Part shown: positions 1 to 64,000 of the stretch, in pieces | Layout of the letters: each line of letters begins with the position of its first letter | Position numbering within the stretch: the stretch's first letter is position 1 | DNA from: Lachnospiraceae bacterium | GTDB lineage: Bacteria; Bacillota; Clostridia; Lachnospirales; Lachnospiraceae | Direction of reading: 5' to 3' | Assembly: GCA_910575155.1 (NCBI GenBank) | Contig: CAJTDX010000016.1 | Span: forward strand, 1-64,000 | Length of the DNA: 64,000 nt | Program-made: the position numbers and the translations under genes | The notes under the pieces: generated by a model | The model's database searches: none | The model's input: only the letters and a program-made list of their open reading frames with translations | Told to the model about the DNA's origin: nothing

Positions 1-103
1 GGTGGATATGGATAATTGTTACTGGAGATTTCAATTATACCACAGACCAGTGAGGAGTTGTTTTATTTTGTAACAAAAAGAATCCCGTATTTATGTGGGT
101 TCT

Positions 104-120
104 GGCGTTTCGCAAACGCC
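104..120 (+). other. Small perfect hairpin in the leader of the first radical SAM gene
   Basis: A 7-bp perfect stem (ggcgttt / aaacgcc) with a 3-nt loop lies 33 bases before the gene start. A second, weaker hairpin (gaatcc / gggttc) sits just before it at about 80-101. No T-tract follows, so this is not a normal terminator. It may be a leader structure; function unknown. Confidence 0.35.
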
Positions 121-153
121 TATCATCATCTGTAAATGAAAGGAGAAGCAATC

Positions 154-1035
154 ATGCACTTTACAGGCAGAACTTGGCGACCGCCATATGAAGCACATTC
201 AGTCATCATACAAGCTACCTCCGGCTGCACATATAATAAATGCAAGTTTTGCAGCCTGTATAAAAACGAGTGCTTCAGAATGTCGCCTATGGAAGAATTT
301 GAGGAAGATTTAGCAGAGATAAAGAGCTATCAACCATATGCAAGAAGAATATTCTGGACAGGGGCAAATCCTTTTGCGATGAGTTATGAAAATCTTAAAC
401 TCAGGGCTTTAACGGTAAGGGATTATCTTATTAAATGCCAGACAATGGCTATGTTTGCAAGCATCCGTGACATAAAGAACAAAGAAGTATGGCAGCTTAG
501 AAAACTAAAAGCAATGGGTATTAACGGTTTGAGCATCGGTGTGGAAAGTGGTGATAATGAAACACTTGCCCTTGCAAATAAGGGATATACTTCGGCTGAT
601 ATTCTGGAGCAATGCAGGAAATTGGATGAAGCGGGTATGGAATATTACTTTGTTTATATGACGGGACTTGCGGGAAAAGGCGGCGGATATCGAAATGCAA
701 GGAATACTGCAGATCTTTTCAGTCAGCTTAATCCGTATTTTGTTTCCGTGGATTCTCTCACGCTTTTCCCAGATACGGAATTGTATAAAATGGCACGGCA
801 AGGCTTGTTTGAACCTGCCGGGGAAAAGGAGCGTATTCGTGAATTGCAACTGCTAATCAATAACTTAAATATAAGGACACACTTTTTTGCAAACACGGTT
901 TCAAACTTTATTCCAGTAACGGCATATTTGCCATATGACCGTGAAAAGGTCACAAATGAGCTGCAATATGTTCTGGACAATGTTGATGAATTAGAAATGC
1001 AGGAATATAGAAAAAATTTGAAGTCATTGGGATAA
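154..1035 (+). CDS. Radical SAM protein, paralogue A (293 aa)
   Basis: Putative radical S-adenosylmethionine enzyme; substrate unknown. Near the N-terminus after the conserved MHFTGRTWRPPYEA segment is the cysteine cluster CTYNKCKFC. This is C-x4-C-x2-C, not the canonical C-x3-C-x2-C, and presumably holds the 4Fe-4S cluster. A glycine-rich motif (GLSIGVESGD) resembles the SAM-contacting strand of the family. The start at 154 is preferred over an upstream in-frame ATG at 136 because AAAGGAG (139-145) lies 8 bases before it and the paralogue begins at the same residue. It is about 70% similar by eye to the gene at 2093, with an HxlR regulator and decayed sequence between them. The two are probably an old tandem duplication. 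Family membership is confident, reaction unknown. Confidence 0.85.
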   Translation: MHFTGRTWRPPYEAHSVIIQATSGCTYNKCKFCSLYKNECFRMSPMEEFEEDLAEIKSYQPYARRIFWTGANPFAMSYENLKLRALTVRDYLIKCQTMAMFASIRDIKNKEVWQLRKLKAMGINGLSIGVESGDNETLALANKGYTSADILEQCRKLDEAGMEYYFVYMTGLAGKGGGYRNARNTADLFSQLNPYFVSVDSLTLFPDTELYKMARQGLFEPAGEKERIRELQLLINNLNIRTHFFANTVSNFIPVTAYLPYDREKVTNELQYVLDNVDELEMQEYRKNLKSLG

Positions 1036-1134
1036 GGCTTGCAGTTAAAATGATAGTTTGCTAAATAAAAAAACAGTGTTTGGCAGACTGTATAATTATG
1101 CCCCTCCGAAAATAGTTTTCCCTTCTGAATCTGT

Positions 1135-1230
1135 TTAAAGTTTGGAGAGTTTTTCATGCCCGTAGATATTGATAACGCTGATGTCCCACTTTTTTGTACC
1201 TTCAACAGCCTTTAATTCTAACACATCAGC
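1135..1230 (-). pseudogene. Remnant of a gene 3' end (31 codons, no start)
   Basis: Read on the minus strand, an open frame of 31 codons ends in TAA with a protein-like sequence (includes KKWDISVINIYGHEKL). It is closed upstream by an in-frame stop and has no ATG or ribosome site. It looks like the surviving C-terminus of a deleted gene; the parent family was not recognised. A second truncated frame starts on the other strand 20 bases away, which suggests a deletion scar. Confidence 0.35.
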
Positions 1231-1249
1231 TTACAAGGAGATATATGAT

Positions 1250-1318
1250 ATGAACAAAGTAAGAGGTTTTTTATTGTTGAGATTTGCAGCAGGTTGGCTT
1301 ACTATTTACTTCATCTAA
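1250..1318 (+). pseudogene. Truncated 22-codon reading frame with a strong ribosome site
   Basis: A good ribosome site (ACAAGGAGATAT, 1233-1244) precedes an ATG at 1250. The frame then runs only 22 codons before stopping, overlapping the 3' end of the HxlR gene on the other strand. A strong start signal with almost no product suggests the 5' end of a gene whose body was lost, or a very small peptide. The sequence (MNKVRGFLLLRF...) is not recognised. Confidence 0.3.
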
Positions 1319-1630
1319 GTAAACAGTTCCCCAATCGCACATAGCGTCTAAGATGGGGACGAGCGTATTGCCGAACTCTGTTAAAGAATATTCCGTTTTA
1401 GGAGGGACAACGGGATAGACTTTTCTGTTGATCAGTCCGTCTTTTTCAAGTTCTCTTAGCTGTGATGACAGCATTTTATCGGTTGCTCTGGGGACTAATC
1501 TGTGCAGTTCACTATATCGTAAGGTTTTGTCCATGAGATGCCAGAGAATGACGGATTTATATTTTCCGCCGATCAGGTCAATCGTAGCTTCTACAGGGCA
1601 GTTATAGCTGCTTTTGCAATTTACACTCAT
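1271..1630 (-). CDS. HxlR-family winged-helix transcriptional regulator (119 aa)
   Basis: DNA-binding regulator of the HxlR family (MarR-like winged helix, acting as a dimer; many members sense redox or electrophiles). Hallmarks are an N-terminal cysteine region (NCKSSYNCPVEA), then GGKYKSVILWHL, the recognition region RYSELHRLVPRATDKMLS, and the wing YPVVPPKTEYSLTEFG. Length is typical. There are additional cysteines at the C-terminus (PTCCKS). It sits between the two radical SAM paralogues and next to two gene fragments. Its usual divergent oxidoreductase target appears to have been lost. Whether it controls the radical SAM genes is unknown. Confidence 0.88.
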   Translation of the reverse strand: MSVNCKSSYNCPVEATIDLIGGKYKSVILWHLMDKTLRYSELHRLVPRATDKMLSSQLRELEKDGLINRKVYPVVPPKTEYSLTEFGNTLVPILDAMCDWGTVYLDEVNSKPTCCKSQQ

Positions 1631-1801
1631 AGTAATTCTCCTTACTTACTTTTTGAATTGTATATATTTGAAAAGTCCGTTCTTTTCTTTCGGTTTGTTT
1701 GCCATATAATTATAGTACAGGGAAACTTGAAATACAAGTTTAATACCAGGAGGAATCGTTACGGATTTTTAAGAAATTAGATTAGAACGAATCCACATTG
1801 G

Positions 1802-1850
1802 AAATGCCCTTAGCTGTGGATAGCAACTCATGGCTAAGGGCATTTTTTTG
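1802..1850. terminator. Rho-independent terminator-like hairpin
   Basis: A 12-bp stem (aatgcccttagc at 1803-1814 with gctaagggcatt at 1833-1844) has an 18-nt loop and is followed by a run of seven T. It lies about 170 bases upstream of the HxlR start with no intact plus-strand gene before it. It may be left from a lost gene. Confidence 0.6.
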
Positions 1851-1982
1851 CTTATTTTGATGAGGGAATAGTAAGTGATAATTAAAATTGTTTTTCCATA
1901 ATGTAGTTTGTCAGGGAAATATTTGACCTGATTACCTGCCAGTATACAGAATATTTAAGAGTACTATAAAAAAGTACAGTAC

Positions 1983-2010
1983 TTGTAAAATCATTGTACA
2001 AATGTATAAT
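1983..2010 (+). promoter_or_regulatory. Candidate sigma-A promoter for radical SAM paralogue B
   Basis: TTGTAA (1983-1988), 16-base spacer, TATAAT (2005-2010), about 80 bases before the gene start. The small palindromes around it (AGTAC...GTACAGTACT at about 1959-1983, and TTGTACAA) could be operator half-sites, for example for the nearby HxlR protein; that part is speculation. Confidence 0.5.
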
Positions 2011-2092
2011 CAGGGTAAGCAACAAGAAACGTCCTGCGGGTATACCTGTATTTGCGGGAAACTGCCAGGGAATAAGGAAAGGAGATATGTTT

Positions 2093-2992
2093 ATGCATTA
2101 CACAGGAACAATTTGGCGGCCGCCGTACGAAGCTTCATCACTTCTGATTGAGGTAACGGCAGGCTGTACGCATCACAAATGTAAGTTTTGTACCCTGTAT
2201 CATGATTTGCCGTTTAAATTCAGAATGTCACCGATGAAGGATATTGAGTGTGATTTGCAGGAGGTGAAAAGAGCAGTCAGGGGTTCAGGCGGCGGGCGTA
2301 TTGACCGGGTGTTTCTGACGGGAGCAAATCCATTTGTCTTGTCTTATGACAAATTGGCTGCGATTGCAGAGTTAATCCACAAATACCTGCCGTCAGTGAA
2401 GTCTGTCGGCTCGTTTGCAAGGATTACAGATATTACCTCTAAAACAGATGAAGAACTTGCCAGACTGAGGTCTTTTGGATATGATGGTTTGACAATCGGG
2501 ATAGAAACGGGCGATGACGAGGCTCTGCGGTTTATGAATAAGGGATATACCTCTGCTGACATCTTAGAGCAGTGCCAAAGATTAGATGCAGCAGGTATTT
2601 GTTACAATTTCTTTTATTTGGTAAGTATTTCCGGCGCAGGGCGGGGAGAAATTGGAGCAAAATTGACGGCGGAACTATGTAATCAAATCCATCCTGCGCT
2701 CATTGGAGCAAATATGCTTACGATTTATCCAGATTCTGAACTTTATGCAGAAATACAGCGCGGGAACTGGCAGGAGGAAAGCGAACTTGAAAAATACAAA
2801 GAGATGCGCACGCTTATTGAAAATTTGCAGATCCCAACAATCTTTGCGGCAATGGGAGCTTCCAATGCGTATCAGTTTCATGGAAAACTGCCCGGGGACA
2901 AGAAAAAGCTGCTGTCATTTCTTGATGAAATCATAGAAAAAGTCAGCGAAGAAGAATTACGCCGGTATAGAAAAAGTGTTCACCATCTGTAA
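2093..2992 (+). CDS. Radical SAM protein, paralogue B (299 aa)
   Basis: Putative radical SAM enzyme and close paralogue of the gene at 154. It shares the N-terminal MHYTGTIWRPPYEA, the cysteine cluster CTHHKCKFC (again C-x4-C-x2-C), the downstream FRMSPM, the TGANPFxxSYxxL segment and a glycine-rich SAM motif (GLTIGIETGDDE). The open frame extends upstream to 1994. ATG 2093 is preferred because AAAGGAG (2078-2084) is 8 bases before it; ATG 2087 is only 2 bases away, and paralogue A starts at the same residue. Substrate and pathway are unknown. It has its own plausible promoter, so it need not be cotranscribed with paralogue A. Confidence 0.85.
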   Translation: MHYTGTIWRPPYEASSLLIEVTAGCTHHKCKFCTLYHDLPFKFRMSPMKDIECDLQEVKRAVRGSGGGRIDRVFLTGANPFVLSYDKLAAIAELIHKYLPSVKSVGSFARITDITSKTDEELARLRSFGYDGLTIGIETGDDEALRFMNKGYTSADILEQCQRLDAAGICYNFFYLVSISGAGRGEIGAKLTAELCNQIHPALIGANMLTIYPDSELYAEIQRGNWQEESELEKYKEMRTLIENLQIPTIFAAMGASNAYQFHGKLPGDKKKLLSFLDEIIEKVSEEELRRYRKSVHHL

Positions 2993-3072
2993 GTAACGCA
3001 GATTGAAGCGCCAAACCTTTGGAATTTAATGCTGCAGAAGCAGAAAAATGGATGGGAGTTTAAATTTTAAAA

Positions 3073-3120
3073 AGGACAGGAAGAATTGTACAACAAATGT
3101 TGTATCATTCCTCCTGTCCT
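3073..3120. repeat. Long imperfect palindrome after radical SAM paralogue B
   Basis: AGGACAGGA at 3073-3082 pairs with TCCTGTCCT at the right end, and a central part (tacaac/tgttgta) pairs too, giving about 22 bp of stem in a 48-base element. No T-tract follows. It may be a terminator variant or a dispersed intergenic element. Just before it (about 3008-3064) is a short minimal frame ending KWMGV and a stop, possibly another gene remnant. Confidence 0.5.
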
Positions 3121-3254
3121 GTGTCATTGAAATACAAAATAACAATCATTTTTAATCTTTCTATTTTATCATATCTGGATTTCTTGAAAAGCTTATCATC
3201 TGGGAGTATAATAACATCTGTGTAGTCTGATTGTCAGGAGATGTCTGTGATATT

Positions 3255-3602
3255 ATGAAAAATAATTTTATGTTTTGGTTAATAGTTTCTATGGTAATGA
3301 TGCTGTTCTTACCATTTCTGACAAATTCTTTTGTAAATGGCGATGCAGGAATGGCAGTATGCATTATATTATTCTATGCCGTAAATCCAATATATTCTCT
3401 TATTATGGGTGTTTTTGCCGGAACTAATATAAAAAAGTTATGGCCAATGCCAATCGTTTCAGCCGTATTATTCCTGTTTGGTTCATGGATATTTTTTGGT
3501 ACAGGTGAAGGTGCGTTTATCCTATACGCCGTTATTTATTTGATTTTAGGGGCGGGTGCTATGGTGATTTCTGTGATTCTTAGCAGGAACTTACAAAAAT
3601 AA
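3255..3602 (+). CDS. Small integral membrane protein, unknown (115 aa)
   Basis: Hydrophobic protein with about four predicted membrane segments, two in each half, separated by a short polar stretch (GTNIKKLW). No catalytic motif or family was recognised. The first ATG (3255) is 14 bases after CAGGAG (3235-3240), which is longer than ideal; an in-frame TTG at 3231 lies before that site and is unlikely. It stands alone between radical SAM paralogue B and the YbaK-type gene. Confidence 0.6.
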   Translation: MKNNFMFWLIVSMVMMLFLPFLTNSFVNGDAGMAVCIILFYAVNPIYSLIMGVFAGTNIKKLWPMPIVSAVLFLFGSWIFFGTGEGAFILYAVIYLILGAGAMVISVILSRNLQK

Positions 3603-3747
3603 TAATAAGAATTTTATATGGCAGAACCATCAGAGATTGACGGAAATTACAATGTCTTCTGATTCTGTTGGTTCATAAATAATAAAAAAAATTGTTTTTA
3701 TAGATAAATTGTTCATGTAAAACAGTTTATAAACAGGAGGAAGTCGT

Positions 3748-4218
3748 ATGTCTATTGATAAAGTAAGAGAATACTTCAAAACAAAAGGTATGGAAGAACG
3801 AATACAGGAATTTGAGAGCTCAAGCGCAACGGTAGCTCTTGCTGCTAAAGCCCTGCATTGTGAGGAAAGCCGCATTGCGAAAACGCTGTCATTCCATATA
3901 GGGGAAAAAGTGATATTGATTGTTGCAGCAGGCGACGCTAAGATTGATAATGCAAAGTATAAAGCACAGTTTGGAACGAAGGCAAAAATGTTATCTTTTG
4001 AGGAAGCAGAGCCTCTGATTGGACATGCCGTTGGAGGGGTGTGTCCCTTTGCCGTAAATGAAGGAATAGAAACGTATCTGGATCTGTCGCTGAAACGTTT
4101 TGATACTGTGTTCCCGGCGTGCGGCAGCGCCAACAGCGCCATTGAACTTTCCATTCAGGAATTAGAACAGTATTCCGGGTTTGTAACATGGATTGATGTC
4201 TGTAAAATAGTATTGTGA
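3748..4218 (+). CDS. YbaK/EbsC-type aminoacyl-tRNA deacylase (156 aa)
   Basis: Free-standing trans-editing domain of the YbaK/ProX superfamily. Members hydrolyse mischarged tRNA, typically Cys- or Ala-tRNAPro, in the cytoplasm. Features include ESRIAKTLSF with the conserved lysine expected in the active-site pocket, the KYKAQFGTKAKMLSFEEAEPLIGH segment, and the glycine-rich HAVGGVCPFAV loop that shapes the pocket. Length is typical. The start has a strong AGGAGG 9 bases upstream. Exact tRNA specificity cannot be read from sequence alone. Confidence 0.9.
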   Translation: MSIDKVREYFKTKGMEERIQEFESSSATVALAAKALHCEESRIAKTLSFHIGEKVILIVAAGDAKIDNAKYKAQFGTKAKMLSFEEAEPLIGHAVGGVCPFAVNEGIETYLDLSLKRFDTVFPACGSANSAIELSIQELEQYSGFVTWIDVCKIVL

Positions 4219-4338
4219 AAAAACAGGTACAGAGTTTTTGGTTTTGGCAGAAGCGGGCGGAAATACGTTTCTGTTTATCAATGCATTTTGTCCAGATTTT
4301 CTTAGCTGACCTGTTTTTGATGCATGGAGGAACGCAAA

Positions 4339-4758
4339 ATGATTGTTATCATATGTATAGATGAAAAAAAGGGAATGATGTTTCATAATCGCCGCCAGAG
4401 TCAGGACAGAATCTTACGGGAACATATAATAAAAGAATGTAAGGGCAGAAAATTATATATGAATCCATATTCGTATCATATGTTCAAACAAAACCAGGAT
4501 GCGTCGATCGTTGTTTCTGAACATTTTTTAGAACAGGCAGGGACAGAAGCGTATTGTTTTGTGGAGAATCAGAATATTTGTCATTATTTGGACAAAATTC
4601 AGGAAATTGTCCTCTATCAATGGAACCGCCATTATCCTGCAGATACTTATTTTACGGTTGATTTATCAGATGGAAATTGGGATTTAGTGAGAACGGAAGA
4701 ATTTAAAGGTTCTTCCCATGAGAAAATTACCAGGGAGGTTTATAAAAAAATAAGATGA
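4339..4758 (+). CDS. Conserved 139-aa protein coupled to the downstream nuclease
   Basis: Soluble protein of unknown function beginning MIVIICIDEKKGMMF with an RRQSQDR segment. I recall relatives in Lachnospiraceae beside the same nuclease, sometimes mislabelled as ribonuclease Z; no beta-lactamase-fold metal motif is present, so that label is not supported. Start 4339 is chosen over 4324 because GGAGG (4326-4330) precedes it. Its stop codon overlaps the next gene's ATG (ATGA at 4755), so the two are translationally coupled. An inhibitor, chaperone or processing role for the nuclease is a guess from context. Confidence 0.65.
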   Translation: MIVIICIDEKKGMMFHNRRQSQDRILREHIIKECKGRKLYMNPYSYHMFKQNQDASIVVSEHFLEQAGTEAYCFVENQNICHYLDKIQEIVLYQWNRHYPADTYFTVDLSDGNWDLVRTEEFKGSSHEKITREVYKKIR

Positions 4759-5636
4759 ATTATAAAAAAATAAGAGGAACATGGATTATTTTTATTATTT
4801 GCTGTATGTTTTTAACCTCATGTTCATTTGTGTTGCCTGAGAAAACGGCACAGACAGGACAGGAGATTACGAATCTTAAAGATCTTCCTGCTTATTCCGA
4901 AGGTGCGTATGTGGAACTGAATGGAAATATACCGCAATTTTCGGAAGATGAACTGACAGAAAAATCTTTTGAAACTTATAGTGATCTGGATGACCTGCAA
5001 AGATGCGGGACTGCTTACGCCAATATTGGAACCGACCTGATGCCTGTGGAGGAGAGAGGAAGTATCGGGAAGGTAAAACCCACCGGATGGCATACAGTAA
5101 AATATGATCAGGTTGATGGAAAATATTTGTATAACCGCTGTCATTTAATTGGCTATCAGTTATCCGGAGAGAATGCCAATGAAAAAAATTTGATTACCGG
5201 CACCAGATATATGAATGTAGAAGGTATGCTGCCTTTTGAAAATATGGTGGCGGATTATGTGAAAGAAACCGGAAATCATGTGCTGTACAGAGTTACGCCC
5301 GTGTTTGAGGAACAGAACTTGCTGGCGAAAGGCGTTCAAATGGAAGCCATGTCGGTAGAGGATCAGGGTGAAGGTATTTCATATAATGTTTTTGTATATA
5401 ATGTACAGCCGGGAATTTATATAGATTATAAGACGGGTGAAAGCAGTCTTGATCAAACAGATTTAGAACAGACCGACACTCAGGCTGAAGGTGAAATACG
5501 CGGAAATTCCAGATCTAAGATTTATCATTGTCCTGGCCAGGCAGCTTATGAACAAATGGCGGATTCGAAATATCTGGTAATTTTTAAGTCGGAGCAGGAA
5601 GCAGAAAACGAGGGATATCGAAAGGCAAAACGCTGA
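4755..5636 (+). CDS. Secreted lipoprotein DNA/RNA non-specific endonuclease (293 aa)
   Basis: Extracellular membrane-anchored nuclease of the EndA/NucA-like betabetaalpha-metal family. Residues 1-22 form a lipoprotein signal with lipobox LTSC, the acylated cysteine being residue 23. The catalytic motif is NRCHLIG with the general-base histidine near residue 130. Downstream NEKNLITGTRYMN supplies the metal-binding asparagine region typical of EndA-type enzymes. The C-terminus contains the TGESSL and repeat-poor tail, then CPGQAAYEQM. The likely roles are scavenging or processing extracellular nucleic acid. It shares an ATGA overlap with the 139-aa gene before it. Family assignment is strong, biological role inferred. 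Confidence 0.88.
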   Translation: MNYKKIRGTWIIFIICCMFLTSCSFVLPEKTAQTGQEITNLKDLPAYSEGAYVELNGNIPQFSEDELTEKSFETYSDLDDLQRCGTAYANIGTDLMPVEERGSIGKVKPTGWHTVKYDQVDGKYLYNRCHLIGYQLSGENANEKNLITGTRYMNVEGMLPFENMVADYVKETGNHVLYRVTPVFEEQNLLAKGVQMEAMSVEDQGEGISYNVFVYNVQPGIYIDYKTGESSLDQTDLEQTDTQAEGEIRGNSRSKIYHCPGQAAYEQMADSKYLVIFKSEQEAENEGYRKAKR

Positions 5637-5675
5637 TAAATGCATGTTGCTGTACGCAGTTTACGGTCAAATTCA

Positions 5676-5704
5676 TTGCAAACTTTAAGGAGTTATGCTA
5701 TCAT
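5676..5704 (+). promoter_or_regulatory. Candidate sigma-A promoter for the coiled-coil membrane protein
   Basis: TTGCAA (5676-5681), 17-base spacer, TATCAT (5699-5704), 45 bases before the start codon at 5749, which is itself preceded by CTGGAGG. Confidence 0.5.
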
Positions 5705-5748
5705 TATAAAAGAGAATTGTCAATATTTTATACCCTGGAGGAATATTT

Positions 5749-7452
5749 ATGGAAAATGAGAGAACACCTAAAAAACGATTGCAGACAACTTTAGTACTTA
5801 CATTATTAATATGTTTGATTGATATTTACATAATTATTAATATTCCTGAGGATTATATCATTCTGGCGGCATCAGCAATCATTACCATGATATTTGCGCT
5901 GCTGTCTGTCAACAGTTGGTTTAAATGGAAAGAAACAGAGGGTAAGATCAGAAATGAACAATATTCTGACATTATGAGCGTCCAGAAGAGTTCTTATGTA
6001 GTTATTCAGAAGAAGGTTCAGGATATAGATGACAAAATTAACTTTATCGGACAAAAGATTATGAATCTGGAAAAAGCCGGAGATGTGGATCAGCGTAAAA
6101 TATCTTCAATACTCGATAATATAGTAGACGACCAGAAGAAGATCGCAAAGATCACTGTCAGCCGGAGTAAAGAAAACGCAGAAGCATTGATGAATTCTAA
6201 TGATAAATTACTGCTTCAGATGGAGGAATTTCGTAATTCGATTGCAAGTATGCAGGAGCAGCTTCTTACCCGTCAGGGGGAAATACATAATCAGGAATCA
6301 CAGGAACTCATTGAGAATAAAAAAGAGATTCTCAGCAGAGTTATGGAGTTAAAAGAATTATTGGTAAAAGAAGCAGACGAGATTTCAGAAAATATTTTAA
6401 ATTCTAAGCAGTCTCTGGAAGAATCATATAATAATGTAATGGAAGCTGCGGCGGAAGCAAAGGAAGTTCACCCTGCGGAAACAAATATTACAGAAACTGC
6501 AGAACAGGAAATGGCAAAGGAAGCGGTTATCTCAGAGGAAAGTACGGGATCTGTTGAAGAACATCCGGAATTGTCTGAAAATGCGCCTCAGAAATCTATC
6601 GATGAATCTATAGAAGCTTCAGCAGAAGATCTGACAACACCAGTGACACCAAAAGAGCAGGAAGCTGTCACGGAATCCGTAGCGGAATCTATGGAAGCAG
6701 CACAGGACGTCACGCCGGAAGATTTACCAGTAAACGCGAATGAACAGACGTCTCTGCCAGAGTCAGCAGAACAAAGCCTTATGCCAGAAGATCTGACAGT
6801 ACCGCAGTCCATGGAAACAGAGCAAAACGCCATGCCCAAAGATCTGACAGTACCAGAGCCGGAAGAAGCAGAACCAAGCGCTGTAGCGGAAGATTTGACA
6901 GTACCAGAACCGGAAGAAGCAGAACCAAGCGCTGTGCCGGAAGACGTCGCCATACCGCAGTCTGTGGAAGCAGAATATAACTCCACAGCAGAAGATATCA
7001 CCGCACCGCGGTCTGTGCAAACAGGAGAGCAGAATTCTGTTCCAGAAGATACCGCTTTGCCGCAATCTGTAGAAGAAGCAAAGCATACATCCGTTGACAG
7101 CATATCTGCGCCAGAGCCAAATCTGGCAGGAGAACAGGAATCTGCTGCGGGAGCGGCGTACATACAGGAATTATTAAAAGAAAGCCAACAGAAGTCCGCT
7201 GTGGATGAGCAGCCGGCGCCGATGGAAAATCGCTCTGAAAAACAGGCGGCAGCAGGTTCTTCTGTGCAAAATCATAATGATTCAATGAGTCCGGAAGATA
7301 TTGCGGCATTGATTGCTAATACTGAGTCAGAGGAGCTGCCGGAGATGACAGAAAAATTCCAGGAAGAAGAGAAGCCTCCCGTACCGGATATGTCGGATCC
7401 TAACCGTCCAATGAGTCCGGAGGATATTGCGGCGTTGATTGCTAATATGTAA
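5749..7452 (+). CDS. Membrane-anchored coiled-coil protein with acidic repeats and a duplicated MSPEDIAALIAN motif (567 aa)
   Basis: Unrecognised protein with three clear parts. Residues about 12-65 hold two membrane helices. Residues about 75-235 are a long heptad-rich coiled coil. Residues about 240-500 are acidic, E/P/S/A-rich low complexity with a 17-residue repeat. The motif MSPEDIAALIAN then occurs twice, near residue 513 and as the extreme C-terminus. It resembles the short LSQDEIDALL-type peptide that docks CheY in FliM, and similar SPEDIAALI peptides occur in chemotaxis-linked proteins of this group. A docking function is therefore inferred, not shown. It is monocistronic, with a promoter before and a terminator after it. 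Confidence 0.75.
   Translation: MENERTPKKRLQTTLVLTLLICLIDIYIIINIPEDYIILAASAIITMIFALLSVNSWFKWKETEGKIRNEQYSDIMSVQKSSYVVIQKKVQDIDDKINFIGQKIMNLEKAGDVDQRKISSILDNIVDDQKKIAKITVSRSKENAEALMNSNDKLLLQMEEFRNSIASMQEQLLTRQGEIHNQESQELIENKKEILSRVMELKELLVKEADEISENILNSKQSLEESYNNVMEAAAEAKEVHPAETNITETAEQEMAKEAVISEESTGSVEEHPELSENAPQKSIDESIEASAEDLTTPVTPKEQEAVTESVAESMEAAQDVTPEDLPVNANEQTSLPESAEQSLMPEDLTVPQSMETEQNAMPKDLTVPEPEEAEPSAVAEDLTVPEPEEAEPSAVPEDVAIPQSVEAEYNSTAEDITAPRSVQTGEQNSVPEDTALPQSVEEAKHTSVDSISAPEPNLAGEQESAAGAAYIQELLKESQQKSAVDEQPAPMENRSEKQAAAGSSVQNHNDSMSPEDIAALIANTESEELPEMTEKFQEEEKPPVPDMSDPNRPMSPEDIAALIANM
6787..7095 (+). repeat. Degenerate 17-codon tandem repeats in the coiled-coil protein
   Basis: About six units of the form EDLTVPxSxExExxAxP follow each other. 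The two best (6841-6891 and 6892-6942) are nearly identical 51-base copies, which suggests recent duplication by slippage or recombination and a copy number that could vary between strains. Confidence 0.75.
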
Positions 7453-7470
7453 AAAGAATAATTTAAATAA

Positions 7471-7506
7471 AAGGAACCTGTTGCGATATCAGGTTCCTTT
7501 TTTTGT
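7471..7506 (+). terminator. Rho-independent terminator after the coiled-coil protein
   Basis: A 10-bp perfect stem (aaggaacctg / caggttcctt) with a 9-nt loop is followed by a T-run, 18 bases after the stop codon. Confidence 0.9.
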
Positions 7507-7590
7507 TTTATAGAAAATTCCTTCGGATTCCCAATAAAATAAAAAACAATGATCGCACATCAGTAAATTTTATCATTTCAAAATGATTTA

Positions 7591-7637
7591 TTACTCTGGC
7601 GGTTAAATATAGAAAGAACTTTTAAACGCCGGAGTAA
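7591..7637. other. Strong isolated hairpin upstream of a small gene
   Basis: A 17-bp stem (7591-7607 with 7621-7637; one G-U pair, one mismatch) closes a 13-nt loop. No T-tract lies on either side. It lies 64 bases before the 42-aa reading frame at 7701, so it may be a leader structure or a protein-binding site. No known riboswitch was recognised. Confidence 0.45.
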
Positions 7638-7700
7638 TAGAAAAGAATAATTGTATCAAATAAAATTTCCTTCATATAATAAAAAGAAAAGGAAAGATTG

Positions 7701-7829
7701 ATGAAGAACAGAAAAACTATGAAATATAAACTGGCGGAGTTAAGCTATAAGAATCCGAAATTGGAGAGAAAAATAAATCTTATAGAAAAATCTTTTCAGG
7801 AAGTGAAAAAAATTATTAATGAAAAATAG
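7701..7829 (+). CDS. Small basic protein (42 aa)
   Basis: Very short frame with a good ribosome site (AAAAGGAAAG, 4 bases or more before ATG 7701). The product is lysine-rich and predicted largely helical (contains KYKLAELSYKNPKLERKI). No family was recognised. It lies between the terminator of the coiled-coil protein and tRNA-Lys. The ribosome site and codon-like composition support a real gene, but short length keeps this tentative. Confidence 0.45.
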   Translation: MKNRKTMKYKLAELSYKNPKLERKINLIEKSFQEVKKIINEK

Positions 7830-7880
7830 ACAAAAAAAGAACCCGTCATGAGAGCACGATCTTCACAACAAGTCCTTCAG

Positions 7881-7953
7881 TGCGCCTCCAGGGGCTCGAA
7901 CCCTGGACACCCTGATTAAGAGTCAGGTGCTCTTCCAGCTGAGCTAGAGGCGC
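7881..7953 (-). tRNA. tRNA-Lys (anticodon CTT)
   Basis: A full cloverleaf reads on the minus strand: acceptor GCGCCTC/GAGGCGC, D-arm with AGCTCAGCTGG, anticodon stem CCTGA/TCAGG around loop CTCTTAA (anticodon CTT, reading AAG), and T-arm CCAGG/CCTGG with GGTTCGAGC. The 3' CCA is not encoded. Length is 73 nt. Confidence 0.95.
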
Positions 7954-7979
7954 ATGTCTTATTCCTTAAGACAAAAAAT

Positions 7980-8008
7980 ATTATATAATAAAGTTAAAGA
8001 AAATGCAA
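7980..8008 (-). promoter_or_regulatory. Promoter of tRNA-Lys
   Basis: On the minus strand TTGCAT (8003-8008), 17-base spacer, TATAAT (7980-7985), 26 bases upstream of the mature tRNA 5' end. Confidence 0.7.
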
Positions 8009-8066
8009 GCACTTTTTTTATTTTTTTTTAAGAAAAATGAAAAAAAATTTATGTTGTCTGCAAAGA

Positions 8067-8095
8067 TTGACAGAATTATAAGAAAAGAGTAAGAT
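8067..8095 (+). promoter_or_regulatory. Sigma-A promoter for the 543-aa membrane protein
   Basis: TTGACA (8067-8072), 17-base spacer, TAAGAT (8090-8095), about 50 bases before ATG 8145. It is divergent from the tRNA-Lys promoter and the -35 boxes are about 60 bases apart. Confidence 0.7.
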
Positions 8096-8144
8096 TGTAC
8101 TAAACAGATAATACAGATAAACGATACTTATAAAGGAGAAGCAG

Positions 8145-9776
8145 ATGATAAAAAAAGGAAAAAAGTTTTTCATTGCTGTCATTTTATTAGCGGCAGCTTT
8201 TATTTACTATTATGTAACCATTCCCGCGTTTAATATTCATTCCGTCGGGACCTGGTGGTTTGTAATCGGAGCGGTTGCAGCCGTGAGTGTTTTGGCGCAG
8301 GCACGGAAAATGTTCCGCGAAAACCAGAAAATTGAAATCAAAAAAGGCAGCCTGGACATTCAGGCGGGGATCGTAACAAAAGCGGGGCTGTGCATTGCGG
8401 CAGTTTTGTTAGTCATATTGGCTATTGGAGCGCTGTTGTCGTCTCCGATTATCAATGCAAAAAAATATCAGAAACTTTTGAACGTACAGGAGCGCGATTT
8501 TTCAAGTGATATATCGCAGGTAGATTATAATACGATTCCAATTTTGGATAAGGACTCTGCAGCGCTTCTGGGAAACCGCAAAATGGGAAGCATGGTGGAT
8601 ATGGTTTCTCAGTTTGAGGTATCTGGAGATTACAGTCAGATTAACGTCAATAATAAACCGGTACGGGTAACGCCTCTCGTCTATGCAAGCCCTATTAAAT
8701 GGCTGACCAATCAAAGCAGAGGGATTCCGGCATATATCAAAATTGATATGGCAACCCAGGATACAGAGTGTGTGAAGCTCGAACAGGGAATTAAATATTC
8801 CAAAGGGGAATATTTCAACCGCAATATATACAGGCATTTGCGCTTCCGTTATCCAACGTATATTTTTACAGAACAGATTTTCTTCGAAATTGATGAAGAG
8901 GGAACTCCTTTTTGGATTTGTCCGGTAAAGAAGTTTAATGTAGGACTTTTTGGCGGGGAGACAATTGGAAGAGTGGTAATTTGTAATGCTGTTACCGGGG
9001 AATGTAAAGACTATGACATAAATGATGTGCCGCAGTGGGTGGATAAAGTATATCAGGCAGAATTGTTAATGGATCTTTATGATTACAGCGGAACTTTAAA
9101 ACATGGATTTTTTAACAGCGTGCTGGGGCAGAAAGATTGTTTAAAGACTACCAACGGTTATAATTATATTGCCCTAGAGGACGACGTATGGGTTTATTCA
9201 GGAGTTACCAGCGTCAGCGGCGACCAGTCCAATGTGGGATTTGTACTGATGAACCAGCGGACGATGGAAACGCGCTTCTATAAAATTGAAGGAGCTACGG
9301 AGGAATCAGCGATGTCTTCCGCAGAAGGGCAGGTACAGAATTTAGGTTATCATGCCACGTTCCCGCTATTGCTGAATATTTCCGGAGAACCGACGTATTT
9401 TATGGCGTTAAAGGATGACGCGGGACTGGTGAAAATGTATGGTATGGTAAATATTCAGAAATATCAATGGGTGGCAACTGGAAATACCATTAAAGAATGT
9501 GAGAAGGCTTACAGCAGGCTCTTGAAAAATAATGGGATTGCGGGGGCGGCAGGAAGCGATCATAAAAATGCTTCCGGAAAAATAAAAAATCTTATGCCTG
9601 TGAATATTGAGGGAAATACCCATATTTATTTTGCGCTGGAAGGAAAAGAAGAAATCTTTGATGTGGATATGACAAACAGTGATCTTTTGGATATTGTAAA
9701 ATATGAGCCGGGAGATCTCATACAGTTTTCTTATACGGAAGACGAGGAACCTGCAAAGGTTACGGAGATAAAATAA
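8145..9776 (+). CDS. Conserved membrane protein of unknown function (543 aa)
   Basis: The N-terminal 105 residues hold three likely membrane helices, near residues 8-25, 36-52 and 82-103. The remaining ~435 residues form a large soluble domain, probably outside the cell, with many aromatic and glycine positions (for example PTYIFTEQIFFEI, GGETIGRVVICNAVTGE and YNYIALEDDVWVYSG). I recall near-identical relatives throughout Lachnospiraceae under varied uninformative names; no enzyme motif was recognised. AAAGGAG precedes the start by 8 bases. Its own promoter and terminator make it a single-gene unit. Confidence 0.7.
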   Translation: MIKKGKKFFIAVILLAAAFIYYYVTIPAFNIHSVGTWWFVIGAVAAVSVLAQARKMFRENQKIEIKKGSLDIQAGIVTKAGLCIAAVLLVILAIGALLSSPIINAKKYQKLLNVQERDFSSDISQVDYNTIPILDKDSAALLGNRKMGSMVDMVSQFEVSGDYSQINVNNKPVRVTPLVYASPIKWLTNQSRGIPAYIKIDMATQDTECVKLEQGIKYSKGEYFNRNIYRHLRFRYPTYIFTEQIFFEIDEEGTPFWICPVKKFNVGLFGGETIGRVVICNAVTGECKDYDINDVPQWVDKVYQAELLMDLYDYSGTLKHGFFNSVLGQKDCLKTTNGYNYIALEDDVWVYSGVTSVSGDQSNVGFVLMNQRTMETRFYKIEGATEESAMSSAEGQVQNLGYHATFPLLLNISGEPTYFMALKDDAGLVKMYGMVNIQKYQWVATGNTIKECEKAYSRLLKNNGIAGAAGSDHKNASGKIKNLMPVNIEGNTHIYFALEGKEEIFDVDMTNSDLLDIVKYEPGDLIQFSYTEDEEPAKVTEIK

Positions 9777-9801
9777 TCAGCAGAATTTTGAAATCTGGAA
9801 T

Positions 9802-9837
9802 AAAAAGGCTGCCTCAATGCTTGAGGCAGCCTTTTTT
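9802..9837. terminator. Bidirectional terminator between the 543-aa protein gene and rmuC
   Basis: A near-perfect stem (aaaaaggctgcctcaa / ttgaggcagcctttttt, 3-nt loop) flanked by A and T runs serves both converging genes. The right end overlaps the rmuC stop codon (9836-9838). Confidence 0.92.
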
Positions 9838-11224
9838 ATCGCGTTTCTATTTCATCCAAATTTGTTTCCGTTAACTCTTCAACGCCGCGCAAGGTCCGGT
9901 TAATTGCTCTTGTACGCCGGCCCACAATTTCACCGAGTGTTTTATCAGCAGTTTGAATCTGTTTTTGCGCTTTATCAAGCAGTTCTTCGAATTTCATAAA
10001 TTCAGACTTCACGGCACGAAGCGTATCCCACACCTCTTGTGTCCGCTGCTCAATTGCAAGTGTTTTGAAACCCATTTGCAAAGATGCAAGAAACGCAGAA
10101 AGCGTAGTCGCTCCAACCGCTGTAATCTTATATTTATCACGGAGTTCCTCAAATAAAGCCACATTTTGTACTACTTCTGCATATAAACCTTCCGTAGGCA
10201 GGAACATCAGCGCAAAATCTGTAGTTTTCGGAGGAGCTATATATTTGTCATGAATATCTTTTGCAAAACTGCGTATTTTTATGGAAAGTGAACGCCTTGC
10301 TTCGTCAATTGCCTGCTTATCCTGCGCATCAATCAATCGGTTATAATCTTCAATGGGAAATTTACTGTCAATTGGCAAAAGCAGCGCTGTATTACCATTG
10401 CCGGGGAGTTTTACAGCAAATTCGACGCGTTTGCCATTTGTAATCTCCACATTCATCTCATACTGACTTGGTGCAAGAATATCGGAAAGCAGCTTCTCAA
10501 GACGGACCTCGCCATATGTACCGCGTTCTTTTACGTTCGTAAGCGCATTTTTGAGCGATTTGGCATCGGCGGCGAGAGCTTTCATCTCACCCAGCCCCTG
10601 ACCTACGCTCTCAAGCTGCTTGCTGACCAGCTCAAAGGACTGGGCAAGCCGGGTTTCAAGTGTTTTTTGTAACTTTTCATCCACTACGCCCTGGATCTGT
10701 TCAAGCCGTTTTTCATTACTTTCCTGTAATGATTTCATTTTATTTTCAAGCGTAGTATTAATTTTTTCAATATTCTCAGTATTAGCGTTTTGAATAGAAA
10801 CAAGACGATTGTCTACCTGTTCTCCAAATGTGTGAAGATGCTTGTTCTGTTCCTCGCGGTTTGTTTGCAGGGCGGCAGATACAGTTCTTCCAATTTGCTC
10901 GTTGCTGTCAATGCCGGCTTTTTGAATAGCCGTTAACTGTGTTCCCATATGCTGTTGAAATTCAGCAAGCTGCTGATTGACCTCTTTGCGGTTGTCTGAT
11001 AGTGTCTCCTGAATGCTCCTTTGTATGAAGCCGAAACGCTCAAACTGTTCCGTAGCGCCGCTTGCAATCTGTTTTTGCACATCATTGCGCTGTTCTTCGG
11101 CAGTACGCTTCAGAAGCCTTATTATTTCGTCAATGTCAGATTTTTTACGTCCGGTAATTTGTAGTATAATAACTGCCAAAAGCAAAACAACAATTAAAAC
11201 ACTTAAAAATTCCTGCAATCCCAT
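9836..11224 (-). CDS. rmuC: RmuC-family DNA recombination-limiting protein (462 aa)
   Basis: Membrane-tethered RmuC protein; E. coli RmuC limits inversions between short repeats and has a PD-(D/E)XK-like nuclease core, whose in vivo role is not settled. An N-terminal helix (VLIVVLLLAVIIL) anchors it, followed by a long coiled coil (about residues 40-200) rich in Q/E/N. The conserved RmuC domain (GTYGEVRLEKLLSDIL, LLPIDSKFPIEDY, TDFALMFLPTEGLYAEV) follows. The start at 11224 is chosen because AAGGAG stands 10 bases before it; the frame extends 19 codons further without a site. It lies 43 bases downstream of trmB on the same strand. Confidence 0.92.
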   Translation of the reverse strand: MGLQEFLSVLIVVLLLAVIILQITGRKKSDIDEIIRLLKRTAEEQRNDVQKQIASGATEQFERFGFIQRSIQETLSDNRKEVNQQLAEFQQHMGTQLTAIQKAGIDSNEQIGRTVSAALQTNREEQNKHLHTFGEQVDNRLVSIQNANTENIEKINTTLENKMKSLQESNEKRLEQIQGVVDEKLQKTLETRLAQSFELVSKQLESVGQGLGEMKALAADAKSLKNALTNVKERGTYGEVRLEKLLSDILAPSQYEMNVEITNGKRVEFAVKLPGNGNTALLLPIDSKFPIEDYNRLIDAQDKQAIDEARRSLSIKIRSFAKDIHDKYIAPPKTTDFALMFLPTEGLYAEVVQNVALFEELRDKYKITAVGATTLSAFLASLQMGFKTLAIEQRTQEVWDTLRAVKSEFMKFEELLDKAQKQIQTADKTLGEIVGRRTRAINRTLRGVEELTETNLDEIETR

Positions 11225-11267
11225 TTTCTGTGTTCTCCTTATCAAAGATCTGTTAAAAACGTTTAAA

Positions 11268-11906
11268 TCATCTGGATGCAATCAATTTATAAATAGGATG
11301 TCCCATGGCCGAAAATTTTTCTTCGTATTCTGTCATGATATTTCCCTGATTCATATGCTGGTCCTGATGAAGATTTCTGGTAAATTCATTCAGATGCCAT
11401 CCGGCTTTACTGACTTCTTCCAGAGAAAAATCAAAAAGATTTACGTTGTCTGTCTTAAACTCTACGACGCCGCTCTTTTTCAGGATCTGGTCATAACGAT
11501 GAAAAAACTGCCGCGAAGTCAGACGCCGTTTGGCGTGGCGGTCTTTGGGCCAGGGATCGGAAAAGTTCAGATAAATTCTGTCGGTTTCTTCTCTGCCAAA
11601 CATTTCACAGATATTTTCTGCGTCCATACGGATAAAACGGATATTTTCCAAAGGTTCTTCTTCCATTTTCTGAAGCCCCCTCAGCAGAACGCTGGAATAT
11701 TTTTCAATACCTACATAGTTGACCTGTGGATTTTGTCTGGCCAGCTCCATAATGAATTTTCCTTTTCCCATGCCGATTTCAATGCGGACAGGGTGATCGT
11801 TTCCGAAAATAGTATGCCATGTTCCTTTCGTTTCCTGTGTTTCCTGTATACACCAGCGGTTTTCAGTGATAACTTCACGCGAACCTGGAATATTCCTTAA
11901 TCTCAT
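11268..11906 (-). CDS. trmB: tRNA (guanine-N7)-methyltransferase (212 aa)
   Basis: TrmB methylates G46 of tRNA using S-adenosylmethionine. Recognisable motifs are the SAM-binding IEIGMGKGKFIMELA, then YVGIEKYSSVLLRGLQK, the catalytic-region NFSDPWPKDRHAKRRLT and C-terminal FKTDNVNLFDFSL. Length is typical. ATG 11906 is used because GGAGG (11912-11916) is 5 bases upstream; the TTG 12 bases earlier overlaps that site. It precedes rmuC in a likely two-gene unit. Confidence 0.95.
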   Translation of the reverse strand: MRLRNIPGSREVITENRWCIQETQETKGTWHTIFGNDHPVRIEIGMGKGKFIMELARQNPQVNYVGIEKYSSVLLRGLQKMEEEPLENIRFIRMDAENICEMFGREETDRIYLNFSDPWPKDRHAKRRLTSRQFFHRYDQILKKSGVVEFKTDNVNLFDFSLEEVSKAGWHLNEFTRNLHQDQHMNQGNIMTEYEEKFSAMGHPIYKLIASR

Positions 11907-12014
11907 AGATACCTCCAAAATAGATGAAAATATGATATAATTGGTTCTCTCTATCTTACTATAAATTTTGTGGAAAAAAAAGTGTCTTTTGTGAAAAGAA
12001 CCTTCTTGTGAAAG

Positions 12015-12043
12015 TTGCGTTCCCTCTTTGGATATGCTATACT
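12015..12043 (+). promoter_or_regulatory. Sigma-A promoter for the D-Ala-D-Ala carboxypeptidase gene
   Basis: TTGCGT (12015-12020), 17-base spacer, TATACT (12038-12043), 100 bases before the start codon. The leader between is A/T-rich with repeated ATAACAATT. Confidence 0.6.
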
Positions 12044-12142
12044 ATAGAAAATGTAATAGTTTTGTAAAGAAATTATAACAATTTATAACAATTATTACAA
12101 AAGCCTTTTTAATTGGTATATCTAACATAAGGAGAAAATTTC

Positions 12143-13498
12143 ATGAAGAACAGAAAGAGATGGTGGAGTCTGCTGCTGGGAATTACGTGTCTGCTTCATA
12201 TTCTTCCGGTTCAGGCTGAAGAGTACTGGCCCGAAGGTCCTCAGATTGCAGGAGAGTCGGCAATTGTTATGGAAGCGTCTACCGGAACGGTACTTTTTGA
12301 GAAAAATTCTCATGAACAGTGTTACCCGGCAAGTATCACCAAGATTATGACAAGTATGCTTGCAGTGAAAAATTCCAATCTGGATGAAGAAGTTACCTTT
12401 TCTGAAGATGCCGTATATAAGACGGAAGGTTCTGGGATTTCCCGTGATGTGGGAGAAGTAATGACTATGCGGGAATGTCTTTACGGCCTGATGCTGGAAT
12501 CAGCGAATGAATGTGGATATGCCATTGCAGAGCATACAGGGGGAACTTATGACAATTTCGTCAAGATGATGAATGATGAAGCGAAAAGGCTGGGGTGTAA
12601 AGATACCCATTTTAATAATCCGCATGGTTTGCCGGATGAGCAGCACAAGACAAGTGTTTACGATATGGCATTAATTTCCAGAGAAGCCTTAAAAAATGAT
12701 GTTTTTCGCATGATTGTAAATACCAGAAGACATACCATTCCGCCCACGAATAAGCATCAGGAAGAGACGTATCTTTCTAATCATCACAAAATGAGGAATA
12801 ACTATCAGGGTGACGAGCGGTATTTATATGAATACTGTATCGGCGGAAAAACCGGCTATACCAGCGTGGCGGGAAGCACTCTTGCCACCTTTGCAGAGAA
12901 GGACGGCATGACCCTGATTTGCGTGGTTATGCGTGAGACGGCGCCCAACCATTATTTAGATACCCGTACCTTGTTTGATTATTGTTTTGAAAATTTTCAG
13001 ATTTGGAATGTGGCGGAACATGAGAAAAGTTTTGAAGAAAATGTATCAGAGAGTAAGATTTTTGAAGATGAAAGCTCTTTTGCCGGATTAAATAAAGAAG
13101 GATTTGTGGTGCTTCCAAAGGCGGTTGCATTTGAAGACGCCAAACCTAAGATAAAAAAGTCCAAGGGCGACAGCAGTATCATTGGACGTATTCAATATAC
13201 TTATGCGGACCGGGCGGTAGGAGGAACGGACATTGTGATATCCAATGTGAAGGTTCCTGAATTTAAGTTCCAGAAAAAGCAGGAGGAAGTAAAACTTCCG
13301 GAGAAAAAAGTAATTCAGATCAATGTAAAGTATATTGTTTTGGGTGTTCTTGCGGTCATGCTGCTGATAGGCGTTGTATTTGGAATATATCATCTTGCTG
13401 ATAATTTTTATCTGATTAAGTATAAGATTGAGAGCAGAAGGATCATGAAGAGGAGTTTTAAAGAAATTAAGATTAAGAAGCATCGTCACAGAAAATAA
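12143..13498 (+). CDS. D-alanyl-D-alanine carboxypeptidase, PBP5/DacA-like (451 aa)
   Basis: Penicillin-binding serine peptidase (S11 family) that trims the terminal D-alanine from peptidoglycan stem peptides outside the membrane. A signal peptide covers residues 1-25 (cleaves after VQA). Catalytic motifs: SITK with nucleophile Ser64 and Lys67, the SAN triad (ESANE), and KTG (GGKTGYTS). A beta-rich C-terminal region follows. Unlike classic PBP5, whose C-terminus is an amphipathic helix, it ends with a membrane helix near residues 395-420 and a strongly basic tail (KEIKIKKHRHRK). RBS AAGGAG lies 7 bases upstream. It is likely monocistronic. Confidence 0.93.
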   Translation: MKNRKRWWSLLLGITCLLHILPVQAEEYWPEGPQIAGESAIVMEASTGTVLFEKNSHEQCYPASITKIMTSMLAVKNSNLDEEVTFSEDAVYKTEGSGISRDVGEVMTMRECLYGLMLESANECGYAIAEHTGGTYDNFVKMMNDEAKRLGCKDTHFNNPHGLPDEQHKTSVYDMALISREALKNDVFRMIVNTRRHTIPPTNKHQEETYLSNHHKMRNNYQGDERYLYEYCIGGKTGYTSVAGSTLATFAEKDGMTLICVVMRETAPNHYLDTRTLFDYCFENFQIWNVAEHEKSFEENVSESKIFEDESSFAGLNKEGFVVLPKAVAFEDAKPKIKKSKGDSSIIGRIQYTYADRAVGGTDIVISNVKVPEFKFQKKQEEVKLPEKKVIQINVKYIVLGVLAVMLLIGVVFGIYHLADNFYLIKYKIESRRIMKRSFKEIKIKKHRHRK

Positions 13499-13525
13499 AA
13501 TTATATTTGATGCAAAATGAAAAGA

Positions 13526-13663
13526 GCTGCGGCATTAAAGAAGGAATATATAAGAAATATTTTTATTGTTGGATATATCACAATATCTTGTTTCTGTTTC
13601 ATTCTTTAATGCCGCAGTTTTTTCATAGACAGGAAGTTTTTGTAATTTCCTGTCTATGAAAAA
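13526..13663. terminator. Double inverted repeat between carboxypeptidase and MATE genes
   Basis: Outer pair: gctgcggcattaaagaa (13526-13542) with ttctttaatgccgcag (13602-13617), loop about 60 nt, ending in a T-run. Second: a near-perfect hairpin (ttcatagacaggaa / ttcctgtctatgaa, 13617-13663) flanked by T on the left and A on the right, so it can stop transcription from the MATE gene. The two converging genes each appear to have one. Confidence 0.75.
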
Positions 13664-13695
13664 GTGCATATCACAGAGAAAATTTTACATAGCAT

Positions 13696-15048
13696 TTATT
13701 TACCGATATGGCAGATCACCTTTTGATTGATACGCCACAGAAAATAGCCGCTCATTGCCACGGACATAAGCTCTGCAATAGGAAAGGCAAACCAGATATT
13801 TCTTACGTTCCCGGTCAGGGAAAGCAGGTATGCGACAGGGAGAAGGACTACCAGCTGTCTGGCGATGGAAACAATCATACTGTATATTCCGTTTCCTAAC
13901 GCCTGGAAGGAACTTCCCACCACAATACAGAAACCTGCGAACAGGAAGCTCAGACAGATGATGCGCAGGGCAGGAACTCCCACCGTAATCAGATCTGGGG
14001 TGGCGTTAAACATACTCAGTAATTGCGCCGGGAACAATTCCATAATCACCAGTCCCACAAACATGATTCCCACTGCATAATAAATACTGGTCTTAATGGT
14101 TTTTACAACGCGTTCGCGTTTGCCGGCGCCGTAATTGTATGCAATGATAGGCACCATGCCGTTGTTTAAACCGAAAATTGGCATAAATACAAAGCTCTGC
14201 AGTTTAAAGTAAAGCCCGAATACTGTCTGGGCGATTCCATAAGCAGAGAGAATCAGATTCATTCCATAGGTCATAACAGATCCGATCGCCTGTACGACAA
14301 TAGAGGGAGCGCCTACCGCGTAAATCTGACCAATCAGTTTAAAATCCGGGCGAAATCCTTTTAAATGAAGACGGACTTCCTCATTGTATCTGAGGTTAAA
14401 AAAGATGGCCAGGAGCGCGGCAATAACCTGCCCGATAACGGTTGCAATTGCGGCTCCGGCAGCTTCCAGCCTCGGCGCGCCGAATAAGCCGAAGATCAGG
14501 ATGGGATCCAGGATAATATTGATGATTGCCCCGATTCCCTGCGTTGCCATGGTATAAATCGTTTTTCCGGTGGACTGCAGTAAACGTTCAAAGCAGATTT
14601 GCAGAAAAATTCCCAATGAACAGACGGTGCAGATTGTGAGATAGGAAACGCCGTAATTGCGCACCTGCTCTACGTCTGTCTGGCTGTAAATAAAGACTTT
14701 TGTGGCAAAAGCTCCCGCGAGAGCGGATAAAATGTAACACAGAACGGAAACAAATACGCCGTTTGCAGCTACTTTGTCTGCCTTCTCAAATTCTTTTTCT
14801 CCCAAAGTACGGGAAAGCAGCGCGTTGATACCCACTGCGGTTCCCACTGCTACGGCAATCATTAAGCTTTGCGCTGGGAACGCAAGGGAAACGGCGCGGA
14901 CTGCATATTCTCCTACCTGTGCCACAAAAATACTGTCTACGATGTTGTACAATGCCTGTACAAGCATGGAAATCATCATAGGCAGAGACATACTGATCAG
15001 TAATTTTCCTATGGGCATAACGCCCATTTTGTTCTCTTGAGTTTCCAT
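13696..15048 (-). CDS. MATE-family efflux transporter (450 aa)
   Basis: Twelve-helix antiporter that exports drugs or metabolites with sodium or proton influx. Typical features are the N-terminal MPIGKLLISMSLPMMISMLVQALYNIVDSIFV region with two helices, many hydrophobic segments at expected spacing, and conserved PAQS and GINALLSRTLG. The internal repeat (second bundle starting near GLNNGMVPIIAYNYGAG) is seen. AGAAATTAATATG shows GGAGA 7 bases upstream. Substrate is unknown. No regulator is adjacent. Confidence 0.93.
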   Translation of the reverse strand: METQENKMGVMPIGKLLISMSLPMMISMLVQALYNIVDSIFVAQVGEYAVRAVSLAFPAQSLMIAVAVGTAVGINALLSRTLGEKEFEKADKVAANGVFVSVLCYILSALAGAFATKVFIYSQTDVEQVRNYGVSYLTICTVCSLGIFLQICFERLLQSTGKTIYTMATQGIGAIINIILDPILIFGLFGAPRLEAAGAAIATVIGQVIAALLAIFFNLRYNEEVRLHLKGFRPDFKLIGQIYAVGAPSIVVQAIGSVMTYGMNLILSAYGIAQTVFGLYFKLQSFVFMPIFGLNNGMVPIIAYNYGAGKRERVVKTIKTSIYYAVGIMFVGLVIMELFPAQLLSMFNATPDLITVGVPALRIICLSFLFAGFCIVVGSSFQALGNGIYSMIVSIARQLVVLLPVAYLLSLTGNVRNIWFAFPIAELMSVAMSGYFLWRINQKVICHIGK

Positions 15049-15186
15049 ATTAATTTCTCCATTGCTTCTATATTAATGTGTTTTCAGGTTACAAATTAAT
15101 AGTTTACATGAAAAAAAAATATTTGTAAAGATTTTCTTATTCCTGAATACACTAAATTATATAAGACAAGTAATGTAAACTAAAAA

Positions 15187-15215
15187 TTGACATGATTTTA
15201 CAATAGGAATATAAT
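15187..15215 (+). promoter_or_regulatory. Perfect consensus sigma-A promoter for the AbiEi-like pair
   Basis: TTGACA (15187-15192), 17-base spacer, TATAAT (15210-15215): exact match at both boxes. The leader to the ATG at 15320 is about 100 bases and contains a short inverted repeat, gccga...tcggc at about 15257-15298, which could be an autoregulatory site. Confidence 0.85.
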
Positions 15216-15319
15216 AAAAGAGCCACCTGAAAGGAAAAAGAGCGGAAAAAGATTGCCGACCGGATGGAACGCTGAAATAATTCTGAATATAATTCGGCCG
15301 CAAACCAGGGGAGGTAGAG

Positions 15320-15940
15320 ATGGGAAAGATTCAGGAAAAAAGAGAAGCGCTGATAGAAAAACTTTCTCAGGAAATGGAAGCCAATGGAGGATTGATGAGG
15401 ACTTCCCAGCTTTATGAGCTGTCTATGGATTACCGTAAGATCAGACAGTTTGTGGAGGAAGGCATATTGGAGAGAATCAAGAGCGGTTATTATGGGATGG
15501 GGTTTTTGAGAAAATCACAGGAAAGCATGATAAGCGAGTTATTTCCGGATGGCGTGTTGTATCTTGAGACAGCGTTATTTTACCGGGGATATTTGAAGAC
15601 AAAACCCGTATGCTGGCAGATTGCAGTGGATAAGAATACTTCCAAATCGAGATTTAAGATGAATTATCCACCGGTAAAGCCTTATTATCTGGAGCCGGAT
15701 GTTTTAATGCTGGGGGCGGAGAAAATTTCTATGGAAGAAGGGAATATGTTCGTGTACAATATAGAACGTTTAATTTGCGACTGCCTGAAATTTGAAGAAA
15801 AACTGGACCGCACAATGCTGCAGCAATTGCTTCGCCAATATATTGAGGAACCGCAGAAAGATATTCAAAAACTGTTGGAATATGCCAGAATCAGAAGAGT
15901 TACTCAGAAGATACAAAACCGAATTGGAGTGTGGCTGTAG
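15320..15940 (+). CDS. AbiEi-like antitoxin/transcriptional regulator (206 aa)
   Basis: Resembles AbiEi-type antitoxins of type IV toxin-antitoxin abortive-infection systems, which are winged-helix repressors. An N-terminal winged-helix region, about residues 10-60, contains GGLMRTSQLYELSMDYRKI and GILERIKSGYYG. The middle has SELFPDGVLYLETALFYRG and the tail NIERLICDCLKFEEKLD, both seen in this family. AGGGGAGG lies 6 bases before the ATG. A perfect promoter drives it and the next gene starts directly after its stop (TAGATG). Family assignment is good; function as antitoxin is inferred. Confidence 0.78.
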   Translation: MGKIQEKREALIEKLSQEMEANGGLMRTSQLYELSMDYRKIRQFVEEGILERIKSGYYGMGFLRKSQESMISELFPDGVLYLETALFYRGYLKTKPVCWQIAVDKNTSKSRFKMNYPPVKPYYLEPDVLMLGAEKISMEEGNMFVYNIERLICDCLKFEEKLDRTMLQQLLRQYIEEPQKDIQKLLEYARIRRVTQKIQNRIGVWL

Positions 15941-16807
15941 ATGCAGAGAGAGAAACATTCAGAACAAATTCCATCTGTTTACACGATATCATTATTTGGA
16001 GCGGAAAAAATACTCAGACAGGTGCAATTATTTCCGCAAAGAGAAAAGCTTTTACTGAAAGATGACAGATTTTTGGAAGAAAGGAAGAATGCGCTGATAG
16101 AGCGAATGGAGTTTTTTACTCCGGAAGAAGAATTAGAGAAGACAGCAAAGGAACTGGAACATTTATTTTTACAGGGGCAGAGAGATTTTTTGCCGGAACT
16201 GGGAAAAGAACTGCGGATTTCAGTTTGTAAACGGAAAGAAGCAGATTTGGAGATAAAAGGAAATTCGGTCAGTCTGTCTTTGAATATTCATAAACATCCA
16301 TATTGCATTCCTTTTGAAATTCGTCTGCTTCCATATAAGAGAGGTAAAATTTATCCCGGAAAAAAGACAGGAATCAGCAGAGAAGATCAGGAGGTTTTTA
16401 CTTATTATATATTTCCGCCAGAGGAATATCTGGTGTTTGCGTTTTATGAAATTTTAAGTGGTCTGGAGCTTATAAATGACTTATCATGGTATAAAGAAAT
16501 CCTTGAGATTCTGCTCAGAGAACCGCTGGAGGGAAGGAAAGTTTGGGAAGGACTGAGTCATATGCTTACGGAGCATCCCATCCCCTCCATAGACAAACGT
16601 TTAGATACAATAGTTGGGTATAAGAATTATGGGTATATGAAGAAGCGGTGGAAGAGTCAGAGCAGAAGAAACAGAGAACATTACCCGCAGTGGGAGCAGG
16701 TAATAACTGTGCTGTCAGCTTTTTTTACTCCGATCTTTCAGGGAGTGATAAAAGATGAAATATTCTTGGGAGACTGGATGCCGCAGCTTGGAAGGTATTT
16801 GGATTAG
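15941..16807 (+). CDS. Partner of the AbiEi-like regulator, unrecognised (288 aa)
   Basis: Occupies the place of an AbiEii nucleotidyltransferase toxin, but I cannot find the GS...DxD catalytic pattern of that family. The second half (PPEEYLVFAFYEIL, WYKEILEILL, KRLDTIVGYKNYGYM, WMPQLGRYLD) resembles the helical C-terminal region of AbiEii-type proteins only loosely. It starts immediately at the stop of the regulator with no gap and ends 14 bases before the AGCS gene. It has no signal or membrane segment. It could be a divergent toxin, a non-catalytic partner or an unrelated protein; confidence in coding is high, in function low. Confidence 0.7.
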   Translation: MQREKHSEQIPSVYTISLFGAEKILRQVQLFPQREKLLLKDDRFLEERKNALIERMEFFTPEEELEKTAKELEHLFLQGQRDFLPELGKELRISVCKRKEADLEIKGNSVSLSLNIHKHPYCIPFEIRLLPYKRGKIYPGKKTGISREDQEVFTYYIFPPEEYLVFAFYEILSGLELINDLSWYKEILEILLREPLEGRKVWEGLSHMLTEHPIPSIDKRLDTIVGYKNYGYMKKRWKSQSRRNREHYPQWEQVITVLSAFFTPIFQGVIKDEIFLGDWMPQLGRYLD

Positions 16808-16821
16808 AAAAGGAGGAAATT

Positions 16822-18240
16822 ATGATACTAAAGACGGTGAACAGCTTTTTAACTCAGATTGATGATTTGGTATGGGGAATACCTCTGATTATTCTGATTT
16901 TAACGGTAGGAATTTTCCTTACGGTACGATTGCGGGGGCTGCAGATCAGACGCTTTTCGCTCGCAGTACGCAATCTCTTTGCAAATGAAAAAAAGGGTGA
17001 AAGCGGAGAAATGTCCAGTTTTGCAGCGCTTTGTACGGCATTGTCTGCCACAATCGGAACCGGAAATATCGTAGGCGTTGCCACCGCAATTGTGGCGGGA
17101 GGTCCCGGAGCTTTGTTTTGGATGGTAGTCGCGGCAATTGTGGGAACAGTAACAAAATACGCAGAATGTCTGCTGGCAATTAAATACCGTATCGTGGCGG
17201 AGGACGGCCATATTGTAGGAGGTCCCTTTTATTACATTGAGCGCGGTATGGGAAAAAGCTGGAGATGGCTGGGAAAAATGTTTGCGATTTTCGGCATTGG
17301 CGCAGGTCTTATGGGAATTGGAACATTTACTCAGATCAACGGAATTACAAGCGCGGTAAATAATTTCTTTGATCCTGACAATCAGTGGTGTATCGAACTG
17401 TTTGGAAGAGATTATTCCTGGAGCGTTATCATTGCAGGAGTTTTGCTTACCTTATGCGTGGCGCTGGTACTGATTGGAGGAATCAAGCGTATTTCTAATG
17501 TGGCGCAGGTAATTGTTCCTTTTATGGCGGGTACGTATATCCTGGCGGCATTATTAATTCTGATTACCCATGCATCTCAGATTCCTGCGGCGTTTATGAT
17601 TATTATAGAAAGCGCTTTTGGTATAAAAGCAGCCGCAGGCGGCGCTCTGGGCGCAATGATGATCGCTATGCAAAAAGGTGTGGCAAGAGGAATTTTTTCC
17701 AATGAAGCAGGATTGGGAAGCGCCCCGATTGCAGCGGCTGCAGTGCAGACGGATGAACCGGCGGCGCAGGGACTGGTTTCCATGTTGGGAACGATTATTG
17801 ACACCGTGATTATCTGTACGATGACAGGACTTACAATTGTGATCACCGGAAGCTGGAATGTTGGACTGGACGGTGTGGATGTAACAACCAGGGCATTCCA
17901 ATCCGGGCTTCCGTTCCAGCCTCAGGTATCTTCTTTTATTCTGATGGTATGTCTGGTGTTTTTTGCATTTACCACGATTCTGGGCTGGAATTATTACAGT
18001 GGAAGATGTCTGGAATATCTCACCGGGGGACGACAGGGAGTGCTCAAAGTATATCAGTGGCTCTATATATTATGTGTATTTATCGGGCCGTTCATGACGG
18101 TTTCGGCAGTGTGGACGCTTGCAGATATTTTCAACGGCCTTATGGCGATACCGAACCTGATTGCAATTGTCGCCTTAAGCGGCGTTGTGGCGGCAGAGAC
18201 GAAGAAGTATCTGCATAAAGTGGACAATGGACTTTTATAG
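16822..18240 (+). CDS. Sodium:alanine (AGCS) symporter (472 aa)
   Basis: Secondary transporter of the alanine/glycine:cation symporter family. It shows family signature segments GTGNIVGVATAI and GGPGALFWMVVAAIVG in the first third, then EAGLGSAPIAAAAVQT near the middle, and NYYSGRCLEYL late, among about ten membrane helices. AAAGGAGG 7 bases upstream fixes the start. It may be read through from the AbiEi-like pair (gap 14 bases). Substrate assumed alanine or glycine by family. Confidence 0.93.
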   Translation: MILKTVNSFLTQIDDLVWGIPLIILILTVGIFLTVRLRGLQIRRFSLAVRNLFANEKKGESGEMSSFAALCTALSATIGTGNIVGVATAIVAGGPGALFWMVVAAIVGTVTKYAECLLAIKYRIVAEDGHIVGGPFYYIERGMGKSWRWLGKMFAIFGIGAGLMGIGTFTQINGITSAVNNFFDPDNQWCIELFGRDYSWSVIIAGVLLTLCVALVLIGGIKRISNVAQVIVPFMAGTYILAALLILITHASQIPAAFMIIIESAFGIKAAAGGALGAMMIAMQKGVARGIFSNEAGLGSAPIAAAAVQTDEPAAQGLVSMLGTIIDTVIICTMTGLTIVITGSWNVGLDGVDVTTRAFQSGLPFQPQVSSFILMVCLVFFAFTTILGWNYYSGRCLEYLTGGRQGVLKVYQWLYILCVFIGPFMTVSAVWTLADIFNGLMAIPNLIAIVALSGVVAAETKKYLHKVDNGLL

Positions 18241-18272
18241 TATAGCAGAGGCGGTATGGCCAATAGAAAAGT

Positions 18273-18797
18273 TTACATAAATTGTGCTAGAATGACGCTC
18301 GCTATCGTGCCTGCCAGCGTTGTAATCAAGGCTCCGGGCAGTGTATAGCGCGTTTTCTGCACTTTTGCCGTCATAAAATAAATGCTCATGGTGTAAAAAA
18401 TGGTTTCGGTACAGCTCATCATCACAGAGGTGATGATACCGTAATAGGAATCGGGTCCAAATTCCTTAAAAATGTCCAGAACCAGTCCAGTGGCAGCAGA
18501 GGAGGAGAACATTCTTACAATGGATACAGGAACCAGTTCCGCAGGGAAATGCAAGGGTTCTGTAATGACTCCAAGTACGGAAGCCAGAAGATCTAAAAAT
18601 CCGGATGCGCGTAAAATTCCAACTCCCACCATCAGTCCAATCAGAGTTGGCATAATGCCGATTACCGTATGGAAGCCGTCTTTGGCTCCTTTGATAAAGT
18701 CATCATATACCGGATGATGGTTGATTAGTCCATAACCAATAATTGAAAAAATAAGAATGGGAATTACAGCATCTGAGAGAAAAAGGAGGATATTCAT
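18273..18797 (-). CDS. spmB: Spore maturation protein B (174 aa)
   Basis: Membrane protein with the gate/nucleoside-recognition domain; SpmB works with SpmA in core dehydration and heat resistance of spores. Motifs are IIGYGLINHHPVYDDFIKGAKDG and VSIVRMFSSSAATGLVLDI plus PDSYYGIITSVMMSCTETI. Its start overlaps the end of spmA by 4 bases (ATGA), so the pair is translationally coupled. It implies a spore-forming organism. Confidence 0.95.
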   Translation of the reverse strand: MNILLFLSDAVIPILIFSIIGYGLINHHPVYDDFIKGAKDGFHTVIGIMPTLIGLMVGVGILRASGFLDLLASVLGVITEPLHFPAELVPVSIVRMFSSSAATGLVLDIFKEFGPDSYYGIITSVMMSCTETIFYTMSIYFMTAKVQKTRYTLPGALITTLAGTIASVILAQFM

Positions 18798-19411
18798 AAG
18801 TTACCTCCTTTTTTCTTATATGTACGGCCGGAATTGTCCGGTAAGCAGGACATGATTTTTGCAAAGATGATTCCTGCAAGCGTTGAAATAAAGGTGGCAA
18901 TCATGGCAGGGCCTAAAATGGCGGCGGGATTTGCCGAGCCGTACTGACTGCGGTAGGCGATCATGTTTACTGGAATCAACTGGAAGGAAGATACATTCAG
19001 TATCAGGAAGGTACACATTTCCCGGCTTGCAACCTTGCTGTGGTGGTTCAGTTCTCCCATGGCTTCCATGGCTTTTAAACCGGCAGGCGTCGCCGCCCAT
19101 CCAAGCCCAAATACATTGGCAATAATATTTGTGGAAATATACTCATTTGCCTTATGGTTTTTGGGAATTCTGGGAAACATAAAACGGAGCAGAGGATTTA
19201 AAAACTGTGCGGCTCCGCGGATAATCCCGCAGTTTTCAGCGACACGCATCAGCCCTACCCACAGAGACATAACACCCAGCATGGTAATGCAGAGGGTGAC
19301 AGCTTCTTTGGAAGAATCCAGGGCGGCGTTGGTGACTGCAGGAAGATTACCGGTAAAGGCGGCGTAAAGGATACCGATTACGATCATAAAACCCCATAAG
19401 TAATTCAGCAT
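18794..19411 (-). CDS. spmA: Spore maturation protein A (205 aa)
   Basis: First gene of spmAB. Five or so membrane helices with the family markers GVMSLWVGLMRVAEN, NIIANVFGLGWAATPAGLKAMEAMGEL and NVSSFQLIPVNMIAYRSQYG. Expected to sit in the forespore membrane, working with SpmB. GGAG lies 10 bases before the ATG. In many clostridia these two genes follow a carboxypeptidase (dacB); here the carboxypeptidase is 5 kb away. Confidence 0.95.
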   Translation of the reverse strand: MLNYLWGFMIVIGILYAAFTGNLPAVTNAALDSSKEAVTLCITMLGVMSLWVGLMRVAENCGIIRGAAQFLNPLLRFMFPRIPKNHKANEYISTNIIANVFGLGWAATPAGLKAMEAMGELNHHSKVASREMCTFLILNVSSFQLIPVNMIAYRSQYGSANPAAILGPAMIATFISTLAGIIFAKIMSCLPDNSGRTYKKKGGNL

Positions 19412-19467
19412 AGTATCACTACTCCAAAAGTTACAGTTGTTTTATCTTATGCCTGAATAGAAAAAAT

Positions 19468-19496
19468 GTGACGTTTTTTTTAATTTATGCTATACT
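19468..19496 (+). promoter_or_regulatory. Candidate promoter for the MarR-family gene
   Basis: GTGACG (19468-19473), 17-base spacer, TATACT (19491-19496), 36 bases before the GTG start. Divergent from spmA. Confidence 0.5.
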
Positions 19497-19531
19497 TGTA
19501 TGTGGAAAACATTCAGACAGGAGGTATTCTT

Positions 19532-19972
19532 GTGGAAAATTACAGTACCATCAATGAAGTATTGGTAAAATTGTTTCGCGATATTATGGATATAGAAGAA
19601 AAAGCTGTCATTACAGATGAATTCAGGGATATTTCCAATAATGATATGCATGTAATTGAGGCTATTGGCAAGAAACAGTCTAAAAATATGTCTATGGTGG
19701 CAAAAACATTGTCCGTTACGGTAGGAACTCTGACAATCGCCATTAATAATCTGGTAAAAAAAGGATATGTAAACAGAGCGCGCAGCGAGGAAGACCGCAG
19801 AGTGGTACTGATTTCTCTGTCGCCCAAAGGAGAGCGCGCCTTTGATCATCATGAAAAATTTCATGATGAAATGATAAAGGCAACTCTGGCAGGCCTGGAC
19901 CGGGAGCAGACGAAAGTTTTAGTAAGAGCGCTGAAAAATTTAAATCAGTTTTTCCGGGAATATCAAAAATAA
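19532..19972 (+). CDS. MarR-family transcriptional regulator, FabT-like (146 aa)
   Basis: Winged-helix regulator. The helix-turn-helix spans about residues 48-85 (SMVAKTLSVTVGTLTIAI) and the wing has RSEEDRRVVLISLSPKGE. The sequence closely resembles the MarR protein that normally heads the fatty-acid synthesis (fab) cluster in Clostridia, often called FabT. No fab genes are next to it here, so if it is FabT it acts in trans. GTG 19532 is used because AGGAGG is 7 bases upstream; the longer TTG frame lacks a site. It ends 5 bases before the convergent mgtE. Confidence 0.85.
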   Translation: MENYSTINEVLVKLFRDIMDIEEKAVITDEFRDISNNDMHVIEAIGKKQSKNMSMVAKTLSVTVGTLTIAINNLVKKGYVNRARSEEDRRVVLISLSPKGERAFDHHEKFHDEMIKATLAGLDREQTKVLVRALKNLNQFFREYQK

Positions 19973-19977
19973 ATTGT

Positions 19978-21375
19978 TTACACAGAAATATGCAGGACGA
20001 TCGTAGCTATTTTAAAATACAAAAGCGTGGAACAGATATCTACAATGGTAGAAATCAACGGAGCGGCCATAAGCGCGGGATCCAGATGGATATGTTCTGC
20101 AACCAGAGGAAGGGTGCAGCCGATGAATTTGGAAAGAATGATAACGGCCACCAGTGAAAGTCCGATGATTCCAGCCATCTGTATGTCTCCATATTGTATA
20201 TAGATCCGCAGTCCGTTTACAACGGCAAGTACAATGCTTACCAGGATCGCTACCCGGAATTCTTTAAAAATTACCCGGAAAATATCCTTAAATTTAATTT
20301 CATCCAGAGATAACCCGCGGATCATCAGGGTAGAACTCTGAGAGCCGCAGTTGCCTCCCGTTCCGGTGAGCATGGGGATAAAGGAGACCAGAAGCGGATA
20401 AAGTTTAAACGATTCCTGATAATGCGTAATAATGGAGCCGCTGACTGTGGCGGAGAGCATCAGAAACAGCAGCCATCCGATACGGCTTTTGGCATGGGAA
20501 AAAACAGAGGTATTAAAGTAGTTGTCCTCCGTAGGAGTCATAGCTGCCATTTTGGTAATGTCCTCTGTATTTTCTTCCTGCATAACATCCATGGCGTCGT
20601 CAAAAGTGACGATTCCTACCAGGCGTTCTTCCTTATCTACCACAGGGATTGCCAGAAAGTCATATTTATTAAAAATCTTTACAACTTCTTCTTTGTCTTC
20701 GTGTGTGTCCACATAAATAACATTTGTTTCCATAATATTTTCAATCTGCATGGCGTCTTCTGCCATCAGCAGATCTTTTACAGATACCATACCGATCAGT
20801 TTGCGGTTTTCTGTTACATAGCAGGTATAGATAGTCTCTTTATCTACCGCGGTATGGCGAATACGGCTGATGGCGGTTCCCACGGTCATCTCTTTTTTGA
20901 TATTGACATATTCAATGGTCATAAGGCTGCCGGCGCTGTCTTTTGGATAATTCAATACCTGATTAATCATTTTTCGTGTTTCCTCATCGGTATTGCGCAG
21001 AATACGGGCAACTACGTTGGCAGGCATTTCTTCAATCATATCCACAGTATCATCCAGATAAATATCGTCCATAACCTGGCGAAGTTCCCGGTCAGTGAGA
21101 GTATTTATCAGTGTTTTCTGCATATCTCTGCTCATGTAGCTAAAGGTTTCTGCCGCTTCCTCTTTGGGAAGAAGGCGGTATAAGAGAGGAATTTCCTTTT
21201 CATCAATCTCGTCAAATAATAAGGCGATATCTGCCGCGTTCAGATTGTTCAGGATCTGCCTTAACAGAGAATATTTACGTTCAGAAAGCAGTCCTTCTGC
21301 CAATTCCTGAATTTCTTCTAAATTTATATCTACGAAATCCAGTTCTTCCACCTTGATGTCATCAAATTTTCCCAT
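19978..21375 (-). CDS. mgtE: Magnesium transporter MgtE (465 aa)
   Basis: Mg2+ channel with the standard order: N-terminal superhelical domain (residues about 10-130, LLSERKYSLLRQILNNLNAAD), two CBS domains (about 135-255, including SAGSLMTIEYVNI and VPVVDKEERLVGIVTFDDAMDVM), then five membrane helices. These carry FIPMLTGTGGNCGSQSSTL, the pore signature. ATG 21375 has GGAGGG 8 bases upstream. The promoter is plausible on the minus strand (TTGGAA-17-TAAAAT near 21450-21478). No M-box magnesium riboswitch was seen upstream. Confidence 0.95.
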   Translation of the reverse strand: MGKFDDIKVEELDFVDINLEEIQELAEGLLSERKYSLLRQILNNLNAADIALLFDEIDEKEIPLLYRLLPKEEAAETFSYMSRDMQKTLINTLTDRELRQVMDDIYLDDTVDMIEEMPANVVARILRNTDEETRKMINQVLNYPKDSAGSLMTIEYVNIKKEMTVGTAISRIRHTAVDKETIYTCYVTENRKLIGMVSVKDLLMAEDAMQIENIMETNVIYVDTHEDKEEVVKIFNKYDFLAIPVVDKEERLVGIVTFDDAMDVMQEENTEDITKMAAMTPTEDNYFNTSVFSHAKSRIGWLLFLMLSATVSGSIITHYQESFKLYPLLVSFIPMLTGTGGNCGSQSSTLMIRGLSLDEIKFKDIFRVIFKEFRVAILVSIVLAVVNGLRIYIQYGDIQMAGIIGLSLVAVIILSKFIGCTLPLVAEHIHLDPALMAAPLISTIVDICSTLLYFKIATIVLHISV

Positions 21376-21823
21376 GAGAATCCCTCCTTTATCATACATT
21401 TTGCAGAATAAAATGCAGCTTTATTCAATCAGCTTGCCTTTCATGTCATATTTTATCATACATAAGGAAAAATTCCAATGAAATAAAGAGAAACACGGTC
21501 TGAGGAAACAGTTGCCAATACAATCAAGATCTGTTATAGACAGGGATGTTCTGAAAAATTATCCGGTGAGCAGAAAAGAGAAGGTTGCGGACATGAGGAT
21601 GTTGAATCATAAAGAACGGTAATGCTTGTTTATGTGGAACGTGAAAAAAGGAAGCGGCAAAAAGGGCCGCAAAAAAGCAGCCGTGGTTTCTGCGATTGAG
21701 AACGTATATATGAAATTATTGAGTAGTAATACTTGTAAATAACAGCGTTTATGTACCTCATGTAAGTTCTTCTTCTTGTGCTGTCCACTTTATAAGGTAC
21801 TTTATACAATACAAAAAAATCTA
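21376..21823. other. Gene-poor stretch between mgtE and the PD-(D/E)XK-like gene
   Basis: About 450 bases without an intact gene. It contains the mgtE leader on its left, a minus-strand terminator at 21644-21670, and a plus-strand protein-like fragment (about 21547-21622, includes NYPVSRKEKVADMRM, then stop), possibly a decayed gene. No RNA gene was recognised. Confidence 0.4.
21644..21670 (-). terminator. Terminator-like hairpin downstream of the PD-(D/E)XK-like gene
   Basis: On the minus strand GCGGC / GCCGC pairs around a pyrimidine loop and is followed by TTCCTTTTTT. It is about 150 bases after the stop of the gene at 21824. Confidence 0.5.
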
Positions 21824-22717
21824 TTAAAAATATTCCAAGACATCTTCTTCTGTAAGTTCATATTTATTCATAATGATTGCCTTTATATCTTCATCACTGT
21901 GACCAAGTCCCCGGAGCATTTCCACCGCTCCACAAATGCCGGCCCGCATTCCTTCTTTTCTTCCTTCTTTTCTTCCTTCTTCTCTTCCTTTTTCTCTCCA
22001 GTTTTCTTCTCTCTGTCGTAACTGCGGTTCCATAATCTCCATCAATGCTTCCAGCATGGTTTCATCTCCCTTCCAGTCTTCTATCAGAGTTTCATTAGCC
22101 GCCATCATTACTTCCAGGACAGCTTCAGCCAGTTCCTGGTCGCCTTTTTCATTTAACCCCTTCATCTTCTCAAGAAGCAGTCTGGCATCCTTCGTTTCAA
22201 CATCTCCGGATAACGCTCTGAGCCATACATGATTTTTTTCATCCAGTTCTTTTGTAACAATGATCTGTGTTGGAAAAAGTACGTTACCCTCTACATAATA
22301 AATCCCTTTGTATGGATTGAACAGGCGGTATCCATGTTCCCGGAAATATTCAAACAGCCCCTCCGGTTTTGCTTCCCTGACTAATGATACCGTTAAATCT
22401 TCTGCTTTTCTTTCATCCACGGTACTGCCATATGACTTGTAAAGCCCTGCATAAGCTCCCGTCTTATAAAATACGTCAATGTCAAGGCGGTCTCCCGGAG
22501 ACTTATATTCCATGATATTATGGCCGCGGAACAGCCGTCCAATCTCATTATCAATATCAATCCCTGCATCCTTTTTTATAATCAGCAGATCAATTTCTAA
22601 AGGCTTTGTATTCAGATTGTATTCTTTTTCAAATTCCAGAGATTCTCTGTATTTCATCAGCTCCAGGTTCATTGCAGATACAAAACCGGGATGCCATTGT
22701 ATCTTCGTATCTTTCAT
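21824..22717 (-). CDS. PD-(D/E)XK nuclease-like protein with EGRKEG tail (297 aa)
   Basis: Member of a family common in multiple copies in Lachnospiraceae, related to transposase-like PD-(D/E)XK (Rpn-type) proteins. Candidate catalytic motif: the acidic strand EIDLLII near residue 41 followed by MEYKSPGD near residue 69 (E-Y-K). A C-terminal EGR/EGK repeat (REEGRKEGRKEG) and a short domain ending VLEYF follow, as in Rpn relatives. Encoded on the minus strand with GGGAA as ribosome site. It could be a recombination-promoting nuclease or a defective mobile-element protein; no inverted repeats or insertion site were seen. Confidence 0.7.
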   Translation of the reverse strand: MKDTKIQWHPGFVSAMNLELMKYRESLEFEKEYNLNTKPLEIDLLIIKKDAGIDIDNEIGRLFRGHNIMEYKSPGDRLDIDVFYKTGAYAGLYKSYGSTVDERKAEDLTVSLVREAKPEGLFEYFREHGYRLFNPYKGIYYVEGNVLFPTQIIVTKELDEKNHVWLRALSGDVETKDARLLLEKMKGLNEKGDQELAEAVLEVMMAANETLIEDWKGDETMLEALMEIMEPQLRQREENWREKGREEGRKEGRKEGMRAGICGAVEMLRGLGHSDEDIKAIIMNKYELTEEDVLEYF

Positions 22718-22979
22718 TCAATATTCCCTTTCTTAACTGGATTATAACATATATCTCAGTTTTTACAAGCAGCATAAAATTCCTGTTTCCCTGCAAAATA
22801 GTTCCTTTGAATTGTGTTTAACATCGTATTACTTTATATAAATTGCCTTGTGAATCATAATTAAATAAACTGAGCTACTGATCGCAGAAAACAGAACACT
22901 GAGCACAAAGTATGATGGTCTAAGTTTGTAAAATAATACATACATATAGAGAGAATATGGCATAAAGTGAGATCTGTAC
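22718..22979. other. Intergenic region between divergent genes, nothing recognised
   Basis: About 260 A/T-rich bases. No clear terminator, RNA or conserved element. It must hold the two divergent promoters; a plus-strand candidate for the DUF885 gene was not convincing. Confidence 0.3.
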
Positions 22980-24725
22980 ATGAAGAAGCATTTTTTTAAA
23001 CGGTCGGCTGTTTTACTGTCAATCATTCTGAGTATCGAAACAGGCTGTGCGGGAAATTCAGGCAATCGTCAGACTCAGCAGGCATTTACAGATTATACGG
23101 ATCAGGTTTTTCGTTCAGAGATTGCTGCAAGTACGCTGAATATGCATTACACTCTGGCACATCCGGAAAATTATGGAATCAATGAATACACAGTTACATA
23201 TGGAAAAATTTCTCAAAATTCAGAGGAAGAGACTTCTATCATTCTGGAAAACTGGAAGAAAAAACTTGGGGAGTTTAAGAAGAAGGAACTTACTGTTTCT
23301 CAGCAGATGACGTATGATATCATGATTGATTATATTGAAAATGAGCTGACAGCGTCCGGTACAGATGACTGTGAAGAAATACTGCGGCCCAGTACAGGGT
23401 TTCAGTCGCAGCTTCCGGTTCTGCTTGCTGAGTATACTTTTTACGATGAACGGGATATTCAGGACTATCTCAAATTAATTTCCTATACGCCGGATTTTTT
23501 CCGTCAGATTATAGAAGTGGAAAAAAAGAAATCTCAGCAGGGCTTATTTATGGCGGATTTTGCAGCAGAAGATATTGTCAAGCAGTGTAATAATTTTACA
23601 CAGGATCCTGAACATAATTATCTCTTATCCACATTTGACAGCCGGATTGGGGAAATGTCAGGTAAATTATCCAGCGAGCAGGCAGAAGCTTATAAGGTAC
23701 AGAATCGTCAGCTGGTATTGGAGCAGCTTATTCCGGCTTATGAGTATATGGCGCAGGAGATAACCGCTTTGAAAGGAAGCGGAACAAACAGCGGAGGATT
23801 ATGCGGTCTGCCGGGTGGTAAAGAATATTACCGTTCTCTGGTCAGAGATGTGACAGGATCTGATCTTTCCGTGGAAGAAATGCAGAGACAGACAGAATTA
23901 AAACGTGATCAGGATATGAAAGATTTAACGAAACTGGCGGCAGAAAATGCCGATCTCAGTGAAAAATGCAGTAATTATCAGCTTTCCACAGAGGATCCGG
24001 AATTAATATTAGAAGATTTGCAGCAAAAAATGAAAAAGGACTTTCCCGCTGCGCCCGATGTTGGTTATACGGTAAAATCTGTACATCCGTCTTTGGAAGA
24101 ATATACGGCGCCCGCATTTTATCTAACGCCTCCGATTGATGATATTTCCCAGAACTGTATTTATATTAATCAGTCTAAAGGAGATCAAAAGCTGAAGCTT
24201 TATACGACGATTGCCCATGAAGGATTTCCCGGGCATCTGTACCAGAATGTCATGGAGCGCAGCAGCGGGCTTTCTGCAATCCGCAGTCTTTTTGGAAGCA
24301 GCGGATATGCTGAAGGATGGGCGACATATGTAGAAATGCAGTCTTTTTATTATGCAGACGTAGATCCAAAGATCGCCGCATATCTGCAAAAAAATCAGTC
24401 CGCATTGTTAAGTCTTTACGCCACGGCGGATATGGGTATTCATTACGATGGCTGGACGCTCAGAGATGCGGTAGATTTCTTTGGAGGCTATCAAATTACA
24501 AATAAACGGGTAATTAAAGAAATTTATCAACTTATTATAGAGGAACCTGCGCATTATCTGAAATACTATATTGGATATCTGGAGTTTTTAAACCTCAAAA
24601 AGTACGCCATGAAAAAGTATGGGGATGAATTCAGCAATTATAAATTTCACGAAAGTTTGATGAAGATGGGGGCTGCGCCATTTTCAATATTGAAAAAGTA
24701 TCTGCCTGAATATTGGGAAGAATAA
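22980..24725 (+). CDS. DUF885-family lipoprotein, probable metal-dependent peptidase (581 aa)
   Basis: Exported protein with a lipoprotein-type signal (lipobox SIETGC, acylated Cys near residue 23). It is a DUF885 protein; the metal-binding motif is AHEGFPGHLYQ (HExxxxH) near residue 412, with a later EGWATYVEM that likely supplies a third ligand. Length is typical of the family. Some relatives are peptidases; substrate is unknown. The start has only a weak ribosome site (GTGAG). A perfect terminator follows. Confidence 0.87.
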   Translation: MKKHFFKRSAVLLSIILSIETGCAGNSGNRQTQQAFTDYTDQVFRSEIAASTLNMHYTLAHPENYGINEYTVTYGKISQNSEEETSIILENWKKKLGEFKKKELTVSQQMTYDIMIDYIENELTASGTDDCEEILRPSTGFQSQLPVLLAEYTFYDERDIQDYLKLISYTPDFFRQIIEVEKKKSQQGLFMADFAAEDIVKQCNNFTQDPEHNYLLSTFDSRIGEMSGKLSSEQAEAYKVQNRQLVLEQLIPAYEYMAQEITALKGSGTNSGGLCGLPGGKEYYRSLVRDVTGSDLSVEEMQRQTELKRDQDMKDLTKLAAENADLSEKCSNYQLSTEDPELILEDLQQKMKKDFPAAPDVGYTVKSVHPSLEEYTAPAFYLTPPIDDISQNCIYINQSKGDQKLKLYTTIAHEGFPGHLYQNVMERSSGLSAIRSLFGSSGYAEGWATYVEMQSFYYADVDPKIAAYLQKNQSALLSLYATADMGIHYDGWTLRDAVDFFGGYQITNKRVIKEIYQLIIEEPAHYLKYYIGYLEFLNLKKYAMKKYGDEFSNYKFHESLMKMGAAPFSILKKYLPEYWEE

Positions 24726-24760
24726 AAGTCTGGAGAATTTACTGTAAGAATAAAGGATAT

Positions 24761-24808
24761 AAAAAAGAGATATGGGATTTCGTAAAATAAAATCCCATAT
24801 CTCTTTTT
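24761..24808. terminator. Perfect 14-bp bidirectional terminator
   Basis: gagatatgggattt / aaatcccatatctc with a 9-nt loop, A-run before and T-run after. It serves both the DUF885 gene and the converging DUF2085 gene. Confidence 0.93.
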
Positions 24809-24840
24809 ACAGTCGCTTTCATGAATCATGCATATGCTCG

Positions 24841-25251
24841 TTAACCGCCAAAAAACATAATCATTCGTTCAACAGAAGCAGGATCAGCTCCAAAGAACTT
24901 TAAAATCATACCTGCAACATACAAACAAAAATGATGGAAATAAGCAAACGCAAAAATAAATGAAATTCCAAACAGGATGCCTGTAATCAGCCTTCGTATG
25001 TTGCCGCTCTCATAAGAGGTTAACCGCTGCAAGAACCCGTCGAAAACCAGCGGAGCCATCATAACCGGAATAATTGTAAATCTGGGACGGCCATAGTAAA
25101 TGGTAATGGGTATCCCCAGTATCATACCTATTAATTCTCCTGTGCATCGCGCACAGATGGGAAACTGTTTTCCTCTGAAATAGAAAGAACGGTCTGGTCT
25201 GGCATGACAGCCAAAGAAAATCCGCAGGAATTTTCCGATTTTAGAATGCAC
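24841..25251 (-). CDS. DUF2085-family membrane protein (136 aa)
   Basis: Predicted membrane protein of DUF2085. Hallmark is the near N-terminal HARPDRSFYFRG followed by FPICARCTG, including a CxxC that may bind metal; four membrane helices follow. The GTG at 25251 is proposed as start: it overlaps the end of the upstream gene by 11 bases and removes a longer overlap implied by a TTG at 25284. Function unknown. Downstream of a 72-aa membrane protein in a two-gene unit. Confidence 0.7.
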   Translation of the reverse strand: MHSKIGKFLRIFFGCHARPDRSFYFRGKQFPICARCTGELIGMILGIPITIYYGRPRFTIIPVMMAPLVFDGFLQRLTSYESGNIRRLITGILFGISFIFAFAYFHHFCLYVAGMILKFFGADPASVERMIMFFGG

Positions 25252-25459
25252 CGAACGCCAATCCTGCTGCGCCGATGAAAACAAATGAAATTATGTAAGA
25301 TATAACTCCAAGAATTACACCTATGAGCGCGCCGATTCCTGCTGCTTTAGCTGTTCTGGGTTTCTGATCTTTCCATACCAGGAAAAGAATCAAACCAACG
25401 ATTGGAATACAGCATCCTAATAATCCCCATAAAAATCCGCCATTATCGTTGTTATCCAT
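25241..25459 (-). CDS. Small two-helix membrane protein (72 aa)
   Basis: Short protein with an N-terminal acidic-aspartate/asparagine start (MDNNDNGG), two hydrophobic segments (FLWGLLGCCIPIVGLILFLVW and GIGALIGVILGVISYIISF shape) and a polar loop (KDQKPRTAKAAG). Good AGGAG site. Function unknown; this type is common beside DUF2085 genes. Confidence 0.75.
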   Translation of the reverse strand: MDNNDNGGFLWGLLGCCIPIVGLILFLVWKDQKPRTAKAAGIGALIGVILGVISYIISFVFIGAAGLAFGAF

Positions 25460-25570
25460 GTATCAACACTCCTAACTATGTGAAAATATTTTTAAGTTTA
25501 TAAAATTTTTATAAACTCTTGTCTTATTATGCCAGAAGATGTCGAATTTGTCAATATAGCAGACTTGTTT

Positions 25571-26416
25571 TCAATCTATTTCCAGCAGCATTTTGTATAC
25601 GTCACGTTTGGAAATTCCCCGGTCTTTTGCCACCAGTTTCATGGCTTCTTTCCGAGAAATTCCCTTACGTTCATATAATATCATATGCTCTGTAAGAGAG
25701 ATTGTTTCCCAATTCTGCCGATTTTCTTTTTTTATTTCCTGTATATTTTTTCCCTGGATTACAAGCACAAATTCTCCCTTTGGCTCCTGTTCCTGATAGT
25801 GGGAAAGGGCATGGGAGATGGTGGTGGCGAAGGCTGTCTCAAATTTTTTGGTAAGTTCCCTGCAGACGGTAAGTTTGCGGTCGCCCAGTACCTGAAACAG
25901 TTCCTCCAGTGTTTTTACCAGGTGATGGGGCGCCTCATAGATAATAATGGTGCGGGTTTCTGATTCCAGAGAGGATAATATGTCAGAGCGTTCCTTCTTG
26001 TTTTTGGGAAGAAACGCCTCAAAAGCAAAACGCCTGGTGGGAAGTCCGGATAAAGTGAGAGCGGTAATGCAGGCGGCGGCTCCTGGCAGAGATGTGACCT
26101 CAATTCCCGCCTCGTAGCAGATGCGTACCAAATCTTCCCCCGGATCAGAGATTCCGGGAGTTCCGGCATCGGTGATCAACGCCACATTTTGTCCGGCGCG
26201 CATTTTTTCCACAAGCTGGTAAGCTTTGTCAATTTTATTGTATTCATGATAACTTGTCATAGGAGTTTTGATTTCAAAATGATTTAAAAGTTTGATGGAG
26301 TTGCGGGTATCTTCAGCCGCAATCAAATCAACCTCTTTTAAGGTGCGCAGTACTCTCAGCGTGATATCTTCCAGATTTCCAATGGGAGTGGCGCACAGGT
26401 ATAATGTACCTTGCAT
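25571..26416 (-). CDS. rsmI: 16S rRNA 2'-O-ribose C1402 methyltransferase (281 aa)
   Basis: RsmI modifies C1402 in the 30S decoding centre. Motifs: GTLYLCATPIGNLEDITLR at the N-terminus, AAEDTRNSIKLLNHF, ALITDAGTPGISDPGEDLV, and LPGAAACITALTLSGLP. GGAAAGGACC 5 bases before the ATG. It ends the minus-strand block gmk-like, yaaR, holB, ricT, trmN6, rsmI, which matches the B. subtilis order (without yabA and yazA). Confidence 0.97.
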   Translation of the reverse strand: MQGTLYLCATPIGNLEDITLRVLRTLKEVDLIAAEDTRNSIKLLNHFEIKTPMTSYHEYNKIDKAYQLVEKMRAGQNVALITDAGTPGISDPGEDLVRICYEAGIEVTSLPGAAACITALTLSGLPTRRFAFEAFLPKNKKERSDILSSLESETRTIIIYEAPHHLVKTLEELFQVLGDRKLTVCRELTKKFETAFATTISHALSHYQEQEPKGEFVLVIQGKNIQEIKKENRQNWETISLTEHMILYERKGISRKEAMKLVAKDRGISKRDVYKMLLEID

Positions 26417-26469
26417 AAGCGGTCCTTTCCTGAATGTAATGAGAGTATGATAAAATGATACGATAAAAC

Positions 26470-27207
26470 TTAATAGCCGTAAGTTTGACGGATTTCATCG
26501 GTATATACGCCTGGTTCTTTGTAAACAATCAACGGCTTTTCCACGGTAATCCGGGGATTGCCGCCCCGGAGTCCTTCCAGCAGCACCATGTTGGGTTCTT
26601 TGTCCACAAAAGGATATACCAGCCGCATCCGTTTGGGTTCCAGGCCGTATTTTTGCATGAGCGTCATGATTTCAGCCAGCCGGAAGGGGCGATGCACCAT
26701 GTAAAAGCGTCCCTGGGGTTTTAAGAGGCGTGCGCTCTCACGGATAACGTCTTCCAGGCTGCAGAGAATTTCATGGCGGGCAATTGCCTTCGCCCTATTG
26801 GAATTGGTGAGTCCATGCTGTCCGGTCATATAAGGTGGATTGGTTGTAACCACATGAAAAGAAGATGCCCCAAATTGTCTGGAGGCATCCTTAATATCAC
26901 CAATTTCAATGTTAATTTTATCTTCAAGATGATTGTACAAGACGCTGCGCCTTGCCATATCCGCACTTTCCGGCTGGATTTCCAGACCGGTAAAATGCAG
27001 TCCGGATGTTTTTGCTTCTAAAAGGATTGGAATAATTCCGGTTCCGGTGCCGAGATCCAGCGCTGTTTCCTGAGATTTTACCTGGACAAAGCCGGATAAG
27101 AGCACGGCGTCCATGCCGAAACAGAATTTCTCAGGATTCTGGATAATAAAATATCCATTGCGGTGCAGCTCGTCCAGCCGTTCGTGATCTAATAATTCTA
27201 CAGACAT
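26470..27207 (-). CDS. tRNA1(Val) A37 N6-methyltransferase-like protein (245 aa)
   Basis: SAM-dependent N6-adenine methyltransferase of the TrmN6/YabB type. Motif I is ALDLGTGTGIIPILLE and the catalytic motif IV is TNPPYMTG. ATG 27207 is used because GAGGAG lies 6 bases before it; the track extends 26 codons further without support. B. subtilis YabB is the equivalent in this operon. It lies between ricT and rsmI. Confidence 0.93.
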   Translation of the reverse strand: MSVELLDHERLDELHRNGYFIIQNPEKFCFGMDAVLLSGFVQVKSQETALDLGTGTGIIPILLEAKTSGLHFTGLEIQPESADMARRSVLYNHLEDKINIEIGDIKDASRQFGASSFHVVTTNPPYMTGQHGLTNSNRAKAIARHEILCSLEDVIRESARLLKPQGRFYMVHRPFRLAEIMTLMQKYGLEPKRMRLVYPFVDKEPNMVLLEGLRGGNPRITVEKPLIVYKEPGVYTDEIRQTYGY

Positions 27208-27268
27208 ACAAATCTCCTCTGTATTTCTATTCACAGTGAGCCAATGATGCCGGGAATTTGATTCTAAA

Positions 27269-28177
27269 TCAGTGGGTATCGTCAATTTTGGATTTTCCCT
27301 TGTCTTCCAGAGCAGATAATTCTTTCAGTTCTTCTGCAGAAAGCTTTGCATGATCCTTTCTGCGCTTAGGTTTGAATCGTAACTGATCAATCTTATATTC
27401 CCGTATTTCTTTTTCGTCGTCAATTTGTACAATAACCTTAACGGACTGCCGTAAAACGTTAACGCTGTGTACTTCACCCCTTAGACGGTCGTCTGTGGTA
27501 ACAAAATCTCCCACACTGGGAAGGCGGCTGTTTAAGTATTCGTAGGTTTCCTCTTCGTTCTTAAGGCAGCACATCAGTCTGCCGCAGACGCCGGAGATTT
27601 TGGAGGGGTTTAAAGATAAGTTCTGCTCTTTTGCCATTTTAATAGATACCGGGGCAAATTCTGATAAAAAAGTGTTGCAGCAGAGCGGTCTTCCGCAGAT
27701 GCCGATCCCGCCTAAAATCTTGGTCTCATCCCTGACGCCAATCTGCCGGAGTTCAATACGGGTGCGGAATACGGCGGCGAGATCTTTTACCAGTTCACGA
27801 AAGTCAATACGTCCGTCAGCGGTAAAATAAAACAGCAGTTTATTATTATCAAATGTGTATTCTGCATCCACAAGTTTCATTTCCATGTTACGCTTCTGGA
27901 TTTTTTCTAAACAGATTTGGAAAGCTTCTTTCTCTTTCTGTAAGTTTTTCGCTTCAATTTGTTCATCTTCCTGTGAGGCAATGCGGATGACTGGTTTTAA
28001 AGGCTGAATTACCTTTTCTTCCGGCATTTCTTTGGGCGCGATCATTACCGTGCCAAATTCAATGCCTCTGGCGGTTTCCACAATCACATGGCTGCCCAGA
28101 TCTATATTTAATTTTCCGGGGTCAAAATAATAGATTTTTCCGGCGGTGCGGAATCTGACTCCAACTACTTTTATCAT
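27269..28177 (-). CDS. ricT: RicT/YaaT, PSP1-domain protein (302 aa)
   Basis: Subunit of the RicT-RicA-RicF complex, a Fe-S-containing regulator of RNA maturation, biofilm and sporulation in B. subtilis. The PSP1 domain (about residues 60-150) and the cysteine motifs GICGRPLCCNTF and GVCGRLMCCL are present; these cysteines bind the cluster. Start ATG with GGAG 7 bases upstream. It starts 1 base after the holB stop. Confidence 0.95.
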   Translation of the reverse strand: MIKVVGVRFRTAGKIYYFDPGKLNIDLGSHVIVETARGIEFGTVMIAPKEMPEEKVIQPLKPVIRIASQEDEQIEAKNLQKEKEAFQICLEKIQKRNMEMKLVDAEYTFDNNKLLFYFTADGRIDFRELVKDLAAVFRTRIELRQIGVRDETKILGGIGICGRPLCCNTFLSEFAPVSIKMAKEQNLSLNPSKISGVCGRLMCCLKNEEETYEYLNSRLPSVGDFVTTDDRLRGEVHSVNVLRQSVKVIVQIDDEKEIREYKIDQLRFKPKRRKDHAKLSAEELKELSALEDKGKSKIDDTH

Positions 28178-28178
28178 C

Positions 28179-29168
28179 TTAATTCTCCTTTATGGTCTGC
28201 AGGAGTAATTCTATTACCAAATCAAAATTCACATTGGCGTTCAGCCGGTTTTTTGCCTTGTCTAATGATTTGATAATGGTTTCAATCCCTTCGTAGGAAC
28301 TTTTACTTGCCTGCTTTTTTATATCAGAAATCTCATCTTTGAAAATGAGACTGTTAATATCGGAGGTGGCTTTGTATAACAGGACGTCACGATACCAGAT
28401 AAACATAATGTCGAAATAGTCGTTGATTTCTAATTTGTAATCACTGATTCGTTTGACGGTCTCAATCATTTCATGCAGTTCAATGTCTTTGACGCGTTTT
28501 ACCAATTGCAGCGCAGAAGCCTTAATCTCGTTAAACTCCTCCGAGCTTGCAAGCTGAACGGCTTTTCCCACATTTCCCTGGGCAAATGCGGTGCAGATGT
28601 CGGCTTTATAGTCCGGGATCTGATAACGCTCCATCAGAAAATTGTGAATGGCAGTGTCCGGGACTGGTTTTAAATTCAGGGTAATGCATCTGGACAAAAT
28701 AGTAGGCAGGAAAGAATCTGCGTTGGAAGTCAGAAGCAAAATTACTGCATAAGCAGGAGGTTCCTCAATGGTTTTTAACAAAGCGTTCTGTGCCTGCTGG
28801 CTCATTTTTTCCGCTTCGCTGACGATGTAAATTTTGTAGGGAGAAGCGTAGGGCTTAATGCCGATATCATTGTTAATCTGCCTGCGAATATCGTCAACAG
28901 AAATGGTATTGGGCTTTTCATGCTGCAAATAGATGATGTCAGGCTGGTTGCCGGAGAGCGCCTGCTGGCAGGAATGGCATTCCATACAGCCTTCTGTGGA
29001 ATGCTGTTCGCACTGCAGCGCCATGGCGAAACTGTTTGCAAGCGCCATTTTTCCGGAACGGTCTGGTCCGTTAAAAATATATGCGTGACTAACCTTATTC
29101 ATAGAAATTGCATTCTGCAAATGTTCTTTGATCTGTTCGTGTCCAATAATATTTGAAAAGCCTGCCAT
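28179..29168 (-). CDS. holB: DNA polymerase III subunit delta' (329 aa)
   Basis: Clamp-loader delta' subunit. It has the AAA+ fold with a modified P-loop (GPDRSGKMALA), four zinc-binding cysteines in CEQHSTEGCMECHSC and the sensor region SEAEKMSQQAQNALLKTIEEPP. Delta' of other bacteria is also ATPase-inactive, so the changed P-loop is not alarming. It sits between yaaR and ricT exactly as in B. subtilis. Confidence 0.96.
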   Translation of the reverse strand: MAGFSNIIGHEQIKEHLQNAISMNKVSHAYIFNGPDRSGKMALANSFAMALQCEQHSTEGCMECHSCQQALSGNQPDIIYLQHEKPNTISVDDIRRQINNDIGIKPYASPYKIYIVSEAEKMSQQAQNALLKTIEEPPAYAVILLLTSNADSFLPTILSRCITLNLKPVPDTAIHNFLMERYQIPDYKADICTAFAQGNVGKAVQLASSEEFNEIKASALQLVKRVKDIELHEMIETVKRISDYKLEINDYFDIMFIWYRDVLLYKATSDINSLIFKDEISDIKKQASKSSYEGIETIIKSLDKAKNRLNANVNFDLVIELLLQTIKEN

Positions 29169-29201
29169 AATTTTTCCTCATTTCTGTATATTAGTGATGA
29201 T

Positions 29202-29642
29202 TTAGGTGCAAACGTCCAGCAACAGTCCCCGTATTTCTCCAACTTTGCTTAAAATGGTAAGATGGTCTTTTTCATCTTTTACCAGTTCGCTGGCAAGGTC
29301 GTCAAGGTTTTTATCCACCAGTTTTACAATGCCGTAGACTCTGTGGCGTCCTCTCCGGTCCAGAAAATTTTCTCTGGAAAATTTATGTGAACGGTTTACT
29401 ACCTCATTCAGGAAATCTTTTACCAGAGTACGGTATTTTTTCATATCCCGAATGTCCATGTGCTCGGTAAGTTTTTCGCCCTGTTCTGTGATATCATTCA
29501 TGAGGCTGTTCAGCTTTTCCTGAAGCTCTGCTTCTTCAATATGGCTTGCCAGTGTAAATTTAAAGCTTCCGTCGGAACGTTCCGTCGTGTGAGGAGCTTC
29601 TACTGGTTTGGTCTGAGTCAGCTGTTCTACTTTGATTGCCAT
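29202..29642 (-). CDS. yaaR: YaaR-family (DUF327) protein (146 aa)
   Basis: Conserved small protein found upstream of holB throughout Firmicutes; function unknown. Basic, with [14 protein letters not shown] at the start, coiled-coil ([18 protein letters not shown]), then [26 protein letters not shown], a family signature. GGAGGG precedes the ATG. Confidence 0.93.
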
Positions 29643-29745
29643 GAAATCACCTGCCCTCCTTCAAAAAAATCTTGTATTTATATATTATCGGTTTTTTTGC
29701 AGCAGTTGTAAAGTAAAAAATAGGAGTTTCTGCCTTTGGTATAAA

Positions 29746-30333
29746 TCAGAGGTTGTCTTTGATATAGGCGGTCAGCTCCTTTTGGCAGCGGTCCAGGCTG
29801 TTATTGATAAAGGATTTCGTAATACCTGCCTGTTCCAGGTTTTGAATGGAAAAATCTTCTTCGTCAGCGAGAAAACGACGGCAGAGCTCTGCATATTTCG
29901 GTTCTGACTGCAGCCGTTCGCGGTTCAGGGCGCGCTGCAGCCGCTCTCCGGCTTCGAGGTCTATATACAGGGGTACCAGAATGTGCCTGCCGAAATAGTT
30001 TTGTAATTTTGCATATGAATCCAGTGTACCGATAATCAGATAGTGGTTTTCTTCCAGATTAATCTGATGGTCGTTTACCGTGAAGTATTTCCAGACGCCA
30101 TGGATGGTATGATAGGATCGGAGTTCGATAATCTTCTTTTGCGCTTCTAATTCCTGCAGTTCTTTTTCTGTCAGAAAATAGTATTCCACCCCGTTTGTCT
30201 CTCCGTCCCGGACAGGGCGGGTGGTATAAGGAACCAGCGTTTTCAGAGACAGGGAAGCGTCTGCCAGAAGCTGTTTATAGAGGGTGTCTTTCCCACATGC
30301 ACTTTTTCCAATTAAGCAGAATATTTTTCCCAT
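29746..30333 (-). CDS. Guanylate-kinase-like protein with non-standard P-loop (195 aa)
   Basis: Shares fold and motifs with guanylate kinase (LVPYTTRPVRDGETNGVEYYFL is the GMP-binding signature). The P-loop is GKSACGKDTL, where guanylate kinases normally have GPSGVGKST. It sits where B. subtilis has tmk in the same operon. It may therefore be a specialised kinase of this cluster, while the housekeeping gmk lies elsewhere. Activity is not known. Confidence 0.85.
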   Translation of the reverse strand: MGKIFCLIGKSACGKDTLYKQLLADASLSLKTLVPYTTRPVRDGETNGVEYYFLTEKELQELEAQKKIIELRSYHTIHGVWKYFTVNDHQINLEENHYLIIGTLDSYAKLQNYFGRHILVPLYIDLEAGERLQRALNRERLQSEPKYAELCRRFLADEEDFSIQNLEQAGITKSFINNSLDRCQKELTAYIKDNL

Positions 30334-30477
30334 CCCTGAATACCTCGCTGCGCTCCTTATTTCTTTTATTAATTAGTATAGTATAGGCTGTGGGAAAATG
30401 CAAAAGAAAATTTTAGTAATTTATTGTATTGGAACTTGTATGGGTGACAGTAAAAGAAATGAGGCTTAATGAATAAA

Positions 30478-30557
30478 AATATCTTGAAAAACGGACAAAT
30501 GATACAGAACAATATACGGCGCGATTTGTCCGTTTTCATTGATATTTTAATTTTTAG
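30478..30557 (-). terminator. Long terminator hairpin of the HD/YwgA-like pair
   Basis: aaaacggacaaat (30488-30500) pairs perfectly with atttgtccgtttt (30534-30546), and outer arms aaaatatc / gatatttt extend it. On the minus strand it lies 6-80 bases after the YwgA-like stop and is followed by a U-rich stretch. Confidence 0.8.
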
Positions 30558-30563
30558 TTATGT

Positions 30564-31091
30564 TTAAGAATATTTTTCTGCCAGAGGTAAACAAATCTCC
30601 TCCATTTTATTGTATGAGTTTACAATTTGTTCTTCTGTAAAACGGCAGCTTTTTGCACGTCTCACTTTATCAAGAACATTATCTTTGTCAACGTCTCCAA
30701 ACAGAGATTTTTGCTGTCGGTAAATAAAAAAAGTTGTCGCCAGGATTTCCAGATGATTAATGTCGAGATCTTTAAACGTATTCAATATGTCATGGATGCG
30801 TTGTGGATTGGTTAAGCAATCTTCCTTGTTTAAATTATGAAAATATTTATCAAATTCAGTCCCTTTTGAAATAAGACCTTTTGTTTCAGAGAAAATATCA
30901 TCCATAACACCTTCATGGAGGGAATCTGCTACCTGCTGGCTGTAAGGGCCGTAAATATAAAGCTTATAATTGGCGTTTACTGTCGTTCCAAATGCTTTAC
31001 AAAAGTAAATTAATTTCTGCAGCTGGACGCGCCCCCGGATTGTTCCATTCATGTGATTCAAAATATATGCGATAAGTGTCTGTGTTTCCAT
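30564..31091 (-). CDS. YwgA-like / Panacea-domain-like protein (175 aa)
   Basis: Small protein with GRVQLQKLIYFCKAFG and YKLYIYGPYSQQVADSL; the LQKLIYF ... YGPYS pattern is the hallmark of YwgA and of SocA/Panacea antitoxin-type proteins. In B. subtilis ywgA lies beside the HD-domain gene ywfO. Here it follows the HD-domain gene. AGGAGG precedes the ATG. It is a candidate antitoxin or regulator by family, but this is inference. Confidence 0.75.
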   Translation of the reverse strand: METQTLIAYILNHMNGTIRGRVQLQKLIYFCKAFGTTVNANYKLYIYGPYSQQVADSLHEGVMDDIFSETKGLISKGTEFDKYFHNLNKEDCLTNPQRIHDILNTFKDLDINHLEILATTFFIYRQQKSLFGDVDKDNVLDKVRRAKSCRFTEEQIVNSYNKMEEICLPLAEKYS

Positions 31092-31194
31092 TTTTTTACC
31101 TCCTGGCCGTACTATTATATACTAACATATTCCTCAAATCAAGAAAAAAATATTTAAGATTTATTTGTGTATATCTGAGGGATTGATCGATGTC

Positions 31195-32748
31195 TCAGGT
31201 TTCCGGTTCTAAAGTTTCCTTGAGTTCTGAAAGACGTTTTTGGGATTCTTCCAGTTCCCGTGTTTTTTGTTCAATCTGCGATGTTATTTTTTCTAATTCT
31301 TCTTTTTGTGCATCATATTCGACTGTAAACCAGTTTGTGCATTTTTCCCTTATAATATCAATCATATCTTCTTCCGCATATATTCTTAGTATACTGATTT
31401 TTTTATCCGAAATACTTCTGAGCGCAAATGAATATTTCTGTATTGCTTCGGGTTTGCCATTGTGTTTGGGAAGGACTGGGATGGCTGGGATTTGCATTTC
31501 TTTTATAACAGAAGAAAAATCAGGATCGTGTTCTTCATTGTAAACCTTTATATCAAAAAAATGTTTGGTGGAAGACGCAGTGGCTAAATCTGTGTATATT
31601 TTACTGCTTTCAGAGTCAGCTATTGTTTTTAAATAGTGATCCAGCTGCCTTTTTACATAATTTAATCTTTTATAATCTTCGTTTCCTTCGTCGTTGCGGT
31701 TGCGGTTGTCATAGTGTACGTATGGAGGATCAAAGGCAATTTTATGATGCGAGCGTGTAAACAGGCGTTTGGCAAAATTATGTATTGTTTGTTTATTGGG
31801 GGCGGGGTGTTTCATACAGGCATAATATTTTATTTTTTCGTATAAATAAAAATCATCCATTTTTAAGTATTCATCTAATGATTTTGGATACTGACCATTT
31901 TTTTCGCATTCCAACGTAAGAAATTCTTTTATAAACGAACTCAGATAATAGTCAAATAAACGACGGTGTTTATGAAAATAAACTTGAATAAACATCCAGT
32001 AGCGCGCTAATATAAAAGCTTCTACGGCTTGAATACCGTTTTGCCTGATTGCCAGTACATTATTACCCTGAATGGAAACAACCTGGAGAGATTCTATTAA
32101 TTTGTCAAGATCGTACGTTCCATATTCTACGCCGCAGTAATGACTGTCTCTCAGCAGATAATCCATTTTATCACAATCCAGTTGTCCACTGATGATATCG
32201 TCAAAAAATCTGTATTTTGGATCATCAGAACTTTGGTTTAGTATCATTAAGAGGTTTGGTATCATTTGGCATTCTTCGTCCGCCCAATATTGATTGATAG
32301 TATCTGCCAGTCGTTCTTTAATAATGCAGCGCGTGTAGGCTTCATGTCCGCTGGAATATTCATTGTTCAGAGGATCTGTCAGATCAGGATAAATGTTATC
32401 TCCTTCTCCAATATGTGAAAAACATCCATGGCCTAAATCATGGAGAAGTCCGGCCATACGAACCAGAGCTTTTTTTTGAAAAAACTCATCTTCACTCAGT
32501 GTGCATAAAGGCTCATAATGACGAAGATGATCCATAATTCTTCCCGCGATATGCATGACGCCAATACTGTGCCCGAAACGGGTGTGCTCAGCTCCATGAT
32601 AAACAAGATAAGTCATACTGAGCTGATGGATCCTTTTCAGACGCTGAAATTCAGATGAATCGATCAGCTTTTTTTCCCATGGATAAACTTTTATAAGTCC
32701 GTGGATCGGGTCACGGAAATTTGTATGTTTACGAGAGGGGACATTCAT
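31195..32748 (-). CDS. HD-domain nucleotide phosphohydrolase, SAMHD1/YwfO-like (517 aa)
   Basis: Likely deoxynucleotide phosphohydrolase. The N-terminus has FRDPIHGLIKVYPWEKKL, then GAEHTRFGHSIGVM and LLHDLGHGCFSHIGEGD; these form the H...HD...D metal site of the SAMHD1-like family. A helical region follows and the final ~45 residues are a coiled coil (about residues 470-510, rich in E/K/Q). AAGGAGG is 7 bases before the ATG. It and the YwgA-like gene are inserted between decarboxylase and guanylate-kinase-like genes. Substrate is inferred. Confidence 0.85.
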   Translation of the reverse strand: MNVPSRKHTNFRDPIHGLIKVYPWEKKLIDSSEFQRLKRIHQLSMTYLVYHGAEHTRFGHSIGVMHIAGRIMDHLRHYEPLCTLSEDEFFQKKALVRMAGLLHDLGHGCFSHIGEGDNIYPDLTDPLNNEYSSGHEAYTRCIIKERLADTINQYWADEECQMIPNLLMILNQSSDDPKYRFFDDIISGQLDCDKMDYLLRDSHYCGVEYGTYDLDKLIESLQVVSIQGNNVLAIRQNGIQAVEAFILARYWMFIQVYFHKHRRLFDYYLSSFIKEFLTLECEKNGQYPKSLDEYLKMDDFYLYEKIKYYACMKHPAPNKQTIHNFAKRLFTRSHHKIAFDPPYVHYDNRNRNDEGNEDYKRLNYVKRQLDHYLKTIADSESSKIYTDLATASSTKHFFDIKVYNEEHDPDFSSVIKEMQIPAIPVLPKHNGKPEAIQKYSFALRSISDKKISILRIYAEEDMIDIIREKCTNWFTVEYDAQKEELEKITSQIEQKTRELEESQKRLSELKETLEPET

Positions 32749-32878
32749 TGTAAAAACCTCCTTATTAATTATTTAGACAATTTTTTGAAAGTGCAGCTGC
32801 ACAGTCAATAACAGATTGATTTTTTTAAACGTCAATCTTTATAAGAAATCTCCCCCTGTGTTTTCTTTGCACTGCCTT

Positions 32879-34381
32879 TTACAGTTTTACCACTTTAATG
32901 CTTTGATTGCTTTGATCGCTCAGCCCTTCCACCGATAATCCCTGCTTCTGGCACAGGTCTACGATACGGATAATCTTGCCGGTAAGGATCTCGCCGGGAG
33001 CGATTAAAGGGATACCTGGTGGATAGAGATACACAAATTCCTGGCTGATATGCCCGGTGGAAGCTTTCAGGGACAGGCGCTCGGAGGGCTGTTCCATGGC
33101 AAGGGCAATGGGCATTTGGGGCTTGGGATTCTGATAAATATCATTGCTTGTTAAAAGCCGGGAACGGCCGGGTCTTTTTGAGCCGTAGATAACTTTGGAA
33201 CCGGTCCCGGAGTTTCCGGAAGACACGGAAATCCGTTCGTCCGTTTCCTTTAAGGCGCGGAATAGCCGCTGAAACCCTTCCGGTGTATCCATGATGCTGG
33301 TGAGCGCAGTCGTATAATGTCCGGCGCACATTTCCATCTGTAAATGATAAGTATTCAGCAGCTTGTGATAAAGTTTCTGACCCGTCATATCCGAATTTCC
33401 CACAGAAATTAATATTTTTGAAATGTCCTGGTCAAAACAAATATCTTCAGAAACGGAAGTTTTGTCAAAAATCTTTACATGTTTTAAAGATTTTGCCTGC
33501 TGATAAAAAAGCTTTAGCTGCAGCACATATTCTTCCATAAGGGAAGGACCTTTTTCTTCCATAAAACGAACGCACTGATCCATGGACATCATCAGCAGAT
33601 AGGAAGGGGAACTGGTCTGATAAACAGATAAAAAATGTTTCAGGGCATCCCTGTCGATCCGCTCAGAATTGACATGCAGCAGCGCTGTCTGAGTAAAGCT
33701 GGGCAGGGTTTTATGGAGGCTGTGTATCACCAGGTCTGCGCCGCAGGAAAGGGCCGGCTCAGGAAATTCTTCAGAAAAGGCGAAATGTGCGCCATGCGCT
33801 TCGTCCACAATTAAGGGGAGATTATAAGCGTGTACAATTTCTGCAATGGTGCGGATATCTGAGGTGACGCCGTCATAGGTGGGCGAGGTGATAAATACGG
33901 CGGCAATTTGAGGAAGATCCTCCAAAGCCTGCGCCACATGTGCAGGCGAGACAGATCCGGAGATTCCAAATTCAGAGGCAGCAGGCAGAAGATATACGGT
34001 TTCCAGTCCCCTTAAACAGGCGGCATGATATGCGGACTTATGGCTGTTGCGGGACATCAGAAGGGTGCCAAGCCGTGGCAGAGCGGCGCTGACAGCGCTT
34101 AAAATGCCTGCGGTGCTCCCATTTACCAGATAAAAGGTTTCATCTGCGCCATAGAGATTTGCGGCACGCTGCTGCGCTTCTTTTAAAATACCCTGAGAGT
34201 GATGGAGATTGTCGAATCCTTCAATTTCCGTAATATCCAGAGAATACAAATCAGAAAAATCTATAGTTCTGCGCTTATGTCCCGGCATATGAAAAGGATA
34301 GCAATCGCTATGGGAATGTTCCTGCAGTTTTTGATCCAGGCGGGAAGTGTCACCCTGCCAGCTGTATTTGATTTCAGACAT
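32879..34381 (-). CDS. Orn/Lys/Arg-type PLP decarboxylase (500 aa)
   Basis: Fold-type I PLP enzyme of the arginine/lysine/ornithine decarboxylase family (Firmicute SpeA/YaaO type). The PLP-binding lysine is in HSLHKTLPSFTQTALLH and the cofactor aspartate in VDEAHGAHF; the YGADETFYLVNGSTAG segment is typical. The substrate cannot be told from sequence, arginine or lysine being most likely. In related genomes this gene stands next to the guanylate-kinase-like and yaaR genes; here two genes intervene. Confidence 0.93.
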   Translation of the reverse strand: MSEIKYSWQGDTSRLDQKLQEHSHSDCYPFHMPGHKRRTIDFSDLYSLDITEIEGFDNLHHSQGILKEAQQRAANLYGADETFYLVNGSTAGILSAVSAALPRLGTLLMSRNSHKSAYHAACLRGLETVYLLPAASEFGISGSVSPAHVAQALEDLPQIAAVFITSPTYDGVTSDIRTIAEIVHAYNLPLIVDEAHGAHFAFSEEFPEPALSCGADLVIHSLHKTLPSFTQTALLHVNSERIDRDALKHFLSVYQTSSPSYLLMMSMDQCVRFMEEKGPSLMEEYVLQLKLFYQQAKSLKHVKIFDKTSVSEDICFDQDISKILISVGNSDMTGQKLYHKLLNTYHLQMEMCAGHYTTALTSIMDTPEGFQRLFRALKETDERISVSSGNSGTGSKVIYGSKRPGRSRLLTSNDIYQNPKPQMPIALAMEQPSERLSLKASTGHISQEFVYLYPPGIPLIAPGEILTGKIIRIVDLCQKQGLSVEGLSDQSNQSIKVVKL

Positions 34382-34808
34382 GATAGTCTCCTTTTGTTAT
34401 TTTTGTTCTGTTTACTTTAAAATGATTGTTGTGAAGTTTGTTTATAGAAATGGAAGTAACGGAAAACAACCACTTTCCTGGAAGGCTGAAGGTGGTTGTT
34501 TTGAGCTGTTTGTTTCTGGTTTTATTATAACAGGAAATTTGTATATTGTACAATATTTATTTCTCCATAATTCAATAATTTTTTGGTGTTTTTTGACAAA
34601 AGCCGGCTGTTGCCTGAATTTATAAATCATCAGGATGAGGCAGATAATGAGCGTATTACGGATACGAATTTCAGGATTTTGGGAAAAGTGCAGAAGTTTT
34701 TTCACTTGCCGATCAATTTGTCCTGACAAAAATAGTATTTATTGACAAGCGTTTGATTTAGGAATACCATGAAAGTGCAACTGTTCATCGGTAAGAAGGA
34801 GAAACGTT
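34382..34808. other. Divergent intergenic region with hairpin and promoter
   Basis: About 430 bases. It holds a hairpin (aaaacaaccac at 34463-34473 with ggtggttgtttt at 34491-34502) within the decarboxylase leader, and a plus-strand promoter for the surface protein (next entry). Nothing else was recognised. Confidence 0.45.
34742..34770 (+). promoter_or_regulatory. Candidate promoter for the Ig-like surface protein
   Basis: TTGACA (34742-34747), 17-base spacer, TACCAT (34765-34770), about 40 bases before the ATG at 34809. The -10 box is weak. Confidence 0.5.
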
Positions 34809-37475
34809 ATGAAAAAATGGAAAAAGGCTCTGTTTCTGCTTATGCTGCTCTGTCTGACGGCAGGACCATGCATTGCCGCACAGGCAGCTTCAAAATCAAC
34901 GGTTTCCGATAAGCTGACCTTAAATAAAACTTATTACACTATGAAAAAGGGAACATCCGTGAAATTAAGAGCGGCGAAAACCAGGAATGCGAAAAAGAAA
35001 AAACTGGTATGGTCAAGCAGCAATACCAGAGTTGCAGAAGTTTCAGAAAAAGGTAAAGTAAACGCGAAGAAGAATGGAACAACCATTATTACGGTAAGAT
35101 TGAAGGGCACAAAAACGAAGGCATCCTGCAAAATTGTGGTAGGAACTCCTGTACGGCATATTAAATTGAATAAGAAATCCATAGACCTGAAAGTTGGCGA
35201 GAAGTTCCGGCTGACCTCTGAAATAACCCCCGGGAAGCCTTCGAATAAGAAAATAATCTATAAGTCTTCCAGGAGATCTGTGGCCGCCGTATCCCGTGAG
35301 GGAGTGATTAAAGCAGTCAGAAAAGGAACGGCAAAGATTACAGCAACGGCCGCAGATGGAACAGGTACGTCGGCGTCCTGCACAGTGAAAGTTAAAAATG
35401 TCAAAGTCAGCGCAGTTTCTTTAAATAAATCAAACCTTAATCTTTTGCCGGGGAAGAGAAGAAGACTGTCCGCGGCCATCAGTCCTGCAAACGCCACAAA
35501 TAAAACGCTCAGCTGGAGTACGTCGGACAAAAATGTTGTGACAGTAAACAAGGGAATGGTACAGGCAGTGGGAGAGGGAACCGCAACCGTAACGGTAAAG
35601 ACCAATAATCACAGGCGTGCCTTTTGCAGAATCAGGGTGTCTTATAAGAACAGGGTCAGCAGCCAGGAAGAATTAAATCTGGCGCTTGAAAGCCGCATGG
35701 TTACAGATATTATTTTTAGCTCAAATGCCTCTGACTGGCTCGTGATTCCCCCGGGAGATTATTCCTCTAAAACTTTGGAAATCAATGCTCCCAATATGGG
35801 AGTGGTGAATAATGGCAGATTTCAGAAAGTGACCATTAATGCCATTGCAGAAAATAATTACGAGGAACATTCCAGTAACGTAATCTATTTTAATGCAGCC
35901 AAAGGACATTTGACGGTTGGAAACAGCGGAATAGCGGCAATTAATCTCAGTGACAGCGGAAATCAAAATCTGTATATAGAAAACCATGGACAGATCGGGG
36001 ACGTCAATATTCCGGGGAAAACCATTCTCCATGTGGAAGGAAGCAATTATGTTCCGGTAACACTGGGTCCAGGAGCCGCCGGATCGTCAGTCGCCGCTTC
36101 CACAAAGCTGCAGATTACATCTATGGCAAAATGGGATATGGTAATTCTTCCCGGAGCAGAAAATACGAAAGCAACGGTAGCAAATGATTTCTGTATTCCC
36201 TCCGTTGCGGGCGTGGGACGTATTCCGGTAGAGGTAGAACAGAATAACGATGTGATAAACGTCACTGCTGAAATGCACGGTGATTTGAATATTGAGCAAA
36301 AAGTAACTGTAGCCGGAAATGTTCAGGAATATTATCTGGCGGAAAAACAGGAACCGTTTGCAGGTCAGCAATCTCAAAAACAGGCAGTGCGCGTCGGTTC
36401 AGATCAGGCAAATGTTTATTTACTGCCATTTACCAGTGACAGCAGCGGCCTCAACGCTCAAAATTATAAGGAAAAGATTGCAGACTGCGAAAAAGCTGCA
36501 GAGACGGATGCTTCCGGTAATTTCGAGGTAAAAGATATTTTAATAGGAAATTACTGGATGATCATTGAAAAAGAAGGTTATGGCGCGGCAGTAAAGAATA
36601 TAATGATTACCAGCAGTAATTCTCAGGTATACACCTGCAGCGGCACAATTTTACTGAGCGCGGAGATGGCAAACTGTGAAAATGCGCCGGAAATTTCCGG
36701 CACAGTGATAGATTCCCTGACGGGACAATCTGTGAATGTGTCAGGAATACGGGTGAAGCTGAGGGAAGGCTGCGGCAACGTCATTGGAGACACTTTACAG
36801 ACAGTGGAGACAAATCACGAAGGAAGATATACTTTTGACAAAGTACCGGCCGGGGTTTATACGGTGGAAGTACTGGATTTGCGTCAGAATTTAGAGGACG
36901 GCGCCATTCGTTATAATTCAGCCAATACAGATCTTGTCGTGGCATATGGCTATCTTGAAGCGAATAATTATAACTGCCAGGCAGATCAGAAAATGTATGA
37001 TGCTATGGGAGAGGGAAGGGTGCAGTTCACATTAACCTGGGGCACAGAAGAATCCGGAGCCAGCGCAGATTTTGACGCTCACCTTCTTGGACCAAAAGCG
37101 GACGGAGAGGGAGAATTTCACATTTACTATAGTAATAACGGTTATTATGATAATGATAATAAAATGGCGGATCTGGATGTGGACGATACAGATTGGGAAG
37201 GACCGGAACATGCAACCATTTATCAGGAGACAGATGGAATTTACCGGTTCTACGTCCATAATTTTTCAGAGGGAGTCGTGAACAATTCTGAGATGATGGC
37301 CAGATCATCCGTTCAGGTAAGAGTAACCATTGGGGAAAGTTCCTATACCTTTCACTGCCCGAATCAAAAAGGCAATCTCTGGTATGTATGCGATTTTAAT
37401 TCTGTCACACGTACGGTTATTCCCAGAAATGAAGTGAGTTCTTTTCTGAAGGATGAGGGAAGTATCGGAATTTAA
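34809..37475 (+). CDS. Secreted surface protein with Ig-like, prealbumin-like and YfaP-like domains (888 aa)
   Basis: A signal peptide covers residues 1-27 (cleaves after AQA). Three bacterial Ig-like (BIG2) repeats follow, about residues 30-110, 115-195 and 200-280; each ends with the AVxxGTATVTV pattern. The middle has a beta-helix-like part with NxG repeats. Two carboxypeptidase-regulatory (Cna-B/prealbumin-type) domains follow, near residues 570-620 and 635-700. The C-terminal ~120 residues match YfaP-like/DUF2135 (DFDAHLLGP, DVDDTDWEGPE, YRFYVHNFSEG). No LPXTG motif. Probably a cell-surface adhesive or polysaccharide-binding protein; no enzyme motif. AAGGAG precedes the ATG. Confidence 0.85.
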   Translation: MKKWKKALFLLMLLCLTAGPCIAAQAASKSTVSDKLTLNKTYYTMKKGTSVKLRAAKTRNAKKKKLVWSSSNTRVAEVSEKGKVNAKKNGTTIITVRLKGTKTKASCKIVVGTPVRHIKLNKKSIDLKVGEKFRLTSEITPGKPSNKKIIYKSSRRSVAAVSREGVIKAVRKGTAKITATAADGTGTSASCTVKVKNVKVSAVSLNKSNLNLLPGKRRRLSAAISPANATNKTLSWSTSDKNVVTVNKGMVQAVGEGTATVTVKTNNHRRAFCRIRVSYKNRVSSQEELNLALESRMVTDIIFSSNASDWLVIPPGDYSSKTLEINAPNMGVVNNGRFQKVTINAIAENNYEEHSSNVIYFNAAKGHLTVGNSGIAAINLSDSGNQNLYIENHGQIGDVNIPGKTILHVEGSNYVPVTLGPGAAGSSVAASTKLQITSMAKWDMVILPGAENTKATVANDFCIPSVAGVGRIPVEVEQNNDVINVTAEMHGDLNIEQKVTVAGNVQEYYLAEKQEPFAGQQSQKQAVRVGSDQANVYLLPFTSDSSGLNAQNYKEKIADCEKAAETDASGNFEVKDILIGNYWMIIEKEGYGAAVKNIMITSSNSQVYTCSGTILLSAEMANCENAPEISGTVIDSLTGQSVNVSGIRVKLREGCGNVIGDTLQTVETNHEGRYTFDKVPAGVYTVEVLDLRQNLEDGAIRYNSANTDLVVAYGYLEANNYNCQADQKMYDAMGEGRVQFTLTWGTEESGASADFDAHLLGPKADGEGEFHIYYSNNGYYDNDNKMADLDVDDTDWEGPEHATIYQETDGIYRFYVHNFSEGVVNNSEMMARSSVQVRVTIGESSYTFHCPNQKGNLWYVCDFNSVTRTVIPRNEVSSFLKDEGSIGI

Positions 37476-37642
37476 GACGAAATAGAAAAGCGTGCAATAC
37501 CCTCAGGATTAATGGGTCAGAGAGATAAAGCAGCTTGCCCGTTTTGTTCGGTTTTTCATATAAAAGAGGATTGAATTTAAAAAAATACTGTTGTAAAATA
37601 GTACTGAAGGCATAAATAAAGAAAACAACAGGAGGATGAAAA

Positions 37643-39601
37643 TTGAAAGCAAAAAGAAGCATCAGCGGTAAAATATTAGTCACTACTATTTTTATTGTAA
37701 TGCTTTTGTCAGCAGTATTGGTTTCTTTAATGTCACGTTCTATGATGTCTCTGACAGAGACTATTTTATCCAATGTACTGCCGTCTATGACAAAAACAGC
37801 ATCTCAGAGCGTAGAAGGCAATATTCATGTACTGGCGGACCGCATGATTACCATTAGTGACAATGAAATTATGACCAATAAGGACAGCGGGGAAAGTGAG
37901 AAGCTGGAAGTGCTGAAAAAAGCTGCTTCCGGAATTGAATTTATGTGGCTGGGTCTGTACAGTACCGAGGGAGAACTGTATGTGGGAGAAGATTCCTGTC
38001 CGGAATCACTGCAGGACCGGCAGATATATTCTCTTATGGAAGAAACACAGAATCTGGTAGTCGACGACGTTGATTCCAGCAAAGGGGAATTAGAGCTTGC
38101 GGTAGGAAAACCTGTTTTAGACGCAGAAGGGGAAATACTGTATTACCTGGTGGGAAGTTATAAATATGAAGTATTAAATGATGTGCTTAACAGTATCAAT
38201 ATCAGCGCCAATGGAGAGGCGTTTATTGTCAATGCAGACGGCCAGGTTATGGGCAACCGCAATACAGACCTGATTTTTGACAGGACGGACCTGGCTGAAT
38301 ATACTGGCTCTGAGGAGCTTGAAAGCAAAGTGGTTTCCGGACAGACGGGAATTATGACGATAAAGCAGGGCAAAGATGTGAAACTGGCGAGCTATGTGCC
38401 TGTCAACGGCACAAACTGGTATCTGGCAATTTTAGTGCCAAGCAGCGATTTTATGGGGCCTGCCCGGGACAGTATCATAATGGGAATGATTCTTACAGCC
38501 GTGATGATTATTTTTGCAATCCTGATTATTGTAGGATTTTCCTCAAAGATACGAAAATCGTTAAAAATTGTAACCAGCCGCATTGAGCTTCTGGAAAAAG
38601 GAGATTTAAAGACGCCTGCGGATATTATTCAGACCAGGGATGAGACGCAGGTATTGTCCGTGGCGCTGAATAGTACCATTTCAGGAATCAATGGTTATAT
38701 TTCGCAGCTTTCCAAAGTTTTGTCCAGTATTTCAGAAGGAAATTTTGATGTTTCCATTGAAGAAGAATTTCAGGGAGATTTTATTCAGATTAAAGATGCG
38801 CTGGAAAAAATTATTGTTTCTTTAAATACAATGTTAAGATCTGTACAGGAATCTTCGGGCGAAGTGCTGCACACCGCAAAAACGGTATCGGAAGGCGCAG
38901 CCATGGTACATAACGGTTCTACAGAACAGTCAAATTCTCTGATGGTGCTCACAGAAGAGACAAAAGCCATTGAAGAGAATATACGTGAGGTCAACGACAA
39001 TACAAAACGTGCAGGAGAGCTGATGGAGAAAGCCAAGGAGAGTCTTGGTATTGGCGACGAGAATATGAAGAATCTTCTCGAAGCCATGGAAGATATACAT
39101 GAAAACGCAGTTGAGATTAATAAAATTAATAAGCTGCTGGAAGATATTGCACAGCAGACGAATATTCTGGCTCTGAATGCTTCTGTAGAGGCGAGCCGCG
39201 CCGGAGAGATGGGCAAAGGTTTTGCGGTAGTGGCGTCCGAGGTGCGCAGCCTTGCAGCGCAGAGTACGGAATCCGCGCATCATGTCACGGAGGTAATCAC
39301 CAGCTCCCAATATGCAATTCAGCACGGTTTGCGGTATGCAAAACAGGCGGCGGACTCTTTTGCAGATATTGAATCCGTTTCCAATGAGATTTCGGATATT
39401 ACCGATCGTCTGGGCAGGTCAGTGGCAGTACAAAAGGATTCTCTGGAAAATATGTCAGAGCAGATAGAACAGATTAATAATTTTGCACAGAAGAATCTCG
39501 ACGCGAGCTTTGAGAGCGCTACGGCAAGCCAGAAGCTGAACCGGCAGGCAGAACAACTGCAGGAATTATCAGAACGTTTCCGGTTAAGGAGGATCAAATA
39601 A
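37643..39601 (+). CDS. Methyl-accepting chemotaxis protein with periplasmic Cache domain (652 aa)
   Basis: Transmembrane receptor. First helix residues 8-30, extracellular dCache-like sensor about 31-275, second helix about 280-302, HAMP about 305-355, then the signalling hairpin with tip [18 protein letters not shown] near residue 503 and [18 protein letters not shown]. Start is TTG 37643 with GGAGG 7 bases upstream; the ATG at 37636 is in another frame. It is followed after 1 base by an FMN-binding lipoprotein, so the pair is cotranscribed. No flagellar genes are in the window; the receptor could feed other outputs. Confidence 0.95.
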
Positions 39602-39602
39602 G

Positions 39603-40067
39603 ATGAAAAGACATGCAATTGCCGCTATTTTGCTGGGACTGCTTTTTTGTACGGTTATTTGCGGATGTGGAAGCAGTAAGGGAGAGAATGAACTGGTAGA
39701 CGGATATTATACTGCCGTTATGTCTGATTACAGTTTTGGATGGAAAGAGTATGTGACGATCTGCGTGATGGAACATAAAATTGTCAGTGCGGAATATAAT
39801 GCAAGGAACAAAGCCGGGTTTATAAAGTCCTGGGACAGCGCATATATGCGCAGTATGAATTCTGTCACGGGTATATATCCCAATCGTTATACCCGTGATT
39901 ATGCAGCGCAGCTTCTCGAAAAACAGGGCGCGGAAGAAATTGATCTTCTGACCGGGGCGTCTTCATCCGGTGGAAATTTCCGCAGAATGACAGCGGCCCT
40001 GCTGGAAAGCGCAAAAACCGGGAATACCGATATTCAGGTAATAGAATCAGAACATGAGGAGGAATAA
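39603..40067 (+). CDS. FMN-binding-domain lipoprotein (154 aa)
   Basis: Exported lipoprotein (lipobox VICGC, acylated Cys near residue 22). The segment LLTGASSSGGNF near residue 117 matches the S/T-G-A-S/T motif where ApbE attaches FMN covalently. A short FMN_bind fold is plausible (154 aa). It starts one base after the chemoreceptor stop. Together they may form an extracytoplasmic redox or electron-acceptor sensor; the functional link is inferred from the tight operon only. Confidence 0.8.
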   Translation: MKRHAIAAILLGLLFCTVICGCGSSKGENELVDGYYTAVMSDYSFGWKEYVTICVMEHKIVSAEYNARNKAGFIKSWDSAYMRSMNSVTGIYPNRYTRDYAAQLLEKQGAEEIDLLTGASSSGGNFRRMTAALLESAKTGNTDIQVIESEHEEE

Positions 40068-40131
40068 AAATAATTTCAGACTGGTATCATTCGTATCCGT
40101 AACGCATATAATAAAATTACGAAGAAAGAAT

Positions 40132-40160
40132 TTGACATTTTCCTTGTTTTGGAATATAAT
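40132..40160 (+). promoter_or_regulatory. Perfect consensus promoter of tRNA-fMet
   Basis: TTGACA (40132-40137), 17-base spacer, TATAAT (40155-40160), 12 bases before the mature tRNA 5' end. Confidence 0.9.
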
Positions 40161-40172
40161 AGACTTCGTTAA

Positions 40173-40246
40173 CGCGGGGTGGAGCAGTCTGGAAGCTCGT
40201 CGGGCTCATAACCCGAAGGCCGCAGGTTCAAATCCTGCCCCCGCAA
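40173..40246 (+). tRNA. Initiator tRNA-fMet (anticodon CAT)
   Basis: Full cloverleaf with acceptor CGCGGGG / CCCCGCA. The C1:A72 mismatch and the GGG/CCC pairs in the anticodon stem mark an initiator tRNA. Anticodon loop CTCATAA. The 3' CCA is not encoded. 74 nt. Confidence 0.95.
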
Positions 40247-40322
40247 TTTAGCAGTAACCATATGGTTGCTGCTATTTTTAAATATGCGCAGGCAGCGTAA
40301 TAAAAAAGAAGGCAGAACGATT

Positions 40323-41252
40323 ATGATTTATAAAAATATTTTAGAAGCAATGGGTAATACGCCGCTGATTCGGCTGAATCATATGGCGGAACCGGGGAGC
40401 GCGCAGATTCTTGTCAAATTTGAAGGATTGAATGTGGGCGGCTCTATCAAGACCAGAACGGCTTATAATATGATTCAGGAAGCAGAAAAGCAGGGATTGA
40501 TCCAAAAAGACACGATTATTGTAGAACCTACCAGCGGAAATCAGGGGATTGGCCTGGCTTTAGTGGGCGCTGTGCGCGGATATCAGACGAAGATTATTAT
40601 GCCGGATTCCGTCAGCGAAGAACGGCGTAAACTGGTGGAGCACTACGGCGCGGAAGTGATTCTGATCCATGACGCGGGAAATATCGGCGCCTGCATAGAG
40701 GAATGTCTGCAGACTGCCCTGAATATGGCAAAGGAGGATTCCAGAGTATTTGTTCCCCAGCAGTTTGAGAACCCGGCGAATCCTGCGGTACATAAGATCC
40801 AGACCGGACTGGAGATTTTAGAGCAGACAGAGGGTCCCATTCATGGATTTTGTTCCGGAATTGGCACAGGCGGCACAATTACAGGCGTGGGAGAGACGTT
40901 AAAAGCCAAAAACCCTGAGATGAAAATCTGGGCCGTTGAGCCGGAACATGCGGCGATCTTATCAGGAGGCTCCATTGGCACGCATCTGCAGATGGGAATT
41001 GGCGATGGTCTGATACCGGAAATTTTAAATCAGGAAATTTACGACGAGGTTTGTATTATTACAGATGAGGAAGCGCTTGCCATGTCGAAGCAGCTTGCAT
41101 CCCGGGAGGGAATTATGTGCGGCATTTCCAGCGGTACGAATGTGGCTGCAGCCATAAAGCTTGCCCGGGAGCTGGGAAGCGGCAAGACGGTAGTTACCAT
41201 ATTGCCGGATACGGCGGAGCGGTATTTTTCGACGCCCTTGTTCGGGGAATAG
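40323..41252 (+). CDS. cysK: Cysteine synthase (O-acetylserine sulfhydrylase), CysK type (309 aa)
   Basis: PLP enzyme making cysteine from O-acetylserine and sulfide. The PLP lysine is in NVGGSIKTRTA, substrate loop TSGNQG, phosphate-binding GTGGTITG, and the C-terminal GISSGTNVAAA. Start 40323 is chosen by homology (MIYKNILEAMGNTPLIRL); the ribosome site is weak. It lies just after the initiator tRNA; a terminator between is not obvious, so read-through from the tRNA promoter is possible. Confidence 0.95.
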   Translation: MIYKNILEAMGNTPLIRLNHMAEPGSAQILVKFEGLNVGGSIKTRTAYNMIQEAEKQGLIQKDTIIVEPTSGNQGIGLALVGAVRGYQTKIIMPDSVSEERRKLVEHYGAEVILIHDAGNIGACIEECLQTALNMAKEDSRVFVPQQFENPANPAVHKIQTGLEILEQTEGPIHGFCSGIGTGGTITGVGETLKAKNPEMKIWAVEPEHAAILSGGSIGTHLQMGIGDGLIPEILNQEIYDEVCIITDEEALAMSKQLASREGIMCGISSGTNVAAAIKLARELGSGKTVVTILPDTAERYFSTPLFGE

Positions 41253-41270
41253 AAAAACCTGATTTACAGA

Positions 41271-42146
41271 TTAAGGAAAGATACTCCCCGCGGCATAGAG
41301 GCTGTCAGCAAGATCTGCCCGGTAGTCAGGGGCTTTTGGATCCAGACTGTTGACGACGCAGCCGAAGCTTTTCATATTTCCGGTGGCATGGATGTATTGC
41401 CCTTCTCCCAGGTACAAAGCCACATGTCCGGGAAAATACAGGAGATCTGCAGGCTTTATCCGGGATAAGGGGATTTCCTTTACCGGATAACCATCTTGTA
41501 TGGCGGCGTCTCGGAAAATCTGTATGCCGCACATATAATAGCTCATAAAGGTAAGTCCGGAGCAGTCAATGCCTTCATGAGTCTTTCCGCCCCAGCGGTA
41601 CTGGACGCCAAGATAAGATAAGGCGTAATCTAAAATGGCAGAACGCAGATCTGAGCGGGCGTTAGGATTGTCTGGCAGAACGCAGCCTGTTTCTTTATTA
41701 TTCAGGACTAATGGAGGGGAACCTGCGTTGATGGCAGGGATATATCCCAAAGAGCCGTTGGCAAGCATGATTTTTTGCCATCCATTCTCAGAAGGGCCGC
41801 ATTGTATGGCATGGCTTCCCATAAAAAGTGTGGTGCGGACGGGAGCCTGTACTTTTGGCGCGGCAAGAACATCTGTCAGACGCTGAATAAGTATTCTGGG
41901 AGATTGAGATTTTCTCCAGATACAGTCTTTCTGATGTGATAATTTCTGCACATCCGGGATGGCGAGCCATCCGCTGTAGCCGTACTCGGTGGTAACTCTA
42001 AAAAAATTTCTCTGGCAGTCTTCAATATTGACAATCCAGCCAGACAACAATTCATCGGAAACCTGCTGACCGCAAAGGCAGTGGCTTTGTAAGTGAATGG
42101 ACTCATAAAGAGTCGCTTTGGGGACAGTAACAATAGCTTGCTGCAT
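41271..42146 (-). CDS. NlpC/P60 peptidase with SH3-like domains, no signal peptide (291 aa)
   Basis: Cysteine peptidase (C40) that cleaves gamma-D-Glu-meso-DAP bonds in muropeptides. SH3b-like regions occupy about residues 1-155; the NlpC domain has catalytic Cys in GIDCSGLTFMSYY, His in GHVALYLGEGQYIHATG. It lacks a signal peptide, like B. subtilis YkfC, so it probably acts on imported cell-wall peptides. ATG 42146 has GGAG 5 bases upstream. It follows the dipeptidase below in the same orientation (93-base gap). It converges with cysK. Confidence 0.88.
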   Translation of the reverse strand: MQQAIVTVPKATLYESIHLQSHCLCGQQVSDELLSGWIVNIEDCQRNFFRVTTEYGYSGWLAIPDVQKLSHQKDCIWRKSQSPRILIQRLTDVLAAPKVQAPVRTTLFMGSHAIQCGPSENGWQKIMLANGSLGYIPAINAGSPPLVLNNKETGCVLPDNPNARSDLRSAILDYALSYLGVQYRWGGKTHEGIDCSGLTFMSYYMCGIQIFRDAAIQDGYPVKEIPLSRIKPADLLYFPGHVALYLGEGQYIHATGNMKSFGCVVNSLDPKAPDYRADLADSLYAAGSIFP

Positions 42147-42239
42147 AATGACTCCTTTTCTTTTCACAGGAACCTTCATTCTGCACTGTCTGCCGTCTGA
42201 CGGTCTGCGCGGCCATTTATACTGTAAAGTACCAGATTT

Positions 42240-43268
42240 TTACAGTAATTCCCGGTAGAAATTCAGTGCATTCCGGTAGAAAATCTGTTCCACTTCGCGT
42301 TCGTGAAATCCACATTTTTTTAATTCATGTTCCAATAGTTCCATATGGCTGCAATCGCTTAATTCCAGATTGCTGTCGATTCCGTCAAAATCAGAACCAA
42401 GGCCAATACAGGATATGCCGCCCAGCCCGGCAATATGCCTGATATGTGAGGCGATATCTTTGACACGGCTGAAATAAATCTGCCGTTTATCCGGCGTATC
42501 TGAGAGAAAGGGACCATAATAATTGATTCCGATTATACCGCCCAGTCCGGCAATGCGGCGGATCAGTTCATCGGGCAGGTTACGCCCTCTGCGACATAAG
42601 CTGCGGGCATTGGAATGGCTGGCGCAGAAAGGTTTTGCAGCAATCTCGCAGACTTCCCGGATTCCCTGGTCTGATAAATGAGATACGTCCGCGATGATGC
42701 CGAGACGTTCCATTTCACGGAGAAATTCCCTTCCCTGAAACGTCAGGCCCTTTTTTTGAGGACAAACGTACAGGGATTCTGCGCTGCGCTTACTTGCGCC
42801 GGAATGGTATTTCAATTGCAGAAAAGGAGCCGGCTCGGCCGGAACGCCCAGGCTGTTGGGAAAATTCCAGGTAAAGGTCATCATCCGCACGCCAAGATCA
42901 TAGATTTCCCGCAGTTTTTCCAGACTTCCGCAGCAGGCTTCCCCCTCTTCCAAAGTGAGCAGCGCCGACATTTTTCCCTGCCGTTCATTGGCGGTAATTT
43001 CAGAATAGGAAGTAACTGGTGAAATCAGATCGGTATTTTTTTGCAGTTCTTCCTGAAATATGGCAAACTGTTCCTGAAACGCCTGATAAGGAGCGTCTGT
43101 TTCTCCAAGATCAATAAATATGGCGAAGTTTTGCAAAAGGTAATTTGCATGTCTCATTTTTTCTAAATCCACCTGAAAAGAATTGTTCCGGAGATTTGCG
43201 TCGTTCTGTAGTTTTCGCTGCTGATAAATGCGGGAAATGGTGTCGCAGTGCAGATCAATAATTTTCAT
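42240..43268 (-). CDS. Peptidase M19 (membrane-dipeptidase family) (342 aa)
   Basis: Zinc dipeptidase of the renal-dipeptidase family. N-terminal IDLHCDT supplies two zinc ligands, LLTLEEGEACCGSLEKL the bridging glutamate, ADVSHLSDQGI and FCASHSNARSLC further zinc ligands; GLGSDFDGID is typical. It acts on dipeptides; with the downstream NlpC/P60 gene it could recycle muropeptides or D-amino-acid dipeptides. AAAGGAG precedes the ATG. Confidence 0.93.
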   Translation of the reverse strand: MKIIDLHCDTISRIYQQRKLQNDANLRNNSFQVDLEKMRHANYLLQNFAIFIDLGETDAPYQAFQEQFAIFQEELQKNTDLISPVTSYSEITANERQGKMSALLTLEEGEACCGSLEKLREIYDLGVRMMTFTWNFPNSLGVPAEPAPFLQLKYHSGASKRSAESLYVCPQKKGLTFQGREFLREMERLGIIADVSHLSDQGIREVCEIAAKPFCASHSNARSLCRRGRNLPDELIRRIAGLGGIIGINYYGPFLSDTPDKRQIYFSRVKDIASHIRHIAGLGGISCIGLGSDFDGIDSNLELSDCSHMELLEHELKKCGFHEREVEQIFYRNALNFYRELL

Positions 43269-43364
43269 TTCCAGACTCCTTTCGATATGATTGTATTTAT
43301 AATTATGAAAATGACAGAAAAAATAGTATGTATTTTTACGGCGGCAGAGTTTTTTCTATAGAAT

Positions 43365-43394
43365 AAAAACAGCGGGCAAATGCCCGCTGTTTTT
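43365..43394 (-). terminator. Perfect 14-bp terminator of the glucosidase gene
   Basis: aaaaacagcgggca / tgcccgctgttttt with 2-nt loop, 15 bases after the stop codon of the gene at 43410 (minus strand). Confidence 0.93.
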
Positions 43395-43409
43395 AATACA
43401 AACGACAGT

Positions 43410-46412
<3,003 letters not shown>

Positions 46413-46487
46413 CTAAAAAATCATAGTAAGTAGTTTGTTCAGTTTTGCTATTTTGCGTTTTATTTTTGGATTTGTATATACCCAGCA

Positions 46488-46565
46488 GCGTTTGAAAGAG
46501 GTACAGGGTAAATAAATAGTATGTTTGCTTGTATGCCTCCTTTCTGAATTTTTTCTTTCAAACGC
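46488..46565 (-). promoter_or_regulatory. Long-range inverted repeat in the glucosidase leader
   Basis: gcgtttgaaag (46488-46498) and ctttcaaacgc (46555-46565) are perfect 11-bp arms, 56 bases apart, in the 5' untranslated region of the glucosidase mRNA. An RBS-like AAAGGAGG (minus strand, about 46537-46544) lies inside with no start codon after it. A second hairpin (gagag / ctctc) is upstream. May be a regulatory leader. Confidence 0.4.
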
Positions 46566-46603
46566 AAAGAGAGCCATTTTAGGACTCTCAAATTAAGGAT
46601 TTA

Positions 46604-46632
46604 AGTATATCATATTTGTATATGTTTTACAA
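46604..46632 (-). promoter_or_regulatory. Candidate promoter of the glucosidase gene
   Basis: Minus strand: TTGTAA (46627-46632), 17-base spacer, TATACT (46604-46609). This would leave an unusually long leader of about 195 bases. Confidence 0.55.
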
Positions 46633-46831
46633 GAGAAAGAAATATCAATACAATAAAACCGGAAAAATTTATAAAACCGTAAATGATATAATATATATAT
46701 TCGTTAATCTGATGGAAATAAGGGAATGTTATATTATAAAATTCTCGCCAAAATTTTTACTTCTTTACAGCGCGAAAACATGATATAATCTCTTACAAAA
46801 CGGCGAGCAAAGAAGTCAGGAGGGAATACGT

Positions 46832-47317
46832 TTGAGCGAAACAGCGTTGGAACTAAAAAAAATATCCGATTCTCAAATGGAACATATTTATCAGGTACGT
46901 CCGGAGCATCTCAATCCCGCCGGAAGACTGTTTGGCGGCAAATTGATGGAATGGATTGATGAAATTGCCGCTTTTGTGGCAATGAGGCATTCCGGAGGAA
47001 GCGTTACCACAGCGTCTGTGGATAACCTCCGCTTTATCCGCGGAGCCTATCAGAATGATTTGATTGTGCTGACAGCAAGGCTTACCCATGTGGGAAAAAG
47101 TTCCATGGAAGTCCGGGTTGATACGTATACAGAGGATTTTCAGGGGGTACGCAAACCAATAAACCGGGCTTATCTGACCCTGGTGGCGGTCGATTCCCAG
47201 GGAGTCCCCAGGCAGGTTCCTTCGATTGCACTGGAGACAGAGAGCGAGCGCGCAGAATGGGAAGCGGCGGAAAAGAGAAAAGAATTAAGGATTCAGCGTA
47301 AAAAGGAAGGATTTTAG
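46832..47317 (+). CDS. Acyl-CoA thioesterase, hotdog-fold (161 aa)
   Basis: Hotdog-fold thioesterase of the YciA/BFIT type. Signature: PAGRLFGGKLMEWIDEIAAF with the catalytic Asp/Glu region, then SVDNLRFIRGAY and YLTLVAVDSQG. The TTG start has AGGAGG 7 bases upstream. Substrate acyl chain unknown. A terminator follows at 47354. Confidence 0.92.
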   Translation: MSETALELKKISDSQMEHIYQVRPEHLNPAGRLFGGKLMEWIDEIAAFVAMRHSGGSVTTASVDNLRFIRGAYQNDLIVLTARLTHVGKSSMEVRVDTYTEDFQGVRKPINRAYLTLVAVDSQGVPRQVPSIALETESERAEWEAAEKRKELRIQRKKEGF

Positions 47318-47353
47318 AAAGAAGAAAAGTGCGCTATAACAAAGTTTGAAAAG

Positions 47354-47387
47354 TGATGCATCTAATCTGAGATGCATCATTTTTTTG
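47354..47387 (+). terminator. Terminator after the thioesterase
   Basis: tgatgcatct / agatgcatca, 6-nt loop, then seven T. Confidence 0.92.
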
Positions 47388-47592
47388 TTAGACGAAGCGC
47401 ACTTATCCGCTTTGATTTTTCAGCGGCAGCATGGTATGGATTACAAAAAACAGGGATAAAAAGTTTCCAAATTAAAATCAGGTATGATAAAATAATATAG
47501 AGTTTTCAGTTTCAAAAAAGATGACTTTCAAAAAAAATATAATTGAGAATACATTAATAATCACAGGGAATATTATACAGGAGAAGATAGAA

Positions 47593-48342
47593 TTGAAACA
47601 CACACCCGACTGGAAATTTATCCTGCCATTTTTTGCCGCGCTTGCGGTATTTGTGTTTTCAGCAGCGAGACTCGGAATGATATTCCGGGAATATGACCGG
47701 GGAAAGCAGCAATACCAGAAGCTTAAATCTGCCGTGGTGGTTCCCAAACCGGAACTTCCAGGAAAAGAAGAACCGCAATTTGCCATAGATTTCGAGAAAC
47801 TTAAGGAAATCAATCCCGATCTTGCAGCATGGATTTACATAGATCAATTAGGAATCAGTTATCCGGTTGTCCAGGGAAGCGATAACGATTATTATCTGGA
47901 TCATACCTTTTACAGAGAAGAAAATAAATGCGGAAGTATTTTTATAGAAGCGGGCAATCACAAAGATTTCAGCGATTTGAATACGTTTGTGTACGGCCAT
48001 AATATGAAAGACAAATCCATGTTCGCCAGGTTAAATGAATATCAGGAAGAAAAGATATTTCAGGAAAATCCGGAATTTTATATTTATACGCCGGAAGGGA
48101 TAAAGCGTTATCAGATTTTTTCCTGTTACATTGCCGCATTGGACTGGGATTCTTTTGAGATAGACTTTGAAACGGAAGAAGCATATGCCGCCTGGCAGGA
48201 TGCAGTGAAGAAGCGCAGCCTTTATGATACCGGAGTAACGCCTGTATGCGGACAGAGTACAGTGACATTGATGACCTGTACGCCTGCCGGAGAGAACTAC
48301 CGTTTTCTGGTGCATGGGGTTTTGAGAGATTATATACAGTGA
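47593..48342 (+). CDS. srtB: Class B sortase (249 aa)
   Basis: Membrane transpeptidase anchoring surface proteins to peptidoglycan. N-terminal membrane helix (PFFAALAVFVFSAARLGMIF), then a sortase barrel: YPVVQGSDNDYYLDHTF, catalytic His in VYGHNM, catalytic Cys in LMTCTP followed by Arg in ENYRFLVHG. TTG 47593 is preferred, with CAGGAG 9 bases upstream; the frame opens at an ATG at 47521 lacking a site. No substrate with a matching sorting motif is in the window. Sirtuin gene follows. Confidence 0.9.
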   Translation: MKHTPDWKFILPFFAALAVFVFSAARLGMIFREYDRGKQQYQKLKSAVVVPKPELPGKEEPQFAIDFEKLKEINPDLAAWIYIDQLGISYPVVQGSDNDYYLDHTFYREENKCGSIFIEAGNHKDFSDLNTFVYGHNMKDKSMFARLNEYQEEKIFQENPEFYIYTPEGIKRYQIFSCYIAALDWDSFEIDFETEEAYAAWQDAVKKRSLYDTGVTPVCGQSTVTLMTCTPAGENYRFLVHGVLRDYIQ

Positions 48343-48357
48343 AAAGGAGATACAGTG

Positions 48358-49101
48358 ATGGAGAAGTTAAACAGAGAAGAGAAAATTGACAAATTTTTGG
48401 AAATGGTGGAGAAATCCGATAATATTGTGTTTTTCGGAGGCGCCGGGGTATCTACGGAAAGCGGGATTCCTGATTTTCGGAGTGTGGACGGCCTGTATAA
48501 CCAGGAATATGATTATCCGCCGGAGACGATTTTAAGTCATACCTTTTACCGCAGGAATACAGAGGAATTTTACCGTTTTTACCGCAACAAGATGCTCTGC
48601 CTGACGGCGCAGCCCAATCCGGCGCACCGAAAGCTGGCGGATCTGGAGGCGGCAGGCAAGGTGAAGGCTGTGGTAACGCAGAATATTGACGGGCTTCACC
48701 AGCTTGCGGGAAGTAAAAAAGTGCTGGAACTGCATGGAAGCGTACACCGCAATTACTGTGAATCCTGCCATGCGCAGTATGATGCGCAATATATTCTCAA
48801 CAGCTCCGGAGTACCAAAATGTGAAAAGTGCGGCGGAGCGCTCAAACCGGATGTGGTGCTCTATGAGGAAGGACTTGATAACCGTATCATCCAGGAGGCC
48901 ATTTACTGCATCACCAATGCAGACATGCTGATTATCGGCGGAACGTCCCTTGCAGTATATCCGGCGGCAGGACTGATCGATTATTATCAGGGAGACAAAC
49001 TGATATTGGTAAATAAAACGGCGACGGCGCGGGACGGCATTGCAAATCTGACGCTTCAGGAGAGTATAGGAGAATTATTTGACCGCATTAAAATTTCATA
49101 A
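48358..49101 (+). CDS. NAD-dependent protein deacylase (sirtuin) (247 aa)
   Basis: Class-III deacylase. NAD-binding FFGGAGVSTESGIPDFRS and TQNIDGLH; catalytic His in LHGSVH; four zinc cysteines (CESCHAQYD...CEKCGG); ending GTSLAVYPAAGLI. GGAG is 7 bases before ATG 48358; an earlier GTG at 48355 is less likely. Might act on acyl-lysines; a specific target is not evident. Confidence 0.93.
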   Translation: MEKLNREEKIDKFLEMVEKSDNIVFFGGAGVSTESGIPDFRSVDGLYNQEYDYPPETILSHTFYRRNTEEFYRFYRNKMLCLTAQPNPAHRKLADLEAAGKVKAVVTQNIDGLHQLAGSKKVLELHGSVHRNYCESCHAQYDAQYILNSSGVPKCEKCGGALKPDVVLYEEGLDNRIIQEAIYCITNADMLIIGGTSLAVYPAAGLIDYYQGDKLILVNKTATARDGIANLTLQESIGELFDRIKIS

Positions 49102-49186
49102 AAAATGATAAAAATAGTGTATAGAAACGTCACAAAAAGCAGAAAAAAATAGTATGATTAACCAAAAAAAGACGGGAGAAGTTCGT

Positions 49187-49215
49187 TTGTAAATAAAAAA
49201 TAGGTATGATAGAAT
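49187..49215 (+). promoter_or_regulatory. Candidate promoter for the DUF951/signalling cluster
   Basis: TTGTAA (49187-49192), 17-base spacer, TAGAAT (49210-49215), 55 bases before ATG 49270. Confidence 0.5.
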
Positions 49216-49269
49216 ACCTGCACGGAACAATCAAAAAGAAAGTGAGAGTCGTTTAAAAGGAGAAAAAGT

Positions 49270-49485
49270 ATGCCGATACATTATGATGTTGGAGACATTG
49301 TACGCCTGAAAAAGCAGCATCCCTGCGGAAACAGCGAATGGGAAGTGCTGCGTGTGGGGGCGGATTTCCGTCTGAAATGTCTGGGATGCGGGCATCAGAT
49401 TATGGTTGCCCGAAAGCTGGTGGAAAAAAACACCAGAGGAATCAGAAAACCTGAGACAGATGAAGAACAGAAAGGGAAGAGATAA
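49270..49485 (+). CDS. DUF951-family zinc-ribbon-like protein (71 aa)
   Basis: Small conserved protein; B. subtilis YyzM is a member and is near the rpsF region. It has VGDIVRLKKQHPCGNSEWEVLRVGADFRLKC with CLGCGH near the end, resembling a zinc site. Function unknown. Ends 3 bases before the HD-GYP gene, so the signalling genes behind it are probably cotranscribed. Confidence 0.92.
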   Translation: MPIHYDVGDIVRLKKQHPCGNSEWEVLRVGADFRLKCLGCGHQIMVARKLVEKNTRGIRKPETDEEQKGKR

Positions 49486-49488
49486 GTT

Positions 49489-50508
49489 GTGGACAGAATA
49501 TTAGTAGTTGACGATGATATCATGAATCTGAAAATGGCGGAACATATCCTGAAAAAGAATTACGAAGTGATTTTGGTATCATCCGGTCAGGAAGCGCTGG
49601 ATTTTCTGGCGCAGGAGACCACGGATATGATTTTGCTGGATTTACATATGCCGGAACTGAACGGCTTAGAAACCATGGAACGCATCCAGGCCATGGATGA
49701 GGCGTCAGAGATTCCCGTTATTTTTCTGACGGCAGATAATGAAAGAGAGACAGAGATTAAGATTTTTAATGCAGGCGCCATGGATTATATCCAGAAGCCC
49801 TTTCTGGCGGAGGTGGTGCTTCGAAGAATTGGCCGTCTGCTGGAATTATTTCATTTACAGCAGTCTTTGCAGCAGGAAGTGGAAAAAAAGACGGGAGAAC
49901 TCAGAGAAAGCAGCCAGAGAATCCAGCGCCTGTCAGAACAGATTATGATGTCTCTGGCGAGCGTTATAGACGCCAAGGACACTTATACCAGAGGACATTC
50001 GATGCGCGTGGCGGAGTATGCCCGCGAACTGGCAAGGCGTATGGGCAAGACGCCCCGTGAACTTGATAATATTTATTATAGCGGTTTGCTGCATGATATC
50101 GGCAAAATAGGCGTTTCAAATAAAATTATCAATAAGCCGGGCAGACTGACGGAGGAAGAATATAATGTAATGCGCGCGCATCCGGAAATCGGGGCGGAAA
50201 TTCTCGGTAACATCTCAGAGCTTCCCGATATTTCCATAGGCGCGCACTGGCATCATGAGCATTATGACGGCTCAGGTTATCCGGACCGCTTGGCGGGGGA
50301 GGAAATTCCTGAGGTTGCGAGAATCATCGGAGTGGCCGATGCCTATGATGCGATGGCTTCCCGGCGCAGTTACCGCGATGTGCTTCCGCAGGAAGTCGTC
50401 CGCAAAGAGATTGAAAAAGCCAAAGGAATACAGTTTGATCCTGTAATTGCAGAATATATGATAAAAATGATAGAAGAAGATAAAGAGTATAAGATGAGAG
50501 AACAATAA
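49489..50508 (+). CDS. Receiver-HD-GYP response regulator (339 aa)
   Basis: Two domains: receiver (residues 1-120, phosphoacceptor Asp51 in MILLDLHMPELNG) and HD-GYP (about 155-330) with HSMRVAEYARELA, LLHDIGKIG, HPEIGAEIL, HHEHYDGSGYP. HD-GYP domains hydrolyse c-di-GMP. GTG start. It precedes a hybrid kinase with an HPt domain, likely phosphate donor. No GGDEF cyclase is in the window. Confidence 0.93.
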   Translation: MDRILVVDDDIMNLKMAEHILKKNYEVILVSSGQEALDFLAQETTDMILLDLHMPELNGLETMERIQAMDEASEIPVIFLTADNERETEIKIFNAGAMDYIQKPFLAEVVLRRIGRLLELFHLQQSLQQEVEKKTGELRESSQRIQRLSEQIMMSLASVIDAKDTYTRGHSMRVAEYARELARRMGKTPRELDNIYYSGLLHDIGKIGVSNKIINKPGRLTEEEYNVMRAHPEIGAEILGNISELPDISIGAHWHHEHYDGSGYPDRLAGEEIPEVARIIGVADAYDAMASRRSYRDVLPQEVVRKEIEKAKGIQFDPVIAEYMIKMIEEDKEYKMREQ

Positions 50509-50550
50509 GTTCCGCAATTGTCTGAAAACAGAAGAAAGGAAGAAACGTGA

Positions 50551-53124
50551 ATGGATAAGCAGGATTTGAGTGAAGATATCAGACATATTGAGGAACAAAT
50601 GGGGAATCATCTGCTGATGGTGTGTATGGCGAGTGTTCTCAGCCTTGTGCTGATCTGTTTTACGATCGTAATGTCATGGGAATTATGGACAATTCCTCTG
50701 ATTGTTATTGGAATTTTGAGTATCTGGTGTTTTCATATCGGAAATTTCATTTCCGGAAAAGCATATGAATACGTATGCACCGGATTTATGATTGTGGAAT
50801 GCTTTTATTTTGGCGTACACCGGCAAAGCTTTACAAGTATGCCCGTTTTGATCTGTCTTTTGTTTCTGATGCTGGCGCTGCTGGAAAAAAAGTTTTTGGT
50901 CTATCTGGTGGAACTCATGTATCTGGCGGCGTTTTTGTATTATTTCATATTGCTTCGCGCAGCAGGGGAAGGTATCATGCGAGGGGATATAGCCGGGATG
51001 GCAGTAGGATTTCTTGGCACCGCCGGCGCAATGGTATTTTCCCTTTTTATTTTGGAACGGAGGCGGGAAAGCCGCAGGGAAATCCGGGAAATGGAAGGTA
51101 AAGTATCCGCGGCCAGACAGCAAAATGCAGATTTTTTATCGAATGTGTCGCATGAGCTGCGCACGCCTATCAATATGGTGACGGGAATCAGCGAAGTAGA
51201 GCTTGGCAGGGATCTGCCGCAGGAGCTGAAAGAAAGTATGCACTCCATTCAGCTCGCGGGCAAACGGCTGGCAGGGCAGATTAATGATATTCTGGATTAT
51301 ACGGAAATTGCGGGAAATACGCTGGTAGTGACGAATGAAAACTATATGCCGGCGTCAATTATCAATGATATTGTCACGCTGGCAGGTATGATGGAAAGAA
51401 GCTCCCGGTTGGAAATGGTGTTTGATCTGGAAACCGCGCTGCCGGCCCTTTTGATTGGAGACGCTGAAAAAATTTCCAGGGTTCTCTGGATTCTGACAGA
51501 AAACGCGATTAAGTTTACAGAAGAGGGAGGAATTTATGTTTTTATGGGCTTTCGGCGGGAACGCTATGGAATAAATCTAAATATTGTTATTGAAGATACC
51601 GGAAAGGGAATGACGCCGGAACAGATTTCCAGCGTATATAACGATTTTTTTCAGGCGGAGAGCGGATGCACCCGCTGCAGCAGGGGACTGGGGCTGGGAA
51701 TATCTATCGCTCAGGGGCTCTTAAACGCTATGGGCGGTTTTCTCCATTTTGAGAGTCCGGCAGGACAGGGGACAAAGGTAACGATATCCATTCCCCAGAA
51801 AGTAGCGGATGAAACGCCCTGTATGACAGTTGCGGACGCCCAGAACATGTGCATTGCATGTTATTTGACACAAAATAAATATAACCGCAGCGAGGTCAGA
51901 GAATATTACAGCCGCATGATACGGCATCTGGCGGAAGGATTGGGAACTTCGGCATATCTCGCTCATCATATGGAAGAACTGGACCGTCTGCTTCGTACGC
52001 ATGAAATTACGCATTTATTTCTTGCCAGGGAAGAATATGAGGCAGACCGTACATATTTTGAGGAGCTGGGGAGAACGGTTTGTATTGCCTTGATTACCGA
52101 CAGAGAATTTGAACCGCCAAAGGGCAGCAGCCTTTATCTGCTGAAAAAACCGTTTTTTGCACTCCCGATTGTCAATCTGCTGAATGGAATGGCTCACAGC
52201 GTCAATTTGGGCGTCAGTATGCAGGAAGACCGGGTTTTTACCTGCGCAGGCCTTAAAACCCTGGTTGTGGATGATGAAGAGATGAACCTGGTAGTTGCAA
52301 GGGGCATTTTAAAGCGTTACGGAATGCAGATTGATACCTGTCTGAGCGGCGCCGCGGCAGTGGAACAATGTATGAATACGGAGTATGGGCTGATTTTTCT
52401 GGACCATATGATGCCGGGCATGGACGGCGTGGAAACTTTAAAGCGTATTCGTGAGCTGCGGGGCGGCTTATATAAACGTCTGCCAATTGTGGCTCTGACG
52501 GCAAATGCGATCAGCGGGGCAAGGGAAATGTTCAAAAGCGAAGGTTTTACGGAATTTGTTCCAAAACCTGTGGAACGGCCGGTGCTGGAACGGGTTTTGC
52601 GCAAGATCTTGCCGGAAGAATGCATTCAGTACGAGACGCCGGGCGTGAACGCGGCGTCAGAGACGGAAACAGGGAAATCGGCACAGAAGCCGGAAGCAGA
52701 AACGTATGCGGCGGAGCCAGAAAAAGATCTGTCTGCACAGGAGCCGCGTTCGGCGCTGGAACGTTTGCAGCAGTCGGGCATTGATGTGGAGCTGGGGCTT
52801 GACTACTGCGCAGGCGCGGAGGATTTTTATCTGGAAATGCTGCAGATGTACTGCGATCAGGAAAAAGAGAAAAAGCAGGAGCTGGCCGCTCTTTTTGAAA
52901 ACGGCGACTGGGAAGCTTATACGGTCAAGGTACATGCGCTCAAAAGTACGTCGCTCACCATTGGCGCAAAGGAATTGTCTGAACAGGCAAAGGAGCTGGA
53001 ATTGGCGGGGAAGGATAAAAATGAGACGTTTATCCGGGAGAACCACGACCGCCTGATGGAGAATTATGAAACGCTCTGTGAAAAGATTGCCAAAAGTATT
53101 CAGGAAGGGGACGGAATGCAGTGA
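50551..53124 (+). CDS. Hybrid sensor histidine kinase with receiver and HPt (857 aa)
   Basis: Six membrane helices (about 20-165) and no obvious sensor domain. The order then is HisKA (His201 in SNVSHELRTPIN), HATPase (about 290-415), a degenerate receiver-like region (about 430-550, no DD or phosphoacceptor Asp), a true receiver (Asp618 in GLIFLDHMMPGMDG), an acidic linker, and a C-terminal HPt (His795 in VHALKSTS). Thus a full His-Asp-His relay in one chain. Its TGA overlaps the GTG of the next gene (GTGA), so the two kinases are coupled. Confidence 0.92.
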   Translation: MDKQDLSEDIRHIEEQMGNHLLMVCMASVLSLVLICFTIVMSWELWTIPLIVIGILSIWCFHIGNFISGKAYEYVCTGFMIVECFYFGVHRQSFTSMPVLICLLFLMLALLEKKFLVYLVELMYLAAFLYYFILLRAAGEGIMRGDIAGMAVGFLGTAGAMVFSLFILERRRESRREIREMEGKVSAARQQNADFLSNVSHELRTPINMVTGISEVELGRDLPQELKESMHSIQLAGKRLAGQINDILDYTEIAGNTLVVTNENYMPASIINDIVTLAGMMERSSRLEMVFDLETALPALLIGDAEKISRVLWILTENAIKFTEEGGIYVFMGFRRERYGINLNIVIEDTGKGMTPEQISSVYNDFFQAESGCTRCSRGLGLGISIAQGLLNAMGGFLHFESPAGQGTKVTISIPQKVADETPCMTVADAQNMCIACYLTQNKYNRSEVREYYSRMIRHLAEGLGTSAYLAHHMEELDRLLRTHEITHLFLAREEYEADRTYFEELGRTVCIALITDREFEPPKGSSLYLLKKPFFALPIVNLLNGMAHSVNLGVSMQEDRVFTCAGLKTLVVDDEEMNLVVARGILKRYGMQIDTCLSGAAAVEQCMNTEYGLIFLDHMMPGMDGVETLKRIRELRGGLYKRLPIVALTANAISGAREMFKSEGFTEFVPKPVERPVLERVLRKILPEECIQYETPGVNAASETETGKSAQKPEAETYAAEPEKDLSAQEPRSALERLQQSGIDVELGLDYCAGAEDFYLEMLQMYCDQEKEKKQELAALFENGDWEAYTVKVHALKSTSLTIGAKELSEQAKELELAGKDKNETFIRENHDRLMENYETLCEKIAKSIQEGDGMQ

Positions 53125-55781
53125 TTAAAAAATTTGTAAAGCCAATTTTGGATCATAAAGTGGATCTGCAGGAGCGGATTTTTCGCCTGGTGACGGGAAT
53201 GGAGGTGACAGCCCTTACGCTTATGCTGCTGGGAGGGATGTTTACCGGGGAAAATGTGGAGAGCCTGGCTGTTTTGTTCGTCTGTATCATCCTGGTTGCG
53301 GCAGTCGCCTCATTTGGTATTTCCAGAAAAAGGATCAACATGGGAGCGACTCTGTCAGGGATAGTTCTGCTCATTTTTTTCCCGCTGAATTTTTTTGCGT
53401 CAGGAGGAATGTACGGAGGAGCGTCTCTGTGGCAGATCTTCCTGTTTGTGTATGTCAGTATAACGCTGTGCGGGATGCGCAGAATTATATTTTTTCTGTG
53501 CGGCATAGCGGAGACGGTTCTGTGCTATTATCTTGATTTTAAACATCCGGAATATGTGATTGTACATACCGTAAATTCGGCGCATATCGATCTGGCAATG
53601 TCGGCTGTTTTGGTGGGAATTTTGATCAGTATCATGATCTTGTTTCAAAACTATATTTATCAGGAAGAAAACCGCATTACCAATCAGCAAAAACAGGAGA
53701 TTGAGGAACTGAGCAAGGCGGAAAACCATTTCTTTTCCAGTATGAGCCATGAAATCCGCACGCCGATCAATACGATTATCGGTTTAAATGAGATGATACT
53801 GCGCAGCGACGTCTCAGAAGATGTGGCGGAAAACGCCAGGAATATCCAGGGAGCCAGCAAAATGCTGCTGACAATCATCAATGATATTCTGGATATGTCA
53901 AAGATTGAATCCGGAAACATGGATATAGTCAAAGTCTCCTATGAGACGGGAGTGTTTTTTTCGGACATCATCAATATGATCTGGATTAAGGCGCAGGAAA
54001 AAAACCTGGAGTTTCATTTAGACATTGATTCTTCTATTCCCAGCCAGCTCTACGGCGACGAGGTGCGTATCAAGCAGATTCTCATTAATCTGTTAAACAA
54101 TGCTGTCAAGTATACCAGTGAAGGAGCAGTTACGCTGTCTGTGCGATGTGAGCGCAGAGGGGTGAACGCTGTGCGCGTCTGCTATTCCGTGCAGGATACT
54201 GGTTTAGGGGTGAAACAGGAGGATATTCCTGATCTATTCAGCGCCTTTAAGCGCATAGATGAAAAGAAGAACCGTTACATTGAGGGAACCGGATTGGGTC
54301 TGAGTATTGTAAAGCAGCTTGTGGATCTAATGGATGGTGAAATTACTGTCAACAGCGTCTATACCAAAGGAACGACGTTTCTTGTCACGCTTGACCAGGA
54401 CATTATAGAAGAACAGGAGCTGGGAGTATTTTCGCTGGATTCCAGAACGGGAACCGGGAACCGGGCGCAGTACAGGCAGAGCTTTGAGGCGCCGGAAGCC
54501 CGGCTTCTGATCGTGGACGATAATGAGATGAATCTTGTGGTGGAAAAGAAACTGCTGTCAGATACGAAAATACAGATTGACACGGCGTCCAGCGGCGCGG
54601 AATGTTTAAAATACACTTTGAAGAAGCGTTATGACGGGATCCTGATGGATCATATGATGCCTGAAATGGACGGGATTGAGTGTTTTCATGCGATTCGTAA
54701 TCAGCCTGCGGGACTGTGCCGGGATGTGCCTGTGATAGCCCTTACGGCAAACGCGGGCAGCGTGAACCAGCTTCTGTATAAAAAGGAAGGGTTTAACGGA
54801 TATCTGGCAAAACCTGTGAGCGGCGTGCTGCTGGAGGCGGCGGTAATGAATATTCTGCCCAGAGAGCTGGTAATTTCCAACGAGGACGCCATGCAGGCAG
54901 AAGTGGGAAAAGAAGTGCTGATGTTTGACCAGAGGAAACGTGTATCCCTTATGATTACCACAGACAGCGTAGCGGATCTTCCGGAACCATTTTTGAAACG
55001 AATGGGGATTTCTGTGCTGCCTTATTATATCTGTACGGATTATGGACGCTTTCTGGACGGCACGGAGCTGAAAGCGGATGATCTGCTGCTCTACCTGTCC
55101 GAAGGAAAGCGGGCGTTTTCCAGGGCGCCGGATGTGGAAGATTATGTTAATTTCTTTGCGCAGAAACTGACGGAAGCGCAGAATGTAGTACACATTTCTA
55201 TGGCGAAACATGCCAGCGAAGGATATCAACATGCGCTGGAAGCTGCAAGATCTTTTGAAAATGTTACAGTGCTTGATTCAGGGCATCTTTCCAGCGGACT
55301 GGGACTTTCTGTGCTGCATGCGGCGCATTATGCGGGCCTCAACGCTTCCAGAGAGGAAATTATTGAGCAGGTGGAAGCTGTGAAGAAATGTATTTCCAGC
55401 AGTTTTATTATGGGCAATACGAGGATGCTTCACCAGGGAGGAAGGATTTCCAGGAGCGTGTATGTTTTTTGTGAGAAATTGCTTCTGCACCCTGTGATTA
55501 AGCTCCATAAAAGTAAGATGACGGTGGGTGGAATCATGATGGGAAGTTCTGCCCATGTGGCGGAACAGTATATCCGCAGGACGCTGAAAAATGTATCTGA
55601 GATTGACAAAAGCATTTTATTCCTGACTTATTCCGGAATGAGTTCCCGGCAGTTGACGGAGATTAAGAAGATGGTACAGAAACAATGTCCTTTTGAACGG
55701 ATTTATCTGCAGAAATCTTCCGCGTCCATTTCATGTAACTGCGGTCCAGGTTCTTTTGGGCTGCTGTTTTTAAAAATGTAG
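53121..55781 (+). CDS. Hybrid histidine kinase fused to a C-terminal DegV (lipid-binding) domain (886 aa)
   Basis: Four or so membrane helices (residues 25-175), HisKA (His210 in SSMSHEIRTPIN), HATPase (about 305-430, GTGLGLSIV), receiver (about 462-575, Asp510 in GILMDHMMPEMDG). Residues about 608-886 then form a complete DegV domain. Its marks: MITTDSVADLPEPF, SMAKHASEGYQHA, NTRMLHQGGRIS, HPVIKL and CGPGSFGLLF. Stand-alone DegV (FakB) proteins carry fatty acids for FakA. The canonical TSQPS, second serine, and His before GPG appear changed (FSRAP, SM, N), so a different ligand is possible. GTG start overlaps the prior stop. I know no characterised kinase with this domain. Confidence 0.88.
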   Translation: MIKKFVKPILDHKVDLQERIFRLVTGMEVTALTLMLLGGMFTGENVESLAVLFVCIILVAAVASFGISRKRINMGATLSGIVLLIFFPLNFFASGGMYGGASLWQIFLFVYVSITLCGMRRIIFFLCGIAETVLCYYLDFKHPEYVIVHTVNSAHIDLAMSAVLVGILISIMILFQNYIYQEENRITNQQKQEIEELSKAENHFFSSMSHEIRTPINTIIGLNEMILRSDVSEDVAENARNIQGASKMLLTIINDILDMSKIESGNMDIVKVSYETGVFFSDIINMIWIKAQEKNLEFHLDIDSSIPSQLYGDEVRIKQILINLLNNAVKYTSEGAVTLSVRCERRGVNAVRVCYSVQDTGLGVKQEDIPDLFSAFKRIDEKKNRYIEGTGLGLSIVKQLVDLMDGEITVNSVYTKGTTFLVTLDQDIIEEQELGVFSLDSRTGTGNRAQYRQSFEAPEARLLIVDDNEMNLVVEKKLLSDTKIQIDTASSGAECLKYTLKKRYDGILMDHMMPEMDGIECFHAIRNQPAGLCRDVPVIALTANAGSVNQLLYKKEGFNGYLAKPVSGVLLEAAVMNILPRELVISNEDAMQAEVGKEVLMFDQRKRVSLMITTDSVADLPEPFLKRMGISVLPYYICTDYGRFLDGTELKADDLLLYLSEGKRAFSRAPDVEDYVNFFAQKLTEAQNVVHISMAKHASEGYQHALEAARSFENVTVLDSGHLSSGLGLSVLHAAHYAGLNASREEIIEQVEAVKKCISSSFIMGNTRMLHQGGRISRSVYVFCEKLLLHPVIKLHKSKMTVGGIMMGSSAHVAEQYIRRTLKNVSEIDKSILFLTYSGMSSRQLTEIKKMVQKQCPFERIYLQKSSASISCNCGPGSFGLLFLKM

Positions 55782-55877
55782 GCCGGGCGCAGGAAGATAT
55801 GAAAATTTTTCCGGGTGAAATTTTTCCAGAGAAATGTTATGATATCAAGGTAAATGAAACTTGAGGTCGAGGCGGTT

Positions 55878-56909
55878 ATGAGAGAAAACAGGAACAGGAA
55901 AAACCGGAAAAAAATCACAGTGATCCTTGGACTGGCGGCAGCGGCTCTGCTGGCCGGATATATCATACTGGTAAATATACTGGTCAGCGCGGCGCTGGTG
56001 CCCTCCTTTATGGAAAAACTGGATGCTTTTGAACGGATCACAAAAGAAAGTTATGCGGCGCAGGTTCAGACGTCTGATATTAAAATCAACAGGAACGCGG
56101 CGTTAAAGGAAACCAGAGAATGGCTTAAGACGGCTGAGAGCCGCAAGATTTCCAGAGAGACGGAGGAAGGATACCGGCTGATTGCAGAAGAGTTTCCGGC
56201 GGAGGAAAAGGGAAGCGGCCGGCAGAAGAATCATAAATGGGTATTATTGCTGCACGGATATACTGGCTGGAAAGAAGAAATGTATCCCTTTGCCCTCTGG
56301 TATCATCAGCAGGGTTATCATGTACTTGCGCCGGATTTGCGCTGCCAGGGGGAAAGCCAGGGTGATTTTATCGGCATGGGATGGACGGATCACTTTGACA
56401 ATATGCTCTGGATTGAATATATTTTATCACAGGATCCTGAGGCGCAGATTATACTTCACGGCCAGTCCATGGGGGCTGCCGCGGCGCTGATGATGACAGG
56501 GGAAGAGGATCTGCCGGAGAATATCTGCGCGGTTATTTCTGACTGTGCTTATACGGACGCCTATTCCATGTTTGGAGAAAAAATTAAGGAATGGTTTGGG
56601 CTGCCGGCGTTTCCTCTGGTGGATTCCGCATGTGTGGCGCTTCGCATCCGGGGCGGCTATAATCTCAGGGATGCGTCCGCCCTGGACGCCGTGAAAAAAA
56701 GCAGGGTGCCGACGCTGTTTATACATGGGGATGAAGACGCCATGATTTCTGTGCGGATGGCAAAGGAGCTGTATGAAGCCGCGGTCTGTGAGAAAGAGCT
56801 GCTGATTGTAGAGGGAGCGGGACACGCGCAGTCCCAGGACAAAGATCCATCTACATATTATGGGAAAATTAAGTATTTTTTAGGAAAAAACCTTGCAAAA
56901 TGCCAGTAG
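55878..56909 (+). CDS. Membrane-anchored alpha/beta hydrolase (343 aa)
   Basis: One N-terminal helix (residues about 10-35) after a basic stretch (RENRNRKNRKK), outside then. The hydrolase core has oxyanion LLHGYTGWKE, nucleophile Ser in GQSMGAA, catalytic Asp in LFIHGDEDAMIS, His in GAGHAQS. It resembles serine aminopeptidase/lipase-type hydrolases. Start 55878 is preferred (GAGG 5 bases upstream), though 55854 is possible. It is downstream of the DegV-fused kinase (about 95-base gap). A role in releasing the lipid that kinase senses is speculation. Confidence 0.87.
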   Translation: MRENRNRKNRKKITVILGLAAAALLAGYIILVNILVSAALVPSFMEKLDAFERITKESYAAQVQTSDIKINRNAALKETREWLKTAESRKISRETEEGYRLIAEEFPAEEKGSGRQKNHKWVLLLHGYTGWKEEMYPFALWYHQQGYHVLAPDLRCQGESQGDFIGMGWTDHFDNMLWIEYILSQDPEAQIILHGQSMGAAAALMMTGEEDLPENICAVISDCAYTDAYSMFGEKIKEWFGLPAFPLVDSACVALRIRGGYNLRDASALDAVKKSRVPTLFIHGDEDAMISVRMAKELYEAAVCEKELLIVEGAGHAQSQDKDPSTYYGKIKYFLGKNLAKCQ

Positions 56910-56921
56910 TTATGGTAAACT
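56893..56921 (+). promoter_or_regulatory. Candidate promoter of rpsF-ssb-rpsR
   Basis: TTGCAA (56893-56898), 17-base spacer, TAAACT (56916-56921), overlapping the end of the hydrolase gene; leader about 70 bases. Confidence 0.6.
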
Positions 56922-56925
56922 GACA

Positions 56926-56997
56926 AACCGTGATATATTATTAGTCCTTGCTCCCTGCAGTGACAGGGGGCCAAAAGACCAAAAGGAGGTACGAGGC
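56926..56997 (+). promoter_or_regulatory. Structured rpsF leader, possible S6:S18 autoregulatory site
   Basis: It has a hairpin (ctccctg / caggggg, 56951-56970), CCG near its start (56928-56930), and CCTTG able to pair with the CAAAAGG before the ribosome site. Firmicute rpsF leaders are known to bind S6:S18 through a CCG-containing RNA element; match here is suggestive only. Confidence 0.35.
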
Positions 56998-57288
56998 ATG
57001 AACAAATATGAATTAGCGCTTGTCGTTAATGCAAAGATCGAGGATGAACCCAGAGCCGCAGTCGTAGAAAAGGCGAAAGAGTACATTGCGCGTTTCGGCG
57101 GTACGGTGACAGAGGTTGAAGAATGGGGCAAGAAGAGACTTGCTTATGAGATTCAGAAAATGAGAGAAGGCTTCTATTATTTCATCAAATTCGATGCAGA
57201 GCCTGATTGTCCGGCAGAATTGGAAAAACGTGTGCGTATTATGGACAATGTGCTCCGTTTCTTATGCGTTAGACAGGACGAAGCATAG
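56998..57288 (+). CDS. rpsF: 30S ribosomal protein S6 (96 aa)
   Basis: Binds S18 and 16S rRNA. Reads MNKYELALVVNAKI with KKRLAYEIQKMREGFYYF and ending FLCVRQDEA. AAGGAGGT is 7 bases upstream, so the true start is 56998, not the earlier in-frame one. Heads the rpsF-ssb-rpsR operon. Confidence 0.97.
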   Translation: MNKYELALVVNAKIEDEPRAAVVEKAKEYIARFGGTVTEVEEWGKKRLAYEIQKMREGFYYFIKFDAEPDCPAELEKRVRIMDNVLRFLCVRQDEA

Positions 57289-57306
57289 ATAGAAAGAGGA
57301 GATCAG

Positions 57307-57747
57307 ATGAATAAAGTCATACTTATGGGCAGATTAACCAGAGATCCCGACGTCCGTTATTCACAGGGCGAGCAGGCAACGGCAGTGGCCAGATATACTT
57401 TGGCGGTAGACAGAAGATTCAAACGGGATGGAGATCAGCAGACTGCAGATTTTATTAACTGCGTGGCATTTGGAAGAAGCGGTGAATTTGCAGAGAAGTA
57501 TTTTCATAAGGGAATCAAGGTAGCGGTCACAGGAAGGATTCAGACCGGCAGCTATACCAACCAGGAAGGCCAGAAAGTTTATACCACGGACGTTGTGGTG
57601 GAAGAACAGGAATTTGCAGAGAGTAAGGCTGCCAGCGAGCAGTCGGGCGGATTCCAGCCGATGGGAAGACCTGAGCCAAGCGCGGCGGCAGGAGATGGTT
57701 TTATGAATATTCCTGATGGTATTGACGAAGAATTACCCTTTAATTAG
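57307..57747 (+). CDS. ssb: Single-stranded DNA-binding protein (146 aa)
   Basis: OB-fold SSB ([43 protein letters not shown]) with acidic C-terminal tip EELPFN that binds partners such as primase and RecO. Middle gene of the operon. Confidence 0.98.
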
Positions 57748-57764
57748 AACAGGAGGCAAAGAAC

Positions 57765-58028
57765 ATGGCTTATAATAAATCCGAAAAGAGCGATTCTCCG
57801 ATGAAGAGAAGAGGCGGTATCCGCAGAAGAAAAAAGGTATGCGTATTCTGCGGCAAAGACAATGTAATTGATTATAAAGATACCAATAAATTAAAAAGAT
57901 ATATTTCTGAGAGAGGCAAGATTCTTCCCAGAAGAATCACCGGCAACTGTGCAAAGCATCAGAGAGCGTTGACAGTTGCAATAAAGAGAGCGAGACATAT
58001 CGCGTTAATGCCGTATGTAACAGACTAG
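57765..58028 (+). CDS. rpsR: 30S ribosomal protein S18 (87 aa)
   Basis: Zinc-independent or single-site S18, with [38 protein letters not shown] and the basic tail [22 protein letters not shown] upstream. Last gene of the operon. Confidence 0.98.
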
Positions 58029-58044
58029 AACTCAGATAAACCGG

Positions 58045-58075
58045 GGTCAGCTATCTTTGGATGGCTGACCTTTCC
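58045..58075 (+). terminator. Terminator of rpsF-ssb-rpsR
   Basis: ggtcagctatc / gatggctgacc (one G-U pair), 4-nt loop, short T-rich tail. Confidence 0.7.
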
Positions 58076-58230
58076 TGTTATGGCAGAATCGTCCAAAACA
58101 GAGAAAATTTACGTTCGTTTTGTGTAAAGTTGGAGGAGTCAGGGGATTGAAAACGGTTTTTGCGCTGTGTTATAATGAAGATCGCATAAAGAGACAGGAT
58201 GCGTGAGAACAGACAGGCAGGTAAAAGTGG

Positions 58231-58584
58231 ATGAAGTACCATCGTTTGAAATACCGTTTATGTATGCAGCATAGTTTTGATGGACGAATCGAGAATAAAC
58301 ATCATCATTTGATCGAGATTGAAATTGTGGCGAGACAGACGGCGGAAGATTTTATGGAATTTGCCAGTATGGATTCTATTTTGGAGAAGGTGTTCGCGCC
58401 TTACCAGCATCAGTATTTGAATGAGTGTTCTGAATTTGAGGGAGATACAAGTATTGAGCGTCTGGGCGAGGTGTTTTACCGGAAAGTGAAGGAAGCGTTA
58501 GAGCGGCACCGCTGGAAGTTTGCCCGTTTTGAGATTAGTGAGACGCCTCTGCGTGTTTATGCTATTGTGGAAGAAACATTTTAA
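58231..58584 (+). CDS. Small 6-pyruvoyl-tetrahydropterin-synthase-related protein of the XrtG locus (117 aa)
   Basis: Resembles QueD/PTPS-type enzymes in miniature: HSFDG early, HHHLIEIEI (putative metal-site histidines), and a C-terminal WKFARFEISETPLRVYAIVEE. Small members of this family are known to occur next to Gram-positive exosortase (XrtG) genes, with role unknown. It may not make a pterin at all. The 3' end is 28 bases before the surface protein gene. Confidence 0.78.
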   Translation: MKYHRLKYRLCMQHSFDGRIENKHHHLIEIEIVARQTAEDFMEFASMDSILEKVFAPYQHQYLNECSEFEGDTSIERLGEVFYRKVKEALERHRWKFARFEISETPLRVYAIVEETF

Positions 58585-58612
58585 AATGATGTATAAAAAG
58601 GGAGAGTGGTTT

Positions 58613-60784
58613 ATGAAGTTCAAAACGATTTTTAAAGGAGCTGCGGCGGTTGTGATGTCAATGTCGCTCATTCTTTCGGGTATGCCTGTTATGGCGACAG
58701 AAACAGACAGTCAGCAGCAGGCGGAAGCTGGGGAACAGACGTCCGCACCGGTACAGGAGCCACAGCAGGACCAGCGGCCGAAAACGCAGGATCAGCAGCC
58801 TTCGGAAGAACAGCAGCAGCCCCGGGAGGAGCCAAAAGAAGAAGCGCCAGGAGAAGAGGCGCAGGCGGAGGAATCTCAGCCCCGGGAGGAGCCAAAAGAA
58901 GAAGCGCCGGAAGAAGAAGCGCAGGCGGAGCAGTCTCAGCCTTCAGAGGAAGAGCAGCAGCCAGACGAGGAGCCGAAAACAGAAGCGTCAGAGGAGGATG
59001 CGCAGCCGAACAAGGAAGACGTAAAAGATAAAGCGGAGGAGAACGCGGACGAAGGGCAGCCGGATGTATCTGACATGGAAGAAGAATCTGCTGAGGATGC
59101 GCAGCCGGACGAAGAAACCGTACCGCAGGTATTTTCTCTGGAACAATTGCCATCTGTAAAGGGAAGCATTGTCGTAGATGGAGATCTGTCTGACTGGGAG
59201 GAAGTAACGGAGCGTGCCTGCGGCGCGTCCAATGTAAATTCCTGGAAAACAGCTTTTTCTGCGGATGGAACGATATTGTATTTTTGTTATACAGGAAGCG
59301 CGGGAAGCGAGTGGGATTACGGCTTTGCCGGAAACGGCAACAGTTTCCGTTTTACGTATGCGGACGGAGCCGGGGCAGAGGACGCTTCGCTTTCTATTAA
59401 TGCATGGCAGGGCGGAGCGAAAGTCAAAAATGCGTGGTACGGCGATGTGCAGGGTTCGTCTGCGGCCGTGAAGAATGAAGCGCACGGGAATAATGCCGGC
59501 CCTTATGCGCTTGAGTTTGCCGTTCCGGTAAGTTTTTTCCACAGCATGGATTTTACGCTTGAGTTTGGAGGAGTGTCCATAGCTTCCAAAGATATTGAAA
59601 AAATAAACGGCCAGGCAGTGGAAGTAAAGCCGCAGCCGGTATATACGGGGATTTCCATCGACGGCAATTATTCTGACTGGGCGGCGGTAGCAAAGACTGA
59701 CCAGGACTGTCCCAATGAACAGCATCGGGGCTGTCTTTCCCAGGCAGCGGCAGTCTATGACGGCGACTGGTTTTATCTTTATCTCAGAGACGGAGAGGGA
59801 AGCAATGCTTCTGGCGCCGGAACCCATTCCAATGGCAAATTCGCCATTATTTCGGATTTGGGATATGAGACGGATATCCAGCTGAGCACAGCTCCGGCAG
59901 TCAATGGCGTGGACGGCGCGCAGGTTGCCTATGTGGGAAGGGAATGGGAGATTGCTATTCCTAAGAGCCAGCTTCCAAAATACAGAGAGAGCCTTTCTTT
60001 CGGTTTTTATGAAGGCAGCGTTATCCTTTCCGGTCTTGTAAATTTACAGCCGGATCATGAAAATAATCTGGAGAATCTTTTCAGCGGCATTATCTATGAC
60101 GGTTCCTATGAAGACTGGGAGGATTACGGCCATGCTACCATTGAATATGCCACGGCAGGTTCTCAGGAATCACAGATTGACGCAAAAGGCGCTTTATATT
60201 TTGAAGGAGAGAAGCTGTATGCCCATGTAGTGACCAACATGCCTCAGCATCTGCAGGAAGCCGGAGGGGAATTTACAGCGGCGGTTACGATTGCCTTTAA
60301 CCAGAAACAGAGCGATTTGCAGAATGGCACATATGACCGCAGTATGACCTTCAGTCCCAGATTTGTGACGGTGGACGCCAATGGAACCATTAACTGGAAT
60401 CCGCAGCTTCTGGGACTTGCGGAGGGTACTTATGAATACTATATTGCCTCTGCGGATGCATGGCATACATCAACCAATATCAATAATCTTCATGAGATGG
60501 ATCAGATGTATGGAAGGATGATGATGACAGTCGGCAGGGATGGAAAGGATGAGATGGAATTTTATCTGGAGCTGCCGATGATTGCCAGAAAACTTGGTGT
60601 AAATGAGACAGACCTCAAAGAAATTGCAGCGCAGTTTGGACGTATTGGACAGCAATGGATTTATACGGCGGGCACCTCTACCGGGCCTGTGGCTGGAGTT
60701 GGTCTCTGCATCGCCGCAGCCGGGTTCATAATCTGGTATAAGAAGAAAAGTTTGTTTGAACTGTTATTTGCATCGGCAAAATAA
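58613..60784 (+). CDS. Secreted repeat protein with C-terminal Firmicu-CTERM-type sorting signal (723 aa)
   Basis: Signal peptide residues 1-26; low-complexity P/E/Q region 30-180 containing 20-residue repeats; three modules each opening with a DG...DW pattern (VVDGDLSDW near 185, SIDGNYSDW near 346, IYDGSYEDW near 493). These resemble CBM9/DOMON-like sugar- or haem-binding folds, which is a guess. The C-terminus (TGPVAGVGLCIAAAGFIIW then KKKSLFELLFASAK) has the shape of an exosortase signal: short motif, helix, basic cluster. ATG 58613 with GGGAG site; the frame opens upstream at 58520 without a site. Confidence 0.83.
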   Translation: MKFKTIFKGAAAVVMSMSLILSGMPVMATETDSQQQAEAGEQTSAPVQEPQQDQRPKTQDQQPSEEQQQPREEPKEEAPGEEAQAEESQPREEPKEEAPEEEAQAEQSQPSEEEQQPDEEPKTEASEEDAQPNKEDVKDKAEENADEGQPDVSDMEEESAEDAQPDEETVPQVFSLEQLPSVKGSIVVDGDLSDWEEVTERACGASNVNSWKTAFSADGTILYFCYTGSAGSEWDYGFAGNGNSFRFTYADGAGAEDASLSINAWQGGAKVKNAWYGDVQGSSAAVKNEAHGNNAGPYALEFAVPVSFFHSMDFTLEFGGVSIASKDIEKINGQAVEVKPQPVYTGISIDGNYSDWAAVAKTDQDCPNEQHRGCLSQAAAVYDGDWFYLYLRDGEGSNASGAGTHSNGKFAIISDLGYETDIQLSTAPAVNGVDGAQVAYVGREWEIAIPKSQLPKYRESLSFGFYEGSVILSGLVNLQPDHENNLENLFSGIIYDGSYEDWEDYGHATIEYATAGSQESQIDAKGALYFEGEKLYAHVVTNMPQHLQEAGGEFTAAVTIAFNQKQSDLQNGTYDRSMTFSPRFVTVDANGTINWNPQLLGLAEGTYEYYIASADAWHTSTNINNLHEMDQMYGRMMMTVGRDGKDEMEFYLELPMIARKLGVNETDLKEIAAQFGRIGQQWIYTAGTSTGPVAGVGLCIAAAGFIIWYKKKSLFELLFASAK
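58817..58936 (+). repeat. Two tandem 60-bp repeats in the surface protein gene
   Basis: Units 58817-58876 and 58877-58936 are nearly identical, encoding QPREEPKEEAPxEEAQAExS; the start of a third unit follows at 58937. Could expand or contract between strains. Confidence 0.8.
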
Positions 60785-60846
60785 GAATGAAAGATTCTAT
60801 ATTGTTTAGAATATAGGTATCGGGAAAGAAACAGGAGGAGTGGGCG

Positions 60847-63291
60847 TTGAAAGATAAAAAAAGGTCGTATTATCTTGTTTTTATAATGCCCGTCCTTTAT
60901 GCCCTGGCGGCATATGGAGTGGCAAAGCTTGTACAGAACAATGGGATTGTTCCCAGTGGAATGGACACGCTTTGCCATCTTTATAAAGGAGATGTTTTAT
61001 ACCGCAGTATTTCAGAGGGAAATTGGTTCCCGCTGTTTGATCCGCTCTGGTACAACGGCGTGGAGATGATGCGCTGTCAGGAGCCTCTTCCCATGTATCT
61101 TCTGGCGTTTTTTCAGTTTCTTGGCGGCAGTTCGATGAACGCATATCTGATCTTTACAGCGGTCATTTTTTTTACAGGCGCAGTTTTGTGGTTTTTTCTT
61201 GGCTATAAACTGGAACGGCCGTGGCTTGGCGCATTTTCAGGACTCTTATGGTTTTTCATGCCCAATAATCTGGCGGTCTTTTTTCAGGAAGGAAATCTGC
61301 CCGGCTCGCTCTGTATCGTAATGCTTCCGCTTCTTATGTATTGGATCTATGAATATCTTCAGCACCGCCGGCAGCGCGCGCTGCCGAACGTATCTGTCTG
61401 CTTTTCTCTGATCTGTCTGTGCAGTATTTCCTATGCGGGAATGATTGTGACGGCATTTCTGATCTGTTTTATCATAGACGGTGTTATACGGCATGAAGTA
61501 AAAAGAGAAATACGTGCATTTCTGGCGTTTTTACCAGGTTATATGCTTGCAGGGTTCTGGCTTTTGCCCTGTCTGATGAGAAAAACGGCGGTGAATACAG
61601 GATTTTGGGATCAATATTTTCAGAGCTTGTTTTTGTCTGTGAACCCCTTTGCCCGCTTTCAGAGGGGCTGCGAGGATTTTTACTTTGGGCTGGCGGTATG
61701 TCTGCTGGCAGTGTTCGGTATTTTTCTGAGTAAAAGGAAGTCCATGGCGGGATTTTGGACGGGAATCATAATATTATGCTGTACGTCAAATACCCTGTAT
61801 CGTTTTCTGTCAAAAGTACCCTTTGCGCATATGCTGTACATGTTGAATTATTTGTCCATTGCATTGTGTATGGTGCTGTTTAGTTTTTTAAGCTGGAATA
61901 CGCTTAAAAAGGGGTGGGTTGTGCTTTTTGCAGGTTTACTGGCGTTGGATGCGCTGCCTTCCCTTCCGCTGGTTTTGGGCAGCCAGTCGGGGAGTGTGCC
62001 GGAGCAGAGGATGGCGTATTATTCAGACGTCACCCTGATTGAGAAAGCCAAGAAGATTACAGGGCAGAGACTGGCATTGATTGATGAAAACAGTCTGGGC
62101 GCCATGAGTAATTATCTGATTAGCGGATATGGGACGCCGACGGCCTCCATGTATGGCTCTGCGGAGGAACATGCGGCGGCGCTTTCCAATATCAGACAGA
62201 TCAACCGCGCGCTGGAGGAAGGGAATTACCTGTATCTGTTTGACCGCTGTCTGGAGATGGGCAGCGATACGGTGATTGTCCATACAGAGCTGGTAAGTTC
62301 GCTGGATAAAACGCCTGTGATCAGTATGGACCATACGGCGGCGAAGATCGGTTATAAGCTGACAGATACCAGCGAAGGCTACCGTCTGTATAAGCTGGAT
62401 GCCGACGGCGCCTGGGGGACGGTCACAACATACCGCGCGATCGGCATTGGCGCGTCCGCGCCGGAAATTTCCAGGCAGTTTCCGGTTGTGGAGGAAGCGG
62501 ATACGACAAAGCTGGATGATTTTACGTTTGATGATTTGAAAGATTATGAGCTGATTTATCTGGCAGGTTTTACTTATGATGACAGAGCTGCCGCAGAACA
62601 GCTGATCATGCGGCTGAGTGAATCCGGAGTGCGGATTGTGATAGCGGCGGATGGCATTCCGGAAGACCGGGGCAGCAGAAATCAGAGTTTTCTGGGAGTT
62701 GTCTGTAATCCGGTTTCTTTTTCACAGGGTTATCCGAATCTGGACACCATAGACGGCGTACTGGATCCTGATTTATTCCCCAGCGGATATCGGGAATGGA
62801 ATACGGTATATGTGGACGGTCTGGATGAAGTTTGGGGTACTGTGGAAGATTTGAACTGGGAGCTTCCGTTCTATGGAACGGTTAAAAATGATAATATTGT
62901 GGTGATCGGTCTGAATCTCTCCTATTATCTCAGCCTTACCCGGGACAAAGGAGTGGAGGCATTACTGAGCCATGCCATGAATTTAAGGCCGGATGAATTT
63001 CCGGTTCGTGAGATCGTTCCTTATGATATACAGTATTTGCAGGATCAGATTGTGATTGATATTGACAGAGACGATGTGAATACCAGCCTTGCCTGGCATG
63101 ACAGTTTTAGTTCGAAACAGCAGATTTATGCAAAAAATCATCTTACGTACGTGAAGGCGGGGCGTACAGAAATCGTTCTGACATATCCATGGCTGGGAGC
63201 GGGAATTGCGGTAAGTCTGGCAGGTATAATTCTTATTGCAGGCTATTGTCTGCGCATACGGCGGCAAAAATCTGAGAAGGAAGCGGGGTAA
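60847..63291 (+). CDS. Large integral membrane protein of the XrtG locus (814 aa)
   Basis: Polytopic protein resembling PTPS-related membrane proteins (YfhO-like). About 11 helices in residues 10-390, a soluble ~350-residue domain (about 400-750), and one last helix (about 780-805, GAGIAVSLAGIILIAGYCLRI shape) with a basic tail. Sits between the sorted substrate and xrtG. TTG start with GGAGGAG 5 bases upstream. Role in glycan or lipid supply for sorting is inferred from locus only. Confidence 0.75.
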   Translation: MKDKKRSYYLVFIMPVLYALAAYGVAKLVQNNGIVPSGMDTLCHLYKGDVLYRSISEGNWFPLFDPLWYNGVEMMRCQEPLPMYLLAFFQFLGGSSMNAYLIFTAVIFFTGAVLWFFLGYKLERPWLGAFSGLLWFFMPNNLAVFFQEGNLPGSLCIVMLPLLMYWIYEYLQHRRQRALPNVSVCFSLICLCSISYAGMIVTAFLICFIIDGVIRHEVKREIRAFLAFLPGYMLAGFWLLPCLMRKTAVNTGFWDQYFQSLFLSVNPFARFQRGCEDFYFGLAVCLLAVFGIFLSKRKSMAGFWTGIIILCCTSNTLYRFLSKVPFAHMLYMLNYLSIALCMVLFSFLSWNTLKKGWVVLFAGLLALDALPSLPLVLGSQSGSVPEQRMAYYSDVTLIEKAKKITGQRLALIDENSLGAMSNYLISGYGTPTASMYGSAEEHAAALSNIRQINRALEEGNYLYLFDRCLEMGSDTVIVHTELVSSLDKTPVISMDHTAAKIGYKLTDTSEGYRLYKLDADGAWGTVTTYRAIGIGASAPEISRQFPVVEEADTTKLDDFTFDDLKDYELIYLAGFTYDDRAAAEQLIMRLSESGVRIVIAADGIPEDRGSRNQSFLGVVCNPVSFSQGYPNLDTIDGVLDPDLFPSGYREWNTVYVDGLDEVWGTVEDLNWELPFYGTVKNDNIVVIGLNLSYYLSLTRDKGVEALLSHAMNLRPDEFPVREIVPYDIQYLQDQIVIDIDRDDVNTSLAWHDSFSSKQQIYAKNHLTYVKAGRTEIVLTYPWLGAGIAVSLAGIILIAGYCLRIRRQKSEKEAG

Positions 63292-63295
63292 TCAA

Positions 63296-63892
63296 ATGGC
63301 ATTGTATATTATGGGACTGGCAGGAGCCGTGGTCTGGCTGTTTATTTTACATGTGCTGCATAAAAGTAAGCTGAATTTCTGGCGTTTTATAGTGGGAAGC
63401 GCGGGAGCGTTTATCTTAATGATGATATTTATAGAACCTGTTTTAACAAAACCTCTGGCGCGGATCGTAGCTCTGTTGGCAAGTCTTCCGGGCAGGATCG
63501 GCGATATTTACAGCGCTCATTTTAAATACGGCGTGATTTTTGTGGAGTCTTCTGTTGGGGCGGTTTCTCTGAAAATTGATTTTGAGTGTTCCGGCGTTAT
63601 TGAAATACTCGCGTATCTATCACTGCTGATCTTCTATCGGATTTATACGGTATACGAGAGATTCTGCGTGGGCGTACTGGGGGTTCTGGCAATGGTTCTT
63701 GCCAATGCATTCCGTATTACGGTGATTTGTTTGATGATTCATTTTGGGGGCGTCGGTACTTATTATGTCGCGCATACGTTTGTGGGAAGGCTGGTCTTTT
63801 ATGCTTTTTCGATTATGATCTATTTTTATGTGTTTACAAAACCGCAGATTATAAAGCAAAAGGTGGGGAATTTCCATTATGACAATCATTAG
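63296..63892 (+). CDS. xrtG: Exosortase family protein XrtG (198 aa)
   Basis: Membrane cysteine transpeptidase. Six or so helices. The exosortase triad is present: Cys98 in FECSG, Arg140 in ANAFRI, His160 in AHTFVGR. It would cleave the C-terminal signal of the 723-aa protein. It starts 4 bases after the previous stop and overlaps the next gene by 14 bases. Confidence 0.88.
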   Translation: MALYIMGLAGAVVWLFILHVLHKSKLNFWRFIVGSAGAFILMMIFIEPVLTKPLARIVALLASLPGRIGDIYSAHFKYGVIFVESSVGAVSLKIDFECSGVIEILAYLSLLIFYRIYTVYERFCVGVLGVLAMVLANAFRITVICLMIHFGGVGTYYVAHTFVGRLVFYAFSIMIYFYVFTKPQIIKQKVGNFHYDNH

Positions 63893-64000
63893 TCACTTTT
63901 TTAATTCCATATTATTCTGGGCGGCGTGGATCATTATTCCGCTGGTCATGGAGATTATTCCTTCTCTGGGCAGTCTGCTGATCCTGCTGAAAAAGAGGCT
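63879..64000 (+). CDS. Start of the next gene, probable XrtG-associated glycosyltransferase (partial, 40 aa seen)
   Basis: Open frame from ATG 63879 runs off the window. The visible part is a membrane helix region (FFNSILFWAAWIIIPL) and LLILLKKR. In known XrtG loci a family-2 glycosyltransferase with N-terminal helices lies here, so that is the likely identity; not provable from 40 residues. Confidence 0.5.
   Translation, partial: MTIISHFFNSILFWAAWIIIPLVMEIIPSLGSLLILLKKR

Follow-up and report, generated by a model that had tools for sequence, protein, structure and literature searches.

Several histidine kinases can converge on one phosphorelay. RcsC/RcsD and GacS/RetS/LadS are systems in which two or more hybrid kinases do so, and when only one HPt serves two such kinases, a likely reading is that they feed, or drain, a common acceptor. 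Hybrid and unorthodox kinases of the BarA, ArcB and TorS kind are built in the order HisKA-HATPase-REC. To our knowledge, neither these kinases nor Staphylococcus aureus SaeS contains a DegV domain.

DegV proteins of the FakB type (PF02645, TIGR00762) are known as carriers in lipid synthesis. Thr62, Ser95, Ser171 and His270 of S. aureus FakB1 form a carboxylate network, and a role is also described for Arg173 (PMC8892158). Arg173 is needed for phosphorylation by FakA and not for fatty-acid exchange, and Arg205 serves both FakA and membrane binding (PMC9136124). A palmitate-bound structure exists for the DegV protein TM841 (PMC2954198). SaeS shows a different way for fatty-acid signals to reach a kinase of a Gram-positive bacterium: free fatty acids inhibit it, and its activity follows the free fatty-acid pool under FakAB control (PMC5539427). 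Unlike SaeS, the kinase described here has a FakB-like domain as part of itself. No account of a HisKA-HATPase-REC-DegV architecture was found among the open-access papers that the literature searches listed, and such a fusion is absent from the available excerpts of PMC12688256, PMC3146951, PMC3533761 and PMC2954198.

The window is a 64,000-nucleotide stretch of a Lachnospiraceae contig (CAJTDX010000016.1) and encodes this protein, HK2-DegV or HK2, with the following features:

53121..55781, + strand: HK2-DegV, membrane region-HisKA-HATPase-REC-DegV in one frame (886 aa, GTG start)
53187..53642, + strand: N-terminal membrane region of HK2, from hydropathy (hydrophobic segments within residues 23-174)
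53748..53750, + strand: codon of the HisKA phospho-acceptor His210, identical in 49/49 aligned fusions
54648..54650, + strand: codon of the receiver Asp510, identical in 49/49 aligned fusions
54948..55775, + strand: DegV domain of HK2, residues 610-885 (Pfam PF02645, E 5.3e-38; solved relatives include FakB1 entries)

The frame runs from the GTG start through 886 codons without interruption. A Pfam scan of HK2 placed HisKA at residues 202-265, HATPase_c at 312-426, Response_reg at 463-574 and DegV at 610-885, with E values of 2.4e-17 to 5.3e-38 and all matches above the curated cut-offs; it returned no family for the membrane region (residues 23-174). The HisKA histidine, the tested N and G residues of the HATPase and the receiver aspartate are invariant in 49/49 aligned HK2 proteins, as in a hybrid histidine kinase. 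The C-terminal part is a full-length member of the DegV family, scoring 131 bits against PF02645 (cut-off 27) and 148 bits against the NCBIfam model TIGR00762 (cut-off 99.7), and its solved relatives are DegV/FakB proteins. With a score above the cut-off of this NCBI model, HK2-DegV may be filed in databases as either a DegV or a hybrid kinase. The original prediction of a single-frame fusion with membrane helices, His210, Asp510 and a DegV domain was right in coordinates and residues (Pfam, NCBIfam and alignment), and the fusion is confirmed as genuine, old and conserved.

The family sample comprised 200 Lachnospiraceae genomes, the window's own included. The DegV domain of HK2 was matched in 56 of them at E <= 1e-30, and a long fused frame is present in 35 (own genome included), in G103 only as an odd HK1-type form. 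HisKA-HATPase-REC-DegV frames of at least 724 aa occur in 33/200 genomes; G163 has a frame of the same kind stopped at 522 aa by the contig end, and at least 34/200 genomes thus carry the fusion. The G116 fusion is without part of the membrane region, and in G180 the membrane part lies in a different frame. A 374-aa frame in G174, ended by the contig, and a 631-aa frame in G218 (C28, its third fusion-like match) were left out of flank retrieval. Within the window's genus, 23/29 genomes match the whole of HK2-DegV at E <= 1e-100, most of these matches covering the kinase part only; near-full-length matches occur in six, own included (G000, G205, G176, G225, G219, G218). Four further genus members have relatives that are 84, 76, 76 and 62% identical over nearly the whole length, with zero inner stops. 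A single scan of contigs yielded one locus, L005 (72% identical; excluded as a duplicate of L051), and relatives were therefore taken from whole-genome searches. Of 391 class genomes searched, those outside the family have long fused frames in three cases only, all in one genus of family f45 and confirmed by domain layout. A search of 398 phylum genomes found none outside the family; as cut-offs were strict and no more than six candidates per genome were scored in either search, absence elsewhere is a weak statement. Purifying selection acts on the DegV part of HK2: compared with three relatives, its dN/dS is 0.10, 0.14 and 0.15, at dS > 1 and hence near saturation.

Directly upstream of HK2 lies a second hybrid kinase, HK1, and the two genes share 4 bases:

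50551..53124, + strand: HK1, hybrid kinase with membrane region, HisKA (H201), HATPase, pseudoreceiver, REC (D618) and HPt (H795), from Pfam and alignment
52786..53121, + strand: HPt region of HK1 (Pfam 762-826; HPt profile 750-852)

The family set contains 53 fusion loci, 48 from the 200-genome search and the window taken together and 5 from the genus search, and HK1 is the immediate upstream gene in 45. The other eight are as follows. The contig end truncates HK1 in L071; HK1 is cut and split in L062 and split in two frames in L072; it is whole in L101, above an HK2 split in two with the membrane part in the other frame. L059 stops at a contig end and, being cut, entered no alignment of full proteins, and upstream of L064 there is a stand-alone REC only, then the contig start. 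In L088 and L093 an HK1-type core lies within the DegV protein itself, with no HisKA match and no REC. Four added loci (L112-L115), three of them from family f45, have HK1 upstream in 4/4. HK1 and HK2 genes overlap in 35/51 pairs, most commonly by 4 bases (22 pairs), and the catalytic residues tested are invariant in 47 aligned HK1 as well as in the 49 HK2. Two forms were recorded separately: the membrane and kinase parts of HK2 at L101:8032-10813, which occupy different frames and were kept as pieces, and the pseudokinase-DegV form of the signalling clade (L088:6951-9563, L093:6790-9378), downstream of which a GGDEF protein is encoded (scanned in L088).

Judged by their trees, HK1 and HK2 are inherited together. 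The two trees are congruent over 50 pairs (Mantel r 0.83, 0/2000 permutations as good), and swapping partners between paralogues in the 10 genomes with two or three pairs lowered the fit in 12/12 cases, in some by 0.003-0.004. HK1 was further surveyed in 32 chosen genomes, 16 with and 16 without a fused frame, by a profile made from such HK1s. Matches of at least 870 bits comprised 22 copies in 16/16 fusion genomes, every one at a fusion locus, and occurred in 0/16 non-fusion genomes; because the profile derives from fusion-locus HK1s, the telling parts are the absence from non-fusion genomes and the lack of extra copies. The best match without a fusion reached 678 bits in G009 (L155), an HK1-like kinase with an HPt behind a REC protein and no adjacent DegV. 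At L157:7444-12350, two HK1-like hybrid kinases stand in tandem behind a REC protein, with one HPt and DegV absent. HK1-type kinases and two-kinase tandems therefore also occur without DegV, and the two-kinase, one-HPt arrangement is not unique to it.

The HPt of HK1 is the sole HPt-profile match among the frames of the window. By profile, HK1 carries the HPt in 40/50 fused pairs (the His is seen by alignment in 37 of these, and the 3 of f45 show it by motif). At 7/50 pairs the HPt is found at the HK2 end, with the motif in 7/7; there HK2 is longer (1117-1152 aa) and HK1 short (676-695 aa). In 3/50 pairs (L075, L101, L078) the HPt of HK1 scores 13-18 bits, its His is missing (by alignment in L075 and L078, by eye in L101), and a separate HPt protein with a HALKS motif adjoins the pair. 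By Pfam, this separate protein comes with REC in L101, has HPt alone over threshold in L075, and is cut by the contig in L078. No pair has an HPt in both kinases (0/50). The exclusivity of HK1 versus HK2 gives a Fisher p of 1.2e-6, for events that are not independent, since the seven HPt-in-HK2 pairs form one clade (SH-aLRT 98) that probably reflects a single relocation. Extra HPt-bearing proteins lie near 5/50 pairs (L065, L066, L079, L084, L095), so the pair need not be the sole relay there. One HPt per co-inherited pair, placed in HK1, in HK2 or apart and never in both, argues that HK1 and HK2 very probably share one phosphorelay. In many HK1, the HPt profile aligns through C-termini of ∼100 residues beyond the HPt (e.g. 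L061, L090, L098).

HK1 ends in REC-HPt as do kinases of the BarA, ArcB and TorS kind, and scores best, though below cut-off, with the BarA model of NCBIfam; unlike in these kinases, one HPt is found between two kinases here. The arrangement resembles RcsC/RcsD and GacS/RetS/LadS in that several hybrid kinases would serve one phosphorelay, with homology claimed for the kinase core only. It differs from them in that the HPt moved between partners and that a FakB-like domain belongs to the set. Leaving the lipid part aside, a pair whose single HPt switched partners would, if true, offer a clean case for the evolution of multi-kinase relays.

A candidate output is encoded beside the pair:

49489..50508, + strand: REC-HD-GYP response regulator, predicted c-di-GMP phosphodiesterase and likely relay output (HDIGK and HHEHYDGSGYP motifs)

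Neighbours were compared over 55 loci (53 fused and 2 with a free DegV), with genes called greedily so that small neighbours may be miscalled. A regulator of the same group (c1, REC joined to HD-GYP or GGDEF) was found on the same strand within five genes in 23/55 loci, in 19 of them two genes upstream, and was not found within these limits in 32/55. When the c1 proteins were scanned with Pfam, three f45 genes added, REC was detected in 26/26, HD in 18/26 and GGDEF in 13/26; the HD-GYP or GGDEF motif patterns matched 25/26, L056 having a Pfam HD match and no pattern match. In place of a c1 regulator, some loci carry an MCP/CheW/CheA set or REC proteins that stand alone. A c2 REC protein occurs in 16/55 loci, and the 18 c2-type proteins scanned are REC only. 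Genes of groups c6, c5 and c3 stand at -4, -3 and -2 in 8/55 loci (L077, L087, L090, L091, L092, L096, L098, L102), as CheA/CheW/methyl-accepting clusters upstream of the pair. Pfam detects CheA in two of the eight (L090, L098) and CheW with MCP in L098, the rest being assigned by clustering, and a connection of these eight loci to chemosensory arrays is possible.

The DegV domains of these loci number 58 (54 fused, 2 free and 2 odd) and form one clade against 47 stand-alone DegVs, with support of 100 in a quick tree in which two long branches were flagged. FakB1 positions were mapped through an alignment to FakB1, Thr62 to 667, Ser95 to 699, Arg173 to 775, Arg205 to 808 and His270 to 873. Two of the codons in the window are:

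55443..55445, + strand: codon of HK2 Arg775, in the place of FakB1 Arg173, kept in the window and in 26/58 signalling DegVs
55737..55739, + strand: codon of HK2 Asn873, in the place of FakB1 His270 (Asn in 53/58 signalling, His in 45/47 stand-alone DegVs)

The set T-S-R-H at Thr62, Ser95, Arg173 and His270 is found in 42/47 stand-alone DegVs and in 0/58 signalling DegVs, the stand-alone controls being biased towards the best Pfam scorers among the matches listed and near relatives. By this alignment, the signalling clade is one that lost the FakB signature. Its commonest set, S-S-R-N (19/58), is also that of the window protein, in which the Thr62-Ser95-His270 network reads Ser, Ser, Asn. The Arg173 equivalent is present in 26/58 signalling versus 47/47 stand-alone DegVs. 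Column 808 (Arg205) has Gly in 56/58 and Arg in 0/58 signalling DegVs, and Arg at the adjacent column 807 occurs in 2/58 versus 31/47 stand-alone DegVs, with an alignment gap nearby. The Ser171 position is uninformative, being Gly in 44/47 stand-alone DegVs. The polar positions are not strict, with Ser or Thr at 667 in 46/58 and Ser at 699 in 32/58, which leaves room for a pocket that differs between members or is missing from some. A departure from FakB at ligand positions, as first proposed, and at catalytic ones is borne out in the alignment of 58 against 47 DegVs. The claim that several ligand residues are changed held for His270 (Asn) and Thr62 (Ser) and failed for Ser95 and Arg173, whose equivalents are kept in the window protein. 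The initial interpretation is supported in part and did not extend to HK1, the one HPt of the pair or the nearby c-di-GMP enzymes. The own genome encodes a FakA-like protein (PF13684 match) and three other DegVs, so absence of a Fak system does not account for the residue change.

The window domain thus resembles FakB1 in its full-length family match and in part of the carboxylate-binding polar set (Ser667, Ser699, Arg775). It is unlike FakB1 in being fused behind the REC of a hybrid kinase, with a kinase as its constant neighbour, in having Asn for His270 and no Arg205, and in belonging to a clade where Arg173 is lost in 32/58 members.

These observations suggest a model in which HK2-DegV would be one half of a two-kinase phosphorelay, acting with HK1 at the membrane, presumably in a complex. 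HK1 and HK2, both with complete kinase and receiver residues, would use the common HPt at the HK1 end; from this HPt, phosphate would go to a response regulator (in the window, the REC-HD-GYP protein), and the relay would thereby set the c-di-GMP level. The DegV would be a former FakB that does not serve FakA, having kept the fold hallmarks in its sequence and part of the polar set. Without the His and the FakA- and membrane-binding Arg, it would serve as a ligand-binding module in the cytoplasm, with an acyl chain the likeliest ligand, and its occupancy would bias the HK1/HK2 pair. A FakB-derived ligand-binding module that regulates a two-kinase relay and is no longer a FakA substrate is, narrowly, the account that we favour as a whole. 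That the DegV is a regulatory ligand-binding module is the somewhat firmer part and seems probable, because the domain persists with HK1 in the absence of the HK2 kinase, the FakA-linked residues are gone and most copies remain polar. That its ligand is an acyl chain is plausible but stops short of probable, an assignment resting on membership of the DegV family, with its palmitate-bound structure, and on the residual polar set. The full chain, in which the domain is the ligand sensor of a Lachnospiraceae two-kinase relay and free acyl chains act through c-di-GMP on motility or attachment, is offered tentatively. Through the fusion, lipids may be coupled to motility or biofilm signalling. If true, signalling kinases would have FakB-type proteins as lipid sensors within them, in addition to the carrier role of these proteins, and host or dietary fatty acids would act on c-di-GMP by a testable route in a widespread gut family.

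The loci in which the HK2 kinase half is gone bear on what the DegV does. It stays with HK1 in L103 and L104 and, within one protein, in L088 and L093; it may therefore work with HK1 no less than with the kinase core of its own protein. This retention, as an unfused DegV behind HK1 or on an HK1-type core that lacks REC and the HisKA His, would also be expected of a docking or dimerisation module that binds no small ligand and holds HK1 and HK2 together. Such a role fits the absence of the full FakB signature from all 58 copies, and an interface could be formed by residues whose conservation is largely confined to the signalling clade (e.g. T639, G642, F678, L683, F712, N873). A pure scaffold would, however, have no obvious need of the polar residues still seen at 667 (Ser/Thr, 46/58) and 873 (Asn, 53/58), nor of the Ser, Ser and Arg kept in the window protein, and we regard docking as unlikely, if the most serious competitor.

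The same loci weigh against an output role, in which the domain would bind fatty acids and, gated by phosphorylation of Asp510, supply acyl chains to FakA or the membrane or hold them back. The DegV does sit C-terminal to REC, the usual place of output domains, which counts against a sensor reading, and a FakA-like protein is at hand in the genome. However, the DegV persists without a REC or HisKA match in L088 and L093 and is unjoined to any REC in L103 and L104, and the loss of Arg205, the Asn in place of His270 and the frequent loss of Arg173 make service to FakA unlikely. We consider this role improbable.

An artefact, in which a frame join or assembly error united two unrelated genes, might be suspected from the unusual architecture and from individual members that are split or cut (L062, L072, L101), but was rejected as vanishingly improbable given the recurrence of long fused frames in the family (35/200 genomes, G103 only in the odd form), the near-full-length genus relatives, the second family and the purifying selection throughout the DegV part. 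Separate genes in relatives were looked for, and an unfused DegV was seen in two loci, L103 and L104; as both free DegVs fall inside the signalling clade (fork support 90) and directly follow HK1, they are no pointer to a fusion artefact.

Two further frames lie downstream in the window. At 55854-56909, directly after HK2, is an alpha/beta hydrolase (Hydrolase_4) that occupies the same place in 4 genus loci (c14). It could release an acyl ligand, this synteny being weak as evidence. At 58520-60784 is a 754-aa frame with a Glu/Pro/Gln-rich low-complexity stretch, for which no Pfam family was found.
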